Of a stretch of DNA of 64,000 bases, positions 1 to 64,000 are shown piece after piece; the stretch's first letter is position 1; every line of letters begins with the position of its first letter. The notes below the pieces were generated by a model. That model saw nothing but the letters and a program-made list of their open reading frames with translations, did no database searches and had not been told where the DNA came from. Source of the stretch: Ectothiorhodospira shaposhnikovii (GTDB taxonomy: Bacteria; Pseudomonadota; Gammaproteobacteria; Ectothiorhodospirales; Ectothiorhodospiraceae); assembly GCF_022227765.1 (NCBI RefSeq), contig NZ_JAJMLZ010000005.1:1-64000 (forward strand). The letters run 5' to 3'. A program made the translations under genes and the position numbers.

Positions 1-65
1 TTGACAACATCGACCATGGGTCAAAGTTTACGCCACATGGTGCGCTTCGCGCACCCGCAATTCCT

Positions 66-85
66 CCCGCGATTGAAATCGCGGG
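66..85. terminator. Perfect 9-bp hairpin at window edge
   Basis: CCCGCGATT (66-74) and AATCGCGGG (77-85) pair perfectly across a 2-nt centre. On the plus strand TTTCCTT follows, so it may end a transcript entering from the left. The weak T-run and the missing upstream gene keep this tentative. Confidence 0.35.
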
Positions 86-177
86 TTTCCTTGCGGAGAT
101 TCTATGAAATACAACGTTCGCCGGGCGATACCGACGCATTCCGTTCAGCCCTGGAGATGAAACACGGCACCCGCCCG

Positions 178-208
178 GCAAACAATAAAACGTCGCCCTG
201 ATGGCGAC
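178..208 (-). terminator. Probable terminator after the thioesterase gene
   Basis: Read on the minus strand, GTCGCC-ATCAG-GGCGAC forms a perfect 6-bp stem with a 5-nt loop (192-208). It is followed at once by GTTTTATTGTTT (180-191). This is the shape of a rho-independent terminator. It lies about 210 nt beyond the stop of the minus-strand thioesterase gene, with no other minus-strand gene between. Confidence 0.5.
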
Positions 209-418
209 AGGCCGGCGGCTTCGCGTCCGCGATAAGACGCGATAAGAGATGTGATCGGGGATTGATCAAGGTGAGATGCCGCGGCCCTACCCCATTCGGG
301 CCGCACGGGTTCCCTGTACTCCATGACCTTTTCCAATGCATGGTCCTGAAGTCGAGATTAGCCGATTTTGTGACGCAATTCCTGTTTCAGGTCAGGTTTA
401 TTCTGCAATCAGCGCCAC

Positions 419-946
419 TCAATCCACGCCGGACAGGTGGCTCTCCATGGCCAGCCAGTCTTCGATGGCGGTGGGCCGGGGCGGTGTTTCCGGGGTGAAG
501 CCCAGGGATTTGGCAAAGACCCGTTCCGGGGCCACATGGCCGCCCTTGCAGCGGATCAGTCCCTTCACCAGACCGATGGCCACGGTGCGCCCCTGCCGCA
601 CGAAGCGTTGTTCCATGTAGAACCACTTGTCGTCCCAGTAGAGCACCCGGGTGCGCAGTTCGAAGCGCTCGAAGGGCATGAGGGAGCGGCGCCAGCGCAT
701 CATGGACGAGGCAATGACCGGCATCCATTTTTCCTGCACCACCAGCCTGCCCATGCCGCTGCGGAACATCAGGTCCACCCGCCCCAGGTCCATCAGCAGC
801 AGAAACCGGGCGTTGTTCATGTGGCGGTTCAGATCCAGGTCGTTGGGCAATACCCGCATCCGCAACACCGACTCGTCCAGGGGACCCAGACGGGGCCGGA
901 AACGCATGGTGATCATCAGCAGAAGCAGCCGGAAGTACAGGTTCAT
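419..946 (-). CDS. Hotdog-fold acyl-CoA thioesterase
   Basis: 175-residue single-domain protein of the 4HBT/YbgC-like hotdog thioesterase superfamily, expected to hydrolyse acyl-CoA or acyl-ACP thioesters. The N-terminal part has the motif LDLNRHMNNARFL (roughly residues 37-49), the conserved D-x-N-x-H-x-N-N active-site region of this group. The rest fits the long helix and five-stranded sheet of the fold. It is transcribed away from fadL across a 149-nt gap that holds a palindrome, which fits a role in acyl chain turnover beside fatty-acid uptake. The substrate cannot be read from sequence. The start follows the ORF; a downstream ATG (M11) is possible. Confidence 0.8.
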   Translation of the reverse strand: MNLYFRLLLLMITMRFRPRLGPLDESVLRMRVLPNDLDLNRHMNNARFLLLMDLGRVDLMFRSGMGRLVVQEKWMPVIASSMMRWRRSLMPFERFELRTRVLYWDDKWFYMEQRFVRQGRTVAIGLVKGLIRCKGGHVAPERVFAKSLGFTPETPPRPTAIEDWLAMESHLSGVD

Positions 947-983
947 CCGTTCGGACTCCTGGGGGTGGGCAATGCCCCGAGTG

Positions 984-999
984 TTTCAAACGCTTGAAA
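984..999. promoter_or_regulatory. Palindrome between thioesterase gene and fadL
   Basis: TTTCAAACGCTTGAAA is a 16-bp palindrome with a single mismatched pair next to the centre. It sits in the divergent intergenic region, about 38 nt upstream of the thioesterase start and about 100 nt upstream of fadL. It looks like the operator of a dimeric repressor. It resembles fatty-acid regulator boxes of the PsrA type as I remember them, but it differs from the AAACG-N2-CGTTT sites of the fad cluster. Confidence 0.5.
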
Positions 1000-1037
1000 G
1001 AAAATCAAGGCCTGCATAAGCTCATAAGCGATCGAAC

Positions 1038-1049
1038 AAACGATCAAAT
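1038..1049. promoter_or_regulatory. Half-site resembling the fad TetR operator, upstream of fadL
   Basis: ACAAACGATC (1036-1045) is identical to the left 10 bases of the perfect operator in front of fadE. Its right arm is degenerate (AAAT instead of GTTT). It lies about 50 nt upstream of the fadL start codon, a sensible place for repressor binding. With only one good arm it is a candidate. Confidence 0.4.
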
Positions 1050-1095
1050 TAGAACGAATAAACCACCATGGATCCAAGGTTGAGGAGGCGCAATC

Positions 1096-2442
1096 ATGCG
1101 CAATGACAGCAGTGATGGACGTTTCACCCGCCGCCGTGCCTGGCAGGCGGCCTTGCCCGGCGCCCTGCTGATGAGTGCCCTGTCCGGCGGCGCCCAGGGG
1201 GCCGCCTTCGCCCTCAAGGAGCAGAGCGCCGCCGCCCTGGGCAATGCCTTTGCGGGGGCCACGGCGGGGGCGGAGGACATCAGTTACAGCTTTTTCAATC
1301 CCGCCGCCCTGGCCTACGGCACCGGAACCGAGATCTCTCTGGTGGGCAGCCTGATCCTGCCGCAGTTCGAATATGCCTCGGACAACCCGACGGCCGGTCT
1401 GCCCTACCCCGGCGCCCATCACAGCAAGAGCGATCAGGGGGCCTTCGTGCCGGCGGCCTTCGTGGCCCGGGATCTGGGTGAAGGGCTGCGCCTGGGGCTG
1501 AGCGTGACGGTGCCCTATGGCCTGGAGACCGATTATGTCCGCCGCTGGGTGGGCCGTTACGATGCCATCAATACCGACCTGCTCACCGTGGACATCAATC
1601 CCGCCCTGGCCTGGCGGGTGTCCCCCCGGCTGGCGCTGGGGATCGGTCTATCGGCCCAGTATGCGGACGCCAGTCTGAGCAGCGCCGTGCCGGGGGCGGG
1701 CATCACCCCGGACACCGACGGCAAGATCCAGGTGGAGGGGGACGACTGGACCTACGGCTTCAATCTGGGCCTGCTGTATGAACCCGTGGCGGGCACGCGC
1801 CTGGGGCTGGCCTACCGTTCCCGCATCAGCCATGAGCTGTCGGGCCACGCCCGCTATACCCCGGCCGGTCTGGGACCGGTCACCGCCGACCCCCAGAAGG
1901 TGGGGGGCACGGCCAAGCTGGAACTGCCGGAGACCGTCGGCCTTGGTCTGCATCAGGACATCGGGCCTCGCTGGTCGGTGATGGCGGACGCCACCTGGAC
2001 CCGCTGGAGCCGCTTCGACGAACTGCGCATCCGGTTTGCGGATGACATCGCCCTGGCCACGGACCCGGTCACCGGCCTGCCCATCAGCGCCATTTCCGAG
2101 AGCGTGGATGAATACAACTGGCAGGACACCTGGTTCCTGGCCGTGGGCGCCAGCTATCGGGTCAATGAACGCTGGACCCTGAGAGGCGGGCTGGCCCATG
2201 ACGAGAGCCCGGTGAGCACCTGCTGCCGGACCCCGCGCATCCCCGACGATGACCGCACCTGGGTGACCGTGGGGGCCACCTTCCAGCCGTCCGACCGGAC
2301 CCGCCTGGATCTGGGGTATGCCTACATCCGCCTCAAGGACGCGGACATCGTGCTCAACGGGGAATCGGCCCTGCCCGAGATCTCCGGTGGCTATGAAAGC
2401 TCGGTGCAGATACTCACCGCCTCGTTCAATCATCGTTTCTGA
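1096..2442 (+). CDS. fadL: FadL-family outer-membrane fatty acid transporter
   Basis: 448-residue outer-membrane beta-barrel of the OmpP1/FadL/TodX family, which passes long-chain fatty acids and other hydrophobic compounds across the outer membrane. An N-terminal signal is visible: RRR, then a hydrophobic stretch ending near GAQGAAFA. The mature start resembles the FadL hatch region (FALKEQSAAALGNAFAG, then the SYSFFNPAALA block). The C-terminus ends in an aromatic residue pair (HRF), typical of barrels. The length is close to E. coli FadL (about 446). GAGG lies just upstream of the ATG. It is convergent with metR. The operator-like sites before it and the beta-oxidation cluster 3 kb away suggest co-regulation. 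Confidence 0.9.
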   Translation: MRNDSSDGRFTRRRAWQAALPGALLMSALSGGAQGAAFALKEQSAAALGNAFAGATAGAEDISYSFFNPAALAYGTGTEISLVGSLILPQFEYASDNPTAGLPYPGAHHSKSDQGAFVPAAFVARDLGEGLRLGLSVTVPYGLETDYVRRWVGRYDAINTDLLTVDINPALAWRVSPRLALGIGLSAQYADASLSSAVPGAGITPDTDGKIQVEGDDWTYGFNLGLLYEPVAGTRLGLAYRSRISHELSGHARYTPAGLGPVTADPQKVGGTAKLELPETVGLGLHQDIGPRWSVMADATWTRWSRFDELRIRFADDIALATDPVTGLPISAISESVDEYNWQDTWFLAVGASYRVNERWTLRGGLAHDESPVSTCCRTPRIPDDDRTWVTVGATFQPSDRTRLDLGYAYIRLKDADIVLNGESALPEISGGYESSVQILTASFNHRF

Positions 2443-2475
2443 TCCGGAGGGGACGGATGCGGGCCGCCACGGGCA

Positions 2476-3390
2476 TCATGCCGTCGGCGGTTCCGCGCGG
2501 TCCCGAAGGGTGCGCGCCAGCGCGATGAAGGCGCGCAGATAGTCAATGTCGGCATCGGCTTGCCGGATACCAAGAAAGATCTGCTTGGCGATGCCCTGCG
2601 CCCCCAGCGGCACCGAGGTCAGGTCAAGCCGCTGGGCATGTTCCTCCACCAGCCAGCGCGGCAGGGCCGCCACGCCGCGTCCGCCGGCCACCATCTGCAG
2701 CATGATGTCGGTGGTCTCGATGGGCTTGTGACGCTTGGGCCGGATGCCCGCCGGCAGGAGGAATCGGGTGTAGATGTCGAGCCGGTCGATGGCCACCGGA
2801 TAGGTAATCAACATCTCTTCCGCGAGTTGCGCCGGCTCCACGAAGGGGACATGGCAGAGGCGATGCCCCTTGCCGACCACAAGCACCTGCTCATAGTCGA
2901 ACACCGGCTCGAACCGCAGGCCGCGGGTGTAGAGGGGATCGGGCGTGACCAGCAGGTCGATCTCGTGGCCGAACAGCGCGCCGATGCCGCCGAACTGGAA
3001 TTCCTGCTTCACGTCCACGTCCACGTCCGGCCAGGCGTCAAGGTAGGGGGCGACCACCTTCAGCAGCCACTGATAGCAGGGATGGCATTCGATGCCGATG
3101 CGCAGGGCGCCGCGCTCCCCCTGGGCGAATTGCCGCAGACGGGCTTCCGCGTGGGTAAATTGGGGCAGCAGGCGATGGGCCACCGCCAGCAGATATTCAC
3201 CCGCCTGGGTCGGGCGCAGACTTCGGCCCTCCCGGTACCAGATGGCCACGCCGAGCTGCGCTTCCAGCTTGCGCACCGCATGGCTCAGGGCCGACTGGGT
3301 GAGATGCAGGTGCTCGGCGGCGGCGGTCAGGGAGCCGTGCTGATCCACGGCACGGATGATCGCCAGATGGGAACGGTCCAGGTGTGTCAT
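2476..3390 (-). CDS. metR: LysR-type methionine regulator MetR
   Basis: 304-residue LysR-type regulator. The N-terminal winged helix-turn-helix (about residues 5-64, with [21 protein letters not shown]) is followed by the effector-binding domain. Its close resemblance to MetR and its divergent placement from metE identify it. MetR activates metE (and metH elsewhere) with homocysteine as co-inducer. The 112-nt gap to metE carries an inverted repeat (3405-3432). The gene is convergent with fadL, 33 nt apart. Confidence 0.88.
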
Positions 3391-3404
3391 GGCATCCGCC
3401 TCAC

Positions 3405-3432
3405 ATGAATTTCATACATGCTTTGATGAAAT
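3405..3432. promoter_or_regulatory. Probable MetR operator between metR and metE
   Basis: The metR/metE intergenic region holds ATGAA-T-TTCAT (3405-3415, a perfect 11-bp palindrome) and a second arm ATGAAAT (3426-3432) that mirrors ATTTCAT (3409-3415) across 10 nt. TGAA...TTCA arms are the core of known MetR boxes. Spacing differs from the E. coli consensus, so the exact site is inferred. Confidence 0.5.
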
Positions 3433-3502
3433 AAAACCATTTTTATTCATGGTAATGGCCGATCAGAATGGTGTCATCCATTCACCACTCAGGACAATCG
3501 GC

Positions 3503-5794
3503 ATGGCCATCACGCACAACCTCGGCTTTCCCCGCATCGGTGCCAGGCGGGAATTGAAGTTCGCTCTGGAATCTTACTGGAAGGGTGAGTCATCCCTGGA
3601 TGCCCTCAAGGCGGTGGGCGCCCAGCTGCGCGCGCGCCACTGGGAGGACCAGGCCGGTCTGGACCTTGTACCGGTGGGGGATTTCGCCTTCTATGACCAG
3701 ATGCTCGACATGAGCTTTACGCTGGGCAACCTGCCCGAGCGCGTGCAAGGCTTCGAAGGGGATGCGCTGGACAACTATTTCCGTGTCGCCCGCGGGCGCT
3801 CGGCGCCCGAAGCGGATGCCCAGGCCCGTTGCGGAGGCGTCGCCGCCGGCGAGATGACCAAGTGGCTCGACACCAATTATCACTACATCGTGCCGGAATT
3901 CACCGCCGACACGGCTTTCAGGCTTGATGCCTCCCGTCTGCTGGCGCAGCTGGAGGAAGCCAGGGCACAAGGCGTGGGCGCCAAGCCGGTCATCATCGGT
4001 CCGGTGACCTATCTGGCGCTGGGCAAGTCGAAGGATGGGGCCGACCGCCTCGCCCTGCTCGATCGCCTGCTGCCGGTGTACGGAGAACTGCTGAACACCC
4101 TGGCGGCCCATGGGGTCGAGTGGGTGCAGATCGACGAACCCATCCTGGTCACTGAACTGGACGCGCCGTGGCGCCATGCCTTCGAGGACGCCTATCACAC
4201 CCTCAAGAGCGTGCCCGTGAAGCTGCTGCTGGCGACCTATTTCGGCGAACTCCAGGACCAGCGCTATCTGGTCGCCAACCTGCCCGTGGCCGGCCTGCAC
4301 ATCGACGCCATCAACGGCCGCGATGACATCATGCCGCTGCTGAACCTGTTGCCTTCCGGCAAGGTGCTGTCGCTGGGTGTCATCAACGGGCGCAATATCT
4401 GGAAGACCGATCTGAACGGGGTGCTGGACTGGCTGGAGCCGATCCACGCGCAGCTCGGCGAGCGCCTGTGGATCGCGCCGTCCTGCTCCCTGCTGCATGT
4501 GCCGGTGGACCTGGACAGCGAGCGCAAGCTGGATGGCGAGATCCAGTCCTGGCTGGCCTTCGCCAGGCAGAAGCTGGAGGAGCTGCGCATCCTGGCGACC
4601 GCGCTGAATCAGGGGCGCGAGGCGGTCAGGGCCGAACTGGACGCCAACCGCGCCGCCATCGAGGCGCGCCGACACTCTCCCCGGGTGAACAATCCGACCG
4701 TGAAGGCGGCCATCGCCGGGATCGATGCCGGCATGGGCCGGCGCCGTAGCCCCTATGCCGAGCGTGCTATCCGGCAGGCGGCGCGGCTCCAGCTGCCGAA
4801 GTTCCCCACCACCACCATCGGCTCGTTCCCGCAGACCAGCGAAATCCGGGTGGCGCGGCGGCGTTTCAAGGCGGGTGAGATCGACGCGGCAGCCTATCAG
4901 GAGATCATGCACGGGGAGATCGCGCGCTGTGTGCGCGAGCAGGAGGCGCTTGGGCTGGACGTGCTGGTGCACGGCGAAGCCGAGCGCAACGATATGGTGG
5001 AGTATTTCGGTGAACAGCTCGACGGCTACGTCTTCAGCCAGTTCGGCTGGGTGCAGTCCTACGGCTCCCGCTGCGTCAAGCCACCCATCCTGTTCGGCGA
5101 CATCAGCCGCCCGCGGCCGATGACCGTGGACTGGATCAGCCATGCCCAGTCGCTCACCGACAAACCCATGAAGGGCATGCTCACCGGCCCGGTGACCCTC
5201 CTCAACTGGTCCTTTGTGCGCGACGACCAGCCGCGCGCGGTGTCCTGCCGGCAGCTGGCGCTGGCCATCCGCGAGGAGGTGCTGGACCTGGAAAAGGCCG
5301 GCGTGGGCATCATTCAGATCGACGAGGCGGCACTGCGCGAGGGCCTTCCCCTGCGCCGTTCCCAGTGGCAGGACTATCTGGACTGGGCGGTGGAATCCTT
5401 CCGCATCACCGCCAACGGGGTGGGCGACGAGACCCAGATCCACACCCACATGTGCTACTCGGAGTTCAACGACATCATCGAGTCGATCGCCGCCATGGAT
5501 GCCGACGTGATCACCATCGAGACCTCGCGCTCCGACATGGAACTGCTGGATGCCTTCGACCGATTCAAGTACCCCAACGAGATCGGACCCGGCGTCTATG
5601 ACATCCACTCGCCCAACATCCCGACCGAAGCCCACATGGTCGACCTGATGACCAAGGCCGCGGAGCGGATTCCCGCCGAACGCCTGTGGGTGAATCCGGA
5701 TTGCGGCCTCAAGACCCGCCAGTGGGGCGAGGTGATCCCGGCCCTGACCCGGATGGTGGCCGCCGCAAAGACGCTGCGTGCCGGATATGCATGA
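3503..5794 (+). CDS. metE: Cobalamin-independent methionine synthase MetE
   Basis: 763-residue 5-methyltetrahydropteroyltriglutamate-homocysteine methyltransferase, making methionine without B12. The N-terminus [15 protein letters not shown] is the family hallmark, which is why I start at the ATG at 3503 (AGGA 9 nt upstream) and not at the longer frame from 3356. The C-terminal half contains the zinc and homocysteine site: IDEAALREG, the [10 protein letters not shown] block with its His and Cys ligands, and NPDCGLKTR with the last Cys ligand. Length matches E. coli (753). Divergent from its regulator metR. It is notable that a genome with a large B12 pathway keeps the B12-free enzyme. Confidence 0.96.
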
Positions 5795-5797
5795 ACA

Positions 5798-5825
5798 GGG
5801 TTGCCGGGCCAAGACCCGGCAACCC
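5798..5825. terminator. Bidirectional terminator-like hairpin, metE/fadE
   Basis: GGGTTGCCGGG (5798-5808) and CCCGGCAACCC (5815-5825) form a perfect 11-bp stem with a 6-nt loop in the 49-nt gap between two convergent genes. Position and stability suggest a shared transcription end. Neither side has a T-tract, so termination strength is uncertain. Confidence 0.55.
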
Positions 5826-5843
5826 CCATGACCCGCCACGGGC

Positions 5844-8324
5844 CTATACGGCGGCGGAATCCGCCCTTTCCCGGCGCCGGCCGGATGAGGCCCTGGCGCC
5901 GATCGGGGCAAGGGCCTCCGGCGGCAGGGCATCGGTCAGGACGCACTCGTAGCGCAGGTCTTCATAGACCTGCAGCCGTTCGGCTTCCTCTTCGTCGAGT
6001 AGCCCCCGCTCCCGGGCCTGGGCCAGACGCTCACCGAAGGTCAGGCCTTCCACCTCTCCCCGGGCCACCAGCTTCTGGAAGCGGTCATACAGCGGCTCCA
6101 CCTGCTCCAGCATGCGCAGGGCCACCTCCATGCGGCCGACGGCATCCTCCCCATCATCCTCGGCCCAGAAGCCGATGCCGGTGAGGCGGTCGCGCACCCC
6201 GCCGGTCTGCATCATGGCCTGGGCGATGGACTGGCCATCCTTGTCCCGGGGCGGGTGGTAGGGACGGCCCAGGGGGAAGACCAGGGCCCGCAGCGCGGCA
6301 CCCAGCAGGGGGCTGGGGAAGTTGCGGAAGAACTCGTCGAAGGCCAGACCGATCTGGTTGAGGGAGTCATCCAGGGCCCAGCGCACGAACGGCAACTCTG
6401 CCTCCGGGCGACCGGCATCCTCGTGGAACTTGAGCACGGCGGACCCCAGATAGAGGTGACTGAGCACATCCCCCAGACGGGCGGACAGACGCTCCTTGCG
6501 CTTGAGCTCCCCGCCCAGCACCCCCATGGCCACGTCGGAAACGAAGGCCAGGGCCGCGCTCATCCGGGTCAGCTGCCGGTAGTAATCGGCGGTGGGGCCG
6601 GACCGGACCGGTGTCTGCGCCCATCGGGAACCGGTCAGGCCCAGCACCAGGGCCCGTGTCCCCCGGTTGATGGAATACCCCATATGGCCGAGCAACAGGC
6701 GGTCGAAGGCGGCCAGATCATCATTGCGCACCGCTTCCATCTCCTGGAACACGAAGGGATGGCACCGCACCGCCCCCTGGCCGAAGATCATCAGGTTGCG
6801 GGTGAGGATGTTGGCCCCCTCCACCGTGATCCCCACGGGGATGGCCTGATAGCTGTAACCCAGGTAGTTGCGGGGTCCGAAGATGATGCCCCGGCCGCCG
6901 TGCACGTCCATGGCGTCATTGATGGATCGGCGCATCATTTCCGTCATGTGGTACTTGGCAATGGCGGAGATGACCGAGGGCTTGATGCCCAGATCGCCGG
7001 CGGTGGCGGTGAGCCGCCGGGCCGCCTCCATGCGGTAGGCATAGCCCCCGATGCGGGCCATGGCCTCCTGCACCCCTTCGAAGCGTCCAATGGGCAGCCG
7101 GAACTGGCGCCGGATGCGGGCATAGGCGCCGGTCATGCGGAAACTCATGTGCCCGGCCGCGGTGCCCAGGGCCGGCAGGGAGATGGCACGGCCCACCGAC
7201 AGGCATTCCATCAGCATGCGCCAGCCCTTGCCGGCCATTTCCGGGCCGCCGATGATCCACTCCAGGGGGATGAACACGTCCCGCCCTTCCACCGGACCGT
7301 TCATGAAGGCCAGTCCCATGGGCAGATGGCGGTCGCCGATGCGGATGCCCGGATGGGCGGCGGGCACCAGGGCACAGGTGATGCCGTATTCCCGGGGCGC
7401 GCCCAGCAGACCCTCCGGGTCATGAAGACGGAAGGCCAGGCCCACCACCGTGGCCACCGGGGCCAGGGTGATGTAGCGCTTGGAGAAACTGACCCGCGCC
7501 CCCAGGACCTCACGACCTTCGTGCATGCCCCGGCAGACCACGCCGAAATCCGGCATGGAGGCGGCATCCGAACCCACGTCGGGACCGGTGAGGGCAAAGC
7601 AGGGGATTTCCCGGCCATCCGCCAGCCGGGGCAACCAGTAATCCTTCTGGGCCTGGGTGCCGTAGTGCAGGATCAGTTCCCCCGGCCCCAGGGAGTTGGG
7701 GACCATCACCGTCACCGCCGTGGAGATGTTGCGGGTGGCGATGCGGGTCACGACGCAGCTCTGGGCGTAGCTGGAAAACTCCCGGCCACCGTAGGCCTTG
7801 GGAATGATCAGGCTGAAGAAGCGCTCCTTGCGGATGTATTCCCACACCTCGGCGGGCAGGTCACCCTGTTCCCGTTCGATGCGGTCGTTGTCCAGCATCC
7901 GGCACAGGTGGGCCACCTGATGATCCAGAAAGGCCTGCTCCTCCTCGGTGAGTCGGGTCACCGGGATGGACCGCAGACGCTGCCAGTCCGGGTTGCCCTT
8001 GAACAGCTCCCCTTCCCACCAGGTATCACCGGCCTCCAGGGCCTCCCGTTCGGTGGCGCTCATGGGCGGCAGGCTGCGCTTAAACACCGTGAACAGCCGA
8101 CGGCTCAGCAGGCGACGGCGCAGCATCGGCAGGTTCAGCACCAGGGCCAGGGGCGTCAGCACCGCCAGGGTCAGGAGCATCCCCCCATCCGGCAGCAAGC
8201 CGCCGCCCCACAGTCCCAGCACGTAGAGAAAGACCGCCAGGGTCCAGATCACCAGCGGCGCCCCCTGATAGGCCAGGTACACCCCGCCCAGAACGGCCAC
8301 GGCCATAGCAATTGCCAGCATCAT
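5844..8324 (-). CDS. fadE: Acyl-CoA dehydrogenase FadE
   Basis: 826-residue FadE-type acyl-CoA dehydrogenase (E. coli about 814), the FAD enzyme of the first beta-oxidation step. Unlike short acyl-CoA dehydrogenases it has a hydrophobic N-terminal region (about residues 3-70, two to three membrane segments) that ties it to the inner membrane. The dehydrogenase core follows (PKAYGG, LTGPDVGSDAASMPD, MDVHGGRGI, VEGANILTRNL). A FadE-specific C-terminal domain of about 270 residues completes it. AGAGG precedes the ATG. It is last in the tetR-fadD-fadB-fadA-fadE array. A 98-nt gap with a perfect TetR-type operator precedes it, so it probably has its own promoter. Confidence 0.93.
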   Translation of the reverse strand: MMLAIAMAVAVLGGVYLAYQGAPLVIWTLAVFLYVLGLWGGGLLPDGGMLLTLAVLTPLALVLNLPMLRRRLLSRRLFTVFKRSLPPMSATEREALEAGDTWWEGELFKGNPDWQRLRSIPVTRLTEEEQAFLDHQVAHLCRMLDNDRIEREQGDLPAEVWEYIRKERFFSLIIPKAYGGREFSSYAQSCVVTRIATRNISTAVTVMVPNSLGPGELILHYGTQAQKDYWLPRLADGREIPCFALTGPDVGSDAASMPDFGVVCRGMHEGREVLGARVSFSKRYITLAPVATVVGLAFRLHDPEGLLGAPREYGITCALVPAAHPGIRIGDRHLPMGLAFMNGPVEGRDVFIPLEWIIGGPEMAGKGWRMLMECLSVGRAISLPALGTAAGHMSFRMTGAYARIRRQFRLPIGRFEGVQEAMARIGGYAYRMEAARRLTATAGDLGIKPSVISAIAKYHMTEMMRRSINDAMDVHGGRGIIFGPRNYLGYSYQAIPVGITVEGANILTRNLMIFGQGAVRCHPFVFQEMEAVRNDDLAAFDRLLLGHMGYSINRGTRALVLGLTGSRWAQTPVRSGPTADYYRQLTRMSAALAFVSDVAMGVLGGELKRKERLSARLGDVLSHLYLGSAVLKFHEDAGRPEAELPFVRWALDDSLNQIGLAFDEFFRNFPSPLLGAALRALVFPLGRPYHPPRDKDGQSIAQAMMQTGGVRDRLTGIGFWAEDDGEDAVGRMEVALRMLEQVEPLYDRFQKLVARGEVEGLTFGERLAQARERGLLDEEEAERLQVYEDLRYECVLTDALPPEALAPIGARASSGRRRERADSAAV

Positions 8325-8367
8325 TTTTGTTCACCTCTTGGTGGCAAGGGCATCCCGCCCCATATAC

Positions 8368-8379
8368 AAACGATCGTTT
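8368..8379. promoter_or_regulatory. Perfect TetR-type operator in front of fadE
   Basis: AAACGATCGTTT is a perfect 12-bp palindrome, 44 nt upstream of the fadE start in the fadA-fadE gap. The same AAACG-N2-CGTTT core occurs before tetR (14877-14890) and before fadD (14125-14136), pointing to one regulator. Confidence 0.7.
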
Positions 8380-8422
8380 TACACCAGGTCGCATCAACCC
8401 GTGTTTTCCAGGTCCGGCGCGC

Positions 8423-9616
8423 CTACATGCGCTCGAAGATGCCGGCGGCCCCCATGCCGGTGCCCACGCACATGGTCACCATGCCGTAGCGGCCGCCGGT
8501 GCGGCGCAGGCCATGGGTCAGGGTGGCGGTGCGAATGGCGCCGGTGGCTCCCAGGGGATGCCCCAGGGCGATGGCGCCGCCCAGGGGATTGACCCGGGCC
8601 GGATCCAGATCCAGTTCCCGCATCACCGCCAGGCTCTGGGCGGCGAAGGCCTCGTTGAGTTCGATCCAGTCCAGGTCCTGAATGCCCAGGCCGGCGCGGC
8701 GCAGGGCCATGGGCACCGCCTCCACGGGACCGATGCCCATGATCTCCGCCGGCACCCCGGCCACCGCGTAACCGACGAAGCGGGCCAGCGGTTCCAGTCC
8801 CAGGGCCTTCACCTGTCGCTCGCTCATCAGCAGCACGGCACCGGCGCCGTCACTCATCTGGGAGCTGTTGCCGGGGGTGACGCTGCCGGTGGCGGAAAAC
8901 ACCGGCTTGAGGCGGGCCAGGGCCTCGGCACTGGTGTCGGGACGCGGCCCCTCGTCGGTGTCCACCCGGCACTCCCGCACGGCGATGCAGTTCCCCTGGG
9001 GGCCCGGCGCCGCATGGCGCACCGTGACCGGCAGGATCTCCCGCCGGAAATGCCCGGCATCCATTGCGGCGACGGCGCGGGCATGGCTCTGCAGGGCGAA
9101 GGCATCCTGATCCTCCCGGCTCACGCCCCAGCGGACCGCCACCTTTTCGGCGGTCAGGCCCATGCCGTAGGCAATGCCCACCTGGCCCTCGTCATGGAAC
9201 AGGGAAGGATTGAACTGGGGACGATGCCCCATCATGGGCACCTGGCTCATGGACTCGGTGCCGGCGGCGATCATCACCTCGCTCTCCCCCAGGCGGATGC
9301 GGTCCGCCGCCAGGGCCACCGCCTGCAGGCCGGAGGCACAGAAACGGTTGACGGTATAGCCGGGCACCCGGTCCGGCAGCCCGGCCAGAAGGGCGCCGAC
9401 CCGGGCCACGTTGAGCCCCTGGGAGCCTTCCGGCATGGCACAGCCCACCACCACGTCGTCGACCAAGGCTGGATCCAGGGTGGGACAGGCATCCAGCACG
9501 CCGCGGATGACGTGGGCCAGCAGGTCGTCCGGGCGGGTGTGACGCAGGCTCCCCCGGGGCGCCTTGCCCACCGGGGTGCGCAGGGCGGAAACAATGTACA
9601 CAGCGTTTTCACTCAT
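8423..9616 (-). CDS. fadA: Acetyl-CoA acyltransferase (3-ketoacyl-CoA thiolase)
   Basis: 397-residue thiolase, performing the last, chain-shortening step of beta-oxidation. All catalytic residues are visible: nucleophilic C93 in NRFCASGLQ, the NEAFAAQS block, H353 in [15 protein letters not shown], and C383 in [10 protein letters not shown]. The start at 9616 ([15 protein letters not shown]) has AAGGAG about 9 nt upstream and gives the standard family length; the frame extends further upstream without a good start. It lies 32 nt after fadB and probably forms the FadAB complex with it. Confidence 0.94.
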
Positions 9617-9648
9617 GATGCATGACTCCTTGCCGTCATCGGTTCGGC

Positions 9649-12060
9649 TCAGTTGCGCAGGGGCTTGCCGGTCTTGAGCATGTGGGCGATCCGCTGCCGC
9701 GTCTGATCGGTGCGCAGCAGCGCCATGAACGAGGTGCGCTCCAGCTGCAACAGCCATTCCTCGCTGACGCTGCTGCCGCCTTCCACTTCTCCGCCGCACA
9801 GGGCAGCGGCGGCATGACGGGCGATGGCCAGGTCGTGGGAGGAGATGAAGCCGCCCTCGTGCATGTTCACCAACTGGGCCTGCAGATTGGCCAGCCCGGC
9901 CTTGCCGGTCACCGGGACGGGCGCCGGCAGGGGGGGCCGGTAGCCGCTTTCCGCCAGGGCACGGGCCTGCACATGGGCCACGTGCAGGAGCTCGTGGGGA
10001 TTGAGCACCACCGTGTCCGAAGGGCGCAGCAGCCCCATCTGCCGGGCCTCCCTGGCACTGCGGGACACCTTGGCCAGGGCCACGGTTTCAAAGGCGCCGC
10101 GGATGAAGGGGAACAGGTCCCCGTCGGGGCTGGACTGGGCCGCCCGCCGGGCCAGCTCCTTGCAGCCGCCGCCGCCCGGGATCAGGCCCACCCCGGCCTC
10201 CACCAGGCCGATATAACTCTCCATGGCGGCCACCACGTGGTCGCAGTGCATGAGGAATTCGCAGCCGCCCCCCAGGGCCAGACCACGCACCGCGCCCACC
10301 ACCGGGATGCTTGAACGGCGCAGACGCTGGGTGGCCTCCTGGAAGCGGACCACCGTGTCCTCCAGGCCGGCGTAGTCCTGGCGCTCCAGGGCGGCCAGCA
10401 CCTGCTTGAGGTCCGCCCCCACGCAGAAGAGTTCGCCGGGATGCCACAGCACCAGGGACTGATAGCGCTGCTCCGCCTCGGTCACCGCCTGCAGCACGCC
10501 CTCCAGCACGGCGGAGTTCACCGCCTGGCGCGGCGTCAGGAAACTGAGGATGCCCACGTCTTCCTGGAGATGCCACAGACGCACGGCCCCCGTATCCAGA
10601 GTCACATAACGGGCCCGGGACGGGATCTCTCCCAGCACCCGGTCCGGAAACAGCTGACGCCGGTACACCGGCAACGGCGAGCGGGCGACATACTCCTTCC
10701 CATGCGCATCCCAGGAGGTTTCCGAGCGGTGGACCTCGGAGACTTCATCCACCCAAGCGGGCAAGGGGGTATTGGCCAGGCTGTGCCCGGCCTGGATGTC
10801 TTCCCGGATCCAACCGGCCACCCGCTCCCAGCCCGCCGCCTGCCAGGTCTCGAACGGCCCGCTTGCCCAGCCAAAGCCCCAGCGCATGGCCAGATCCACG
10901 TCCCGGGCACTGTCGGCGATCTCCGCCAGCCAGCAGGCGGCGTAATGGAAGACATCCCGCTGAATGGCCCACAGGAAACGGGCCTGGGGATGTTCACTGG
11001 ACCGCAGGGCGTCCAGCCGCTCCCCCGGGTCCTTCAGGCTCAGGGTCTCCCGCACCGCCTCGTCCATCACCTGGCGGGCCTCCCGGTATCCTCCCTGGGA
11101 GGGGTCAAAGACCTGCAGCAGCCTGTCCTGGCGACGATAGACCCCCGCCCCGGTCTTCTGGCCCAGGGCCCGCTGCTGGATCAACCCGCCGATCCAGTCC
11201 GGCAGCCTGAAGAAGGGTTGCCAGGGGTCCGTCCGCAGCAGACGGGCCGATCCGTCCACCACGTGAGCCAGGGTATCCAGCCCCACCACGTCCGCGGTCC
11301 TGAAGGTGGCGGACTTGGGCCGGCCGATGGCGGGACCGGTGAGTGCGTCCACCACGTCCGCCCCCAGGCCCATCGCCTCGGCATGGTGGATGGTGGCCAC
11401 CAGGGAGAAGACGCCGACGCGGTTGGCGATGAAGTTGGGGGTGTCCCGGGCGCGGATTACCCCCTTGCCCAGACCGCCCACCAGGAAGGTCTCCAGGGCA
11501 TCCAACACCTCGGGATCGGTTTCCCGCCCGGGGATCAGCTCCACCAGGTGCATGTAGCGGGGAGGATTGAAGAAATGAACGCCGCAGAAGCGGCGGCGCA
11601 GGGATTTGGGCAGGACATCGGCCAGGGCATTGATGGACAGTCCCGAGGTGTTGCTGGCCAGCAGGGCATCCTCGGACAGGAAGGGGATGATGCGACCGTA
11701 GAGTTCCCGCTTGAGGTCCATGCGCTCGGCGATGGCCTCGATGACGAAATCGCACTCGGACAGGGCCGACAGGCCGGTGTCATAGTTGGCGGGACGGATA
11801 TGGGCGGCATCGGCCGGGTCCGCCAGGGGGGCGGGCTGCATCCTGCCCAACCCCTGGATGGCGCGACGGGCATGGGCATTGGGATCGCCGCCGTCGGCGG
11901 GCAGTTCGAACAGGACCACCGGGATGCCGGCATTGACCAGATGGGCGGCAATCTGCGCCCCCATCACCCCGGCGCCCAGCACGGCGGCACGCCGGATGAA
12001 GGTGGGCGCCGGACGAAAGGGGGCGCCGAGCGCCGCCTGATGCATCATCACTGAACTCAT
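9649..12060 (-). CDS. fadB: FadB-like 3-hydroxyacyl-CoA dehydrogenase/enoyl-CoA hydratase
   Basis: 803-residue bifunctional beta-oxidation protein. The dehydrogenase comes first: NAD-binding GAGVMG at residues 29-34, then two 3-hydroxyacyl-CoA dehydrogenase C-terminal domains. The crotonase-type hydratase is at the C-terminus (GADLKQVL and the oxyanion-hole region GLALGGGCEF). That is the reverse of E. coli FadB (hydratase first) and like the FadN-type arrangement. Start at 12060 is set by GGAGGA 6-11 nt upstream. It begins 14 nt after the fadD stop, so it is co-transcribed with fadD and fadA. Confidence 0.9.
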   Translation of the reverse strand: MSSVMMHQAALGAPFRPAPTFIRRAAVLGAGVMGAQIAAHLVNAGIPVVLFELPADGGDPNAHARRAIQGLGRMQPAPLADPADAAHIRPANYDTGLSALSECDFVIEAIAERMDLKRELYGRIIPFLSEDALLASNTSGLSINALADVLPKSLRRRFCGVHFFNPPRYMHLVELIPGRETDPEVLDALETFLVGGLGKGVIRARDTPNFIANRVGVFSLVATIHHAEAMGLGADVVDALTGPAIGRPKSATFRTADVVGLDTLAHVVDGSARLLRTDPWQPFFRLPDWIGGLIQQRALGQKTGAGVYRRQDRLLQVFDPSQGGYREARQVMDEAVRETLSLKDPGERLDALRSSEHPQARFLWAIQRDVFHYAACWLAEIADSARDVDLAMRWGFGWASGPFETWQAAGWERVAGWIREDIQAGHSLANTPLPAWVDEVSEVHRSETSWDAHGKEYVARSPLPVYRRQLFPDRVLGEIPSRARYVTLDTGAVRLWHLQEDVGILSFLTPRQAVNSAVLEGVLQAVTEAEQRYQSLVLWHPGELFCVGADLKQVLAALERQDYAGLEDTVVRFQEATQRLRRSSIPVVGAVRGLALGGGCEFLMHCDHVVAAMESYIGLVEAGVGLIPGGGGCKELARRAAQSSPDGDLFPFIRGAFETVALAKVSRSAREARQMGLLRPSDTVVLNPHELLHVAHVQARALAESGYRPPLPAPVPVTGKAGLANLQAQLVNMHEGGFISSHDLAIARHAAAALCGGEVEGGSSVSEEWLLQLERTSFMALLRTDQTRQRIAHMLKTGKPLRN

Positions 12061-12074
12061 GGACTCCTCCATTA

Positions 12075-13922
12075 TCATCTTGAGTGGGCCAGACGCGGGG
12101 CCTGGCGGGGGCTGTGATGCCCTTCGTACAGAGCCTCCAGTTCGTCCTGGAAGCATTTCAGGATGCTGTTGCGCTTGAGCTTGAGGGTGGGCGTGAGCAT
12201 GGCGTTGTCTACCGTCCAGGGTTCCGGCAGGACCCGCAGACGCCGCACCTGCACGTAACCCGGGAAGCGGTGCAACAGGTCGCCGATCCGTTCCAGCAGC
12301 CAGGCTTCCACCTCCGGCGAGGTGCTGGCGATATCCATGCGGGTGGGCAGGCCCTGCTCGGCGGCCACCTCCCGCCAGATCGCCTCGTTGAGTACCACCA
12401 GCGCCACCAGATAGGGCCTCCCCTCCCCCACCACCATCACCTGCTCGAACATCGGGTCGTTGGCGATGGCCATCTCCACCTCGATGGGCGGCACCTTCTC
12501 GCCGTTGGCCAGCACGATGATTTCCTTGATCCGGCCGGTGATGGTGATGCGCCCCTCCGGGTCCAGGCGGGCCTTGTCGCCGGTGCGCAGCCAGCCATCC
12601 CGGGTCAGGGCCTGACGGTCGGCGGCGGGGTTGTTCCAGTAACCGGCCATGATGTTGGGGCCGCGCACCTGCAGTTCGTCCTGTTCACCGATGCGCACGT
12701 CCACGCCGGGCAGGGGTTTGCCGACGGTCCCCGGGCGGTTGTCGCTTAGGGTGTTGACCGCAATGACGGGGCTGGACTCGGTGAGTCCGTAGCCTTCCAG
12801 CACCGGTACGCCCAGGGCCAGAAACAGGCGGGAGATTTCGGGGCTGAGGGGAGCGCCGCCGCTGATGGCCACCCGCAGACGGCCGCCCAGCCGACGGGTG
12901 ACCTTGCCGGCCACCAGGGCGCGAAGCAGCGGCCATGACAGTTCCCGCGGATGCCAGGAGACCTGGCCTTGCTCCCGCTGATAGCGATGCCAGCCCACCG
13001 CCACCGCCTGGTGGAACAGTTCGCGGGCGGTCGGGGATTTTTCCTTGAGTCCCTGCAGGATGCGCCCGTAGACCCGTTCATAGATGCGCGGCACCGAAAC
13101 GAGGGCGGTGGGACGGTGATGGGCCAGGTCCTCGGGCAGATCGCCGACCGACCGGGCATAGGCCACCGTGGCGCCGGCCATGACCGGCACGTAATAGCCG
13201 ATGGTGCGCTCCAGGGTATGGGAGAGGGGAAGGAAGGACAGGAACAGATCGTCCGGATGAATGGGGATGCGCTGCAGACCGGCCCAGGCATTTTCCAGCA
13301 TGTTCAGATGGGACAACCTCACGCCCTTGGGGCGCCCCGTGGAGCCGGAGGTATAGACGATGGAGGCCAGATCATGGCCGTTTGCGGCCATCGCTTCAGC
13401 CCTGCCGTCGCCACCCCGCTCCAGCCACTGGTCCAGGCTCATGACCCGCCCCCGGCTGTCCATGGGACCCGCCGCCTGGGTCACGATCACCCGCTGCAGC
13501 CGCTTGAGGGTCTGCCCACCCTGTTCGATGCCGCGCCAGATCTCCATGTGCTGAAGGATCAGCACGCTGGCGCCGCTGTCTTCCAGGATGTAGGCCAGGT
13601 TGTCGGCCCGATCGCTGGTATAGAGGGGAACGACCACCAGCCCCAGGCTCAGGGCCGCCTGATCAAAGGTGAGCCATTCACCGCTGTTGGGCAGCATGAT
13701 GGCCACCACGTCGCCCAGTTTGAGGCCCTCCCGGGCCAAAGCCGTCCGCCAACGCTCCACAGCCGCCGAGGCGTCGGCCCAACTGCATTCCCGCCAGAGA
13801 CCCTGGCCGGCATCGAATTGACGATAGGCGATGGCCTCGGGGGTGCGCCGCACCCGCGCCTGAAACAAACGGGGCAAGGTGCCGACTTCCCCGGGTGGTA
13901 TGTAATCCGTCCTCGTTCCCAT
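12075..13922 (-). CDS. fadD: Long-chain fatty acid-CoA ligase
   Basis: 615-residue AMP-forming acyl-CoA synthetase that activates imported fatty acids for beta-oxidation. Adenylate-forming motifs are clear: the P-loop IVYTSGSTGRPKGVRLSH, then GYGLTESSP, then GWLRTGDKARLDPEG and the K-containing GRIKEIIV C-terminal motif. It belongs to the long FACS type (FadD15-like). The start at 13922 (MGTRTDYIPPGE) has GGAGG 8-12 nt upstream. The frame runs 30 codons further upstream but without a ribosome site. Two operator-like sites lie 113-215 nt upstream. Confidence 0.92.
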   Translation of the reverse strand: MGTRTDYIPPGEVGTLPRLFQARVRRTPEAIAYRQFDAGQGLWRECSWADASAAVERWRTALAREGLKLGDVVAIMLPNSGEWLTFDQAALSLGLVVVPLYTSDRADNLAYILEDSGASVLILQHMEIWRGIEQGGQTLKRLQRVIVTQAAGPMDSRGRVMSLDQWLERGGDGRAEAMAANGHDLASIVYTSGSTGRPKGVRLSHLNMLENAWAGLQRIPIHPDDLFLSFLPLSHTLERTIGYYVPVMAGATVAYARSVGDLPEDLAHHRPTALVSVPRIYERVYGRILQGLKEKSPTARELFHQAVAVGWHRYQREQGQVSWHPRELSWPLLRALVAGKVTRRLGGRLRVAISGGAPLSPEISRLFLALGVPVLEGYGLTESSPVIAVNTLSDNRPGTVGKPLPGVDVRIGEQDELQVRGPNIMAGYWNNPAADRQALTRDGWLRTGDKARLDPEGRITITGRIKEIIVLANGEKVPPIEVEMAIANDPMFEQVMVVGEGRPYLVALVVLNEAIWREVAAEQGLPTRMDIASTSPEVEAWLLERIGDLLHRFPGYVQVRRLRVLPEPWTVDNAMLTPTLKLKRNSILKCFQDELEALYEGHHSPRQAPRLAHSR

Positions 13923-14034
13923 GGTGTTTCCTCCGATCCTGTCGGGGCTGTCTGTGCAGCCTGAATGCTGAATGACCGATCCTTTCTTGCGACCCATGAC
14001 CCGCTGCCGCACTGATGACGCACCGCAAAAGATT

Positions 14035-14046
14035 AAACGTTTGTTT
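14035..14046. promoter_or_regulatory. Imperfect TetR-type operator, fadD promoter region (site 1)
   Basis: AAACGTTTGTTT has a perfect left arm of the AAACG-N2-CGTTT motif and a right arm one base off (TGTTT). It lies about 113 nt upstream of the fadD start, with a second better site 90 bp further upstream. The pair could allow cooperative or looped repression. Confidence 0.45.
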
Positions 14047-14124
14047 GATATCGGTTTAAAAAAACTCGCTCACTTCGAAACGCAAACTGTCGGGTCGCGG
14101 AAACAGTGCTGCATTGTGTCAATG

Positions 14125-14136
14125 AAACGTTCGTTT
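14125..14136. promoter_or_regulatory. TetR-type operator, fadD promoter region (site 2)
   Basis: AAACGTTCGTTT has perfect 5-bp arms of the shared fad operator. It lies in the 253-nt gap between the tetR stop (14176) and fadD. The gap size and the site imply that fadD has its own promoter and does not depend only on read-through from tetR. Confidence 0.65.
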
Positions 14137-14175
14137 TACAGTCTTGAAAAAATGCCCATCCCCGTCCCCGGTGCC

Positions 14176-14859
14176 TCAGGCCGGGTCGCGGGGTGACGCT
14201 TCCAGCACATCCCGAGCCTGCGCCAATTCTTCCGGCAACGGTGCCCGCAGACCCGCGGCGAGAAAAGGCACCACGCGACGGATGATCTCCCGCGGCTCTT
14301 CCTGTTCCGAATTCCGGCTCGCCGCCAACAACTGCATCATGTCGTTGCCGGCCATCACGTAGGACATCACGCCCACCAGGAAATGCAGCCGCCAGTACAG
14401 TTCCGTCTTGGGCAATTCGGGCAGCACCGCCCGGAAGGCCGGCTTGAACCGGTTCACCAGCGCCTCGTTGGCATGACGCATGTGCTCGTGCAGAAAGCTG
14501 GCATGTTCCGTATAGGTGCGACCCATCAGACGCACGAAGCGACTGCCGCCGCCCCCATCCCGGCTCAACTCCAGGGGCGGACCGATGAAGGCCTCGATCA
14601 AGCCCTCCAGGGTCACGTGACCCTGACGCTCCAGACGATCCAGACGCCGGATGCGCTCCCGGTTGAGGGGCTCCAGTCGCCGCGCCAGCACCGCCTTGAT
14701 GAGCCCTTCCTTGGAGCCGAAGTGATAATTCACCGCCGCCAGATTGACCTCGGCATGGGAGGTGATCTGACGCAGGGAAGTCTGTCCAAGACCGCGTTCG
14801 GCAAACAGGTGTTCCGCTGTGTCCAGAATACGGTCCTTGGTATCGCTCGCTTCAGCCAT
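14176..14859 (-). CDS. TetR-family regulator of the fad cluster
   Basis: 227-residue TetR-type repressor. The N-terminal helix-turn-helix spans about residues 6-55 (TKDRILDTAEHLFAERGLG, then SLRQITSHAEVNLAAVNYHFGSKEGL). A helical ligand-binding domain of the PsrA/YcdC type follows. Such regulators commonly sense acyl-CoA or fatty acids; here that is inferred from the fad genes directly downstream. The start at 14859 is chosen over an upstream alternative whose extra codons would run through the operator. A perfect 14-bp palindrome 18 nt upstream indicates autoregulation. Confidence 0.88.
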   Translation of the reverse strand: MAEASDTKDRILDTAEHLFAERGLGQTSLRQITSHAEVNLAAVNYHFGSKEGLIKAVLARRLEPLNRERIRRLDRLERQGHVTLEGLIEAFIGPPLELSRDGGGGSRFVRLMGRTYTEHASFLHEHMRHANEALVNRFKPAFRAVLPELPKTELYWRLHFLVGVMSYVMAGNDMMQLLAASRNSEQEEPREIIRRVVPFLAAGLRAPLPEELAQARDVLEASPRDPA

Positions 14860-14876
14860 GGTGCCTTTCGGAATGG

Positions 14877-14890
14877 TAAACGTACGTTTA
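14877..14890. promoter_or_regulatory. Perfect 14-bp operator in front of tetR
   Basis: TAAACGTACGTTTA is a perfect palindrome ending 18 nt upstream of the tetR start, sharing the AAACG-N2-CGTTT core with the fadE and fadD sites. It is probably the autoregulatory operator of the TetR protein. Confidence 0.72.
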
Positions 14891-14973
14891 TTTATAACGC
14901 ACGGAACGGGCAGGTCAAGGAGAATTTGATAAAACGCAACTCCCACCCACTACCCATCCCGCGTCGTCCGCCA

Positions 14974-15936
14974 CTAGTAGACGCGCGGCTCCCCTTGCGG
15001 CCGGGTCTTGAAGAAGCGCAGTGTCCACAGGTACTGGGCCGGATCCCGGCGGATGAGCGCTTCCAGCGCGGCATTCATGCGGGCCGCGTCGGTCGCGTCA
15101 TCCCCGGTGGGAAAGTCTGCCAGTGGCGGCGCCATCACCAGCTCGTAGCAGTCCTCATCGGTGCGGTAGAAGCCGATGGCGGGTACCACCGGTGCCCCGG
15201 TGAGTTTCACCAGACGCCCCAGGGCCGGTACCGTGGCCTTGGGGATGCCGAAGAAGGGGGCGAACACGGCGTGCTCCCGGCCCAGGTCCTCGTCGCCCAG
15301 GTAGTAGAACACCTTGCCCAGGCGGATATGGCGAATGGCCGGGCGCAGACCCTGGTCCCGGGAGAACATGGCGGCGCCGTACTGGGATCGGCTGCGGGTG
15401 TTGATCCACTCCACCACCGGGTTGGACATGGGCTTGGCAAAGGATACGCCGCCCACCTCCAGGCTCAGCCGCAGACCGCCGAAATCCAGCGCCGGGGCAT
15501 GGGCGGCACAGAGGATCACCGGCCGACCGGCCTGCTGCATGGCCAGTACCCCGGCCTCGTCCACCAGCCGGATGCGCTCCCGGTGGCGGCGGCGGCTGCC
15601 GAACCACAGCAGGGGGTAGTCGACGAAGCATTGACCGGCGATGCGGAAATGGTCCCGCAGCACCTGTTCCCGGCGGGCGGCGTCCCAGTCGGGGAAGCAC
15701 AAGCGCAGGTTCACGTCGGCAAAGTGCCGACGCTTGCCGCCGCTGCGCCAGGCCATCCAGCCCACCAGCCGGCCCAGCCCCAGGGCCACGGGACGCGGCA
15801 GCCCCATGACCGCCCACAGCAGGCCGATGCCCAGCCAGGTGGGCCAGTAGCGGGGATGGAGCATGAAGGCGCGAAAGGGGGGCAGGTAGCCCTCGGGGGC
15901 GTGTTCCCGCCCGCTGGTGTCGGTCACTTCCGTCAT
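14974..15936 (-). CDS. lpxL: Lipid A biosynthesis acyltransferase (HtrB/LpxL family)
   Basis: 320-residue late acyltransferase adding a secondary fatty acyl chain to lipid A at the inner membrane. The catalytic H-x4-D motif is H146-APAL-D151, and a hydrophobic segment around residues 32-60 anchors it. Length fits the family (about 300-325). Its start overlaps the stop of the upstream TPR gene by 4 nt, so it closes the def-to-lpxL minus-strand array. Whether it adds laurate or another chain cannot be told. LpxM is the alternative name within the family. Confidence 0.88.
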   Translation of the reverse strand: MTEVTDTSGREHAPEGYLPPFRAFMLHPRYWPTWLGIGLLWAVMGLPRPVALGLGRLVGWMAWRSGGKRRHFADVNLRLCFPDWDAARREQVLRDHFRIAGQCFVDYPLLWFGSRRRHRERIRLVDEAGVLAMQQAGRPVILCAAHAPALDFGGLRLSLEVGGVSFAKPMSNPVVEWINTRSRSQYGAAMFSRDQGLRPAIRHIRLGKVFYYLGDEDLGREHAVFAPFFGIPKATVPALGRLVKLTGAPVVPAIGFYRTDEDCYELVMAPPLADFPTGDDATDAARMNAALEALIRRDPAQYLWTLRFFKTRPQGEPRVY

Positions 15937-16265
15937 TGATCCTGCCCGGCCAGCTGTTTCTCCGCCCGCTTGCGGAACACCTGCATCTCCTTGACCGCCT
16001 GCAGGTCGCCCTTCTGCCCGGCCACCCGGATGCCTTCGTCGAAGGCCTCGATGGCCTCGTGCAGGGCACCCCCCTCGGCCAGGGCCCGGCCCAGCAGTTT
16101 CCAGGCGGCGGAATAGCCGGGGTCGTGGCCCACGGCGGCCCGCAGATGGATGGCGGCCTCTCCCGGCTGCCCTTCCGCCAGATGGGCATTGCCCAGGGTG
16201 AAACGCAGCATGGCATTGTCCTGGCCGGCGGCCAGCATGGCTTCAAAACGCTGAATGTTGCTCAT
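15933..16265 (-). CDS. Small TPR-repeat protein
   Basis: 110-residue protein made of about two and a half tetratricopeptide repeats (LRFTLGNAHLAEGQPGEAA, then AWKLLGRALAEGGALHEAI). It has no signal peptide or other domain, so it is probably a cytoplasmic protein-protein adaptor. It sits between trkA (11 nt away) and lpxL (4-nt overlap) in a conserved operon. Its function is unknown. Confidence 0.75.
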   Translation of the reverse strand: MSNIQRFEAMLAAGQDNAMLRFTLGNAHLAEGQPGEAAIHLRAAVGHDPGYSAAWKLLGRALAEGGALHEAIEAFDEGIRVAGQKGDLQAVKEMQVFRKRAEKQLAGQDQ

Positions 16266-16276
16266 GAATGAACCCC

Positions 16277-17650
16277 CTAAAGGAAGGTCACGCTCACCTG
16301 GAACAGGCGCTCGACCTCGTTGACGCGGCGCTTGTCGGTGAGGAAAAGAATCACATGGTCTTCCGCCTGGATGACCGTGTCGCGGTGGGCGATGATGACT
16401 TCGTCCCCCCGCACCAGGGCACCAATGGTACAGCCCCGGGGCAGGTTGATCTCCTCCACCATGCGTCCCACCACCCTGGAGGTCTTGCTGTCGCCGTGGG
16501 CGACCGCCTCGATGGCCTCGGCGGCGCCGCGGCGCAGGCTGTGCACCGCCACCACGTCACCCCGGCGCACATGGGTGAGCAGGGCGCCGATGGTCACCTG
16601 CTGGGGGGAGATGGCGATGTCGATGATGCCGCTCTGCACCAGTTCCACGTAACTGGGGCGGTTGATCAGGGACATCACCGTGCGCGCCCCCAGGCGCTTG
16701 GCCAGCATGGCGGAAAGGATGTTGGCCTCGTCATCGTTGGTCACCGCCACGTAGACATCGGTGTTTTCGATGTTTTCCTCGATCAGAAGCTCCTCGTCGG
16801 CGGCATCGCCGCCGAGCACCACCACGTTGTCCAGCACCTCGGCCAGCTCCCGGGCCCGCACCGGGTTGTGCTCGATGAGCTTGACGGAAAAACGCGGACC
16901 CAGGGCCTGGGCCAGGCGCTTGCCGATGTTGCCGCCGCCGGCGATGATGAGCCGCCGATAGGGCTTGTCCAGCTTGCGCAACTCGCTGGTGACGGCGCGA
17001 ATGTTGCGCCGGGCGGCGATGAAGAAGACCTCGTCGTCCACCTCGATGACGGTCTGGCCGTCCGGGTAGATGGCGGTGTCCTTGCGGAAGATGGCGGCCA
17101 CCCGGGTCTGCACCCCCGGCATGTGGCTGGCCAGGTGGCGCAGTTCCTTGCCCACCAGCGGCCCGCCGTGATAGGCCCTCACCGCCACCAGGGAGACCCG
17201 GCCATCGGCAAAGTCCAGCACCTGCAGGGCGCCGGGGTGCTCGATCAGGCGCTGGATGTAGTTGGTGACCTCTTCCTCGGGGCTGATGAGCACGTCGATG
17301 GGCAGGGCTTCGGGGGCGAACAGGGCCGGATAGCCCAGGTATTCCACACCGCGGACCCGGGCGATCTTGGTGGGGGTGTGGAACAGGGTGTAGGCCACCT
17401 GGCAGGCGATCATGTTGGTCTCGTCGGAATTGGTGACCGCGATGATCATGTCCGCGTCACGGGCACCGGCCGCTTCCAGCACCTCCGGATGGGAGGCAAA
17501 ACCGGTCACCGTGCGCAGGTCCAGGCGATCCTGCAGGGCACGCAGGATGTCCGACCGGGTATCGATGATGGTGATGTCGTTGGCCTCGCCGGACAGGTTA
17601 TGGGCCACGGAACTGCCCACCTGCCCTGCCCCCAGGATCAGGATCTTCAT
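16277..17650 (-). CDS. trkA: Trk potassium uptake regulatory protein TrkA
   Basis: 457-residue peripheral NAD-binding subunit of Trk potassium channels. Two RCK modules are seen: an N-terminal Rossmann fold (ILGAGQVG at residues 4-11) with its TrkA-C domain, and a second Rossmann fold ([12 protein letters not shown] near residue 235) with its own TrkA-C domain. Length equals E. coli TrkA (458). The start overlaps the ntrX stop by 4 nt. The membrane subunit TrkH is not in the window. The ntrY-ntrX-trkA order is common in gammaproteobacteria. Confidence 0.95.
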
Positions 17651-19020
17651 TCTTTCGCCTTCTTGGGCTCGATGCCGAGGGCGCGCAGTTTACGGTACAG
17701 ATGCGTGCGTTCAAGCCCTACCCGCTCCGCCAGCCGGGTCATATGGCCGTCCACCTGCTCCATCTGGCGCAGCAGGTAGTCCCGCTCGAACTGCTCCCGG
17801 GCTTCCCGCAGGGGCAGGTCCACATCCACCGGCGGGGCGTCCCGGCAGTCCTGGGCCAGAGGACCGCGCCCGGCCAGGGCGGCCTGTGCCTCGTCCGCGT
17901 CCACTTCCTCGGTATTGCCGAGGATCAGCAGGCGCTGCACCAGATTGCGCAACTCACGGATGTTGCCGGGCCAGGGATACCGGGCCAGACGGGCGCAGGC
18001 GGCATCACTGAAGCGGCGTCGGGGCAAACCTTCCTCCTGGTGCAGGGACTCGGCCTGATGGCGCAGCAGCTCGGGAATGTCCTCCGGATGCTCGCGCAGC
18101 GGCGGGACGTGCAGGGGCACCACGCTCAGGCGATAGTACAGATCCTCCCGGAAGCCACCGGCACGCACCAGGGCGCGCAGGTCCTCGCGGGTGGCGGCCA
18201 CCACCCGCACATTGACGGCGATGGGATCACTGCCGCCGACCCGGGTCATGCGCCGGCTCTCCAGGGCGGACAGCAGGCGGCCCTGGGTATGCAGGTCCAT
18301 CTGCGCCACCTCGTCCAGATAGAGCACGCCCCCCGCGGCCTGCTCCAGCAGGCCGTAGCGGATGCGGTTGCCCTGTTCCTGGCCGAAGATCTCCACCGCC
18401 GCCTCGTCGGCGTTCATCGCCCCCACCGGCACCTCCACGAAGGGACGGGATGCCCGGGCACTGTGACTGTGCAGATAGCGGGCAAAGGTCTGCTTGCCCA
18501 CCCCCGCCTCGCCGCTGATAAGCACCCAGGTGTCATGCTGGGCAATGCGCAGCACCTGCTCCCGCAGGGCCTGCATCACCGCGCTGCTCCCCTCCGGGTG
18601 GACCCCATGCCCGAACCGGCGGCGCAGGCCGATGTTCTCCCGGGTCAGGCGGTCCGCTTCCAGGGTCCGCTCCACCGTCAGGGTGAGCTTGGCCATGGAC
18701 AGGGGCTTTTCCAGAAAGTCGTAGGCCCCCAGGCGGGTGGCCTCCACCGCCGTCTCCACCGAGCCATGGCCGGACATCATGATGACCGGACTGGGCTGGC
18801 CGCCGGCCTCGCTCCATTCCTTGAGCAGGCTGATGCCGTCACCGTCCGGCATCCAGATATCCAGCAGGATGAGGTCGAAACGGCGTTGGCGCCGCTGCTC
18901 CCGGGCTTCCTCCACGGTGCCGGCCACGGCCACGACGTAACCCTCGTCCTCCAGGATCTCCTGAACCAGGGTCCGGATATCCGGTTCGTCATCCACTACC
19001 AGGATACAGGCCTCTTTCAC
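17647..19020 (-). CDS. ntrX: NtrX-like sigma-54-type response regulator lacking GAFTGA
   Basis: 457-residue response regulator with receiver domain (phospho-acceptor D54 in [11 protein letters not shown]), AAA+ domain (Walker [10 protein letters not shown], Walker B GGVLYLDE, arginine region [12 protein letters not shown]) and a Fis-type C-terminal helix-turn-helix ([16 protein letters not shown]). The loop that contacts sigma-54 normally reads GAFTGA. Here the segment between EIFGQEQG and LLEQA reads NRIRYG, so sigma-54 activation is doubtful and it may act as an ordinary activator or repressor. Partner of the adjacent NtrY kinase (4-nt overlap). Confidence 0.88.
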
Positions 19021-21230
19021 ACAACCTCCCGTACATCACTGTCCTCGACATGGAGACTGCCGGGGCCGGACAGGGGCAGATGGATCACGATCTGCGCCCC
19101 GCCCCCGGCGGGATTCTCCGCCCAGACCATGCCGCTGTGTTCTTCGACGATCTTCTTGACGATGGCCAGGCCAAGCCCCGTGCCCCGGTGCTTGCTGGTG
19201 ACATAGGGCTCGAACAGACGCGGCATCATGTCCTCGGACAGGCCGCGCCCGTTGTCGCGCACCCGGATCTCCACCATGTTGCGCTGCGCGTCCTGGATAC
19301 AGCAGGTGGCCAGTTCCAGCTCGCCCCCGGAGACGCCTTCCAGGGCCTCCAGGCCGTTCTTGATCAGGTTATGCAGCAACTGGCGGATACGCCCGGCGTC
19401 CGCCGTCAGGGTCGGCAGGGACTCATGCAGTGCCAGGGTGAATCGTACCGGGCTGTCCCCGTGCCGATACAGCTCCACCACCTCCCGCACCAGCCGGTTC
19501 AGATCCAGGGGCGAGGGGGTCATGGCCGGGGGACGGGCATAGTCGCTGAAGGCGTTGACCATGGCCTTCATGGCCTCCACCTGCTGCACGATGGTATGGG
19601 TGGCCCGCCGGAGTACCTGTTCCTCCTCCGGCCCCAGATGGGGCTGCAGCTTCTTCTGCAGACGCTCGGCGGAGAGCTGGATCGGGGTCAGGGGGTTCTT
19701 GATCTCGTGGGCCAGGCGCCGGGCCACCTCGGCCCAGGCGGCATCCCGCTGGGCCTGCAACAGGGTGGTGATGTCGTCGAACACCACCACCGGCCCGCCC
19801 CGCAGCCCGCCCCCGTAGGAGAGCCAGACACCACGACACATGAGCACCTTGCGACCACTGGCCCCGAAAACCGTGAGCTGCTCGGTCCACTCCGGCTCCC
19901 GCTGGTTGAAGCGGCCTTGCAGGGCCTGGATGAAGGTTTCCACCACCCGGGAGTACTGTCCGATCTCCTCCAGGGAGCGTCCCAGATGGCGCTCCAGATC
20001 CACTTCCAGGATCTGCGCGGCGGCGGCGTTGGCGGTGCGCAAGGTCAAGCGCCGGTCCAGGGTGATGACCCCGGAAGACAGGTTCTGCAGTACCGTCTCC
20101 AGATACATGCGCTGACTTTCCGCCAGGCGCCGGCTGCGCTCCACCTCGTCCCGGGTGGCGGCCAGGGTGGCGGTCATGCTGTTGAAGGAGCCCACCAGGA
20201 AACCCAGTTCGTCGTTGCGGGTGACCAACAGCTTCTTGTGATATTCGCCCGCCGCCACCGAGCGTGTCCCCTCCGCCAGTTCCTGGATGGGGGCCACCAG
20301 GCGCCCGGAAAAATACAGGGCCGCCCAGATGGCGGTCATGACCGATATCAGCAGGGCCAGGGAGAGGGTGGTGTTGAAGCTCTGTTTCAGGGGGACCCGC
20401 AGATAGGCAAACGCCTTGTAGTCGGAGAAGGCGTCCTGGACGCTGTCCGCCAGCACGCCCATGCGGGCCGCCACCGGATAGACCGCCTGCAGGATGCGGC
20501 CGTCCCCGGTGGGGTCCCGGGACGGGATCTGGGTCACCACCCGGATGTGCAGGCCACTTTCGTAAACGGGCTCCAGCGCGGTGTAGGTATTGCCCTGGGA
20601 CAGGATCAGCAACACCTCGCCCGCCGGCAGGACCGGCAGGCGCTGCACCCGCTCACCGCTGGCATAGGCGATGATGCGGTTGTTGGCCCCGAACAGGGAC
20701 AGCTCCTGGGCCTGGCTGCTCTCCCGCATGTCCCGCAGCCTCAGGGCGGCCAGGGTCTCGGGCACGTCCACCAGCTCCCGCGCCAGCAGCTCGGTCTGGC
20801 GGGCATGCTGGCGCACCCGCAGGTCCAGGGAGGAACGGGACAGCTCCAGGGCATCTTCCAGGGCCTTTTCCACCCGCACGTCGAACCAGCTGTCGATGCC
20901 CTCGTCGAGGAACTTGAGGGAGAAGTAATAGACGATGGTGACCGGCAGCAGGGACAGCCCCACGAACAGGACCAGCAGCTTGGCGGTAAGCCGCGATCCC
21001 GGCTCCCGGCGGATCACCTGCCGGCTCACCCGCAGCAGACGCACGCAGATGGCCAGCGCCATGATGACCAGGGCCAGGGAGTTGAACAGCAGCACCCAGA
21101 CATAGAGCCGCTCGAAGCGCTCGGAATTCTGCGCCGCATCCCCCATCACCACCAGGGAACCCAGCAGCAGCACGAACACCACGGCCATGAAGATCAGCCC
21201 CACGGGGGCTCTTTTCAGCGCAGCGACCAT
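19017..21230 (-). CDS. ntrY: NtrY-like membrane sensor histidine kinase
   Basis: About 737-residue sensor kinase. N-terminal transmembrane segments (about residues 12-30, 42-65 and 85-105) are followed by a periplasmic sensor region, another membrane helix (SLALLISVMTAIWAALYF), HAMP, PAS, HisKA (RLAHEIKNPLTPIQLSAERL) and an ATPase domain (NLIKNGLEAL, DNGRGL, GTGLGLAIV). This is the standard NtrY layout. An ATG at 21230 is taken; a GTG at 21239 is also possible. It overlaps the upstream DUF4390 gene by 15 nt and ntrX by 4 nt. NtrY/NtrX systems have been tied to nitrogen and redox control. The signal here is unknown. Confidence 0.88.
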   Translation of the reverse strand: MVAALKRAPVGLIFMAVVFVLLLGSLVVMGDAAQNSERFERLYVWVLLFNSLALVIMALAICVRLLRVSRQVIRREPGSRLTAKLLVLFVGLSLLPVTIVYYFSLKFLDEGIDSWFDVRVEKALEDALELSRSSLDLRVRQHARQTELLARELVDVPETLAALRLRDMRESSQAQELSLFGANNRIIAYASGERVQRLPVLPAGEVLLILSQGNTYTALEPVYESGLHIRVVTQIPSRDPTGDGRILQAVYPVAARMGVLADSVQDAFSDYKAFAYLRVPLKQSFNTTLSLALLISVMTAIWAALYFSGRLVAPIQELAEGTRSVAAGEYHKKLLVTRNDELGFLVGSFNSMTATLAATRDEVERSRRLAESQRMYLETVLQNLSSGVITLDRRLTLRTANAAAAQILEVDLERHLGRSLEEIGQYSRVVETFIQALQGRFNQREPEWTEQLTVFGASGRKVLMCRGVWLSYGGGLRGGPVVVFDDITTLLQAQRDAAWAEVARRLAHEIKNPLTPIQLSAERLQKKLQPHLGPEEEQVLRRATHTIVQQVEAMKAMVNAFSDYARPPAMTPSPLDLNRLVREVVELYRHGDSPVRFTLALHESLPTLTADAGRIRQLLHNLIKNGLEALEGVSGGELELATCCIQDAQRNMVEIRVRDNGRGLSEDMMPRLFEPYVTSKHRGTGLGLAIVKKIVEEHSGMVWAENPAGGGAQIVIHLPLSGPGSLHVEDSDVREVV

Positions 21231-21799
21231 GCGAACCACTCACTCACCGGACTCCATTCGCGGGACAGATACCCCCGCACCCGCAGCGGCAGGGGCAGGT
21301 CTTCCGCCTTCAGGCGGGCGCGCAGACGAACGGTGTAGTCCTGGTCATCATCCAGCAGGGCGGCATCCAGCAGCGGCAGTTCCCGTAGGTCCCCCAGGGT
21401 GAACAGGGCGGACTCCAGGCGATAGAAGGCCCGCTGGACGCCGGTATTGAGGTGGGTGACGATGTAGAGACGGCTCAAGGCGTGATACTCCACCCGATAC
21501 CGCTGCACCAGCTCGGCCACCGTGGCGTTCCACAGCCAGTCCCGGCTGCGGGTGATCTCGATCTGGACCTCGAAGGTCAGCTTGACGCCGTTGTGCAGTG
21601 CCTGATTGAGATTGCGGGTAAGCCGGTAGTCGATATCCGCATTGAGCAGGTAGATGCCGCTGACCAGTTCGGTCCCGGCCCAGCGCACCTTGAGGGGATT
21701 GTCATCCGACGAGGCCGCCAGCACGCCCGGCCATGCCAGCAGGAAAGCCAGCAACAGGGCCGGAGCGGCGGTTCGGGGCTGGCGGGTCAGGGCATTCAA
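21215..21799 (-). CDS. DUF4390 exported protein
   Basis: 194-residue protein with a cleavable signal peptide (hydrophobic stretch about residues 11-28, likely cut after VLAA), then a beta-rich region matching DUF4390. This family is usually encoded between rsmB and ntrY, as here. It overlaps rsmB by 4 nt and ntrY by 15 nt. A role in the periplasm next to the NtrY sensor domain is plausible from gene order only; no enzymatic motif is visible. Confidence 0.8.
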   Translation of the reverse strand: MNALTRQPRTAAPALLLAFLLAWPGVLAASSDDNPLKVRWAGTELVSGIYLLNADIDYRLTRNLNQALHNGVKLTFEVQIEITRSRDWLWNATVAELVQRYRVEYHALSRLYIVTHLNTGVQRAFYRLESALFTLGDLRELPLLDAALLDDDQDYTVRLRARLKAEDLPLPLRVRGYLSREWSPVSEWFAWSLR

Positions 21800-23097
21800 G
21801 ATCGGCTCAGCAGGGCATAGTAGAATCCGTCCCCCCCCTGCTCACCGGCACGCAACTGACGGCCGGCCTCGACGCTCACCCCCCAGGCGGCCTCGATGGG
21901 CCGCTCACGGGCCGTGGGCTCTTCGGCCAGAAAACGGGCAACCGTCATGACATTTTCCTCCGGCATCAGGGAGCAGGTCACATAAAGAAGCATACCCCCG
22001 GGGGCCAGCAGGGGCCAGAGCGCCCTCAACAGACGGGCCTGTTGAGCCTGCAATGCCCGGATGTCCTCCTCCCGGCGCAGGTGCTTGATGTCCGGGTGGC
22101 GACGGATCACCCCGGTGGCGGAACAGGGTGCATCCAGCAGGATGCGGTCATAGCCGGGACCCTGGTGCCACGCCTCGGGGGCGCCCGCGTCGGCGGCGAT
22201 CAGGCGGGCCTCGTACCCGCCCCGCCGCAGATTCTCCCGCACCCGCTCCAGGCGGGCGGGGTCCGCATCCACGGCGGTGAGATCCAGATCCCCCCCGGCC
22301 TGCTCCAGCAGGTGCAGGGTTTTGCCGCCCGGCGCGGCGCAGGCATCCAGTACCCGCATGCCCGGGGCGCAGGCCAGCAACGGCGCGGCGAGCTGGGCCG
22401 CGACATCCTGAACCGACACCATCCCCTGCTCGAACCCCGGCAGCCGTTCCACCGCCACCGGCTGCGCCAGGGTGAGCGCCGTCTCCACCCGGGGATGGGG
22501 CTGGGACGCCAGACCCTGATCCGCCAGGGCGCCCTGGTAATCATCCCGGCTGACGCGGGCTGTATTCACTCTCAGGGTCATGGGGGGGTGGGCATTGAGC
22601 GCCTGGCAGAGGGCTTCGGTGTCTTCGCCATGGGCGGAAGCCAGACGACGGTAAAGCCAGTCCGGCAATGCATGGCGCACGGCGGGATCCTGGTCCACGA
22701 GCCGGGCCGTCTCGTCCATCTCCCGCTGGGCGCGCCGCAATACCCCGTTGATGAGTCCCACCGCCCATTTCTTGCGCAGCCGCCGCCCCAGGTCCGCCGT
22801 CTGTTGGATGGCCGCATAGTCCGGGGTGTTCATGTGCAGCAGCTCGAACAGGCCCATGGCCAGGGCGCAGGCCACGTCCTGATCCCGCCCTCGCAGGGGC
22901 TTGTCCATCCACTGCGCCAGCATGGCTTCCAGGCGGCGATGCCAGCGCAGGGTGCCGTAGCTCAGGGCCTGCACCAGTCCCCGGTCACGGGCGCCGACCT
23001 GATCGAGCCGGGGCGGCAGGGCCTCGGACAGGGAGACGCCGTCCCGCAGGACACGCAGGATGACGCCGAGGGCGGCTTCACGGGCAGACAGGGACAT
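21796..23097 (-). CDS. rsmB: 16S rRNA m5C967 methyltransferase RsmB
   Basis: 433-residue RNA methyltransferase (Sun/RsmB). The N-terminal NusB-like helical domain (about residues 1-140) is followed by a Rossmann methyltransferase domain. It has the SAM motif VLDACAAPGGKT, the catalytic Cys in DAPCSATG, and CSLMPEEN with the second cysteine. Length matches E. coli (429). Start supported by GGAG 7 nt upstream. It follows def and fmt, the usual order of this translation-linked operon. Confidence 0.95.
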   Translation of the reverse strand: MSLSAREAALGVILRVLRDGVSLSEALPPRLDQVGARDRGLVQALSYGTLRWHRRLEAMLAQWMDKPLRGRDQDVACALAMGLFELLHMNTPDYAAIQQTADLGRRLRKKWAVGLINGVLRRAQREMDETARLVDQDPAVRHALPDWLYRRLASAHGEDTEALCQALNAHPPMTLRVNTARVSRDDYQGALADQGLASQPHPRVETALTLAQPVAVERLPGFEQGMVSVQDVAAQLAAPLLACAPGMRVLDACAAPGGKTLHLLEQAGGDLDLTAVDADPARLERVRENLRRGGYEARLIAADAGAPEAWHQGPGYDRILLDAPCSATGVIRRHPDIKHLRREEDIRALQAQQARLLRALWPLLAPGGMLLYVTCSLMPEENVMTVARFLAEEPTARERPIEAAWGVSVEAGRQLRAGEQGGDGFYYALLSRS

Positions 23098-23148
23098 GCA
23101 TGACTCCGGTGGTATTGCGGCAGGACGCCCGCGAGGGGCATGGGTCGA

Positions 23149-24111
23149 TCAGCAGGCCTTGCCCCCATCGTCTCCCAGACAGGTCCCCAGGAGCGATCGT
23201 GCATTCAGGAAGGCCTTGGCCTCCAGTGGCTTGCCGCCGGGCAACTGCAGGCAGGTGATGCGCAGGATCCCCTCGCCGGTGGCGACGTCGATCCCCTCCG
23301 GCCCCTCCGCCACCACGGTGCCCGGCGTCGCGCCGGTGCCGGCGGCCGGCAGGGAGCGGGACATCCATAGCCTCAGCGGCTGTCCCTGATACAGGGTCTG
23401 GGCCACCGGCCAGGGGTTGAAGGCGCGGATGCGACGGTCCAGCACCGCCGCCGGCAGCGACCACTCCAGCAAGGCTTCGGCCTTGTCCAGCTTGCGGGCA
23501 TAGGTGGCCAGCGTCTCGTCCTGGGGTTCGGGATGGAGCCGACCGTCGGCCAGGTCATCCAGGCAGGGCAGCAGCAATGCCGCCCCCATCGCCGCCAGGC
23601 GGTCATGCAGGGTCCGGGCGGTGTCGGCGGGGGTGATGGGGCACACCCCCTTGAGCAGCATGTCACCGGTATCCAGGCCGGCCGCCATCTGCATCAGGGT
23701 GACGCCGGTGCTTTCATCCCCTTCCGCCAGGGCCCGCTGGATGGGCGCCGCGCCCCGCCAGCGGGGAAGCAGGGAGGCATGGATGTTGACGCAACCCAGC
23801 CGGGGAATGTCCAGGACCGACTGGGGCAGGATGAGGCCGTAGGCCGCCACCACCATCAGGTCCGGCCGATACTCCCGCAGTCGCACCTGCACCGGTTCGG
23901 GGCGCAGGCGCTCGGGCTGTTCCACCGGGATCCCGTGGGCCAGGGCCACCTGTTTTACCGGGCTGGGGGTCAGCTTGCGGCCGCGCCCCGCCGGGCGATC
24001 CGGCTGGGTATAGACCGCGACGACGTCATGGGGGGAGGCAATCAGTGCCTCAAGGGCCGGCACCGCGAAATCGGGGGTGCCGGCGTAGATGATGCGCAGG
24101 GGACTGGGCAA
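23149..24111 (-). CDS. fmt: Methionyl-tRNA formyltransferase
   Basis: 320-residue enzyme that formylates initiator Met-tRNA. Visible motifs are [14 protein letters not shown] near the start, [18 protein letters not shown] with the catalytic Asn-His pair, and [17 protein letters not shown] with the catalytic Asp; the C-terminal OB-fold tRNA-binding domain follows. The start codon is TTG (24111), with AAGG upstream, and the frame aligns with family N-termini (xSxxLRIIxAGTPDF). It lies 52 nt downstream of def and upstream of rsmB. Confidence 0.95.
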
Positions 24112-24163
24112 TGGAAAACCTTGTGAATGAGCGTTGGATCAAGGGCAAGGGTGAACGGGAGGC

Positions 24164-24724
24164 TCAGACCGCCTCCCGGTGACGGGCGGCACCGGCGGTA
24201 CCGGTCAGCCGGGCCTGCTTCTCCAGCTTCTTCTTGATGCGGCCCCGCTTCAGGGTCGAGATGTGATCCACGAACAGCTTGCCGTCCAGGTGGTCGATCT
24301 CATGCTGGATGCAGACCGCCAGCAGCCCGCCCGCCTCCAGTTCGAAGGGCTTGCCGTCGCGGTTCAGGGCCCGTACCCGCACCCGCTGGGCACGCCGCAC
24401 CGGCTCATAGAAGCCGGGGACGGACAGACAGCCTTCCTCGGTCTCCACATCCCCCTCGCGGGCAATGATCTCGGGGTTGATCAGGCAGATGGGATGCAGT
24501 CCCTGGCCGGAGCGCTCGTCCGAGCCCTCCTCGGCCACGTCCATCACCACCACCCGGTGCAGCACCCCCACCTGGGTCGCGGCCAGGCCGATCCCCGAGG
24601 CGTGGTACATGGTCTGGAACATGTCGTCCACCAGCTTGCGGATGGCGTCATCCACCACCTTGACGGTTTCGGCCTGACGACGCAGCCGGGGATCGGGAAA
24701 ATGCAAGATTTCTAGCAGGGCCAT
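24164..24724 (-). CDS. def: Peptide deformylase
   Basis: 186-residue metalloenzyme removing the formyl group from new proteins. The three family motifs are intact: [16 protein letters not shown] (metal-binding Cys) and QHEIDHLDG (HExxH metal ligands). It is slightly longer than E. coli Def (169) because of a basic C-terminal tail. First gene of the minus-strand operon, divergent from the LysM lipoprotein gene across 190 nt. Confidence 0.96.
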
Positions 24725-24914
24725 GACCGCTCATCCGCTAAAGTGGGTGTATGTGTGCAGGCTCAAAATCATTTCTGCTACAGTTGGGATCATATTAGAT
24801 CATTGCCGTACAGGTCGGGTTCTTTACTCCAGCCATGGGGCTTCCATGGGCTGTCTTCGGGGCAGTGCCACGGAAGGGTCCGGAACAATGATGCCTTAGT
24901 GACGAGGGGAAACC
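24725..24914. promoter_or_regulatory. Divergent promoter region, def / LysM gene
   Basis: 190-nt intergenic region that must hold promoters for the def operon (minus) and the LysM-dprA-smg-topA array (plus). An AT-rich core with GATC-ATATTA-GATC (about 24789-24802) is the likeliest -10 area. I do not see a textbook pair of elements on either strand. Confidence 0.4.
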
Positions 24915-26051
24915 ATGTCCGCTCCCAATCCGCGGCGTATCGGGCGCCGCCTGTCCGCCGTAACGCTTATTCTAGCGTTCCTGGCCTCAGGATGCGCCAC
25001 CACGCCACCGGAGCCGGAACCATTGCCGCCGGTACCGGCGGCGGCCGCACCGGAACCCGCCCCCGCGCCACCGGCGGAAGTCCGCATCCGCCCCACCGCG
25101 CCGGAACGCTACGTGGTCCAGCGGGGCGACACCCTGTGGGACATCTCCAGCCGGTTCCTGCGCGACCCCTGGTTCTGGCCGGAGATCTGGGTCAGCAATC
25201 CGCAGATCGCCAACCCTCACCTGATCTATCCCGGCGACATCATCACCCTGTACTACGTGGATGGTCGTCCCTACCTCACCGTGGATGGCGGACCGCGGGT
25301 CCGGCCCACCCTGCGCCTTTCGCCCCAGGTCAGGGCGGAACCCCTGCCGCCCTCGATGGATGTGCCCATCCAGGCCCTGCAGCAGTTCCTGATCCGTCCA
25401 AGGGTTGTGACAAAGGAGCAGCTGGAAGATTCCGCCTACCTGATGGCCGCCCGGGATGAGCGACTGGTATTCGGCGCCCATGATCGCCTCTACGCCCGCC
25501 GCCTGGAAGGAGAGCCCCTGGGCCAGCGCTTCGACGTCTTCCGCCCCGGCGGCGAACTCAGGGATCCCAAGACCCGGGAACTGCTGGGCTACGAGGCCAT
25601 CCCCGTCGGCGAGGCCGAACTGGTCCGTGGAGGGGATCCGGCCACGATACTGCTGGTACGCAGTGATCGCGAGGCCCTGATCGGGGATCGCCTGCTGCAC
25701 CAGGAAGCCGAGGAGCAGAACTTCCTCTTCACTCCCGCCGCACCACCCCGGGAAGCCGAGGGCCAGATCATCTCCCTGTTCGACGCCATCAGCCAGATCG
25801 CGCGCTTCCAGGTGGCGGTCATCAACCTGGGGGAGCGGGAAGGCATCGAGCGGGGCCATGTCTTCGCCACCTATCAGTCCGGCCGGGTGGTCCGTGACCG
25901 CATGGCGGGGCGCCTGGGCGAGCAGGTCACCCTGCCCGACGAGCGGGTGGGTCTGGTCATGGTGTTCCGCACCTTCGAGAAGGTGAGCTATGCCCTGGTG
26001 ATGGAGTCCACCCATCCCATCGAGAGGGGATTCGCCGTCAGACGCCCCTGA
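24915..26051 (+). CDS. LysM-domain lipoprotein
   Basis: 378-residue secreted lipoprotein. The signal peptide ends in a lipobox (LASGC, lipidated Cys27). A Pro/Ala/Glu-rich spacer (about residues 30-58) follows, then one LysM peptidoglycan-binding domain (YVVQRGDTLWDISSRFL, about residues 66-115). The remaining roughly 260 residues have no catalytic motif I recognise. GAGGGG precedes the ATG. LysM proteins of this kind are often encoded just upstream of dprA in gammaproteobacteria, as here. A structural cell-wall role is likely. Confidence 0.82.
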   Translation: MSAPNPRRIGRRLSAVTLILAFLASGCATTPPEPEPLPPVPAAAAPEPAPAPPAEVRIRPTAPERYVVQRGDTLWDISSRFLRDPWFWPEIWVSNPQIANPHLIYPGDIITLYYVDGRPYLTVDGGPRVRPTLRLSPQVRAEPLPPSMDVPIQALQQFLIRPRVVTKEQLEDSAYLMAARDERLVFGAHDRLYARRLEGEPLGQRFDVFRPGGELRDPKTRELLGYEAIPVGEAELVRGGDPATILLVRSDREALIGDRLLHQEAEEQNFLFTPAAPPREAEGQIISLFDAISQIARFQVAVINLGEREGIERGHVFATYQSGRVVRDRMAGRLGEQVTLPDERVGLVMVFRTFEKVSYALVMESTHPIERGFAVRRP

Positions 26052-26058
26052 GCGGGGC

Positions 26059-27213
26059 ATGGGGACACGGGCACGACACATGGACTCGTCAGCGCTGACC
26101 GCCTGGCTCCACCTCCTGCATGCACCGGGGGTGGGGCCCGCCACCTTTATGCGTCTGCTGCGGCAACATGCCACGCCTCGGGACGTGATGGCGGCCGGCC
26201 CGTCCGCCTGGCGCCGGGCGGGCCTGTCGGTGGCGGCCATTGACTTTCTCCAGGCAGAGACGCCACCGGGGGTACAGGCGGACCTGGACTGGTCCCGCCG
26301 GGAGGGACACCACATCCTGACCCTGGACGATCCCCGCTATCCGGTCCGTCTGAAGGATATCGCGGGGCCGCCCCCGGTGCTGTATGTGGTGGGGGACCCC
26401 CAGGTGCTGTCCTGGCCCATGCTGGCGGTGGTGGGCAGTCGCCATCCCACGCCCGGCGGCCGTGAAACCGCCGCGGCCTTCAGCGCCCATCTGGCCCGCC
26501 GGGGACTGGTGATTGCCAGCGGCCTGGCCAAGGGCATCGATGCCGCCGCCCATGAAGGCGCCCTGGCGGCCCAGGGCCTGACCGTTGCGGTGACGGGTAC
26601 CGGCCCTGACCGGATCTATCCCGCCGCCCACCGCGACCTGGGCCATCGCATCGTGGCCGAAGGGGCCATGGTGACGGAACTGCCCACCGGCACCCCGGTC
26701 ACACCCCAGAACTTCCCCCGCCGCAACCGCATTCTGGCGGGCCTGGCCGTGGGGACCCTGGTGGTGGAAGCGGCCACCCGCAGCGGCTCGCTGATCACCG
26801 CCCGGCTGGCGGTGGAACAGGGGCGGGAGGTGTTTGCCATCCCCGGCTCCATCCACAATCCCCTGGCCCGGGGCTGTCACCGCCTGATCCGCGAGGGCGC
26901 GAAACTGGTGGAAACGGCGGATGATATCCTTGAGGAACTCGGTGATCTGCTGCCTCCCCAGCCCCCGGACCCGCGGACACCGGCCATGGTGCCGGCGGCG
27001 ACCCCCGACCCGGCGCCGGTGCCGGATGCAGACCATGTCCGTCTGCTGGAGGCCATGGGCCATGACCCGGTCTCGGTGGACCAGCTGGTGGCCCGCACCA
27101 CATTGACCGTGGGTGCGGTTTCCTCCATGCTGCTGCTCATGGAGTTGCGCGGCCAGGTGGCCTCCTTGTCCGGTGGTCGTTATGTCCGCCTGCGGTCGGA
27201 AAGCGGAAAATGA
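26059..27213 (+). CDS. dprA: DNA-processing protein DprA
   Basis: 384-residue DprA/Smf protein that loads RecA on incoming single-stranded DNA during natural transformation. The Rossmann-like core is clear (VVGSRHPTPGGRETAAAF, ASGLAKGIDAAAHEGAL, VTGTGPDRIYP, FPRRNRILAGLAVGTLVVEA, GSLITARLA). A winged-helix-like C-terminus follows (about residues 315-380). The start may be the ATG at 26059 or at 26080 (377 residues); neither has a strong ribosome site. It overlaps smg by 4 nt. Confidence 0.93.
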   Translation: MGTRARHMDSSALTAWLHLLHAPGVGPATFMRLLRQHATPRDVMAAGPSAWRRAGLSVAAIDFLQAETPPGVQADLDWSRREGHHILTLDDPRYPVRLKDIAGPPPVLYVVGDPQVLSWPMLAVVGSRHPTPGGRETAAAFSAHLARRGLVIASGLAKGIDAAAHEGALAAQGLTVAVTGTGPDRIYPAAHRDLGHRIVAEGAMVTELPTGTPVTPQNFPRRNRILAGLAVGTLVVEAATRSGSLITARLAVEQGREVFAIPGSIHNPLARGCHRLIREGAKLVETADDILEELGDLLPPQPPDPRTPAMVPAATPDPAPVPDADHVRLLEAMGHDPVSVDQLVARTTLTVGAVSSMLLLMELRGQVASLSGGRYVRLRSESGK

Positions 27214-27680
27214 AAGAAAACGTACTTGATGTCCTGATGTATTTGTTTGAAAACTATATTGATGACGATACCGAGCTGGAGCCGGATCGGGAACAGCTTC
27301 AGGACCTCCTGCTGGATGCCGGGTTTCCGGTGGCCGAGATCCACAAGGCCTTCGACTGGCTGGAAAACCTGGCCGCCCAGGACTCGCCGCAGACGGTCCA
27401 TGCCGGTTCGGCGCTGCGCGTCTACACCAAGGCCGAGATGAACCGCATGGATGCCGAGAGCCGCGGATTCCTGCTGTTTCTGGAACAAAACGGTGTCCTT
27501 AGCCCCGCCACCCGCGAGGTGGTCATCAACCGGATCATGGATCTGGATGCCGAAGACATCAGCCTGGAAGAAATCAAATGGATCACGCTCATGGTGCTGT
27601 TCAACCAGCCCGGGCAGGAAGCCGCCTACACCTGGCTGGAGAACATGATGTTCGACAGCCCGCCGGAGTATCTGCACTGA
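27210..27680 (+). CDS. smg: Smg/DUF494 family protein
   Basis: 156-residue protein of the Smg (DUF494) family, of unknown biochemical function and usually located between dprA and topA, as here. It is acidic at the N-terminus (ENYIDDDTELEPD) and largely helical, with no signal peptide or metal site. Its start overlaps the dprA stop by 4 nt. Confidence 0.9.
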   Translation: MKENVLDVLMYLFENYIDDDTELEPDREQLQDLLLDAGFPVAEIHKAFDWLENLAAQDSPQTVHAGSALRVYTKAEMNRMDAESRGFLLFLEQNGVLSPATREVVINRIMDLDAEDISLEEIKWITLMVLFNQPGQEAAYTWLENMMFDSPPEYLH

Positions 27681-27711
27681 AACCCCACAAAGAACCACAG
27701 GTAGCCAGGAC

Positions 27712-30228
27712 ATGAGCAAGAACCTGGTCATCGTCGAGTCCCCCGCCAAGGCCAAGACCATCAAAAAGTACCTCGGCAGCGATTTCGAGGTGCTGGCCTC
27801 CTATGGCCACGTGCGCGACCTGGTGCCCAAGGAGGGCGCCGTGGACCCCGACCACGACTTCCGCATGCACTATCAGGTGATCGACCGCAACGAGAAGCAT
27901 GTGGAGAGTATCGCCCGCGCCCTGAAGAAGGCCGATCGCCTGATCCTGGCCACCGACCCGGACCGGGAAGGCGAGGCCATCTCCTGGCATCTCCATGAAC
28001 TGCTGCGGGAACGGGGCCTGCTGGACAACAAGACCACCGAGCGGGTGGTCTTCCACGAGATCACCCAGCGGGCCGTGCGCGACGCCATTGAGCATCCCCG
28101 CGAGCTGTCCAACGATCTGATCAACGCCCAGCAGGCGCGGCGTGCGCTGGACTATCTGGTGGGCTTCAACCTGTCCCCCCTGCTGTGGAAGAAGATCAAG
28201 CGCGGTCTGTCCGCCGGTCGGGTACAGAGTCCCGCCCTGCGCATGATCGTGGAGCGCGAAGAGGAAATCGAGCGCTTCATCACCCGGGAATACTGGACCC
28301 TGGACGCCCTGGCGGCCAAGGATGAAAGCCCGTTCACCGCCCGTCTGCAGATTTACGGCGGACGCAAGCTGGAACAGTTCGACATCAACAACGAGGCCGA
28401 CGCCGACCAGGCGCGCCAAACCCTGCTGGCCGCCGCCCAGGGCCGGCTGCGGGTGGCCAGGGTGGAAAAGAAACAGCGGCGCCGCAATCCGGCACCGCCG
28501 TTCACCACCTCCACCCTGCAGCAGGAAGCCGTGCGCAAGCTGGGCTTCTCCGCCAGTCGGGCCATGCGCGTGGCGCAGCAGCTCTACGAAGGGATCGATC
28601 TGGGCTCCGGCCCCATCGGTCTGATCACCTACATGCGTACCGACTCCTTCACCCTGGCCAATGAGGCCGTGGAAGAGATCCGCGGCCTGATCGCCCAGCG
28701 CTACGGCCGCGACAAGGTCCCCGGCAGCCCCCGCCAGTACAAGACCAAGTCCAAGAACGCCCAGGAGGCCCACGAGGCCATCCGCCCCACCTCGGTGCTG
28801 CGCCTGCCCGAGGAGGTGAAGGGCCATCTGACCACCGATCAGTTCAAGCTCTATGACCTGATCTGGAAACGCACCGTGGCCTGCCAGATGATCCACGCCA
28901 CCCTGGACACGGTGGCCGCCGACCTGGAAGCGGGCAGCGCCGAGCATATCTTCCGCGCCACCGGCTCCTCCGTGCGCGACCCCGGCTTCATGGCCGTCTA
29001 CCGGGAGGATCAGGACGACGCCCCGGTGGAAAACGATGAACGCCTGCTGCCGGAGCTTCAGGAAGGTGAACAGGTCACCCTGAACGACGTGCAGGCGGAT
29101 CAGCACTTCACCGAGCCGCCGCCCCGGTATTCGGAAGCCAGCCTGGTGAAGGCCCTGGAAGAGCACGGCATCGGCCGTCCCTCCACCTATGCCTCCATTA
29201 TCAGCACCCTGATGCAACGGGAATATGCAGAGCTGGTGAACCGGCGCTTCGTGCCCACGGACATCGGCCGCATCGTCAACACCTTCCTGACCCAGCACTT
29301 CACCCAGTACGTGGACTACGACTTCACCGCCCGCCTGGAAGACGAGCTGGACGAGATCTCCCGGGGCGAGAAGGACTGGATTCCGGTGATGGAGGGCTTC
29401 TGGAGCCGCTTCCATGAGCAGGTGAAGGAAAAGGATGCCTCGGTCACCCGCGAGGAGGCGGTGCAGGCCCGGGAGATCGGCACCGATCCCAAGTCGGGTC
29501 GGCCGGTCTCCGTGCGCATGGGGCGCTACGGACCCTTCGTCCAGATCGGCACCAAGGAAGACGAGGAAAAACCCCGCTTTGCCGGCCTGCGCCCCGGCCA
29601 GAAGATGGACAGCATCACCCTGGACGAGGCCCTGGCCCTGTTCCAGCTGCCCCGGGAACTGGGGGAGACCCCGGAAGGGGAGCCGGTGAGCGTGAACATC
29701 GGCCGCTTCGGACCCTACGTGAAGTTCGGCAGCCGCTATGCCTCCCTGAAGAAGGAGGACGACCCCTACACCATTGAGCTGTCCCGGGCCCTGGAACTGG
29801 TGGCGGAGAAGAAGGAAGCGGACGCCAATCGATTCATCCAGGTGTTCGAGGAGGCCGGCATCCAGGTGCTCAACGGCCGCTACGGTCCCTACATCACCGA
29901 CGGCAACAAGAATGCCCGCATTCCCAAGGACGAGGACCCCAAGGCCCTGACCCTGGAGCAGTGCCGCACCCTGCTGGCGGCCGCGCCGGAGAAGAAGGGC
30001 CGGGGCACCCGGAAGGCCGCGCCGAAGAAGAAGGCCACCACCGCCAAGGAGGCATCCGAGGACAAGGCCAAACCCGGGAAAAAGGCCGCCGCAAGCAAGA
30101 GCAAGGCCGGGACCACCACATCCGGAGCCACCAGGACGGGTACCCGTTCCCGCAAGGCCACTACCACTGCCAAGACCGGTGACCGGGACACCTCCCCGGC
30201 CGAGCGCAGTGCCGGCAACTCCCGCTGA
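27712..30228 (+). CDS. topA: DNA topoisomerase I
   Basis: 838-residue type IA topoisomerase relaxing negative supercoils. The TOPRIM domain is at the N-terminus ([29 protein letters not shown]) and the catalytic tyrosine is Y307 in [10 protein letters not shown]. The C-terminal part has no CxxC zinc ribbons as in E. coli. It has three GRYGPFV/GRFGPYV/GRYGPYI-type topoisomerase C-repeats (about residues 600-755) and then a lysine/alanine/threonine-rich tail of about 75 residues. The tail should bind DNA non-specifically. It follows smg by 31 nt. Confidence 0.95.
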
Positions 30229-30239
30229 CAGCCCTCGCC

Positions 30240-31725
<1,486 letters not shown>

Positions 31726-31746
31726 GGCGGGAGCGGGGGTTCTGCC

Positions 31747-33282
31747 TCAGTCCGCGGCCGGGGCCACCTCGGGAAACTCGTTGAGCACCTGGTCGGTGCG
31801 CGCATCCACCTCGTGGAGCTTCACCCCGTACCCCCACAGGGTGGCCAGATGCCGCAACACCTGACGGGCATCGGACGCCTCCAACAGGCGACCGTCCACC
31901 ACGCGATGCTCCAGGATCAGCCGCCGGTCCCCGGACAGGTCCACGTCCACCACCTGAATGTCCGGCTCATGGCGGGCCAGATCATACTGGGCCGACAAGG
32001 CCCGGCGCACATCCCGGTAACCCCCGTCGTCATGGATGGCCTCCACCACCAGGTTCGCCTCGTCCGCATCATCCCGCACCGAAAACAGACGCATGTCCCG
32101 CATCACCTTCGGCCCCAGGAACTGGAGGATGAAGCTCTCGTCCCGATACTCGGTCCAGGCCTGCTTCCAGGTGCCCAGGAAGTCCCCGTTGCCGGCAATG
32201 TCCGGGAACCAGCGCCGATCTTCCTCGGTGGGGTTCAGACACATCCGTTTCAGATCCTGCAGGATGTTGAAGCCCAGGGCATAGGGATTGATGCCCGAAA
32301 ACCGAGGGTCATCGTACTCCGGCTGGAACACCACGTTGGTGTGGTGGTGCAGGAACTCCATGAAGGCCCCGTCGGTGAGCCGACCGGTTTCGTGCAGGCG
32401 GGTCATGAGGTGATAGTGCACCGCCGTGGCGCAGCCCTCGTTCATCACCTTGGTCTGCTTTTGGGGATAGAAATACTGGGACACCACCCGCACGATGCGC
32501 AGGATCTCCCGCTGCCAGTGCTGCAGCCGGGGGGCGCGCTTTTCCAGGAAATAGAGCAGGTTTTCCTCCGGTAGGCCAAGGGCTTCCCGGCGCTCGTCCA
32601 GGGCCCGCTCCCGGGGGGCCGGCCCGCCCGTACGCTGGGGCAGGGTGCGCCATAGGTCGCTGAAGGTCTGCTCCTCGTAACGGCGCCGCTCCTTTTTCCG
32701 CTGCATTTCCTGATGCAGGTTCAGCGGCTGGCGGCGGGGATAGCGATGCACCCCGTGACTCATCAGGGCATGGGCGGCATCCAGCACCCGCTCCACCTCC
32801 CGCAGGCCGTAACGTTCCTCGCACTCGGCCACGTAGGCCTTGGCAAAATCCAGATAGTCCAGGATGCCTTCGGCGTCGGTCCAGGAGCGGAACAGGTGGT
32901 TGTTCTTGAAGAAATGGCTGTGACCGAAGGCGGCGTGGGCCATGACCAGGGTCTGCATGGTCATGGTGTTCTCTTCCATGATGTAGCACAGGCAGGGATT
33001 GGAGTTGATGACGATCTCGTAAGCCAGGCCGGTCATGCCCTTGCGGTAGTACATCTCGTCCCGGGCGAAGTGCTTGCCGAAGGACCAGTGACGATAGAAC
33101 AGGGGCATGCCCATGGAGGAATAGGCATCCAGCATCTGTTCCGAGCTGATGATCTCCACCTGACTGGGGTAGGGATCCAGCCCCATCTCGTCGATGGCCA
33201 CGCGCTCGATGGCGTCAAAGGCCTTCTTGATGAGCGGATAGTCCCAGTCGGCACCGGTGTAGAGGGGGGTGTTCGTGGTCAT
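31747..33282 (-). CDS. SpoVR family protein (YcgB-like)
   Basis: 511-residue SpoVR/YcgB protein. Family blocks are intact (SSEQMLDAYSSMGMPLFYRHWSFGK, the HAAFGHSHFFKNN segment, GINPYALGFNI). The biochemical role is unknown. In enterobacteria it is co-regulated with the YeaG kinase and YeaH under starvation. Here it is third after prkA and yeaH (14 nt downstream of yeaH), so the three form one operon. It is convergent with hemF. Confidence 0.92.
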   Translation of the reverse strand: MTTNTPLYTGADWDYPLIKKAFDAIERVAIDEMGLDPYPSQVEIISSEQMLDAYSSMGMPLFYRHWSFGKHFARDEMYYRKGMTGLAYEIVINSNPCLCYIMEENTMTMQTLVMAHAAFGHSHFFKNNHLFRSWTDAEGILDYLDFAKAYVAECEERYGLREVERVLDAAHALMSHGVHRYPRRQPLNLHQEMQRKKERRRYEEQTFSDLWRTLPQRTGGPAPRERALDERREALGLPEENLLYFLEKRAPRLQHWQREILRIVRVVSQYFYPQKQTKVMNEGCATAVHYHLMTRLHETGRLTDGAFMEFLHHHTNVVFQPEYDDPRFSGINPYALGFNILQDLKRMCLNPTEEDRRWFPDIAGNGDFLGTWKQAWTEYRDESFILQFLGPKVMRDMRLFSVRDDADEANLVVEAIHDDGGYRDVRRALSAQYDLARHEPDIQVVDVDLSGDRRLILEHRVVDGRLLEASDARQVLRHLATLWGYGVKLHEVDARTDQVLNEFPEVAPAAD

Positions 33283-33295
33283 CGGGTGCCGCCTC

Positions 33296-34579
33296 CTACC
33301 GCCGCAGTTCCACCGGGGTGAACAGATCCCGGAACACGGGAAAGATGTCCGCCCGGGACTTCACCTTGCGCATGGCCAGGGGCCGGCCGGCCTTCACCAG
33401 GCGCTCGTAGACCTGCCACAGGTCCGTGGTCATCTCCCAGCCCCGCTCCTCGGCCACCTCGATGTAGGCAAAGTACCGGCACACCGGCAGGATCACCGAT
33501 TCCATCAGATCCACCACCGCCGGGTTGTCCGCCGGGGTGTTGTCGCCGTCGGAGGCCTGGGCGGCGTAGATGTTCCAGTCCGCCGGGTCATAGCGCTCCC
33601 GCAACACCCGCTCCATTTCCTCCAGGGCCGGGGAGACCAGGGTGCCGCCGGTTTCCCGGGAGTAGAAAAAGGTGTCCTCGTCCACCTCCTGGGCAATATG
33701 GGTGTGCCGGATGAAGACGATGTCCACATGCTGGTAGCGGCGCTGCAGGAACAGGTACAGCAGCATGAAGAAGCGCTTGGCCAGGTCCTTCATGTCCTCG
33801 GTCATGGAGCCGGAGACGTCCATGAGACAGAACATCACGGCCTGGGAAATGGGCTTGGGCACCGGGTCGAAGCGGTTGTAGCGCAGATCGATGGGGTCGA
33901 TATAGGGGATGCGCTTGGCACGGACGACCTGCTCCTCCCGCAGCCGGATCAGCGCCCGCAGGCGCTCCGGATCCTTGCCGGAACGCTCCAGGCGGTCGAT
34001 CTCCTCGTCCAGGGCCCGGGTCTCCTCCCGCCGGGGACGCTTGAGGGCCAGGCGCCGGGACAGGGAGTTGCGCATGGTGCGGGCCAGGTTGAGATTGGAG
34101 GGGGAACCGGAGACGGAATAGCCCGCCCGCTGCAGACCCTGCTGTTCCACCTTGGTGAGCTGGGTACGCACCAGGTCGGGCAGTTCCAGGTTCTCGAAGA
34201 ACAGGTCCAGAAACTCGTCCCGGCTGACGGTGAACTGGAAGGCATCCTCCCCCTCCCCCTGGGGACTGCCGCCGCGACCGCCCTGCCCCGGTCCACCCTC
34301 GGGCCGGGCAATGGCGTCTCCGGCCACGTACTGCTTGTTGCCGGGCACCACGTGGCGGCGCAGGCCCTTGCCGCCGTCCTTGCGAAAACCGGGCTCCTGC
34401 AGGCCATCGGTCGGAATGCTGATCTCCTCACCCCCCTGACCGATGTCCGCCACCTTGCGCCGGGCCGAGACGTCCCGCACCGCGTCCAGGATCTGGCGCC
34501 GGGCACGGCCGATGAAACGCTGGCGGTTGGCCAGGCTCTTGTCCTTCGGATTGAGACGCCGGTCGACGATATTGACCAC
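33296..34579 (-). CDS. yeaH: YeaH/YhbH family (DUF444) VWA protein
   Basis: 427-residue DUF444 protein with a von Willebrand A-like domain. The MIDAS-type motif DVSGSMTEDMKD is visible in the middle, and a glycine-rich, basic low-complexity region (GGRGGSPQGEG) precedes it. It is the standard partner of the PrkA/YeaG kinase and of SpoVR. It lies 24 nt downstream of prkA. Its substrate or partner is unknown. Confidence 0.92.
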   Translation of the reverse strand: MVNIVDRRLNPKDKSLANRQRFIGRARRQILDAVRDVSARRKVADIGQGGEEISIPTDGLQEPGFRKDGGKGLRRHVVPGNKQYVAGDAIARPEGGPGQGGRGGSPQGEGEDAFQFTVSRDEFLDLFFENLELPDLVRTQLTKVEQQGLQRAGYSVSGSPSNLNLARTMRNSLSRRLALKRPRREETRALDEEIDRLERSGKDPERLRALIRLREEQVVRAKRIPYIDPIDLRYNRFDPVPKPISQAVMFCLMDVSGSMTEDMKDLAKRFFMLLYLFLQRRYQHVDIVFIRHTHIAQEVDEDTFFYSRETGGTLVSPALEEMERVLRERYDPADWNIYAAQASDGDNTPADNPAVVDLMESVILPVCRYFAYIEVAEERGWEMTTDLWQVYERLVKAGRPLAMRKVKSRADIFPVFRDLFTPVELRR

Positions 34580-34603
34580 TGTGGTACTCCCGAGGCAGGG
34601 CCG

Positions 34604-36550
34604 TCAGCCCGCCTGCTTGACCCGCATGTACCATTCCACCAGACGGCGCACCTGCCGCTCGGTGTACCCACGCTCCACCATGCGCTGGACGAACTCGGTG
34701 TGCTTGCGCTCCATGTCCGAGTCCGTCTTGGCGCCGAAGCTGATCACGGGCAGCAGGTCCTCCACCTGGCTGAACATGCGCTTCTCGATCACCTCCCGGA
34801 TCTTCTCGTAGGAGGTCCAGGAAGGCATCCGCCCCCCCTGACTGGCCTGGGCCCGGAGGGCGAACTTGACCACCTCGTTGCGGAAATCCTTGGGATTGGC
34901 GATGCCCGCCGCCTTCTCGATCTTGCTCAGCTCCTGGTTCAGGGCCTGACGGTCCAGCAACTGGCCGGTGTCCGGGTCCTTGAAGTCGTGGTCCTCGATC
35001 CAGGCGTCGGCGTAGGACACATAGCGTTCGAACAGGTTCTGGCCGAAGTCGCTGTAGGACTCCAGATAGGCCTTCTGGATCTCGTGGCCGATGAAGTCGG
35101 CATAACGGGGCGCCAGTTCCGCCTTGATGTACTCCAGGTAGCGCCGCTCCGTGTCCTCCGGGAACTGCTGGCGACGGATGGACTGCTCCAGCATGTAGAG
35201 CAGGTGCACCGGGTCGGCGGCCACTTCCCGGGTATCGTAGTTGAAGGTCTCGGACAGCACCTTGAAGGCAAAGCGGGTGGAGACCCCGTCCATGCCCTCG
35301 TCCACCCCGGCCACGTCCCGGTATTCCTGCATGGACTTGGCCTTGGGGTCGGTGTCCTTGAGGCTCTCACCGTTGTAGACCCGCATCTTGGAGAACAGGT
35401 TGGAATTCTCATGCTCCCGCAGGCGGGTGAGCACGGAGAACTTGGCCAGGATGTCCAGGGTGGCCGGGGCGCAGGGGGCGTCGGCCAGTTCGCTGGACTG
35501 GATCAGTTTCTCGTAGATCTTCTCCTCCTCCGCGACCCGCAGGCAGTAGGGCACCTTGACCACGGAAATGCGGTCGATGAAGGCCTCGTTGTTCTTGTTG
35601 TTCTTGAAGCTCTGCCATTCCGATTCGTTGGAATGGGCCATGATGATCCCCTGATAGGGGATGGCGCCGATGTTCTCCGTGCCCACGTAGTTGCCTTCCT
35701 GGGTGGCGGTGAGCAACGGATGGAGCATCTTGATGGGCGCCTTGAACATCTCCACGAACTCCAACATCCCCTGGTTGGCCCGGTTGAGGCCGCCGGAGTA
35801 GCTGTAGGCGTCGGTATCGTTCTGGCTGTAGAGCTCCAGCTTGCGGATGTCCACCTTGCCCACCAGGGAGGAGATGTCCTGATTGTTCTCGTCCCCCGGC
35901 TCGGTCTTGGAGACGGCGATCTGGCGCAGGCGGGAGGGGTAGAGGCGCACCACGGAGAAGCGGGCGATGTCACCGCCGAACTCGTCCAGTCGCTTCACCG
36001 CCCAGGGGGAGATGAGGCCGGTGAGGCGGCGCCGGGGGATGTTGAAGCGCTGTTCCAGGGTCTCTCCCATGACGGCGGGATCGAACAACCCCAGCGGACT
36101 CTCGAACACCGGCGAGATTTCGTCACCGGCCTTGAGCACATAGATGGGATGCGTCTCCATCAGGGCCTTGAGACGCTCGGACAGGGACGACTTGCCACCC
36201 CCCACCGGACCGAGCAGGTAGAGGATCTGCTTGCGCTCCTCCAGACCCTGGGCCGCATAGCGGAAAAAGCCCACGATGCGCTCGATGGTCTCCTCCATCC
36301 CGTAGAAATCCTCGAAGGCGGGATAGATCTTGATGGTGCGGTTGAGAAAGATGCGCCCCAGCCGTTCATCCTTGGCGGTGTCCAGCACCCTGGGTTCGCC
36401 GATGGCGGCCACCAGTCGCTCGGCGGCACTGGCATAGCGCATCGGATCATCGGGGCATCCTTCCAGGTATTCACCCAGGGACATCTCCGTCTCCTGGCGT
36501 TTCTGATAGGCGCGTGCGTACTGCGCAATCAAGGCTTCAGCCGAATCCAT
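34604..36550 (-). CDS. prkA: PrkA/YeaG serine protein kinase
   Basis: 648-residue PrkA-type kinase: an AAA+ domain with Walker A GPVGGGKSSL (about residue 117) and a C-terminal PrkA kinase domain. Enterobacterial YeaG is induced by starvation and autophosphorylates. The ATG at 36550 has GAGGGGG about 9 nt upstream; a GTG three codons earlier is possible. First gene of prkA-yeaH-spoVR, a stress/stationary-phase operon. Confidence 0.93.
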   Translation of the reverse strand: MDSAEALIAQYARAYQKRQETEMSLGEYLEGCPDDPMRYASAAERLVAAIGEPRVLDTAKDERLGRIFLNRTIKIYPAFEDFYGMEETIERIVGFFRYAAQGLEERKQILYLLGPVGGGKSSLSERLKALMETHPIYVLKAGDEISPVFESPLGLFDPAVMGETLEQRFNIPRRRLTGLISPWAVKRLDEFGGDIARFSVVRLYPSRLRQIAVSKTEPGDENNQDISSLVGKVDIRKLELYSQNDTDAYSYSGGLNRANQGMLEFVEMFKAPIKMLHPLLTATQEGNYVGTENIGAIPYQGIIMAHSNESEWQSFKNNKNNEAFIDRISVVKVPYCLRVAEEEKIYEKLIQSSELADAPCAPATLDILAKFSVLTRLREHENSNLFSKMRVYNGESLKDTDPKAKSMQEYRDVAGVDEGMDGVSTRFAFKVLSETFNYDTREVAADPVHLLYMLEQSIRRQQFPEDTERRYLEYIKAELAPRYADFIGHEIQKAYLESYSDFGQNLFERYVSYADAWIEDHDFKDPDTGQLLDRQALNQELSKIEKAAGIANPKDFRNEVVKFALRAQASQGGRMPSWTSYEKIREVIEKRMFSQVEDLLPVISFGAKTDSDMERKHTEFVQRMVERGYTERQVRRLVEWYMRVKQAG

Positions 36551-36925
36551 CGCAATCACCCCCTCGTTATGGAGTCAGATGACACTGCGTTGACCTATGC
36601 AAGATAGGGACCACAGCCGAATATCCGTCGCACTCAACCCGCCAGACCGCCCCTGGGCAGGGGCCCGGTTTGCCGGCAACCTGAACGGGAAGGTGGATGA
36701 GCTGCCCGGGTACTTTTTCAAGCCTGACCCGTGGCCTGTCTTTCCGGTTGGACGTCACCCGCCGTGCACAGTTCCTGTGCGCGGCCGGCTTTTTGCCACG
36801 GAAACGGGCATCCGCCCTGCATGAAGCATAGTACAGTCGTCGGACTTTCCCCGAACCCGCGCCGGCTTGACAACCGGCCGGCAATCCCCAAACCTGCCCT
36901 CCCGCGCAGGCCCCCGGAGGAGATC
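36551..36925. other. 375-nt non-coding region upstream of prkA
   Basis: No supported gene. It must carry the prkA promoter (minus) and one for the cysteine-rich protein (plus). A hairpin GCACAG-TTC-CTGTGC lies at 36766-36780. A TTGACA occurs at 36867-36872, but I see no matching -10. The short frames crossing it lack ribosome sites. Confidence 0.4.
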
Positions 36926-37264
36926 ATGGAGCCCAAAGACAGCACCGAAAACGAGGCCTACAAGGGCTTTACCAATAGCGCCTGCCCGTTCATGCCCTGC
37001 CACCGGGGTATCACCCGGGAGTTCAACTGCCTGTTCTGCTACTGCCCGCTGATTGCCTATGAATGTCCCGGGCCTTACACAGTCTTCACCGACCCACGGG
37101 GCATGCGACGCAAGGACTGCAGCGACTGCACCCTGCCCCATGACGGCTACCGCCAGTCCTGGCACTTCATCCAGAAATGGCTGGAACGTCCGGTCCTGTG
37201 GGACGGTCATGAACAGACCCGCTACCGGGTGGCCCGGCCCGAGGACGCACAGCCGGAACCGTGA
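36926..37264 (+). CDS. Cysteine-rich small-domain metal-binding protein
   Basis: 112-residue soluble protein with nine cysteines packed into about 60 residues (ACPFMPCHRG, NCLFCYCPL, YECPG, DCSDCTLPHDGY). This spacing matches the cysteine-rich small domain family (Pfam PF04071), a presumed metal-binding fold of unknown function. The ATG at 36926 is chosen because GGAGGAG lies 5-11 nt upstream; longer frames have none. From memory, relatives occur near cobalamin genes in other bacteria and archaea. Here it precedes the bchE/B12 region but is separated by a kinase module. Confidence 0.75.
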   Translation: MEPKDSTENEAYKGFTNSACPFMPCHRGITREFNCLFCYCPLIAYECPGPYTVFTDPRGMRRKDCSDCTLPHDGYRQSWHFIQKWLERPVLWDGHEQTRYRVARPEDAQPEP

Positions 37265-37380
37265 CCCCGCGCATGGACGGGCTGGGCGCCATTCTTCCGC
37301 GCAATGTCCTCAATCATCCGGTGCGCCTGCACCACCCCGGAAATATTGGTTAAGCTATCGGTTCAACAATCGGGGTAAGG

Positions 37381-40300
37381 ATGAATCGCTGGACTCTCCG
37401 CCACGCCTTGGTGGTGATGGCGATCACCATGGGCATCGGCCTGCTGCTGAGCAGCATCGCCATCCAGCATATCGACCTGAAACTTCGCCAGGAATTGCTG
37501 GAGAAGGCGGGCAGGATCCAGCTTGGCCTGGACATCGAGCAGATCCGCGCCCTGAGCGGTCACCCCGACGACACCGAACTGGAAGCCTTCCGCTCGCTGC
37601 AGTCCGCGCTGATGCGGGCGCGCCTGGACAACGAGCGCTATGCCTATCTCTATCTCCTGGGGCTGGATTCGACCGGCAGGGTGGTTTTCCTGGTGGATCA
37701 GCCATTCGCCCCCTGGGAAGAATGGACTGAATTGCCACCCGGCTCGATATTTGAAGAGCACTCGGCAGAGCTTGCCGCCGCATTCGAACACGGCAGACCC
37801 TTCGTGGAAGGCCCGCTGACCGACGAGTGGGGCACCTGGGTCAGCGCCATCCTGCCCATCCATGATCCCGACACCGGCAACATACCGGCCATCCTGGGCA
37901 TCGACGTGGATGCAGGCACGTGGAAACAGGACATTGCCGGTCGGGCAGCCCTCCCCCTGGGCTTCTTCTGGAGCCTGTTCATCGGGTTTGCCGCCGCCCT
38001 CGTCTCCACCTACCGGCTCCATGAATCCCCTCGCCCCATCCTTGGCCGGCTGCTGATTCCGCTGGTGCTGATGCTCGTCCTGCTGGTGAGCGGCTTCAAT
38101 CTCATCGTCCTCTGGTTCCAGTCCGAACATCTCCAGGAATCCAGCCGGGAGGCCTACACCGGGGTGCTGAGGGATATCCGCCATCTCCAGGGCGAGCAGG
38201 CACGCATCCTGAATACGAGCGCCGAACTGCTGATCCAGCACCCGAGCCTGGAGCGGGCACTGCGCCATCCCGATGACACCGCGACAATGGGGGACGCCCG
38301 CGATCTGCTGCATCAGTTCGCCTCACTCCACCCATTTCATTACGCGGCCCTGCTGACCCCGCAAGGCGAGTGCCGGGCCTGCACGGCCCGGATGCCCGCC
38401 GAACTCCAACCCCTTTGGGGATACCCGCCGAGCGGAGACCAGGCACCATCACGACTGGTGCTGGACGAGACAGGAAGCCTGCTCATGCAGGCTACCCGCC
38501 CGATCCTGGACTCACGGGAACAGCGGCTCGGCACCCTGGAACTTGCACTGTCCTTCGATCAGGTGCTTGCCGGCAGCCATCTGCGACCGGACATGGAACT
38601 GGCCTTCATCGCACCGGTATCCGAACCGGGCGGCGATGGGTCGAGCGGACATCGACCCCGGTCCGGCTCGCTTCTCTATGCCTCCGACCCGCTGCTGCGG
38701 GAAATCCTCGCGCCCTTCGTCGTCGCGCCGCCCATGCATGCCTTGCGGGACCTCCCCTTCAGGGACGGGCACTGGCGCCTGACGGCCCTCCCATTTCAGG
38801 ACGCCAGCGGGTATCGGATCGGCAACCTTTTGCTGTTGCACGAGATTTCCGAACTCCAGGCGGCCCACGGCAGGGTTCTGGGCCTGTCCGGCGCATGGAC
38901 CCTGGTGTTGCTGGGAGGTCTGCTCGGGTTCCTGATCGTGCTGCTGCGGCGGACCGATGCCGGCATCCGCGAGCAACAACGGGAACTGCGGGAAAGTGAA
39001 CGGCGTTTCCGCGGCTTCTTCGAGAAAAACAGTGCCGTCATGCTGCTCATCAACCCCCGTGACGGAAGCATCGTGGATGCCAACCCCGCCGCCGCCCGGT
39101 TCTACGGTCATGAGCCGGCAACGCTGCGCACCATGAGCATATTCCAGATCAACAACCGGCAGGAGGCGGAAATCAGGTTGGCGATGCAGCAGGCCCTGCA
39201 ACAAATCTGCAACCAGTTTGAATTTCAACATCGTCTGCATGACGGCGACATCCGCCATGTGGAGGTCCATTCCACGCCGCTGGACCTGGACGGGCAGACC
39301 CTGCTGTTTTCCATCGTCCATGACGCCACGTCCCGTCATCAGGCCCAGCAGGCGCTGGTGCGGGCCAAGGAGGCCGCCCTCATGGCCAGCCAGGCCAAGA
39401 GCGATTTCCTGGCCAACATCAGCCATGAGATACGCACCCCGATGAACGGCATCATCGGCATGGCGGAACTGCTCAAGGATACCCCGATGGCACCCCGGCA
39501 GGCCGGTTACACCCGCGCCCTGCTGTCCAGCGCAAGAACGCTGATGGATCTCATCAACGACATCCTGGACGTCTCCCGCATCGAGAGCGGCAAACTGGAG
39601 CTGGAGGCGATCCCCTTCTCCCTGCCGGAGCTGCTGGACAGCGTGACCGGAACCCTGATACCCACCGCCCATGCCCGGGGTCTCACGCTGGGCTATCAGA
39701 TTGAATCGGATGTACCGGCATGGCTGGTAGGGGATCCGACCCGGCTGCGCCAGGTCCTGTTCAACCTCACCGGCAATGCCGTCAAGTTCACCCACGCAGG
39801 CGGCGTACGGATCACGGTCAGCCGACAGGCACGGGAACAGGGGCGCGGGCTGCTGCAATTCGCGGTCGTGGATACCGGGATCGGCATCGCGGCGGACAAG
39901 CTGGACCTGCTGTTCCAGAAATTCACCCAGGTGGATGCCTCCACCACCCGCCGCTACGGCGGCAGCGGACTGGGGCTGGCCATCTGCCGGCAACTGGTGG
40001 CGCTCATGGGCGGGGATATCCAGGTCGAAAGCCGGGAGGGACAGGGCTCCACATTCCAGTTCACTGTGCCGCTCCAGGCCGCCACCTCGGCAAGGTTTGA
40101 GACCGCACCGGAACGGAAACTCGACGGCGTCGGCAATCCCGACGTCCGCATCCTGGTCACCGATGACAACCCGGTGAATCGCGAGGTGGCCATGGGTATC
40201 CTGCGCAAGCTGGGGCTGACGGCGGATTCCGTGCCTTGCGGCCGGGACACGCTGGCGACCCTGCGGGACCGCGACTACGATCTCTTGCTGCTGGATATCC

Positions 40301-40947
40301 AGATGCCGGACATGGACGGCCTGGAGGTGACCCGACGCATCCGACGCGGTGAAGCCGGCCCGGCCGCGCGGAACATGCCGATCATCGCCATGACCGCCCA
40401 GAGCAGCCCCGAAGAGCAGGCCCTTTGTCGCGAAGCGGGCATGGATGGGCACCTGGGCAAACCGCTGACACCCGAGGTCGTGGCACGAACACTGCTGCCA
40501 TGGCTCGGCCGGGATCCGGGGAATAAGTCACCCTCACCCGGTGTGTCGGCACGGCCATCACCCGGCACTCCGATCTTCGACAGGCCGGGCATGGAACGGC
40601 GCCTGCAGGGGGATCTGGATCTGCTTCGCAAGGTACTGGAAACGGCGCGGACAGACCTGCCCCGCCAGATCGAGACACTGGAACGGCTGCTGAACACGCC
40701 CGGCAGCACGCCGGAACAGGTCTGCCGGCAGGCCCATGCCCTCAAGGGTGCCGCCGCCAGCACGGGAGGCGAGTGCCTGCGCCTGGCCGCCCAACGCCTG
40801 GAAACGGCCGCGAACGACGATATCCAGGCCGCGGCCGCCCTGCTGCCGGATCTTGAACAGCAATGTAACGAATTGCTGGAGGCTTTGCGGCTTGTGTTGC
40901 GGGAGATGTCCGATCATGATCCACGACCCGATGCCGGAACGGCATGA
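37381..40947 (+). CDS. Hybrid sensor histidine kinase with PAS, REC and Hpt
   Basis: 1188-residue tripartite membrane kinase. Transmembrane helices lie at about 9-30, 190-210, 222-245 and 500-522, leaving two extracytoplasmic sensor segments (about 31-189 and 246-499; the second has a CRAC pair). A PAS domain (about 540-655), HisKA with phospho-accepting H682 ([12 protein letters not shown]), an ATPase domain (GSGLGLAI), a receiver domain with D972, and a C-terminal Hpt domain with H1119 ([10 protein letters not shown]) follow. The layout is BarA-like. It overlaps the next gene by 4 nt, so the Hpt probably phosphorylates that regulator. The signal is unknown. Confidence 0.9.
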
Positions 40948-41891
40948 CCATCCGAGGTGACACGCCGGTGCGCATCCTGATTGCCGAGGACGACCTGACC
41001 TCCCGCACCCTGCTGGTATCGCTGCTGGAGAAAGCGGGACATGAGGTGATCGAGACCCGGGACGGCATGGAGGCCTGGCGGATGCTGCGGATGCCCGACG
41101 CCCCCCGACTGGCGATCCTCGACTGGATGATGCCGGAGATGGACGGCATCGACGTGGTGCGCAGGGTGCGCGGCCTGCGGACCGAGTTGCCCACGTTCAT
41201 CATCATGCTGACCTGTCGGGATACCAAGGCCGACCTGATCCACGCCCTGGACAGCGGCGCCGACGACTATCTGGTCAAGCCCTTCGATGCCGGCGAACTG
41301 CGGGCCAGGATGGGCGTGGGCATCCGGATCATCCAACTCCAGGAGGCCCTGTTGCAGAGCCGTGAAGACATGGCCTACCAGGCCACCCATGACCCCCTGA
41401 CCGGCCTGCCCAATCGCCGGGCCATCCTGGAACATCTGGAACGGGAGCGGGAACGCTGCATTCGCAATGGTGAAATGCTGGCCATCGGCATGTGCGACGT
41501 GGACCGGTTCAAGACCATCAACGACACCCACGGCCATCAGACCGGCGATGAGGTCCTGTGCGGGATTGCCCACCTGCTGCGCGAGAGTGTGCGATCCTAC
41601 GATGCCGTCGGGCGCCTGGGGGGTGAGGAGTTCCTGATCGTCGCCGCCATGCCGGTCGGTGCCGATCCCTGGCAACTGTTCGACAAACTGCGCCAGCAGC
41701 TGTGCAGGACCCCGATCGTGACCCGGGCCGGCGCCCTGCCCGTCACCCTCAGCATCGGCGTCTGCGCCGCCGCCAGGGACAGCAGCCTGGATGAAATGCT
41801 GGCCCTGGCCGATGAGGCCCTCTACCAGGCCAAGAGCCAGGGACGCAACCGTACCGTCTGCAATACCAGGCGCCCTCGGGAACCTGGATGA
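40944..41891 (+). CDS. Response regulator diguanylate cyclase (REC-GGDEF)
   Basis: 315-residue regulator. The receiver domain has phospho-acceptor D60 ([11 protein letters not shown]) and K at CKPFD-like [16 protein letters not shown] domain follows, with active-site GGEEF and an intact inhibitory I-site (RSYD five residues before GGEEF). It should make cyclic di-GMP when phosphorylated, by the preceding hybrid kinase (4-nt overlap). It lies directly upstream of bchE, separated by the bchE promoter. Confidence 0.9.
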
Positions 41892-41921
41892 TACAAGCCC
41901 TTGACGCAGCGCATGTCCAGC

Positions 41922-41939
41922 TGTCCATCAAGGTTGACA
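41922..41939. promoter_or_regulatory. CrtJ/PpsR-type box at the bchE promoter
   Basis: TGTC-N10-GACA matches the known CrtJ/PpsR operator (TGT-N12-ACA; TGTC-N10-GACA in its fuller form). The right half is the end of the -35 element TTGACA (41934-41939), so binding would block RNA polymerase. CrtJ/PpsR is the aerobic repressor of bch, crt and puc genes in purple bacteria. The regulator gene itself is not in the window. Confidence 0.65.
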
Positions 41940-41963
41940 GTGCCAAAAATGCACGGGTACGAT
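41934..41963 (+). promoter_or_regulatory. bchE promoter (-35/-10)
   Basis: TTGACA (41934-41939) and TACGAT (41958-41963) are separated by 18 nt, 92 nt upstream of the bchE start. The consensus -35 overlapping a CrtJ-like box makes this the likely main promoter. Confidence 0.6.
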
Positions 41964-42054
41964 CGGGCATTCCGGGGAACTTAGGAACGCCCCGCCTGTC
42001 TTGTTCACCCGCGGGAGAACCCGAGGGTGATGAATCCTTTCGCGGGAGCAACGT

Positions 42055-43764
42055 ATGCGAATCCTCTTCGTCCATCCCAATTACCACTCCGGGGGCGCCG
42101 AAATCGCCGGTAAGTGGTCCCCCGCCTGGGTGGCCTATCTGGCCGGCTACCTCAAGACCCACGGTTACACCGAGTACGTCTTCGTCGATGCCATGACCGA
42201 CGACACCTCGGACGAGGATCTGCGCAGGATCTTCGCCGAAGCCCAGCCCGACATCATTGCCTGTACCGCCGTCACCCCCGCCATCTACAAGGCCGAACAG
42301 ACCCTCAAGATCGCCAAGGAGGCCTGCCCCAACGCCGTGACCCTGCTCGGCGGCATCCACGCCACCTTCATGTTCCAGCAGGTGCTCACCGAAGCCCCCT
42401 GGATCGACGCCATCGTGCGCGGCGAAGGCGAGGCCGTGGTGCTGGAAGTGGTCCGTGCCGTGGACGAGGGCCGCTGGGAATCGGGCCGTCAGGACATCAA
42501 GGGCATCGCCTACATTGAGGACGACAAGGTGGTCGCCACCCCCGCCGCGCCCACCATCCGCGACGTGGACTCCATCATCCCCGACTGGGGCGTGCTGGAC
42601 TGGAAGAAATACATCTACATCCCCATGGGCGTGCCGGTGGCCACCCCCAACATGGCCCGCGGCTGCCCCTTCACCTGCAGCTTCTGCTCCCAGTGGAAGT
42701 TCTGGCGTGACTACCGGGTGCGCGATCCCAAGAAGGTGGTGGACGAGATCGAGATCCTGGTGAAGGAACACGGCGTCGGCTTCTTCATCCTCGCCGACGA
42801 GGAGCCCACCATCAACAAGGCCAAGTTCGTGGAGTTCTGTCAGGAACTCATCGACCGCGACCTGGGCGTGCTCTGGGGCATCAACACCCGCGTGACCGAC
42901 GTCATGCGCGACGAAGACCTGCTGCCCTTCTACCGCAAGGCGGGCCTGGTCCATATCTCCCTGGGCACCGAAGCGGCGGCACAGCTCAACCTGGACATGT
43001 TCGTCAAGGAAACCACCGTGGCCCAGAACAAGCGGGCCATCGAACTGCTGCGCAATGCCGGCATCGTCACCGAGGCCCAGTTCATCGTCGGCCTGGAAAA
43101 CGAGACCGCCGAGACCCTGGAAGAAACCTTCCAGCTGTGCATGGACTGGAACCCGGACATGGCCAACTGGGCCATGTTCACCCCCTGGCCCTTCTCCGAC
43201 CTGTACACGGAGATGAAGGACAAGGTGGAGATCTTCGACTTCGAAAAGTACAACTTCGTGACCCCCATCATGAAGCCCAAGGCCATGACCCGCGGCGAAC
43301 TGCTGGACCGGGTGATGCACAACTACCGCCGCTTCTACATGAAGAAGGCCTTCCTGGGCTATCCGTGGGAAAGAAACCCGCTGCGCCGCAAGTACCTGCT
43401 GGGCTGCCTCAAGGCGTTCCTCAAGAGTGCCTTCGAGCGTCGCTTCTACGACCTGGGCAAGGCCGGCTACTGGGGTCCCCAGTCCAGAAAGACCGTGAAC
43501 TGGAACTTCGACACCTCCCGCACCCTGGTCAAGCCCGAGCCGCAGCTTGAGGAGCAGGTCATCAAGTGGAAGAGCGCACCGCCCCGCAAGCGGGCCGGTG
43601 CCAAGGGCGCCGCCCTCAAGGCCTGCGGTGGCGGCGACGAGCAGCTGCCGGAGAACACCTCCAGCACTGCCCAGCAGGTGAAGATCTGCGGCGGCGGGGA
43701 CCAGCAGCTGCCCGAGAGCATGGATGACGCCAAGATCAAGGAGAAGATCAAGGAAAACGCCTGA
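42055..43764 (+). CDS. bchE: Anaerobic Mg-protoporphyrin IX monomethyl ester cyclase
   Basis: 569-residue B12-binding radical SAM enzyme that closes the fifth ring of bacteriochlorophyll without O2. An N-terminal B12-binding-type domain (about residues 1-150) is followed by a radical SAM domain. That domain has the cluster cysteines C204, C208 and C211 (CPFTCSFC), and a C-terminal extension completes it. The C-terminus repeats a short motif twice: [10 protein letters not shown], then [10 protein letters not shown] about 20 residues later. Neighbouring cobalamin genes fit its corrinoid requirement. It has its own promoter with a CrtJ-like box and a terminator-like hairpin after it. Confidence 0.95.
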
Positions 43765-43802
43765 GGCGCCGTCTGAACGACAGCCAGGGCCGTCATTGAC
43801 GC

Positions 43803-43826
43803 AAGGGCACCTTCCGGGGTGCCCTT
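43803..43826 (+). terminator. Terminator after bchE
   Basis: AAGGGCACC (43803-43811) pairs perfectly with GGTGCCCTT (43818-43826) across TTCCGG, followed by CGTCGTTT. This 9-bp GC-rich stem sits 39 nt after the bchE stop and before the cobQ array. Confidence 0.7.
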
Positions 43827-43914
43827 CGTCGTTTCAGGGCATCGCCTTGCCCAGGCCAAATGCCTGCCTGTATCTTGACCCATCGCCTTTACCGTCACTG
43901 CCCAGGTATACCCC

Positions 43915-45480
43915 GTGATCGAAGATCCCACCGCCCCCATCGACTTCCCCGCCATGCCCGATCCCAGTCCCCGCAAAGCCCGGGCACTGATGATCCAGGG
44001 CACCAGCTCCGACGTGGGCAAAAGCCTGTTGGTGGCCGGTCTGTGCCGGGCCTATACCCGCCGGGGCCTGACTGTGCGGCCCTTCAAGGCCCAGAACATG
44101 AGCAATAACGCCGCCGTCACCCGGGACAGCGACCTGCCACCGGGGCCTGACGGACAGATCCCCCGCGGAGAGATCGGCCGCGCCCAGGCCCTGCAGGCCC
44201 GGGCCTGCAAGGTGGAGCCCTCCATCCACATGAATCCTGTGCTGCTCAAGCCCCAGACCCTGATCGGCTCCCAGGTGGTACTGCGGGGGCGGGTGCTGGG
44301 CAACTGCCGGGCCAAGGTCTACCACAAGATGAAGCCCCAATTACTGCCGGCGGTGATGGACAGTTTCCACCGCACCGCCGCCCAGGCGGACCTGGTGTTG
44401 GTGGAAGGGGCCGGCAGCGGCGCCGAGGTATACCTGCGCAAGTCCGACATCACCAACATGAAACTGGCGCAACTGGCCGATCTGCCAGTGGTGATCCTGG
44501 GGGACATCGACCGGGGCGGCGCCCTGGCCGCCATCGTCGGCACCCATGCCCTGTTCAACGAATCCGAGCAGGCCCGGGTGGTGGGCTACATCATCAACAA
44601 GTTCCGGGGTGAACTGTCCCTGTTCGAGCCCGCCTGCGAACTGATGACCCAGCGCACCGGCTGGCCCTCGCTGGGAGTGCTGCGCTGGTTCGAGGGGGCC
44701 ACCCGCCTGCCGGCGGAAGACTCCCTGGCCCTGGAACGCCCCGCCGACGGAGAGGGCCGGGGTCTCAACATCGCCGTGCCCCAGCTCTCCCGGGTGGCCA
44801 ACTTCGATGACCTGGACCCGCTGGCGGCGGAGCCCGGTGTGAGCGTGCGCTGGGTGAAGCCGGGCAATCCCATCCCCCGGGATACCGACGTGATCATCCT
44901 GCCCGGCTCCAAGGCCACCCGCGCCGACCTGGAGGTGCTGCGACGGGAAGGCTGGGACATCGACATCCTCTCCCACGCGCGCCAGGGCGGCCGGGTGGTG
45001 GGCCTGTGCGCCGGCTTCCAGATGCTGGGCAGGGTGGTGCGGGACCCCCGGGGTATCGAAGGTGAACCGGGAGAAACCCCCGGGCTGGGCCTGCTGGATG
45101 TGGAAACGGAGATCGGCGCCGAGAAAAAGCTCATTGAACTGGATGCCCGGGACACCCTGAGCGGCTGCCGGGTCACCGGTTACGAGATGCACATGGGGCG
45201 TACCCACGGCCCCGGCCTGGAACGGCCCTGGCTGATGCTGGACGACGGCAACGGCAGCCCGCGACCGGAAGGCGCGGTATCCGCCGACGGCCGGGTCACC
45301 GGCGGCTATGTCCACGGCATCTTCGGGGATGACGGCTTCCGTGCCGCCTGGCTGTCACGGGTGGGCGCCCAGGCCTCCGCCCTGGATTACGAGGCGCGGG
45401 TGGAAGCGGCCCTGGAGGCCCTGGCGGATCACTGCGAGGAGAACCTGGACCTGGATGCCCTGCTGGCCCTGGCCCGGTAG
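43915..45480 (+). CDS. cobQ: Cobyric acid synthase CobQ (copy 1)
   Basis: 521-residue glutamine-dependent amidotransferase that amidates positions b, d, e and g of adenosylcobyrinic acid a,c-diamide. The N-terminal ATP-binding domain has the P-loop-like IQGTSSDVGKSLLVAGLCR, FKAQNMSNNAAVT and the catalytic D197-IDRGG motif. The glutaminase domain has nucleophile C365 (GLCAGFQMLG), GYEMHMG and YVHGIFGDDGFR. Length is near family average (about 500). The start is GTG at 43915; an ATG at 43954 is possible. A second CobQ-like gene begins 6 nt downstream. It heads a plus-strand cobQ-cobQ2-cobZ array. Confidence 0.93.
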   Translation: MIEDPTAPIDFPAMPDPSPRKARALMIQGTSSDVGKSLLVAGLCRAYTRRGLTVRPFKAQNMSNNAAVTRDSDLPPGPDGQIPRGEIGRAQALQARACKVEPSIHMNPVLLKPQTLIGSQVVLRGRVLGNCRAKVYHKMKPQLLPAVMDSFHRTAAQADLVLVEGAGSGAEVYLRKSDITNMKLAQLADLPVVILGDIDRGGALAAIVGTHALFNESEQARVVGYIINKFRGELSLFEPACELMTQRTGWPSLGVLRWFEGATRLPAEDSLALERPADGEGRGLNIAVPQLSRVANFDDLDPLAAEPGVSVRWVKPGNPIPRDTDVIILPGSKATRADLEVLRREGWDIDILSHARQGGRVVGLCAGFQMLGRVVRDPRGIEGEPGETPGLGLLDVETEIGAEKKLIELDARDTLSGCRVTGYEMHMGRTHGPGLERPWLMLDDGNGSPRPEGAVSADGRVTGGYVHGIFGDDGFRAAWLSRVGAQASALDYEARVEAALEALADHCEENLDLDALLALAR

Positions 45481-45485
45481 AGACC

Positions 45486-47045
45486 ATGCCCTCACTACCC
45501 TTCACCCCACTCCCGAACGCCACACCGGCCCGCGCCCGCATCCTCATGATCCAGGGCACCAGTGCCGACGTGGGCAAGAGCCTGCTGGTGGCGGGTCTGT
45601 GCCGGGCCTATACCCGCAGGGGTCTGACCGTGCGGCCGTTCAAGGCCCAGAACATGAGCAACAACGCCGCCGTCACCATCGACGCGGATGCCCCGCCGGG
45701 TCCCGACGGCAGCCCTGCCCGGGGGGAGATCGGCCGGGCCCAGGCCCTGCAGGCCCTGGCCTGCGGTGCCCCCTGCTCGGTGCACATGAATCCGGTCCTG
45801 CTCAAGCCCCAGAGCGACCTGACAAGTCAGGTGGTGCTGCGCGGCCATGTGCTCGGGAGCTGGGCCGCCGCAGATTACCAGGATCTCAAGCCCGGCCTCA
45901 TGCCCGCCGTCCTGGACAGCCTGCGGCGTCTGGCCGCCGAGGCGGATCTGGTGCTGGTGGAAGGGGCCGGTAGCGGCGCCGAACGCTATCTGCGGGCCCG
46001 GGACATCACCAACATGGGTCTGGCGGAGGCGGCGGACATCCCCGTGGCCCTGCTGGGGGAGGATGCCCGCGGAGGCATGACCGCCTCGGTACTGGGAGCG
46101 CACCAGCTATGGACGGCCTCGGAGCGGGACCGGGTGCGCGGCTATATCGTCAACCGCTTCCGCGGCGACCCGCGGATTTTCGATCCCGCCCGCGAGGACA
46201 TGACAGGGGCCACCGGCTGGCCCTGCCTGGGCCTGGTACGCTGGTTCGACGGCGCCGCCCGGCTGGCCCAGGAGGACTCCCTGGCCCTGGAACAACGCAG
46301 ATCCCGCACGGGATCGGGTCTGCTGATCGCCGTGCCCCGGCTGTCCCGCATCGCCAATTTCGACGACCTGGACCCGCTGGCGGCGGAGCCGGGTGTGAAC
46401 CTGCGCTGGGTCAATCCCGGCGAACCCATCCCACGGGCGGCGGACGTGGTCCTGCTGCCCGGGTCCAAGGCCACCCGCACCGACCTGGAGATGCTGCGGC
46501 GGGAGGGCTGGGACATCGACATCCTGGCCCACGTACGCCAGGGGGGCGGCGTGGTGGGGCTGTGTGCCGGCTACCAGATGCTGGGCAGGGTGGTGCGGGA
46601 CCCCCAGGGTCTGGAAGGCCCGCCCGGCGACACACCGGGCCTGGGGCTGCTGGATCTGGAGACCACCATCACCCGGGACAAGCGCCTGCTGGATCTGGAT
46701 CAGCTGGACCGTCGCAGCGGACAGCAGGTGCAGGGCTACGAAATGCACATGGGACGCACCACGGGGCCGGGACTGGCCCGACCCTGGCTCATGCTGGATG
46801 AGGGGCCGGAAGGGGCGGAGTCCGCCGATGGCCGGGTCATGGGGGCCTATGTGCATGGCCTCTTCGCCGGGGACGGCTTCCGCGGCCACTGGCTCCGGCA
46901 CATGGGGGGCGAGGCCGGCGAGCTGCACCATGCCAGGCAGACCCAGGCCACCCTGGACGCCCTGGCAGTGCAACTGGAAGAGGATCTGGACCTGGACCGG
47001 CTCTGGGACATCAGCCGCCCCATGGGCGCCCTGCCCCCGTCATGA
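45486..47045 (+). CDS. Divergent tandem CobQ paralogue
   Basis: 519-residue CobQ-type amidotransferase, clearly a duplicate of the preceding gene: the P-loop region (IQGTSADVGKSLLVAGLCR), FKAQNMSNNAAVT and the glutaminase motifs (nucleophile C360 in GLCAGYQMLG, YVHGLFAGDGFR) are nearly identical. The synthetase signature differs: copy 1 has DIDRGG, but this copy reads E192-D-A-RGG. The following segment (TASVLGAHQLWTASERDRVRG) also diverges. It may be a second amidase with altered specificity, a decoy or partner subunit. Start 6 nt after copy 1; stop overlaps the next gene by 4 nt. Confidence 0.85.
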   Translation: MPSLPFTPLPNATPARARILMIQGTSADVGKSLLVAGLCRAYTRRGLTVRPFKAQNMSNNAAVTIDADAPPGPDGSPARGEIGRAQALQALACGAPCSVHMNPVLLKPQSDLTSQVVLRGHVLGSWAAADYQDLKPGLMPAVLDSLRRLAAEADLVLVEGAGSGAERYLRARDITNMGLAEAADIPVALLGEDARGGMTASVLGAHQLWTASERDRVRGYIVNRFRGDPRIFDPAREDMTGATGWPCLGLVRWFDGAARLAQEDSLALEQRRSRTGSGLLIAVPRLSRIANFDDLDPLAAEPGVNLRWVNPGEPIPRAADVVLLPGSKATRTDLEMLRREGWDIDILAHVRQGGGVVGLCAGYQMLGRVVRDPQGLEGPPGDTPGLGLLDLETTITRDKRLLDLDQLDRRSGQQVQGYEMHMGRTTGPGLARPWLMLDEGPEGAESADGRVMGAYVHGLFAGDGFRGHWLRHMGGEAGELHHARQTQATLDALAVQLEEDLDLDRLWDISRPMGALPPS

Positions 47046-48436
47046 ACGATGTCCTGGTCATCGGCGGCGGCATCGCCGCCTTCTGTGCCGCCCTCGCCGC
47101 CCGCCGGGCCGGTGCCTCGGTGCAGCTGGTGGACAGTGCCCCCCGCCATCTGCTGGGAGGCAACGCCCGTCACTCCCGCAACCTGCGTCTGGTCCACGAC
47201 GCCCCCTCCCCCCTGTTCCCGGGTCGTTATACCGTGGAGGAGTTTCTCACCGACCTGCGGCGGGTCAGCGGCGGCCACATGGATGAAGATCTGGCCCGTC
47301 TGATGGCGGAGCGTTCCCGGGAATTACCTGACTGGCTGCAGGCCCAGGGCGTGAGGTTCCAGCCCACCGGCGACGGCATGCTTCCCTGGTCCTGCAAGAC
47401 CGCCTTCTTCCTGGGCGGCGGCAGGGCCATGATCAACGCCCTGGCCCGAACCGCCGAAGACCTGGGGGTGGAGATCCTGCACGACACGAAAGTTCTGGAT
47501 GTCCGGCTGCGGGCCGGGGACCACCACCACCTTCCGGCATGCCGGGAAGGGTCATCACTGACCCTCTCGGCCCGCACCGTGGTGATCTGCAGCGGCGGCT
47601 ATCAGGCCAACCCCGAGGCCCTGTCCCGGACCTGGGGCATCGATGCCGCGGCCTTCCTGGTCCGGGGCAGCCCCCATGTCCGGGGCGAGATCCTGCTGTC
47701 CCTGCTGGCCCAGGGTGCGGCGCCGGCGGGGGTTCCCGGGGCCTGCCATCTGGTGGCGGTGAATGCCATGGCCCCCGCCGCCGACGGCGGTATCGTCACC
47801 CGGGTGGACGGCATGCCCTGGGGCCTGGTGGTGGATCGGGACGGACGCCGCTTTCAGGATGAAGGGGCGGAGATCACCCCGCGCCGCTATTCCTTCTGGG
47901 GCCGCCGGGTGGCCCGCCTGCCCGGTGCCAGGGCCCACCTGATCCTGGACGCGACGGGACTGCGCCGGGCGCCACCCTCCATCTATCCCACCCACCGGGC
48001 GGATACCCTGGAGGCACTGGCCCGGACCCTGGCACTGAACCCGGCCATCCTGCGGGACACGGTGGATCGCTACCACGCGGCCCTGCGGCCCGATGGCCCG
48101 GAGGACGGCCACACCGAGGGCCTGGAACCGCCCAAGACCCGCCGCGCCCTGCCCCTGACCACCCCGCCCTTCCATGCCTGGACCATGGCCCCCGGCATCA
48201 CCTTCACCTGCCACGGCCTCAAGGTGGACGCACGGGCCCGGATCATGACGGTCGATGGCCGGCCCTGCGACGGTCTTCATGCGGCGGGGATGATCATGGC
48301 CCCCACCGTCCTGGGCACCGGCTACGTGGCCGGCGCCGCCCTGACCGTGGGCGCCGTGTTTGGCCGCATCGCCGGGGAGGAAGCCGCCCGCCGGGTCCTG
48401 ACACTGCGCCCCGAGGGAGAAAAATGCCTGAACTGA
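47042..48436 (+). CDS. cobZ: CobZ/TcuA-type FAD flavoprotein (precorrin-3B synthesis)
   Basis: 464-residue FAD-dependent oxidoreductase of the fumarate reductase/tricarballylate dehydrogenase family (N-terminal VIGGGIAAFCAALAARRAG; C-terminal GLHAAGMIMAPTVLGTGYVAGAAL). In Rhodobacter capsulatus a fusion of this domain with a TcuB-like Fe-S/heme domain, CobZ, converts precorrin-3A to precorrin-3B in place of CobG. Here the two parts are separate adjacent genes, so I assign this as the flavoprotein half. An ordinary tricarballylate dehydrogenase TcuA is the alternative, made less likely by the cobalamin neighbours. Overlaps the CobQ paralogue by 4 nt and the next gene by 13 nt. Confidence 0.8.
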   Translation: MNDVLVIGGGIAAFCAALAARRAGASVQLVDSAPRHLLGGNARHSRNLRLVHDAPSPLFPGRYTVEEFLTDLRRVSGGHMDEDLARLMAERSRELPDWLQAQGVRFQPTGDGMLPWSCKTAFFLGGGRAMINALARTAEDLGVEILHDTKVLDVRLRAGDHHHLPACREGSSLTLSARTVVICSGGYQANPEALSRTWGIDAAAFLVRGSPHVRGEILLSLLAQGAAPAGVPGACHLVAVNAMAPAADGGIVTRVDGMPWGLVVDRDGRRFQDEGAEITPRRYSFWGRRVARLPGARAHLILDATGLRRAPPSIYPTHRADTLEALARTLALNPAILRDTVDRYHAALRPDGPEDGHTEGLEPPKTRRALPLTTPPFHAWTMAPGITFTCHGLKVDARARIMTVDGRPCDGLHAAGMIMAPTVLGTGYVAGAALTVGAVFGRIAGEEAARRVLTLRPEGEKCLN

Positions 48437-49569
48437 GCCCCCCGGATTCCTCCACAACGCTCGCCGAGGCCCGGCGGGTGATGAACCTGTGCAACGTCTG
48501 CAGCTACTGCACCGGCTACTGCGCCGTGTTCCACGCCTCGGAACGGCGCCCGGACCTCACCCGGGACGACCTCCATTACCTGGCCAACCTGTGCCACAAC
48601 TGCCGGGCCTGCTGGTATGCCTGCCAGTACGCCCCGCCCCACGAATTCGCCATCAACGTGCCCGCCACCCTGGCCCGGGTTCGCCACGACAGCTACCGCC
48701 GTTACGCCTGGCCCCGTGCCTTCGCCGCCCTGCTGGCCCGCAGCGGTCCGGCCACCCTCATGGTGAGCCTGGTCGCCACCCTGCTGATCCCCCTGCTCAC
48801 GTTGATACTGGTGCCCTGGGACACCCTGTTTGCCGTGCACCGGGAGGCAGGGGCCTTCTACGCGGTGATCCCCTGGGGGGTAATGACCACGGTGGCCCTG
48901 ATCACCCTGGGCACATCGGTGCTGGCCCTGGGCATCGGGGTGGCCCGTTTCTGGCGGGACATCGGTCGGGGCGCACCGCCGGCCTCATCCTGGTGGCGGG
49001 CCCTGCCCCGGGCGGCGGCGGACCTGCTCACCCTGCGCAACCTGGACGGCGGGGGCGGCGGCTGCAATGACGTGGACGGGCGTTTTACCCAATGGCGACG
49101 AGGCTTTCACCATGCCCTGTTCTATGGTTTCCTGCTGTGCCTGGCCTCCACCACGGTGGCGGCCGGCTATCATCACTTCCTGGCCCTGGAAGCACCCTAC
49201 CCCTTCTTCAGCCTGCCGGTGCTGCTGGGCACGGCGGGGGGTGTCGGCATGATGGCGGGAACGGCCGGGCTGGTGTGGGTGAAACGGCGGGGGGACCCGG
49301 CACCCACCGCGGCGGAAACCCTGCCGGCGGATTACGCCCTGCTGGGTCTGCTGTTCGCGGTGGCCGCCACCGGCCTGGTACTGCTGGCCCTGCGGGAGAC
49401 CGCGGCCATGGGGCTGTTGCTGGCCCTGCACCTGGGCACGGTGCTGGGCTTCTTCCTGCTGGTGCCCTACAGCAAGTTCGTGCACGGGGCCTACCGGGGG
49501 GCGGCACTGCTGCGTCGAGCCATGGAGCAACACCATGGCCCTGGAACCGGAATCACGGCCAAGGAATGA
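48424..49569 (+). CDS. CobZ/TcuB-type Fe-S membrane subunit
   Basis: 381-residue protein. The N-terminus carries two [4Fe-4S]-type cysteine sets (C23, C26, C29, C33 and C57, C60, C63, C67), each CX2CX2CX3C. The rest contains about six hydrophobic helices with histidines that could bind heme b (GYHHFLALE; LALHLGTVLGF). This is the TcuB layout and equals the C-terminal half of R. capsulatus CobZ. With the preceding flavoprotein it should form the membrane-bound precorrin-3B synthase. Overlaps the flavoprotein gene by 13 nt; last gene of the cobQ array. Confidence 0.8.
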   Translation: MPELSPPDSSTTLAEARRVMNLCNVCSYCTGYCAVFHASERRPDLTRDDLHYLANLCHNCRACWYACQYAPPHEFAINVPATLARVRHDSYRRYAWPRAFAALLARSGPATLMVSLVATLLIPLLTLILVPWDTLFAVHREAGAFYAVIPWGVMTTVALITLGTSVLALGIGVARFWRDIGRGAPPASSWWRALPRAAADLLTLRNLDGGGGGCNDVDGRFTQWRRGFHHALFYGFLLCLASTTVAAGYHHFLALEAPYPFFSLPVLLGTAGGVGMMAGTAGLVWVKRRGDPAPTAAETLPADYALLGLLFAVAATGLVLLALRETAAMGLLLALHLGTVLGFFLLVPYSKFVHGAYRGAALLRRAMEQHHGPGTGITAKE

Positions 49570-49591
49570 GCATTCAGGTGCCGTTCGATAC

Positions 49592-49936
49592 CTATGACGG
49601 CCGCCACACCTCATAGCCGCAGCTCCAGCAATGGTGCAGGGCTTCGCGCCCGGCCCCTTCAGCACGCTCCCGCACCCGCCCCTTGACCGCATACAGTCCC
49701 CGCAGGGTGCAGCGGGGGCATTTCAGGGCATCGCCTTCCTGCTCCAGGGTCTCGGGGTTTGCGTCGGCCTTGTCTTCGGTGACGACATCACCGGCCATGT
49801 CCGCCGACAGGCGGTTCAGGTCGTCCCCGAGGGCGACGATGAGTTCCGTGGCCCGGGGATTGCCGTCACCGACGGCGGCCTGCAGTTCATCCAGACGACG
49901 CTGCAGGGCGGAGAGGCGGTTGCGGATATCGCTCAT
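49592..49936 (-). CDS. Small zinc-ribbon protein
   Basis: 114-residue soluble protein. The N-terminal half is helical (SDIRNRLSALQRRLDELQAAVG, likely a short coiled coil). The C-terminal half carries two cysteine pairs, CPRC and CWSC, spaced like a zinc ribbon. The ATG at 49936 is set by AGGAGA 7 nt upstream. It lies downstream of cobA on the same strand and tail-to-tail with cobZ. I do not recognise the family. A link to cobalamin synthesis rests on position only. Confidence 0.6.
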   Translation of the reverse strand: MSDIRNRLSALQRRLDELQAAVGDGNPRATELIVALGDDLNRLSADMAGDVVTEDKADANPETLEQEGDALKCPRCTLRGLYAVKGRVRERAEGAGREALHHCWSCGYEVWRPS

Positions 49937-50012
49937 GAGATCTCCTGGATGCGTTGGCTGGCACTGATTGTTGAACGGCGGCATGCCGTGGGCAAGCCTT
50001 TCCCGTCGAGGC

Positions 50013-50906
50013 TCACGCCTGACCGGAAGCCGACTCCACCGCCTGGGTCACCACCTGCCGCAGGGTGTGATGACAACGGACGATCTCGCCCAGGACCACA
50101 ATGGCCGGCGCCTCCAGCCCCTCCCGACGGATGGTTTCCAGCAACTCGCCCTTGGTGGTGATCACCACCCGCTCCTCCAGGGTGGTGGCGGAGGCGACCA
50201 CCGCTGCCGGGAGTGCGTCGACCATCCCGCCCTGCCCCAGGCCATCCAGGATGAAGGGCAGGTTGCGCAGGGACATGTACAGGATCACCGGCTGATTCAG
50301 GCGCCCCACCAGGGTCCAGTCGATGCCGTCCGGCGTGGGCCGGGTGCCGGCACCATGGCCTGTGGCCAGGAACAGGGCCTGATTCACCCCCCGGCAGGTG
50401 GCCGGGATACCCACTGCGCTCAGCCCCGCCAGCCCCGAGGTCAGCCCCGGGATGACCCGATGGGGGATGCCCTGGGCCACCAGCTCGGCCACTTCCTCGC
50501 CGCCGCGACCGAAGATGAAGGGGTCACCGCCCTTGAGCCTCACCACCCGGAAGCCCCGCCGGGCCTGATCCACCAGGGTGGCGGTGATGTCATCCTGATG
50601 GGTGGAGGGCCTGCCGCCGCGCTTGCCGGCAAAGATGCGCACCGCCTCCGGACGGGCCAGGGCAAGGGCGCGGGGATCGATGAGGGCGTCATGTACCAGG
50701 ACATCCGCCTGCAACAGGGCCGACAGGGCATGCAGGGTCAGCAGCCCGGGATCACCGGGACCGGCTCCGACGATCCACACCTCCCCCTGTCGCAGTCGGG
50801 GCATGCCGGGCAACAGGGTCCCCAAGGTGTCCAGAGCGGTCTCCGGGGACAGGGGGCGAGTGGGTGAGACTTCGTTCATCGCAATGCTCCGGGGCTGTCC
50901 GCTCAT
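50013..50906 (-). CDS. cobA: Uroporphyrinogen-III C-methyltransferase (SUMT)
   Basis: 297-residue SAM uroporphyrinogen-III methyltransferase making precorrin-2, the branch point to cobalamin and siroheme. The fold is clear ([42 protein letters not shown]). There is no CysG oxidase/chelatase fusion, so it is dedicated to methylation. The ATG at 50906 overlaps the cobM stop by 4 nt; an ATG at 50879 with GGAGC upstream would remove nine residues. Part of the cobL-cobM-cobA array. Confidence 0.92.
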
Positions 50907-51667
50907 GTCCCGTAACCGGGACGATAACGGCGGACATAGTCCGTGTTGTACAGGGCGCTTTCGCGAAAATCCTCACTGCCCAGGGCCGGCCCCACCAGGA
51001 TCAGGGCGGTACGCTCAATGGGATCGACCCGGTGCATGGCCACGATGCCGGACAGGGTGCCCCGCAGCACCGTCTGATCCGGCCAACTGGCGCGGGCGAC
51101 GATCGCCACCGGGCAGTCCTCGCCATAGTGGGGTACCAGGGCCGCCACCACGTCCTCCAGACGGTGGATGGCCAGATGAATGGCCAGGGTGGCGCCGGTG
51201 CGGGCAAAGTTTTCCAGGGTTTCGCCCGGCGGCATGGCGGAGGCGCGTCCGGACATGCGCGTGATCACCAGACTTTGGGCCACTTCCGGCACCGTCAGTT
51301 CCCGCCCCAGCACGGCGGCGGCGGCGGCAAAGGCAGGCACGCCGGGGGTGAGGGTGTAGGGAATGCCCCGTCGATCCAGACGGCGCATCTGCTCGGCCAC
51401 GGCGCTGTAGACGGACAGATCGCCGGAGTGCAGGCGGGCCACATCCTCCCCGGCCTCGTGGGCACGGACGTATTCCGCCTCGATGGCATCCAGATCCATC
51501 GGCGCCGTGTCCACCAACCGCGCCCCGGGTGGGCAATGCTCCAGCAACTCCGCCGGCACGATGGAGCCGGCGTAGAGACACACGGGGCAACGGGCCAGCA
51601 GGCGCGCGCCCCGCAGGGTGATCAGATCCGCCGCGCCGGGGCCGGCGCCGATGAAGTGTACGGTCAT
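50903..51667 (-). CDS. cobM: Precorrin-4 C11-methyltransferase
   Basis: 254-residue SAM methyltransferase acting at C11 of precorrin-4. The sequence is the CobM/CbiF type ([49 protein letters not shown]), the last two being group-specific. ATG at 51667 is used; a TTG one codon earlier is possible. It begins 3 nt after the cobL stop and overlaps cobA by 4 nt. Confidence 0.93.
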
Positions 51668-51670
51668 CAA

Positions 51671-52921
51671 TCAGTTCCTCTTTTCCACCGCCCATTGCAC
51701 CACGGGCATGGCGGGACGGAAACCGTGCAGACTGCCAACGGGTTCCAGACGTTCCACCGACAGACGGGTCAGGGTGCCGCCGTAGCGCTGCCAGGCCCGC
51801 TGGATGACTTGCTCCGTCTCCAACACCACCACGTTCGCCACCAGGCGACCACCGGGGAGCAGGGCGGCCCAGCACTGGTCGATGACGGCCTCGTCGCGGG
51901 CGCCGCCGCCGATGAAGATCGCATCCGGCCGGGGCAATCCCTCCAGTACGGCGGGGGCACGACCGACCCGCACCTCCAGCCGGGGGACGCCCAGGGCGGC
52001 GGCATTGCGGGCCGCGCGGGCGGCCCGCTCCGGGTGGCTGTCCACGGCAATGGCCCGGGTGCCGGGGTGGGCCAGCAGCCATTCGATGCCGATGGAACCG
52101 GAACCCGCCCCCACGTCCCAGAGCAGCGCGCCGGCCCGGGGACGCAGACTGGACAGGGTGACGGCGCGGATCTCCCGCTTGGTGATCTGGCCGTCGTGTT
52201 CGAACCAGTCATCCGGCAGCCCCGGGGCCAGGGGAATGATGGGGGCATCCGCCTCCGCCAGTACCTCCAGTGCCAGCAGGTTCAGGGGCTGGACGTCCTG
52301 GAGGTCGAAATCCCGTGCCCTGACATGACGCTGGCGTTCCCGTGGACCACCCAGGGCCTCCATCAGGGTCACGGCGGTCTCACCGAATCCCCAGCGGGTC
52401 AGGGCCTCGCAGATCTGCCCCGGCGAGTCCTGGTCGGCGGTCAGGACGAACAGGCGCGCACCCGGCTGCAGGGCCGGCCGCAGGGTCTCCAGGGGCCGGC
52501 CGGTGAGGGACACCACCGCGCATTCCTGCTGGGCCCAGCCCAGGCGGGCGGCGGCCAGCGACACGCTGGAGGGATGAGGCAGGCAGCACATCTCCCGCGC
52601 CGGCAGATGCCGCAGCAGGGTGGTGCCCACGCCGAAGAAAAAGGGATCACCGGAAGCCAGCACCACCACCGGCTGCCCCCGCCGGGCGAGAATCCGGGGC
52701 AGGGTGTCGGACAGGGGCGAGGCCCAGGGCAGTGCTTCTCCCCGGATCAGGGGCGCGGCCAGGGTCAGATGACGTGCTCCGCCGACCACCAGGACGGCGG
52801 CACCGATCAGGGCGCGGGCAGCGGGACTCAGGGCCTCGACGCCCTCCTCTCCCAGGCCTATGATGCTCAGCCAGGGACCCGGGGGGGCACCGGCCGGCTG
52901 ACGGACGTGTTCAGCGGTCAT
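51671..52921 (-). CDS. cobL: Precorrin-6Y C5,15-methyltransferase (decarboxylating)
   Basis: 416-residue fused enzyme. The N-terminal CbiE-like methyltransferase domain (IIGLGEEGVEALSPAARALI; ASGDPFFFGVGTTLL) is followed by a C-terminal CbiT-like methyltransferase domain (LLWDVGAGSGSIGIEWLLAHPG). It methylates C5 and C15 and decarboxylates C12. The ATG at 52921 gives normal CobL length; the longer frame to 53092 would overlap cobK. It is divergent from cobK across 86 nt with no obvious riboswitch. Confidence 0.93.
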   Translation of the reverse strand: MTAEHVRQPAGAPPGPWLSIIGLGEEGVEALSPAARALIGAAVLVVGGARHLTLAAPLIRGEALPWASPLSDTLPRILARRGQPVVVLASGDPFFFGVGTTLLRHLPAREMCCLPHPSSVSLAAARLGWAQQECAVVSLTGRPLETLRPALQPGARLFVLTADQDSPGQICEALTRWGFGETAVTLMEALGGPRERQRHVRARDFDLQDVQPLNLLALEVLAEADAPIIPLAPGLPDDWFEHDGQITKREIRAVTLSSLRPRAGALLWDVGAGSGSIGIEWLLAHPGTRAIAVDSHPERAARAARNAAALGVPRLEVRVGRAPAVLEGLPRPDAIFIGGGARDEAVIDQCWAALLPGGRLVANVVVLETEQVIQRAWQRYGGTLTRLSVERLEPVGSLHGFRPAMPVVQWAVEKRN

Positions 52922-53007
52922 TGCAATCTCTGCCCCGGCGACATCCCGCGCCCCGCCCCACCGGCCAAGGGGCCGGGTCTGCCCATCCGTTCTGCCTGAA
53001 GCGAGCC

Positions 53008-53787
53008 ATGACCCACACACCCCTGCGCATCCTGATCCTCGGCGGCACCGGAGAAGCCTTGCAACTGGCCCGGGCCCTGGAAGGTGACGCACGCTTTGCC
53101 CCCACCTACTCGGTGGCCGGGCGCACGCAAAATCCCCGCCTGCCGGACCTGCCCTGCCGCGGCGGCGGCTTCGGGGGCCCCGACGGCCTGGCCGGCTACC
53201 TGGGCCGGGAGGCCGTCGAGGTACTGGTGGATGCCACCCACCCCTTTGCCGCCCGCATGTCCACCCATGCGGTCATGGCCGCGAAGCAGACGGGCGTTGC
53301 CCTGCTGGCCCTGCGGCGCCCGGCCTGGATACCCGGCCCGGAGGATCACTGGCACGGGGTGCCGGACATGGCCGCCGCGGTACAGGCCCTGGGCACCCGC
53401 CCCCGGCGGGTCTTTCTCACCATCGGGCAACTGGAACTGGCTCCCTTTTGCGAGGCACCCTGGCATCGTTACATCATTCGCAGCGTGGATCTGCCCGCGG
53501 TACGTCCGCCGGACTGCCTGTGCATCACCGAACGCGGCCCCTTCCGGCTGGAGGATGAACAACGACTGCTGCTGCAGCACCGCATCGACGCCCTGGTGAC
53601 CAAGAACTCCGGCGGCGAGGCCACCCGCGCCAAGCTGGAAGCGGCACGGATGTGCAACGTGGAGGTGATCATGGTGGATCGCCCGTGGGTGCCGCCGGCG
53701 CCCGCCGAAGTGCCGGACCCGAAGGCCGCCCTGGACTGGCTGGGCGCCCACTACGTCCGTTCCCGACCCACGCTGCGGGGCGTGTAG
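53008..53787 (+). CDS. cobK: Precorrin-6A reductase
   Basis: 259-residue NADPH-dependent precorrin-6A reductase (CobK/CbiJ). The N-terminus ILILGGTGEALQLARAL and the motifs DATHPFAARMS and VTKNSGGEATRAKLEAA are characteristic. It is the only plus-strand gene inside the minus-strand cobH-cobI-cobJ / cobL-cobM-cobA block. Its last 37 nt overlap the end of cobJ on the other strand. Confidence 0.93.
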   Translation: MTHTPLRILILGGTGEALQLARALEGDARFAPTYSVAGRTQNPRLPDLPCRGGGFGGPDGLAGYLGREAVEVLVDATHPFAARMSTHAVMAAKQTGVALLALRRPAWIPGPEDHWHGVPDMAAAVQALGTRPRRVFLTIGQLELAPFCEAPWHRYIIRSVDLPAVRPPDCLCITERGPFRLEDEQRLLLQHRIDALVTKNSGGEATRAKLEAARMCNVEVIMVDRPWVPPAPAEVPDPKAALDWLGAHYVRSRPTLRGV

Positions 53788-54515
53788 ATCCAGGGATCCT
53801 GCCCGGTACGGGGGATCAGCCGGGTCTCGGCGTTGCCGACGATCACCAGGGTGCGCATGTCCGCCTGCTCCGGCCGGGCCCGGGCCAGGGTGGTCACCGC
53901 CACCGCCTCTTCCGGGCGGCTTACGGCACGGGCAAAGATCACCGGCACATGGCCCGGTAGATGACGACGCAACAGGGTCAGGGCTTCGCCCAGTTGCCAG
54001 GGACGCGCCTTGGAAATGGGATTGTAGAACGCCATGGCAAAACCGCCGCGGGCGGCGCACTCAAGGCGATTCAGGATGACGGTCCAGGGTTTGAGGTTGT
54101 CCGACAGGGACATGACGCAGAAGTCATTGCCGAACGGCGCCCCCAGACGGGCACCGGCGGCCAGCACCGCGGACACCCCGGGATGCACGGTCACCTCCAG
54201 ATCCCGCCAGCCGGGCTCGCCATGGTCCATGGCCTCGAAGACCGCGGCCGCCATGCCGAACACACCGCCGTCGCCGGACGAGACCACGGCCACCCGAGCG
54301 CCTTCCGCGGCCAGTTGCAGGGCCAGGCGCGCCCGCATGATCTCCTCGCGGTTGTCGGAGGCATGGATCCGCTGCCCCCCCTCGGCGACCACCCGCTCCA
54401 CATAGGGGACATACCCCACCAGATCCGTGGCCTGGGCCAGGGCCAGGGTGGCCCGGGGACAACGCAAATCCTCGGCGCCGGGACCCAGACCGATGACATC
54501 CACGCGACCGCTCAT
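53751..54515 (-). CDS. cobJ: Precorrin-3B C17-methyltransferase
   Basis: 254-residue ring-contracting methyltransferase of the CobJ/CbiH type (GLGPGAEDLRCPRATLAL; VVSSGDGGVFGMAAAVFEA; DFCVMSLSDNLKPW; AFYNPISKARPWQL). It acts on precorrin-3B, the product expected of CobZ encoded 5 kb away. It overlaps cobI by 4 nt upstream and the convergent cobK by 37 nt at its 3' end. Confidence 0.94.
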   Translation of the reverse strand: MSGRVDVIGLGPGAEDLRCPRATLALAQATDLVGYVPYVERVVAEGGQRIHASDNREEIMRARLALQLAAEGARVAVVSSGDGGVFGMAAAVFEAMDHGEPGWRDLEVTVHPGVSAVLAAGARLGAPFGNDFCVMSLSDNLKPWTVILNRLECAARGGFAMAFYNPISKARPWQLGEALTLLRRHLPGHVPVIFARAVSRPEEAVAVTTLARARPEQADMRTLVIVGNAETRLIPRTGQDPWIYTPRSVGRERT

Positions 54516-55246
54516 CGAACCCCCTGCCTGCCGGGTACCAGCACGATGGTGAAATAGGGCGCCGTCCGGTCTTCCGGCCAGTCGGCCAGGCGCGCCACAT
54601 GGGCGCCCTCCATGGTGCCCCGCTCCACCAGAATGGCCCGTTCCAGCAGACCGGCCCGGATCAGGGCCGTGCGGATACGGGGAAGATTACGGCCCACCTT
54701 CATGAAAACAGCGGCATCGGTACGGCTCAGATGGGACACCATGGCGTCCTCCGGCAGGGTGCCGGGAATCACCGTGAGCACATCGTCACCATGGGTGATC
54801 GGGGTATCGGCCTGGGTCCAGCATCCACTCATGCCGCTGATGCCGGGGACCACCCGGGCCGGGAAGCGGTGAGACAGGCGATCGTGCAGATACATGTAGG
54901 AACCATACAGGAAGGGATCACCCTCGCAGATCACCGCCACATCCTCTCCTGCGTCCAGATGGCGCGCCACCGCCGCCGCCGCCTGGTCGTAGAAGTCGCT
55001 CATGTCGCGCGCATAACGGGGATCATGGATGGAGACCTCGGTGGTGAAGGGGTACTCCAGGCGCAGGATCCGCTGCTCGGGAAGCAGGTGGGGGCCGGCG
55101 ATCCCCAGGGCCTGCCCGGTGCGACCCTGCTTGGCAAAGGCGGCCACCACCGGTGCCGCCCGCAGCAGGCGCAAGGCCTTGAGGGTGATGAGTTCCGGAT
55201 CACCGGGCCCCAGACCGATGCCGAACAGGGTGCCGGAGCCGCTCAT
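54512..55246 (-). CDS. cobI: Precorrin-2 C20-methyltransferase
   Basis: 244-residue SAM methyltransferase making precorrin-3A (CobI/CbiL type: FGIGLGPGDPELITLKAL; VICEGDPFLYGSYMYLHDRL; VVPGISGMSGCW). It overlaps cobH and cobJ by 4 nt on each side, a tightly coupled cobH-cobI-cobJ unit. Confidence 0.94.
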   Translation of the reverse strand: MSGSGTLFGIGLGPGDPELITLKALRLLRAAPVVAAFAKQGRTGQALGIAGPHLLPEQRILRLEYPFTTEVSIHDPRYARDMSDFYDQAAAAVARHLDAGEDVAVICEGDPFLYGSYMYLHDRLSHRFPARVVPGISGMSGCWTQADTPITHGDDVLTVIPGTLPEDAMVSHLSRTDAAVFMKVGRNLPRIRTALIRAGLLERAILVERGTMEGAHVARLADWPEDRTAPYFTIVLVPGRQGVR

Positions 55247-55875
55247 TCCTGTTCACTCGCCAAGGCGTTGATGGCCGCCACGGTCATGGCGCTTCCGCCC
55301 AGACGGCCGTGGACGATCACGGACTCAAGACCCGGATAGGCGGCCAGGGCCTCCTTGGATTCCGCGGCGCCGACGAAACCCACCGCCATGCCGATCACCA
55401 GAGCCGGACGGGGCGCCCCCGCATCGATCAACTCCAGCAGGTGGAACAGGGCGGTCGGGGCATTGCCGATGGCCACCACGGCACCATCGAGCCGTTCCCC
55501 CCACAGATCCAGGGCGGCAGCGGAGCGGGTGTTGCCGATCCGCCGCGCCAGTTCGGGGACGCGGGGGTCGTCCAGGGTGCAGATGATCTCGTTGTCCGCC
55601 GGCAGCCGGGCGCGGGTAATGCCGTGGGCCACCATCTTGGCGTCACAGAGGATGGGCTTCCCCGCCAGCAGGGCCGCCCTTCCCGCCTTGGCGGCATCGG
55701 GCGTGAAGACCACCTGGGGCGCCAGTTCCACCATGCCGCAGGCATGGATCATGCGCACCACCACCCGGGCCTCCTCGGTACTGAAACCGTCCAGTCGGGC
55801 TTCGCCGCGGATGGTGGCGAAGGATTTACGATAGATGGCCGCGCCATCCTTGATGTAGTCGTAGGTCTGGGGCAT
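55243..55875 (-). CDS. cobH: Precorrin-8X methylmutase
   Basis: 210-residue CobH/CbiC that moves the C11 methyl to C12 to give hydrogenobyrinic acid. Typical features are DYIKDGAAIYRKSFATIR at the start, MVAHGITRARL with the catalytic His, and VIGMAVGFVGAAESKEAL. ATG at 55875 fits the family N-terminus; a TTG at 55902 is possible. First gene of the cobH-cobI-cobJ unit, divergent from the B12-binding protein gene across 240 nt. Confidence 0.94.
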   Translation of the reverse strand: MPQTYDYIKDGAAIYRKSFATIRGEARLDGFSTEEARVVVRMIHACGMVELAPQVVFTPDAAKAGRAALLAGKPILCDAKMVAHGITRARLPADNEIICTLDDPRVPELARRIGNTRSAAALDLWGERLDGAVVAIGNAPTALFHLLELIDAGAPRPALVIGMAVGFVGAAESKEALAAYPGLESVIVHGRLGGSAMTVAAINALASEQE

Positions 55876-56017
55876 GGATCGAGTGAACTGCGTGAAGGGC
55901 AATGCCGGGGCGGCCGGAGCGGGTGGGTAAGCTTAGCGGGTCGGGGTCCACGGGGCAATGCCCGACTTGCCCGACACCGGCCATCGGCCACCGGCGTTAC
56001 CGGCTTTTTGAGGCCCG

Positions 56018-56049
56018 GGCATGCAAGCGCACTATAATCAGGCATGCAA
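56018..56049 (+). promoter_or_regulatory. TATAAT promoter flanked by GGCATGCAA direct repeats
   Basis: A consensus -10, TATAAT (56033-56038), lies between two identical repeats GGCATGCAA (56018-56026 and 56041-56049), 23 bp apart start to start, about two helical turns. The -35 is poor (TTGAGG at 56008), as expected of a promoter needing an activator. It points toward the B12-binding protein gene. Confidence 0.55.
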
Positions 56050-56090
56050 TCCTGTCGCCGCCAATCCCGTCAACCCTCGCCGAGGCAAGA

Positions 56091-56106
56091 TTTTCAGGCC
56101 TGAAAA
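56091..56106. promoter_or_regulatory. Perfect 16-bp palindrome before the B12-sensor gene
   Basis: TTTTCAGGCCTGAAAA is perfectly symmetrical and ends 10 nt before the ATG at 56116, about 50 nt downstream of the TATAAT box. It could be a repressor operator or, in RNA, a hairpin covering the ribosome site. Confidence 0.6.
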
Positions 56107-56115
56107 ACCGTCACC

Positions 56116-57243
56116 ATGCCGATCCCTCCAATCATGCCGCCGCTACCATGCTCGCAGGTTCCCAAAGGCACCTCGGACCGTTATCGGCAGCACAGAAACC
56201 GGATGGCCAGCCTGGTTTCACGTACGATGGCCAGGCATCCCCGATGCGATGAATTCAGCGGCGGGCACGGCATGCGCTTGCTGGAATGCAATCACCGCAA
56301 TCACGCGGCCTTCATGGCCGAGGTGCTTGCGGCCAATGACTTTCAGCTGCTGGCGGAGACCCTGCCCTGGGTGTATGCCGCCTATCATCATCAGGGCGTG
56401 CATTTTGACTATTTCCCCGCCCAGTTCGAAGCCTGGACACAGGCCATCCGTCTCACGCTCAGCGAAGCCGACGCGGAACATCTCCTGCCCGTGTACCGCT
56501 GGATGGCCGACAGTCATCCCGCGATCATCAAGACCGCCCTGTCTCATCAGGCTCGCAGGCTCCACGTCCCCGACCGGTACCGGGAGGAATACACCTACAT
56601 CACTGCCAGCCTGCTGCAGGGAAATTATCCGGACATCATCCGTCGCTGCAGAGCATTGCTGAGCCGCGGCATGTCCTACGGCGACATCCTGCAGGAACTG
56701 TTCTATCCCGCCATGGTGGATGTCGGGGCACGCTGGGAGGACGGCGAGATTTCAGTGTCCATGGAACACCAGGCCACCGCCATGGCCTACGGCATCCTGT
56801 CTTCCCTTTACCATGATCTACCCTTCCCCGACATCCACCGCGGACACGCCCTGGTCAGCCCCGTTTCAAACGAGTTTCACGAAATGGGCGCCTGGATGCT
56901 GGCAACCAGCCTGGAACTGGATGGGTGGGACATCACCCTGCTGGGCGGCGATACCCCCCGGGAATATCTGATCACGACGGCGGTGCGGCAACGCCCCAGG
57001 TTCGTGGCCCTATCGGTGACCCTGATCAGCAACATCCATGAAGCCCGCTGTACCATCGAATACCTGCGGCAGGCCCTTGGACGTGACAGCACCACCCGCA
57101 TCCTGGTCGGTGGGCAGGCGTTTCTCATGGCCCCCCGCCTGGCCGCATCCGTGGGGGCCGATGCTTGCCTGGAAAGTTGTGATGCGGCGGTCCGATGGGC
57201 GCGAACCCTGGAGGCGGAAACTGATGAACCCATCAGCTCTTGA
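56116..57243 (+). CDS. B12-binding light-sensor-type protein (W-x9-EH)
   Basis: 375-residue protein (from 56116; start uncertain, 56272 possible and more protein-like). After an N-terminal helical region of no known family, a four-helix B12-binding cap (about residues 155-225) carries W207, E217 and H218, the W-x9-EH motif of adenosylcobalamin photoreceptors such as CarH and AerR. A Rossmann B12 domain follows (about 240-365). It has the axial-ligand motif E253-F-H255-E-M-G258 and later SVTL and LVGGQAF. No DNA-binding domain is present, so output should be through a partner. The next gene, a diguanylate cyclase, overlaps it by 20 nt. Light sensing is inferred. Confidence 0.85.
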   Translation: MPIPPIMPPLPCSQVPKGTSDRYRQHRNRMASLVSRTMARHPRCDEFSGGHGMRLLECNHRNHAAFMAEVLAANDFQLLAETLPWVYAAYHHQGVHFDYFPAQFEAWTQAIRLTLSEADAEHLLPVYRWMADSHPAIIKTALSHQARRLHVPDRYREEYTYITASLLQGNYPDIIRRCRALLSRGMSYGDILQELFYPAMVDVGARWEDGEISVSMEHQATAMAYGILSSLYHDLPFPDIHRGHALVSPVSNEFHEMGAWMLATSLELDGWDITLLGGDTPREYLITTAVRQRPRFVALSVTLISNIHEARCTIEYLRQALGRDSTTRILVGGQAFLMAPRLAASVGADACLESCDAAVRWARTLEAETDEPISS

Positions 57244-58228
57244 TCCCACCCTGCAGCCCGAACTGGCTCGGGCACTCCACAGCTATGTCATGGAGTCCGG
57301 CCGCCTGGTGGTAGTGGAAGTGGACAGTGACGGCCGGATCATGGGTGCCAACGTCACGTTCCGTTCCCGCTTTGCCGGATTTGCGGATGTACGCGGTGAA
57401 TCCCTGTCCCGGTTCCTGGCCAGCGATGACGAGATGCCCGACATCGAGCCGGGACTTGCCCACCGTACCGCCATCGCCCGGATATTCAACACCGTCATGG
57501 GAGGAGAAAACTACCTGTTCCATGCCTATCCGCTCAATGCCCACACACTGCTGATCGGGGAGCCCGCCAAGACGGACGACAGCGACGTGATCGGCCGCAT
57601 GGGCAATCTGGCACTGGAAATGTCCCGCCTGGTCAGGGATCTTCGCAAGGCCAATCACGATCTGGCCGTGGCCAACGAGCTGAATCAGCAGCTGGCCCGC
57701 ACCGACGCGTTGACGCACCTGGCCAACCGCCGGTATTTCATGGAGCGCCTCCAACAAGGGGTGGTCCAGGCCCAGAGTCGCCGGCATGCCCTCTCCATCC
57801 TGATGATGGACCTGGATCACTTCAAGCAGATCAATGACAGCTTCGGTCATGCCGCCGGTGACACAGCGCTGACCGCCTTTGCGGAACTGCTGCGCGCGCT
57901 GGTCAGAATGTCAGACCTGCCGGGGCGACTGGGGGGAGAGGAATTCGGACTTTACATGTTTGACACCCATCGCCACGTGGCCGCGGCGGTGGCGGAACGC
58001 ATCCGGGCAAGTACCTGGGAGCTTCGCCCCAACGGGCTGGATCATCGACTCAGTGTCAGTATCGGTATCGCCGTGCTTGAGCCCGAAGAGGATGCGGAAG
58101 CGCTGATAAGACGTGCCGACACCGCGCTTTATCAAGCCAAGAATCAGGGCCGTAACCGGGTCGTCATCGCAGGGCCGGAGTCGGAACACGCGACCGGACG
58201 GGAAGAGAATGCACCTAGGAAGGACTGA
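57224..58228 (+). CDS. PAS-GGDEF diguanylate cyclase coupled to the B12 sensor
   Basis: 334-residue cytoplasmic protein. The N-terminal PAS-like domain (about residues 15-115; VVVEVDSDGRIMGANVTF) is followed by a coiled-coil-like linker (SRLVRDLRKANHDLAVANELNQQL) and a GGDEF domain with active GGEEF and an intact I-site (RMSD five residues before). It should make cyclic di-GMP. The ATG at 57224 lies inside the B12-sensor gene (20-nt overlap) with GGAGG upstream, implying coupled translation and probably a common pathway. It is convergent with the antenna genes. Confidence 0.88.
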   Translation: MNPSALDPTLQPELARALHSYVMESGRLVVVEVDSDGRIMGANVTFRSRFAGFADVRGESLSRFLASDDEMPDIEPGLAHRTAIARIFNTVMGGENYLFHAYPLNAHTLLIGEPAKTDDSDVIGRMGNLALEMSRLVRDLRKANHDLAVANELNQQLARTDALTHLANRRYFMERLQQGVVQAQSRRHALSILMMDLDHFKQINDSFGHAAGDTALTAFAELLRALVRMSDLPGRLGGEEFGLYMFDTHRHVAAAVAERIRASTWELRPNGLDHRLSVSIGIAVLEPEEDAEALIRRADTALYQAKNQGRNRVVIAGPESEHATGREENAPRKD

Positions 58229-58330
58229 CATGATCGACCGCACGGACCGCGGGCGATAAAAATTTCAGGAGGGGGGGGGTTGCAATACCCGAGGGTTTTG
58301 ATCAATATTAGACCCATGCCCTCAAACGGA

Positions 58331-58420
58331 AGGTGGAGGAGCCTGGCGGTTCTCCGAACGATTGGCCTCTGCAAAAGTCACAATCGTGCGTCGATCGAAC
58401 CGACAGGTACTCCTCCACCT
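58331..58420. ncRNA. Candidate 90-nt rod-like structured RNA or inverted repeat
   Basis: Three nested stems fold the segment onto itself. AGGTGGAGGAG (58331-58341) pairs with CTCCTCCACCT (58410-58420), 11 of 11. CCTGGCGGTTC (58342-58352) pairs with GAACCGACAGG (58397-58407), 10 of 11. ACGATTG (58358-58364) pairs with CAATCGT (58381-58387), 7 of 7. A 16-nt loop (58365-58380) closes it. The strand of expression is not fixed. It matches no RNA family I know. It could be a small RNA, a long 3' UTR structure or a remnant palindromic repeat. Confidence 0.45.
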
Positions 58421-58435
58421 GCACTGCTAGTGCAG
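58419..58435. other. Small perfect hairpin beside the rod element
   Basis: CTGCACT-GCT-AGTGCAG is a perfect 7-bp stem with a 3-nt loop, abutting the long hairpin. Outer bases GGTACT (58406-58411) and AGTACC (58434-58439) could form an alternative pairing that competes with the large stem. Confidence 0.5.
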
Positions 58436-58449
58436 TACCGCTACTGCAA

Positions 58450-58472
58450 AGACCCTCTTAGTAGAAGGGTCT
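58450..58472 (-). terminator. Hairpin at the end of the antenna operon
   Basis: On the minus strand AGACCCT (58472-58466) pairs with AGGGTCT (58456-58450) across 9 nt that include the stop codon of the beta-subunit gene. TTTGC follows. The stem could stop transcription or protect the very abundant antenna mRNA from 3' degradation. Confidence 0.55.
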
Positions 58473-58598
58473 CCACATGAACACCAGGAAGTGAGCGGCG
58501 GCAGCCAGAACCATGAACACCGTGAAGGTGGTCTTGAACTGCTCGTGGAATTCCTTGGCTTGTTCTTCGGTCAGGCCGGAGATGCTGTTGTCATTCAT
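58458..58598 (-). CDS. Light-harvesting complex beta polypeptide
   Basis: 46-residue antenna beta subunit, too short for usual ORF cut-offs. The N-terminus has the beta signature SGLTEEQAKEFHEQF (with H18). A single membrane helix follows with the bacteriochlorophyll ligand H36 in AAAAHFLVF, and it ends WRPFY. GAGAGGA lies 8-14 nt upstream of the ATG. It begins 14 nt after the alpha gene. Whether it belongs to the peripheral (LH2/puc) or core (LH1/puf) antenna is not settled: the C-terminal WRPF resembles LH1 beta, but the absence of reaction-centre genes nearby favours a puc-like pair. Confidence 0.92.
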   Translation of the reverse strand: MNDNSISGLTEEQAKEFHEQFKTTFTVFMVLAAAAHFLVFMWRPFY

Positions 58599-58612
58599 GG
58601 TCTAGTCCTCTC

Positions 58613-58813
58613 TTACTCGGAAGCTTCAACGGCGCTGGCGTCGAAGGTCAGCGGGTTGTAGTTGTCGTTGGCGTACACGAAGGCGTGAACGGCCAGGGCA
58701 ACGACCAGGACAGCCATCAGAATGGGCATCAGCCAGGTGCCAGGATTGACCACCAGCCACAGCTTCCAGTCGTCTCTGGGGTTGCTGGGCTTGCTCGCTC
58801 TGTATTCGCTCAT
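58613..58813 (-). CDS. Light-harvesting complex alpha polypeptide
   Basis: 66-residue antenna alpha subunit. A polar N-terminus (SEYRASKPSNPRDDWKLWLVVNP) gives way to one membrane helix with the bacteriochlorophyll ligand H43 (ALAVHAFVYAND) and a C-terminal tail YNPLTF. The WLVVNP start is more like LH2 (PucA) alpha chains of purple sulfur bacteria than like LH1. AGAGGGT lies about 8 nt upstream of the ATG. Alpha precedes beta here, whereas pucBA and pufBA operons normally encode beta first. The promoter with a CrtJ-like box lies 130-170 nt upstream. Confidence 0.93.
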   Translation of the reverse strand: MSEYRASKPSNPRDDWKLWLVVNPGTWLMPILMAVLVVALAVHAFVYANDNYNPLTFDASAVEASE

Positions 58814-58944
58814 TGATATTACCCTCTTGGTTTAAGTACAGACCCCTTTCGAGATCCGGACGTTCTTGCAAACATCAACTTCTGATGCAGCCCCTTCAGT
58901 CCGGCCTGGCCGACCTGTCTGACAGGGACCGTAGTCAGGGTGTA

Positions 58945-58972
58945 AGTCTAGGCTGACGCCGCGCGATGTCAA
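58945..58972 (-). promoter_or_regulatory. Antenna promoter (-35/-10)
   Basis: On the minus strand TTGACA (58972-58967) and TAGACT (58950-58945) are 16 nt apart, a good sigma-70 promoter placing the start near 58938 and leaving a leader of about 125 nt to the alpha gene. Confidence 0.65.
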
Positions 58973-58984
58973 GGTTTCGATACA
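58967..58984. promoter_or_regulatory. CrtJ/PpsR-type box at the antenna promoter
   Basis: TGT-N12-ACA. Read in the direction of transcription it is TGT-N9-TTGACA, with the second half inside the -35, exactly as at bchE. Repression under oxygen by a CrtJ/PpsR protein is the likely meaning. Confidence 0.62.
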
Positions 58985-59160
58985 GACGGAAGCCCCGGAA
59001 AGACCCAAGACTCACAAAAGCTTGACCCGGGTCAACGAGTGGATGGGTCATGGCGGCAAAAGCCGGGGTTTCAGCCGGATGGACACACCCGCCAGGACAC
59101 GTCATGATGCCCGCAAGCCCCAGGACACCGGACTGTCCGCTCAGCACAAGGAGGTCAACC

Positions 59161-59832
59161 ATGCCCATCACCGACTGGCCCGCCGCCGAACGCCCCCGGG
59201 AAAAACTCATTGCCCGCGGCGCCGCGGCCCTGTCCGATGCCGAACTGCTGGCCATCTTCCTGCGCACCGGGGTGGCAGGCCGCACCGCCGTGGATCTGGC
59301 CCGTGACCTGCTCACCCGTTTTGGCGGCCTGCGCCCCCTGCTGCAGGCGGACCTTCAGGACTTCTGCACCGCCCATGGCCTGGGAAAGGCCAAGTACGCC
59401 CAGCTCCAGGCCGTGCTGGAGATGGGAAGGCGGCACCTGTCCGAGACACTCAAGCGTGGTGATGCCATCACCAGCCCGGAACATACCCGGCGCTACCTGA
59501 GTGCCCGCCTGCGGGACTATCCCTTCGAGGTCTTCGCCTGTCTGTTCCTGGACAATCGCCACCGGGTCATTGCCTTTGAAGAATTGTTCCGGGGCACCAT
59601 CGACGGCGCCAGCGTCCATCCCCGGGAAGTGGTGCGCCGCGCCCTGATCCACAACGCGGCGGCCGTCATCCTGAGTCACAACCACCCATCGGGAATCGCC
59701 GAACCCTCACGGGCGGACGAGGCCATCACCCGACGCCTGAAAGAGGCCCTGGGACTGATCGACGTGCGGGTACTGGATCACATCATCGTTGGCGACGAAC
59801 TGGTGTCATTGGCGGAACGCGGCGTGATCTGA
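59161..59832 (+). CDS. radC: RadC family JAB-domain protein
   Basis: 223-residue RadC (YicR) protein. It has an N-terminal helix-hairpin-helix-like region ([20 protein letters not shown]) and a C-terminal JAB/MPN metallopeptidase-like domain with the metal motif [18 protein letters not shown] at 59161 is chosen for its strong ribosome site (AAGGAGG). The old link to DNA repair is doubtful and the molecular function is unknown. Length is typical (about 225). Confidence 0.93.
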
Positions 59833-59860
59833 GACCGCTTTCCCGCATGCTTTTCAGGGT

Positions 59861-59889
59861 CTTGACGGGGCCGGAAAGGTTTAAGATAG
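59861..59889 (+). promoter_or_regulatory. Weak promoter of the ABC exporter gene
   Basis: TTGACG (59861-59866) is followed at a 17-nt distance by GATAGG (59884-59889), inside TTTAAGATAGG. It lies after the radC stop and suits initiation upstream of a GTG start at 59922. Confidence 0.4.
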
Positions 59890-59921
59890 GCCCGCCTTCA
59901 GGTCGTCAAGGAAACAGGATC

Positions 59922-61748
59922 GTGTCGGAACATGAAACCGAACTGAGCAACCGCCCCACCAGCCGCAACCTGCGGGTGCTGGGACGTCTGCTGGGCTTTG
60001 CCAGACCTCACACGGGCCGCATCATTGCCGCCGCCGTGGCCCTGGTGGCGGGGTCCGGGGCCGTGCTGGCTTTCGGGGCCGTGCTGCGCCTGGTGATCGA
60101 TCAGGGACTGACCGCCGGCGATGCCGCCGCTTTGAACCAGGCCCTGATGCTCCTGCTGGGCGTAGTGCTGCTCATGGCCACCGCGGTCTCGGTACGCATG
60201 TATCTGGTGACCTGGATCGGTGAGCGGGTGGTGGCGGACCTGCGCCGGGCGGTATTTGAGAAAGTACTGCGCCTGGACCCAGCCTTCTTCGAGATGACCC
60301 GCACCGGGGAAGTGATCTCCCGTCTGACCACGGATACCTCCCTGGTACAGGTGGTGGTGGGCTCCACCCTGGCCATCGCGGTACGCAACCTGCTGCTGTT
60401 CTGCGGCGGCATGGCCATGCTGTTCATCACCAGCCCCAAGCTGACCCTGGGCGTGTTGCTGGGGGTGCCACTGATCACCGTGCCGGTGTGGATCCTGGGA
60501 CGCCATGTCCGCCGTCTTTCCCGCCAGTCCCAGGACCGGGTGGCCGACATTGGTGCCTATATTGACGAAACCCTCTATGGTATCCGCACCGTCCAGGCCT
60601 TCTGCCATGAAGCGGTGGACATGCTGCGCTATGGCCGCCAAGTGGAACAGGCCTTCGACACCGCCATCCGGCGCACCCGCTTCAGCGCCCTGCTCAGCGG
60701 CATGGTGATGCTGCTGGTATTTTCCAGCATCAGCCTGGTGTTGTGGGTCGGCGGGCACGACGTGCTGGCCGGACGCATGAGCAATGGACAGCTGGCGGCA
60801 TTCGTGTTCTATGCCGTGCTGGTGGCCGGCGCCGTGGGCGCCATCAGCGAAGTCATCGGCGAGCTGTTCCGGGCCACCGGTGCGGCGGAACGCCTGATCG
60901 AACTGCTGGATACGGAACCCGCCATCACCCCGCCCACCCGGCCGCGGGCCCTGCCGGCCCCACCCGAGGGCCGGGTGCAGTTGGAGCAGGTGGTGTTCCG
61001 CTATCCCTCCCGCCCCGAGCCTCCGGCCCTGGACGGGATCACCCTGACCCTCGAACCCGGCGAGAAGGTCGCCCTGGTGGGGCCCTCGGGGGCCGGCAAG
61101 TCCACCGTCCTGCAGTTGCTGCTGCGCTTCTATGACCCCGAGTCCGGACGCATCCGTTTTGACGGGGTGGACATTCGGGAAACGGATCCGGGCCAGCTAC
61201 GAAGAGGCATGGCTCTGGTGCCCCAGGATGCGGTCATCTTCGGCGCCGATGCCTGGGAAAACATCGCCTTCGGCATGGACGGAGTGAGTTGGGAACAGAT
61301 CCGACAGGCGGCGGATGCGGCCCATGCCAGCGAATTCCTGGACCGCCTGCCGGAGGGGTTTTCCAGTCATCTGGGAGAACGGGGCGTACGCCTGTCCGGC
61401 GGCCAGCGTCAGCGCATCGCCATCGCCCGCGCCATCCTCAGGGACCCGGCCCTGCTGCTGCTGGACGAGGCCACCAGCGCCCTGGACGCGGAAAGTGAAC
61501 GCCTGGTCCAGGAAGCTCTGGAACACCTGATGGAAGGACGCACCACCCTGATCATCGCCCACCGCCTGGCCACGGTCCGCAAGGCGGACCGGATCGTGGT
61601 CATGGACCAGGGCAGGATCGCCGCCGTGGGGACCCACGATGAGCTGGTGGCCCAGGGAGGACTCTATGCCCGACTGGCAGCCCTGCAGTTCAGGGAGGGA
61701 CAGGAAGGACTGACGGAACCAGGCCGGCGCACCGGCACCGGGGGCTGA
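59922..61748 (+). CDS. ABC exporter (fused permease-ATPase)
   Basis: 608-residue half-transporter. About six membrane helices (about residues 30-320) are fused to an ATPase domain with Walker A GPSGAGKST, signature LSGGQRQR, Walker B LLLLDEATSALD and the H-loop IIAHRLAT. It belongs to the MsbA/lipid-multidrug exporter group and should act as a dimer in the inner membrane. Start GTG at 59922 (MSEHETELSN) is preferred because a likely promoter overlaps the earlier ATG at 59847. The substrate is unknown. Confidence 0.88.
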   Translation: MSEHETELSNRPTSRNLRVLGRLLGFARPHTGRIIAAAVALVAGSGAVLAFGAVLRLVIDQGLTAGDAAALNQALMLLLGVVLLMATAVSVRMYLVTWIGERVVADLRRAVFEKVLRLDPAFFEMTRTGEVISRLTTDTSLVQVVVGSTLAIAVRNLLLFCGGMAMLFITSPKLTLGVLLGVPLITVPVWILGRHVRRLSRQSQDRVADIGAYIDETLYGIRTVQAFCHEAVDMLRYGRQVEQAFDTAIRRTRFSALLSGMVMLLVFSSISLVLWVGGHDVLAGRMSNGQLAAFVFYAVLVAGAVGAISEVIGELFRATGAAERLIELLDTEPAITPPTRPRALPAPPEGRVQLEQVVFRYPSRPEPPALDGITLTLEPGEKVALVGPSGAGKSTVLQLLLRFYDPESGRIRFDGVDIRETDPGQLRRGMALVPQDAVIFGADAWENIAFGMDGVSWEQIRQAADAAHASEFLDRLPEGFSSHLGERGVRLSGGQRQRIAIARAILRDPALLLLDEATSALDAESERLVQEALEHLMEGRTTLIIAHRLATVRKADRIVVMDQGRIAAVGTHDELVAQGGLYARLAALQFREGQEGLTEPGRRTGTGG

Positions 61749-61773
61749 ACCCGGGGCCGGTGGCGGTTCCCTC

Positions 61774-62664
61774 TCAGCCCCGGATCAGCAACACGTCCGC
61801 GTCCTGCACCTGGTGCACCACCCGGCGGGCCACGCCGCCCAGAAGGGCATCCTGGAGACGGTTGCGGCCGTGGGTGCCCATCACCACCAGCTCGGCCCTG
61901 AACTCCTGCACGGCCCGCTCCAGCACATCGGGCGCATAGCCCAGACGCAGCTCGGCGGAGAGCCGCTCCGTCGGCAGACCGCAACCGGCCAGAAAATCAT
62001 TCAGCTCCTGCTCCTGTTCGGCGCGCACTTCCTGCTTGATCCTCGCCACCTCGCTGGCCACCACCCGGTTGCGCAGCACCTCGTCCAGGGAATCCATGTT
62101 GTAGGCATGCACTGCGCGCAGGGTTTCCTCGGGGGAAAGCGCCGCGGCCAGGCGGAGGGCGCTGCGGGTCCGTTCGGAATAATCCACCGGCACCACGATA
62201 TGGCGGTAAGCCCCCTGCACCGGCTTCTTCACCACCAGGATGGGGCGATCAGCATGGTGGACCAGGTTCTGGGTGGTGGTGCCCAGCAGGATCTCCTTGA
62301 AGCTGCGCTGGCCGTGGGAGCCCACCACGATCAAGTCCGCTCCGAACTCGCGGGCCTCCGCCAGGATCTGCTTGTGACCCTGACCCCGCACGCAGCGGAT
62401 GTCCATGTCCAGGTCGTCGGCGGCGCCCAGCGCCGTCATCCGCTCCGCCATGGCCTGCTCGGTGGCCTCCACCAGATCCGCCATGAGGGTGTCCGCATCA
62501 CCCCGCCATCGCTTGAGGACGGTCTCGTCCAGGGTCGGGGCAGGAATCACGTTGACCACCCGCAGTCGGGCGCCTTCCGAAGCGGCCAGCTGCAGGGCGC
62601 GTCGACCGGCGTTGTCGGCGCCGGCGGAAAGGTCGGTGGCAAACAGGATCTTGCTCAGCTTCAT
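61774..62664 (-). CDS. Tandem universal stress protein
   Basis: 296-residue protein with two UspA domains (about residues 1-148 and 152-296). Both have the ATP-binding G-x2-G-x9-G-[ST]-like ends (VVGSHGQRSFKEILLGTTTQ and VMGTHGRNRLQDALLGGVA). It probably supports survival in stress or stationary phase. ATG at 62664; the longer frame upstream has no ribosome site. It is convergent with the ABC exporter gene (25 nt). Confidence 0.9.
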   Translation of the reverse strand: MKLSKILFATDLSAGADNAGRRALQLAASEGARLRVVNVIPAPTLDETVLKRWRGDADTLMADLVEATEQAMAERMTALGAADDLDMDIRCVRGQGHKQILAEAREFGADLIVVGSHGQRSFKEILLGTTTQNLVHHADRPILVVKKPVQGAYRHIVVPVDYSERTRSALRLAAALSPEETLRAVHAYNMDSLDEVLRNRVVASEVARIKQEVRAEQEQELNDFLAGCGLPTERLSAELRLGYAPDVLERAVQEFRAELVVMGTHGRNRLQDALLGGVARRVVHQVQDADVLLIRG

Positions 62665-62846
62665 GGTATATCTCTCTCGTGCAGGACATGGCTCTTTGCT
62701 GTCTCGGCGCGCCAGTCCACCCTGACATGGCACCGGTCGCACTGATTGTCGCACAGTTACTGCCGCTGTCACGTGACCGGCTGTAAAATGCAACCCACGG
62801 TCATCGCCCCGTCCAGCAGCATTGCGCCTGCGTCAGGAGCACTCCC

Positions 62847-63989
62847 TTGCATATCAGTCATCTTCTTATCGTGCAGTATTGCGCGATTCTGGTCTTTTCA
62901 TCCCTCTATGCCCCCCAGCCCCTGCTGCCTGTGCTGGCGGAGGCATTTGCCGTCAGCGAGGCCAGGGCCTCGCTGCTGATCACCGTGGCCCTGCTGCCCC
63001 TGGCCATCGCGCCGGTGGCCTATGGTTTCCTGCTGCAGAGACTGTCGGCCAGGCGCCTGCTGATCGGCGCCACCTGGCTGCTGGCCGTCACCCAGGTGGC
63101 GGTGTATCTGGTCACCAGCTTTGAACTGCTGCTGGCCCTTCGCCTGGCCCAGGGGCTGATCATTCCCGCCATGCTCACTTCCCTGATGACCTACCTGGCC
63201 GCCAGCGCCCCGCCGGGACAGATCGCCCGGGTGATGGCCATCTACATTGCCGCCAGCGTGCTGGGAGGCTTTCTGGGGCGCATGATCTCCGGGCTGATCT
63301 CCACCCAGTTCGGCTGGCGCTGGTCATTCCTGTTCCTGGCCGTGGCCATCGCCCTGTGCGCTTTGCTGTTGCAGCGCCTGAAGGCCGACCCGCCGGTGAG
63401 CTTCCAGCGCCTGGACCCGCGGACCATCCTGCAGGTGCTGCGGCAACCCAGCTTCCTGCGTCTGTACCTGGTGGTGTTCTGCGCCTTCGGTGCCTTTGCC
63501 TCGCTACTCAACTTCCTGCCCTTCCGCCTGGTGGAACTGGGCACCGGACTGAGCGAGACCGGCATCGCCTTCATGTATGCGGGTTACCTGATGGGCGTGG
63601 TCACTTCCCTGCTCTCCCTGCGCATCGCCGACCATATCGGCGGCGCGGTGAACACCATGCTGCTGGGCAGCGCGGTGTTCCTGGCCGCCCTGCTGTTCTT
63701 CACCGGTTCCCAGGTGTGGGTGATGTTCGTGGGCATGTTCGTGCTCTGCGCCGGCATGTTCCTGATCCATTCCCTGGCACCGGGGGTGCTCAATCAGGCC
63801 GGCGGCGAGCAGCGGGGGGTGGTCAACGGACTGTATATTGCCTTTTACTATGCGGGCGGTACCACCGGGTCGTTCCTGCCGGGATTTCTGTATCACGGCC
63901 TGGGCTGGCACGCGTATCTGGGCGCGCTGGCCGTGACCCTCAGCTTCGGCGGGTGGCTGCTCTGGACCTTGCGACGCAGCGGCCTTTGA
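62847..63989 (+). CDS. MFS transporter
   Basis: 380-residue major facilitator protein with about 11-12 hydrophobic helices across its whole length. It has an MFS-like loop between helices 2 and 3 (GFLLQRLSARRLLIGA). The start codon is TTG at 62847, with AGGAGC 7 nt upstream as the only good ribosome site. The group includes drug and arabinose efflux-type carriers (YnfM/AraJ-like), but the substrate cannot be told. It ends 12 nt before the window edge. Confidence 0.85.
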   Translation: MHISHLLIVQYCAILVFSSLYAPQPLLPVLAEAFAVSEARASLLITVALLPLAIAPVAYGFLLQRLSARRLLIGATWLLAVTQVAVYLVTSFELLLALRLAQGLIIPAMLTSLMTYLAASAPPGQIARVMAIYIAASVLGGFLGRMISGLISTQFGWRWSFLFLAVAIALCALLLQRLKADPPVSFQRLDPRTILQVLRQPSFLRLYLVVFCAFGAFASLLNFLPFRLVELGTGLSETGIAFMYAGYLMGVVTSLLSLRIADHIGGAVNTMLLGSAVFLAALLFFTGSQVWVMFVGMFVLCAGMFLIHSLAPGVLNQAGGEQRGVVNGLYIAFYYAGGTTGSFLPGFLYHGLGWHAYLGALAVTLSFGGWLLWTLRRSGL

Positions 63990-64000
63990 GACCCGGCCGG

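Follow-up and report, generated by a model that had tools for sequence, protein, structure and literature searches.

Can a B12-dependent light sensor control cyclic di-GMP synthesis through a cyclase that is encoded next to it as a separate protein? This question is raised by two overlapping genes of Ectothiorhodospira shaposhnikovii (assembly GCF_022227765.1), which lie in a stretch of 64,000 nucleotides (contig NZ_JAJMLZ010000005.1, positions 1 to 64,000; hereafter, the window). The genome comprises 3.34 Mb in 39 contigs, and its two Photo_RC matches mark it as that of a phototroph. A sequence-only reading of the window had suggested that a CarH-type B12 photoreceptor signature is tied here to a cyclic di-GMP synthase, and the motifs, the GGDEF domain, and the conservation of the pair all support this suggestion. 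It appears rather probable that the two genes encode a split, diguanylate cyclase (DGC)-coupled, photocobilin-like two-protein switch, in which an adenosylcobalamin (AdoCbl) sensor set by light acts with its own cyclase. The features of the pair are listed in Table 1.

Table 1. Features of the sensor–cyclase gene pair (window positions).
Feature	Position	Strand	Evidence
Globin-B12 (photocobilin-like) sensor gene, 375 aa	56116..57243	+	ORF, Pfam, orthologs, motif conservation, model
Bilin-type globin domain spanning residues ~17-149, with Asn59 where the Asp that holds the bilin would stand	56164..56562	+	Profile A4 vs PDB, Pfam, A5
Cobalamin-binding domain: four-helix bundle and Rossmann domain, W207-x9-E217-H218, E253-x-H255-x-x-G258	56572..57219	+	Pfam, AlphaFold model, structure superposition
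Partner gene, 334-aa diguanylate cyclase (PAS-like domain, coiled coil, GGDEF)	57224..58228	+	ORF, Pfam, AlphaFold model, structure matches
Gene overlap, 20 nt, probable translational coupling	57224..57243	+	ORFs
PAS-like domain, partner residues about 20-116, common to partners of differing output	57281..57571	+	Profile, model
Coiled-coil linker, partner residues 119-159	57578..57700	+	AlphaFold model, structure matches
GGDEF domain carrying the active site (GGEEF) and the I-site (RxxD)	57698..58159	+	Pfam, motif conservation

Sensor and Cyclase

The reading frame of the sensor, as first proposed from the sequence, was borne out, and its ATG is matched by the open frames of five congeneric orthologs over the same N-terminal stretch; the closest named relative is the protein of Ectothiorhodospira lacustris (93% identity). 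Only two Pfam families, B12-binding_2 (7.1e-12) and B12-binding (2.6e-16), are found in the protein, and the CarH model reaches 56.7 bits against a cut-off of 400, in agreement with the earlier view that the sensor has no DNA-binding domain. W-x9-EH is the adenosyl-pocket signature of B12 photoreceptors. W207, E217, H218, E253, H255, and G258 all stand where the sequence-only reading had placed them and, together with E208, are invariant in 28 of the 28 aligned sensors (window counted), which argues that the W-x9-EH and ExHxxG motifs are not a product of chance. The alignment (A2) leaves out two loci in which the sensor is broken into pieces (L082 and L086) and three in which a contig end cuts it (L077, L079, and L085). 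The SignatureFinder elements GxxW, EH, and GxxxP are present (G204xxW207, E217H218, and G277xxxP281), and the GxxH element was not matched in the sensor, which reads N252-E-F-H255 (NxxH) with the His itself kept.

The AlphaFold model of the sensor (mean pLDDT 93.1, pTM 0.89) consists of an all-helical globin part (helices at 17-142), the four-helix bundle (153-233), and a part of alternating strands and helices. Photocobilins (8j2w_B, 8j2x, and 8j2y_B; Z 25.5-26.5) give the best superposition on the B12 half, 207 residues of 8j2w_B being aligned at an rmsd of 1.7 (Z 26.5), ahead of AerR (7te2, Z 20.9) and CarH (Z about 20). These structure comparisons were made by VIA-align, whose rows for the sensor span mainly residues 152-370, and by Foldseek.

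The partner starts within the 3′ end of the sensor gene, as had been noted, and its ATG is preceded by GGAGGCGG; the arrangement of the frames suggests that the two genes are probably translationally coupled. It has also been confirmed that the catalytic site and the I-site of the partner are intact (GGEEF at 237-241, Asp196, and R228-x-x-D231). The Pfam GGDEF family matches at 2.1e-46, and RxxD-x5-GGEEF occurs in all 26 GGDEF-type partners (window counted), so a chance origin of these sites is not indicated. By the sequence features of a diguanylate cyclase, i.e., GG(D/E)EF, the metal Asp, and RxxD, all of which it carries, the partner is predicted to be active.

The PAS domain that had been claimed for the cyclase is putative. 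Pfam gives no PAS match in the window protein, whereas the AlphaFold model (pLDDT 84.7, pTM 0.58) has a PAS-like topology, with strands at 29-33, 38-42, 84-90, 96-103, and 108-114 in a PAS-like order, followed by a 41-residue helix (119-159) and the GGDEF domain. In addition, a homolog (L098) that matches the partner profile at 3.7e-14 scores above the Pfam PAS_4 cut-off. The helix and GGDEF domain superpose on the phytochrome-DGC 5llw_A (Z 27.6 over 199 residues), and the LOV-DGC 8c05 is also among the matches. For 8c05 and the PAS-GGDEF protein 5xgd, the whole-length rmsd is above 20, and most rows cover only residues 117-320.

Conservation of the Gene Pair

The pair was surveyed with two sensor sequence patterns, blind to neighbours, over the genome collection, which yielded 32 distinct loci with those motifs (L077 and L079 derive from one MAG). 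With a PAS-like profile from which the four odd partners had been left out, the gene adjoining the sensor is matched in 31 of the 32 loci and, among all 1469 ORFs of these loci, just one further frame. In the remaining locus (L066), an ATG overlaps the sensor by 4 nt and opens a partner-like start of ~25 codons, after which, judged by eye, the frame breaks. Conservation of the pair, whose absence would have counted against the sequence-only reading, was therefore found. The partner lies 3′ of the sensor on the same strand in all loci except that of Thiorhodospira sibirica (L084), where it is directly upstream. The spacing lies between an overlap of 26 nt and a gap of 27 nt, with partner starts set in frame to fit relatives; the mechanical ORFs begin further upstream in L055, L067, L068, and L079.

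With regard to the output of the partners, GGDEF was found in 25 of the 32 loci, a SpoIIE phosphatase in one (L071, 1.1e-38), and a LuxR-type GerE domain in one (L083, 3.2e-15). The partners of L072 and L081 have no Pfam output domain, and three are unclassed: that of L064 is cut by a contig end, that of L066 is truncated, and that of L082 ends early (all three are omitted from the partner alignment A3). The PAS-like part is constant across the partners while the output varies; the SpoIIE and LuxR-type partners match its profile only at 3e-6 and 1.3e-6, respectively.

The loci are labelled with seven phyla, of which the Myxococcota label is doubtful (the records are titled Deltaproteobacteria). 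In a quick tree search without bootstrap, 27 sensors form one group (SH-aLRT 96), and the sensor of L083 lies outside it on a long branch. Among 22 GGDEF-type pairs (window counted), sensor and partner distances are correlated between the cobalamin-binding domain and GGDEF (r 0.95), the coil (0.88), and the PAS-like domain (0.87), and between the globin and PAS-like domains (0.70); 0 of 1000 permutations were as high, shared ancestry being uncontrolled. As far as adjacency and sequence tell, the pair is an old conserved unit. Its members have stayed adjacent in distantly related bacteria, which makes it probable that they work as a single switch.

Two other accounts of the neighbourhood were considered and set aside. 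A genome-wide excess of GGDEF genes might lie behind the adjacency; the 48 GGDEF stretches of the E. shaposhnikovii genome were estimated to be too few to give a partner at nearly every locus. A conserved third gene was also sought, and the neighbour clusters present in at least three loci turned out to be close relatives, opposite-strand frames, or scattered families.

Distribution and the Nature of the Cue

Within the family, sensors of this clade are present in 7 of 47 genomes, namely in 7/11 phototrophs and 0/36 non-phototrophs (Fisher 5.2e-6, a value that treats related genomes of few genera as independent). Two non-phototrophs (G012 and G014) contain more distant globin-B12 proteins. A match at 1e-40 was obtained in 7 of 369 genomes of the class and in 6 of 299 of the phylum (own genome counted in each), and the 13 loci from these draws, besides the own locus, are sister types. 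In seven of the 13, the partner profile hits a neighbour gene; most of these hits fall in the coil and may reflect helix composition. Five of the seven neighbours are histidine kinases (L096, L097, L100, L109, and L113), one is an ABM-PAS protein (L098), and one is unclassed (L111). No neighbour matching the partner profile was found in L099, L101, L102, L103, and L112; that of L110, which a contig end truncates, is below the profile threshold.

Many carriers of the sensor are named in record titles as anaerobes not known for light use (Smithella, Thermodesulfobacterium, Thermodesulfovibrio, and Syntrophales). For this reason, the ancestral cue may be the AdoCbl level or redox, and the ecology of the carriers is the weightiest doubt on light as the cue. 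Also counted against a light switch are the four of the 11 phototrophs of the family that lack a sensor of the clade, the NxxH in place of GxxH, and the partners with no recognised output.

It follows from the same carriers that the supply of AdoCbl is a live alternative cue. The pair would then sense this supply, or the redox or alkylation state of the corrinoid, and a loaded versus an empty sensor would set the cyclase. AdoCbl binding alone lowered the activity of the photocobilin-DGC fusion AbDPcob relative to the apoprotein (PMC10979010), and the pair begins beside a CbiC gene in its own genome. On the other hand, the invariance of W-x9-EH in every aligned sensor speaks against this explanation, as do the restriction of the clade to phototrophs within the family (whose genomes are not phylogenetically independent) and the finding of cob adjacency in only one of 10 loci. 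Supply sensing is therefore judged unlikely, and a switch set by light is preferred.

The Globin Domain and the Bilin Site

The sequence-only reading had compared the sensor, as a B12-binding protein without a DNA-binding domain, with CarH and AerR. A B12 domain alone is not supported: the sensor has an N-terminal globin-type domain, and photocobilins are closer. A profile of this domain (A4, 28 sequences) finds in the PDB, as top matches, the globin domain of photocobilin (8j2x/8j2w, E 0.0033/0.0035), followed by allophycocyanin (0.0067) and, lower, by other phycobilin and heme globins. The corresponding profile of a sister set (A5, n = 8) matches photocobilin at 1.4e-6 and AbPcob at 6.5e-4. 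The N-terminal part of the window sensor matches no Pfam family, Phycobilisome included. With E values of up to 1 allowed, three of the 28 sensors match this family, the best at 1.4e-6, and the window sensor is not one of the three. In one sister locus (L113), the globin part is encoded as its own ORF adjoining a B12-domain ORF, which shows that it is a separable module; the histidine kinase of this locus, which matches the partner profile, is accompanied by a receiver-kinase ORF. By these profile matches, the first ~140 residues of the sensor are related to bilin-type globins, and in its domain content the sensor is photocobilin-like, with the globin ahead of the B12 domain.

It was reported that Asp270 of SasPcob is the key biliverdin residue and is replaced by His in AbPcob (PMC10979010). 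One Asp (D40) is invariant (8/8) in the sister set and aligned with an Asp of SasPcob and a His of AbPcob. From this His, and from Trp296 of the published numbering (PMC10979010), which fixes a constant offset of 6, we infer that D40 occupies the position of Asp270. The window sensor has Asn59 at this position, and the 28 sensors have Asn (22), Thr (2), Asp (1), Lys (1), Ala (1), and Glu (1). Heme oxygenase PF01126, the only heme-degrading family searched, is absent from the own genome and from all 11 phototrophs of the family; it was found in five of the 47 family genomes, none of them among the 11 with Photo_RC. Asn59 and the lack of PF01126 in the genome together suggest that B12 is likely the sole chromophore, which fits the report that AbDPcob may need biliverdin less (PMC10979010).

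A full photocobilin, whose globin would bind a bilin so that the pair senses both red and green light, is accordingly improbable: the relation of the globin to those of photocobilins and phycobiliproteins and the retention of Trp85, which is aligned with a photocobilin Trp, are outweighed by Asn59, by an Asp in only one of the clade's 28 sensors versus eight of eight in the sister set, and by the missing PF01126, the heme-degrading family that was searched.

Genomic Neighbourhood

The location of the pair between B12-synthesis and antenna genes, to which the sequence-only reading had attached meaning, is real in this genome, where LHC genes lie on the opposite strand, downstream by about 230 nt. 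As an argument it finds no support: among 10 Chromatiales and gammaproteobacterial loci, searched in up to 6 kb of flanking sequence per locus, that of E. lacustris (L055) alone shows the same arrangement, and a functional meaning of this neighbourhood was rejected. In E. marina, a SiaABCD set lies upstream of the pair. No Rfam RNA, riboswitches included, was matched in the window at gathering scores, and a scan for promoters and terminators found 2 and 3, respectively, compared with 0.9 and 2.3 in shuffles.

AerR is by definition a lone B12 domain encoded beside crtJ/ppsR. The least probable account, also raised by the sequence-only reading and now disfavoured, is that the sensor is an AerR-like antirepressor (one of ALTERNATIVES) that acts on PpsR/CrtJ for photosystem genes with the cyclase as a bystander; AerR among the structure matches of the B12 half and the nearby LHC genes would fit it, but the genome has an AerR relative elsewhere (best PDB match 7te2, E 1.5e-13), no LHC genes were found in nine of the 10 loci searched, the PAS-like protein is the constant neighbour, and positions 55903-56115 contain no TGT-N12-ACA, which we take to be the PpsR site. 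The AerR relative precedes ppsR (in L004, where ppsR is a TIGR02040 fragment, 8.6e-9; in E. lacustris L054, TIGR02040 is intact, with 527 bits against a cut-off of 275), so the window sensor is not needed as an antirepressor. By reading, this relative lacks W-x9-EH, as do three congeneric proteins of its type.

Proposed Mechanism

In the preferred two-protein light switch, the sensor would bind AdoCbl in the dark between W207, E217/H218, and the lower ligand H255. The dark sensor, probably a dimer of the CarH/photocobilin type, would touch the cyclase at its PAS-like domain, its coiled coil, or both. Light in the green range would split the Co-C bond, and the adenosyl group would depart and the sensor change shape. 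The register of the cyclase coiled coil would then shift, and cyclic di-GMP synthesis would be altered, most likely upward, with feedback through the I-site. The globin domain, which has lost the bilin-holding Asp, would most likely be structural or a partner interface rather than a red-light antenna. The gene pair itself, its motifs and domain make-up, its conservation, and its co-divergence are shown by the sequences, and light sensing by the pair, AdoCbl as its ligand, the direct contact with PAS or coil, and the sign of the effect are inferred.

In the photocobilin study, light raised the activity of AbDPcob more than 10-fold, and AbDGC was activated in trans by AbPcob or holo-SasPcob supplied as a separate protein in its light state (PMC10979010). 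SasPcob without biliverdin had the opposite sign on AbDGC (PMC10979010), which counts against a two-protein light switch. By analogy, the simplest reading is that the gene pair would be the natural two-protein form of an AbDPcob-type switch.

A wider reading is put forward tentatively, as close to an even call: the pair may represent a widespread split B12 module, consisting of a globin-B12 photoreceptor without a bilin site and a PAS-coiled-coil receiver with interchangeable output. This output would be mostly a DGC, and otherwise a SpoIIE phosphatase or a LuxR-type DNA-binding domain, with histidine kinases beside sister sensors. If so, one AdoCbl photosensor fold would drive many outputs via PAS contact, and purple sulfur bacteria would set cyclic di-GMP by green light.

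Significance

In the literature searched, with most subscription journals and bioRxiv outside its range, no B12 photoreceptor with a separate DGC is described. A photoglobin study reportedly surveys gene neighbourhoods and may already list operonic links of this type. Photocobilins and the fused AbDPcob are known; what appears to be new is a split, photocobilin-like sensor without a bilin site and with a dedicated PAS-coil-DGC. The function of standalone photocobilins has been called less clear, and the reported trans effects were tested on the AbDPcob cyclase domain only (PMC10979010). The present locus offers a sensor and a cyclase that are paired in nature, in phototrophs of which relatives are in culture (Ectothiorhodospira and Allochromatium), and the related loci keep the sensor and the PAS-like receiver while the output changes. 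B12-photoreceptor control of cyclic di-GMP in vivo, and the surface through which it acts, thereby become testable. In addition, the pair offers a compact two-protein green-light tool, and its occurrence in organisms not known for light use sharpens the question of light versus AdoCbl level.

Comparison with Known Systems

AerR of Rhodobacter capsulatus (7te2) shares with the sensor the fold of the B12 half and the absence of a DNA-binding domain, whereas the sensor has an extra globin domain and adjoins a PAS-like GGDEF gene rather than ppsR/crtJ. CarH of Thermus thermophilus has W-x9-EH, ExHxxG, and a B12 domain of four-helix bundle and Rossmann fold, as in the sensor; it differs in its MerR-type DNA-binding domain, which the sensor lacks, and in the residue after the Trp, i.e., H132 (after W131) in CarH and a Glu, invariant in 28, here.

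On the cyclase side, the phytochrome-DGC 5llw and the LOV-DGC 8c05 have the same layout of sensor, coiled coil, and GGDEF as the partner, but the chromophore of the present system would reside on a separate protein. SiaC-SiaD is a case of trans activation of a DGC by a small protein, according to the title of entry 7e6g; unlike the B12-protein sensor, SiaC is a phosphoprotein.

The photocobilins AbDPcob (Acidimicrobiaceae bacterium) and SasPcob (Saccharothrix syringae) come closest. They combine a CarH-type B12 domain, marked by W-x9/10-EH and E/DxH, with a bilin-type globin domain, as the sensor does, and share with the pair the link to a diguanylate cyclase; AbPcob has also lost the bilin Asp (His there, Asn here). 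Their domain order is reversed, the globin preceding the B12 domain here, and photocobilin groups are mentioned in which the B12 domain lies at one end or the other (PMC10979010). GxxH reads NxxH in the present sensor. Unlike in the fused AbDPcob, the sensor and the cyclase are separate proteins whose genes overlap, and the cyclase has a PAS-like domain and coiled coil of its own.

Other B12 Genes beside Genes of GGDEF Proteins

A second link between B12 and cyclic di-GMP in the genus is provided by another B12 paralog, which in three congeneric genomes (loci L028, L029, and L030) is divergent from a gene for a GGDEF protein of 714-717 aa. The L029 protein, the one scanned for domains among the three, has the architecture PAS-PAS-GGDEF-EAL. 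In the window, another GGDEF gene lies ahead of the gene for a radical-SAM B12 protein, presumably BchE-like (region 40944-43764).

Variation in and around the Sensor-Cyclase Pair

In two Thermodesulfobacterium genomes, the pair of globin-B12 sensor and overlapping PAS-like/coiled-coil/GGDEF partner looks decayed or cut. Other domain layouts occur at two sister-type loci: at L113, where the globin and B12 domains have an ORF each, the next genes downstream are one for a histidine kinase that the partner profile matches, then a receiver-plus-kinase ORF; at L098 an overlapping gene precedes the sensor. Upstream of the pair, genes similar to the SiaABCD set of E. marina (four NCBIfam equivalogs above cut-off) are found at the same place in E. 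haloalkaliphila and E. mobilis.

Features in the window and at the compared loci
Location	Feature
Window 40944-41891	GGDEF gene
Window 42055-43764	Radical-SAM B12 protein gene
Window 41922	TGT-N12-ACA, between these two genes
Window 58967	TGT-N12-ACA, upstream of antenna (LHC) genes
L066:7041-7150	Thermodesulfobacterium, partner truncated
L082:5944-7552	Thermodesulfobacterium, partner ends early, sensor in pieces
L113:1255-5245	Globin and B12 domains as two separate ORFs, then the histidine kinase and receiver-plus-kinase ORFs
L098:5156-7239	ABM (monooxygenase-like) plus PAS protein gene, sensor
L058:319-4163	E. marina, SiaABCD
L004:2096-2205 (own genome, G000:C22)	ppsR, frame broken

TGT-N12-ACA Palindromes and ppsR

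The TGT-N12-ACA palindrome has eight sites across the whole window, and the two tabulated may be chance occurrences. The ppsR frame of E. shaposhnikovii is broken in the assembled sequence at a perfect 55-nt tandem duplication, which may be a mutation or an assembly artefact; that of E. lacustris (L054) is open.
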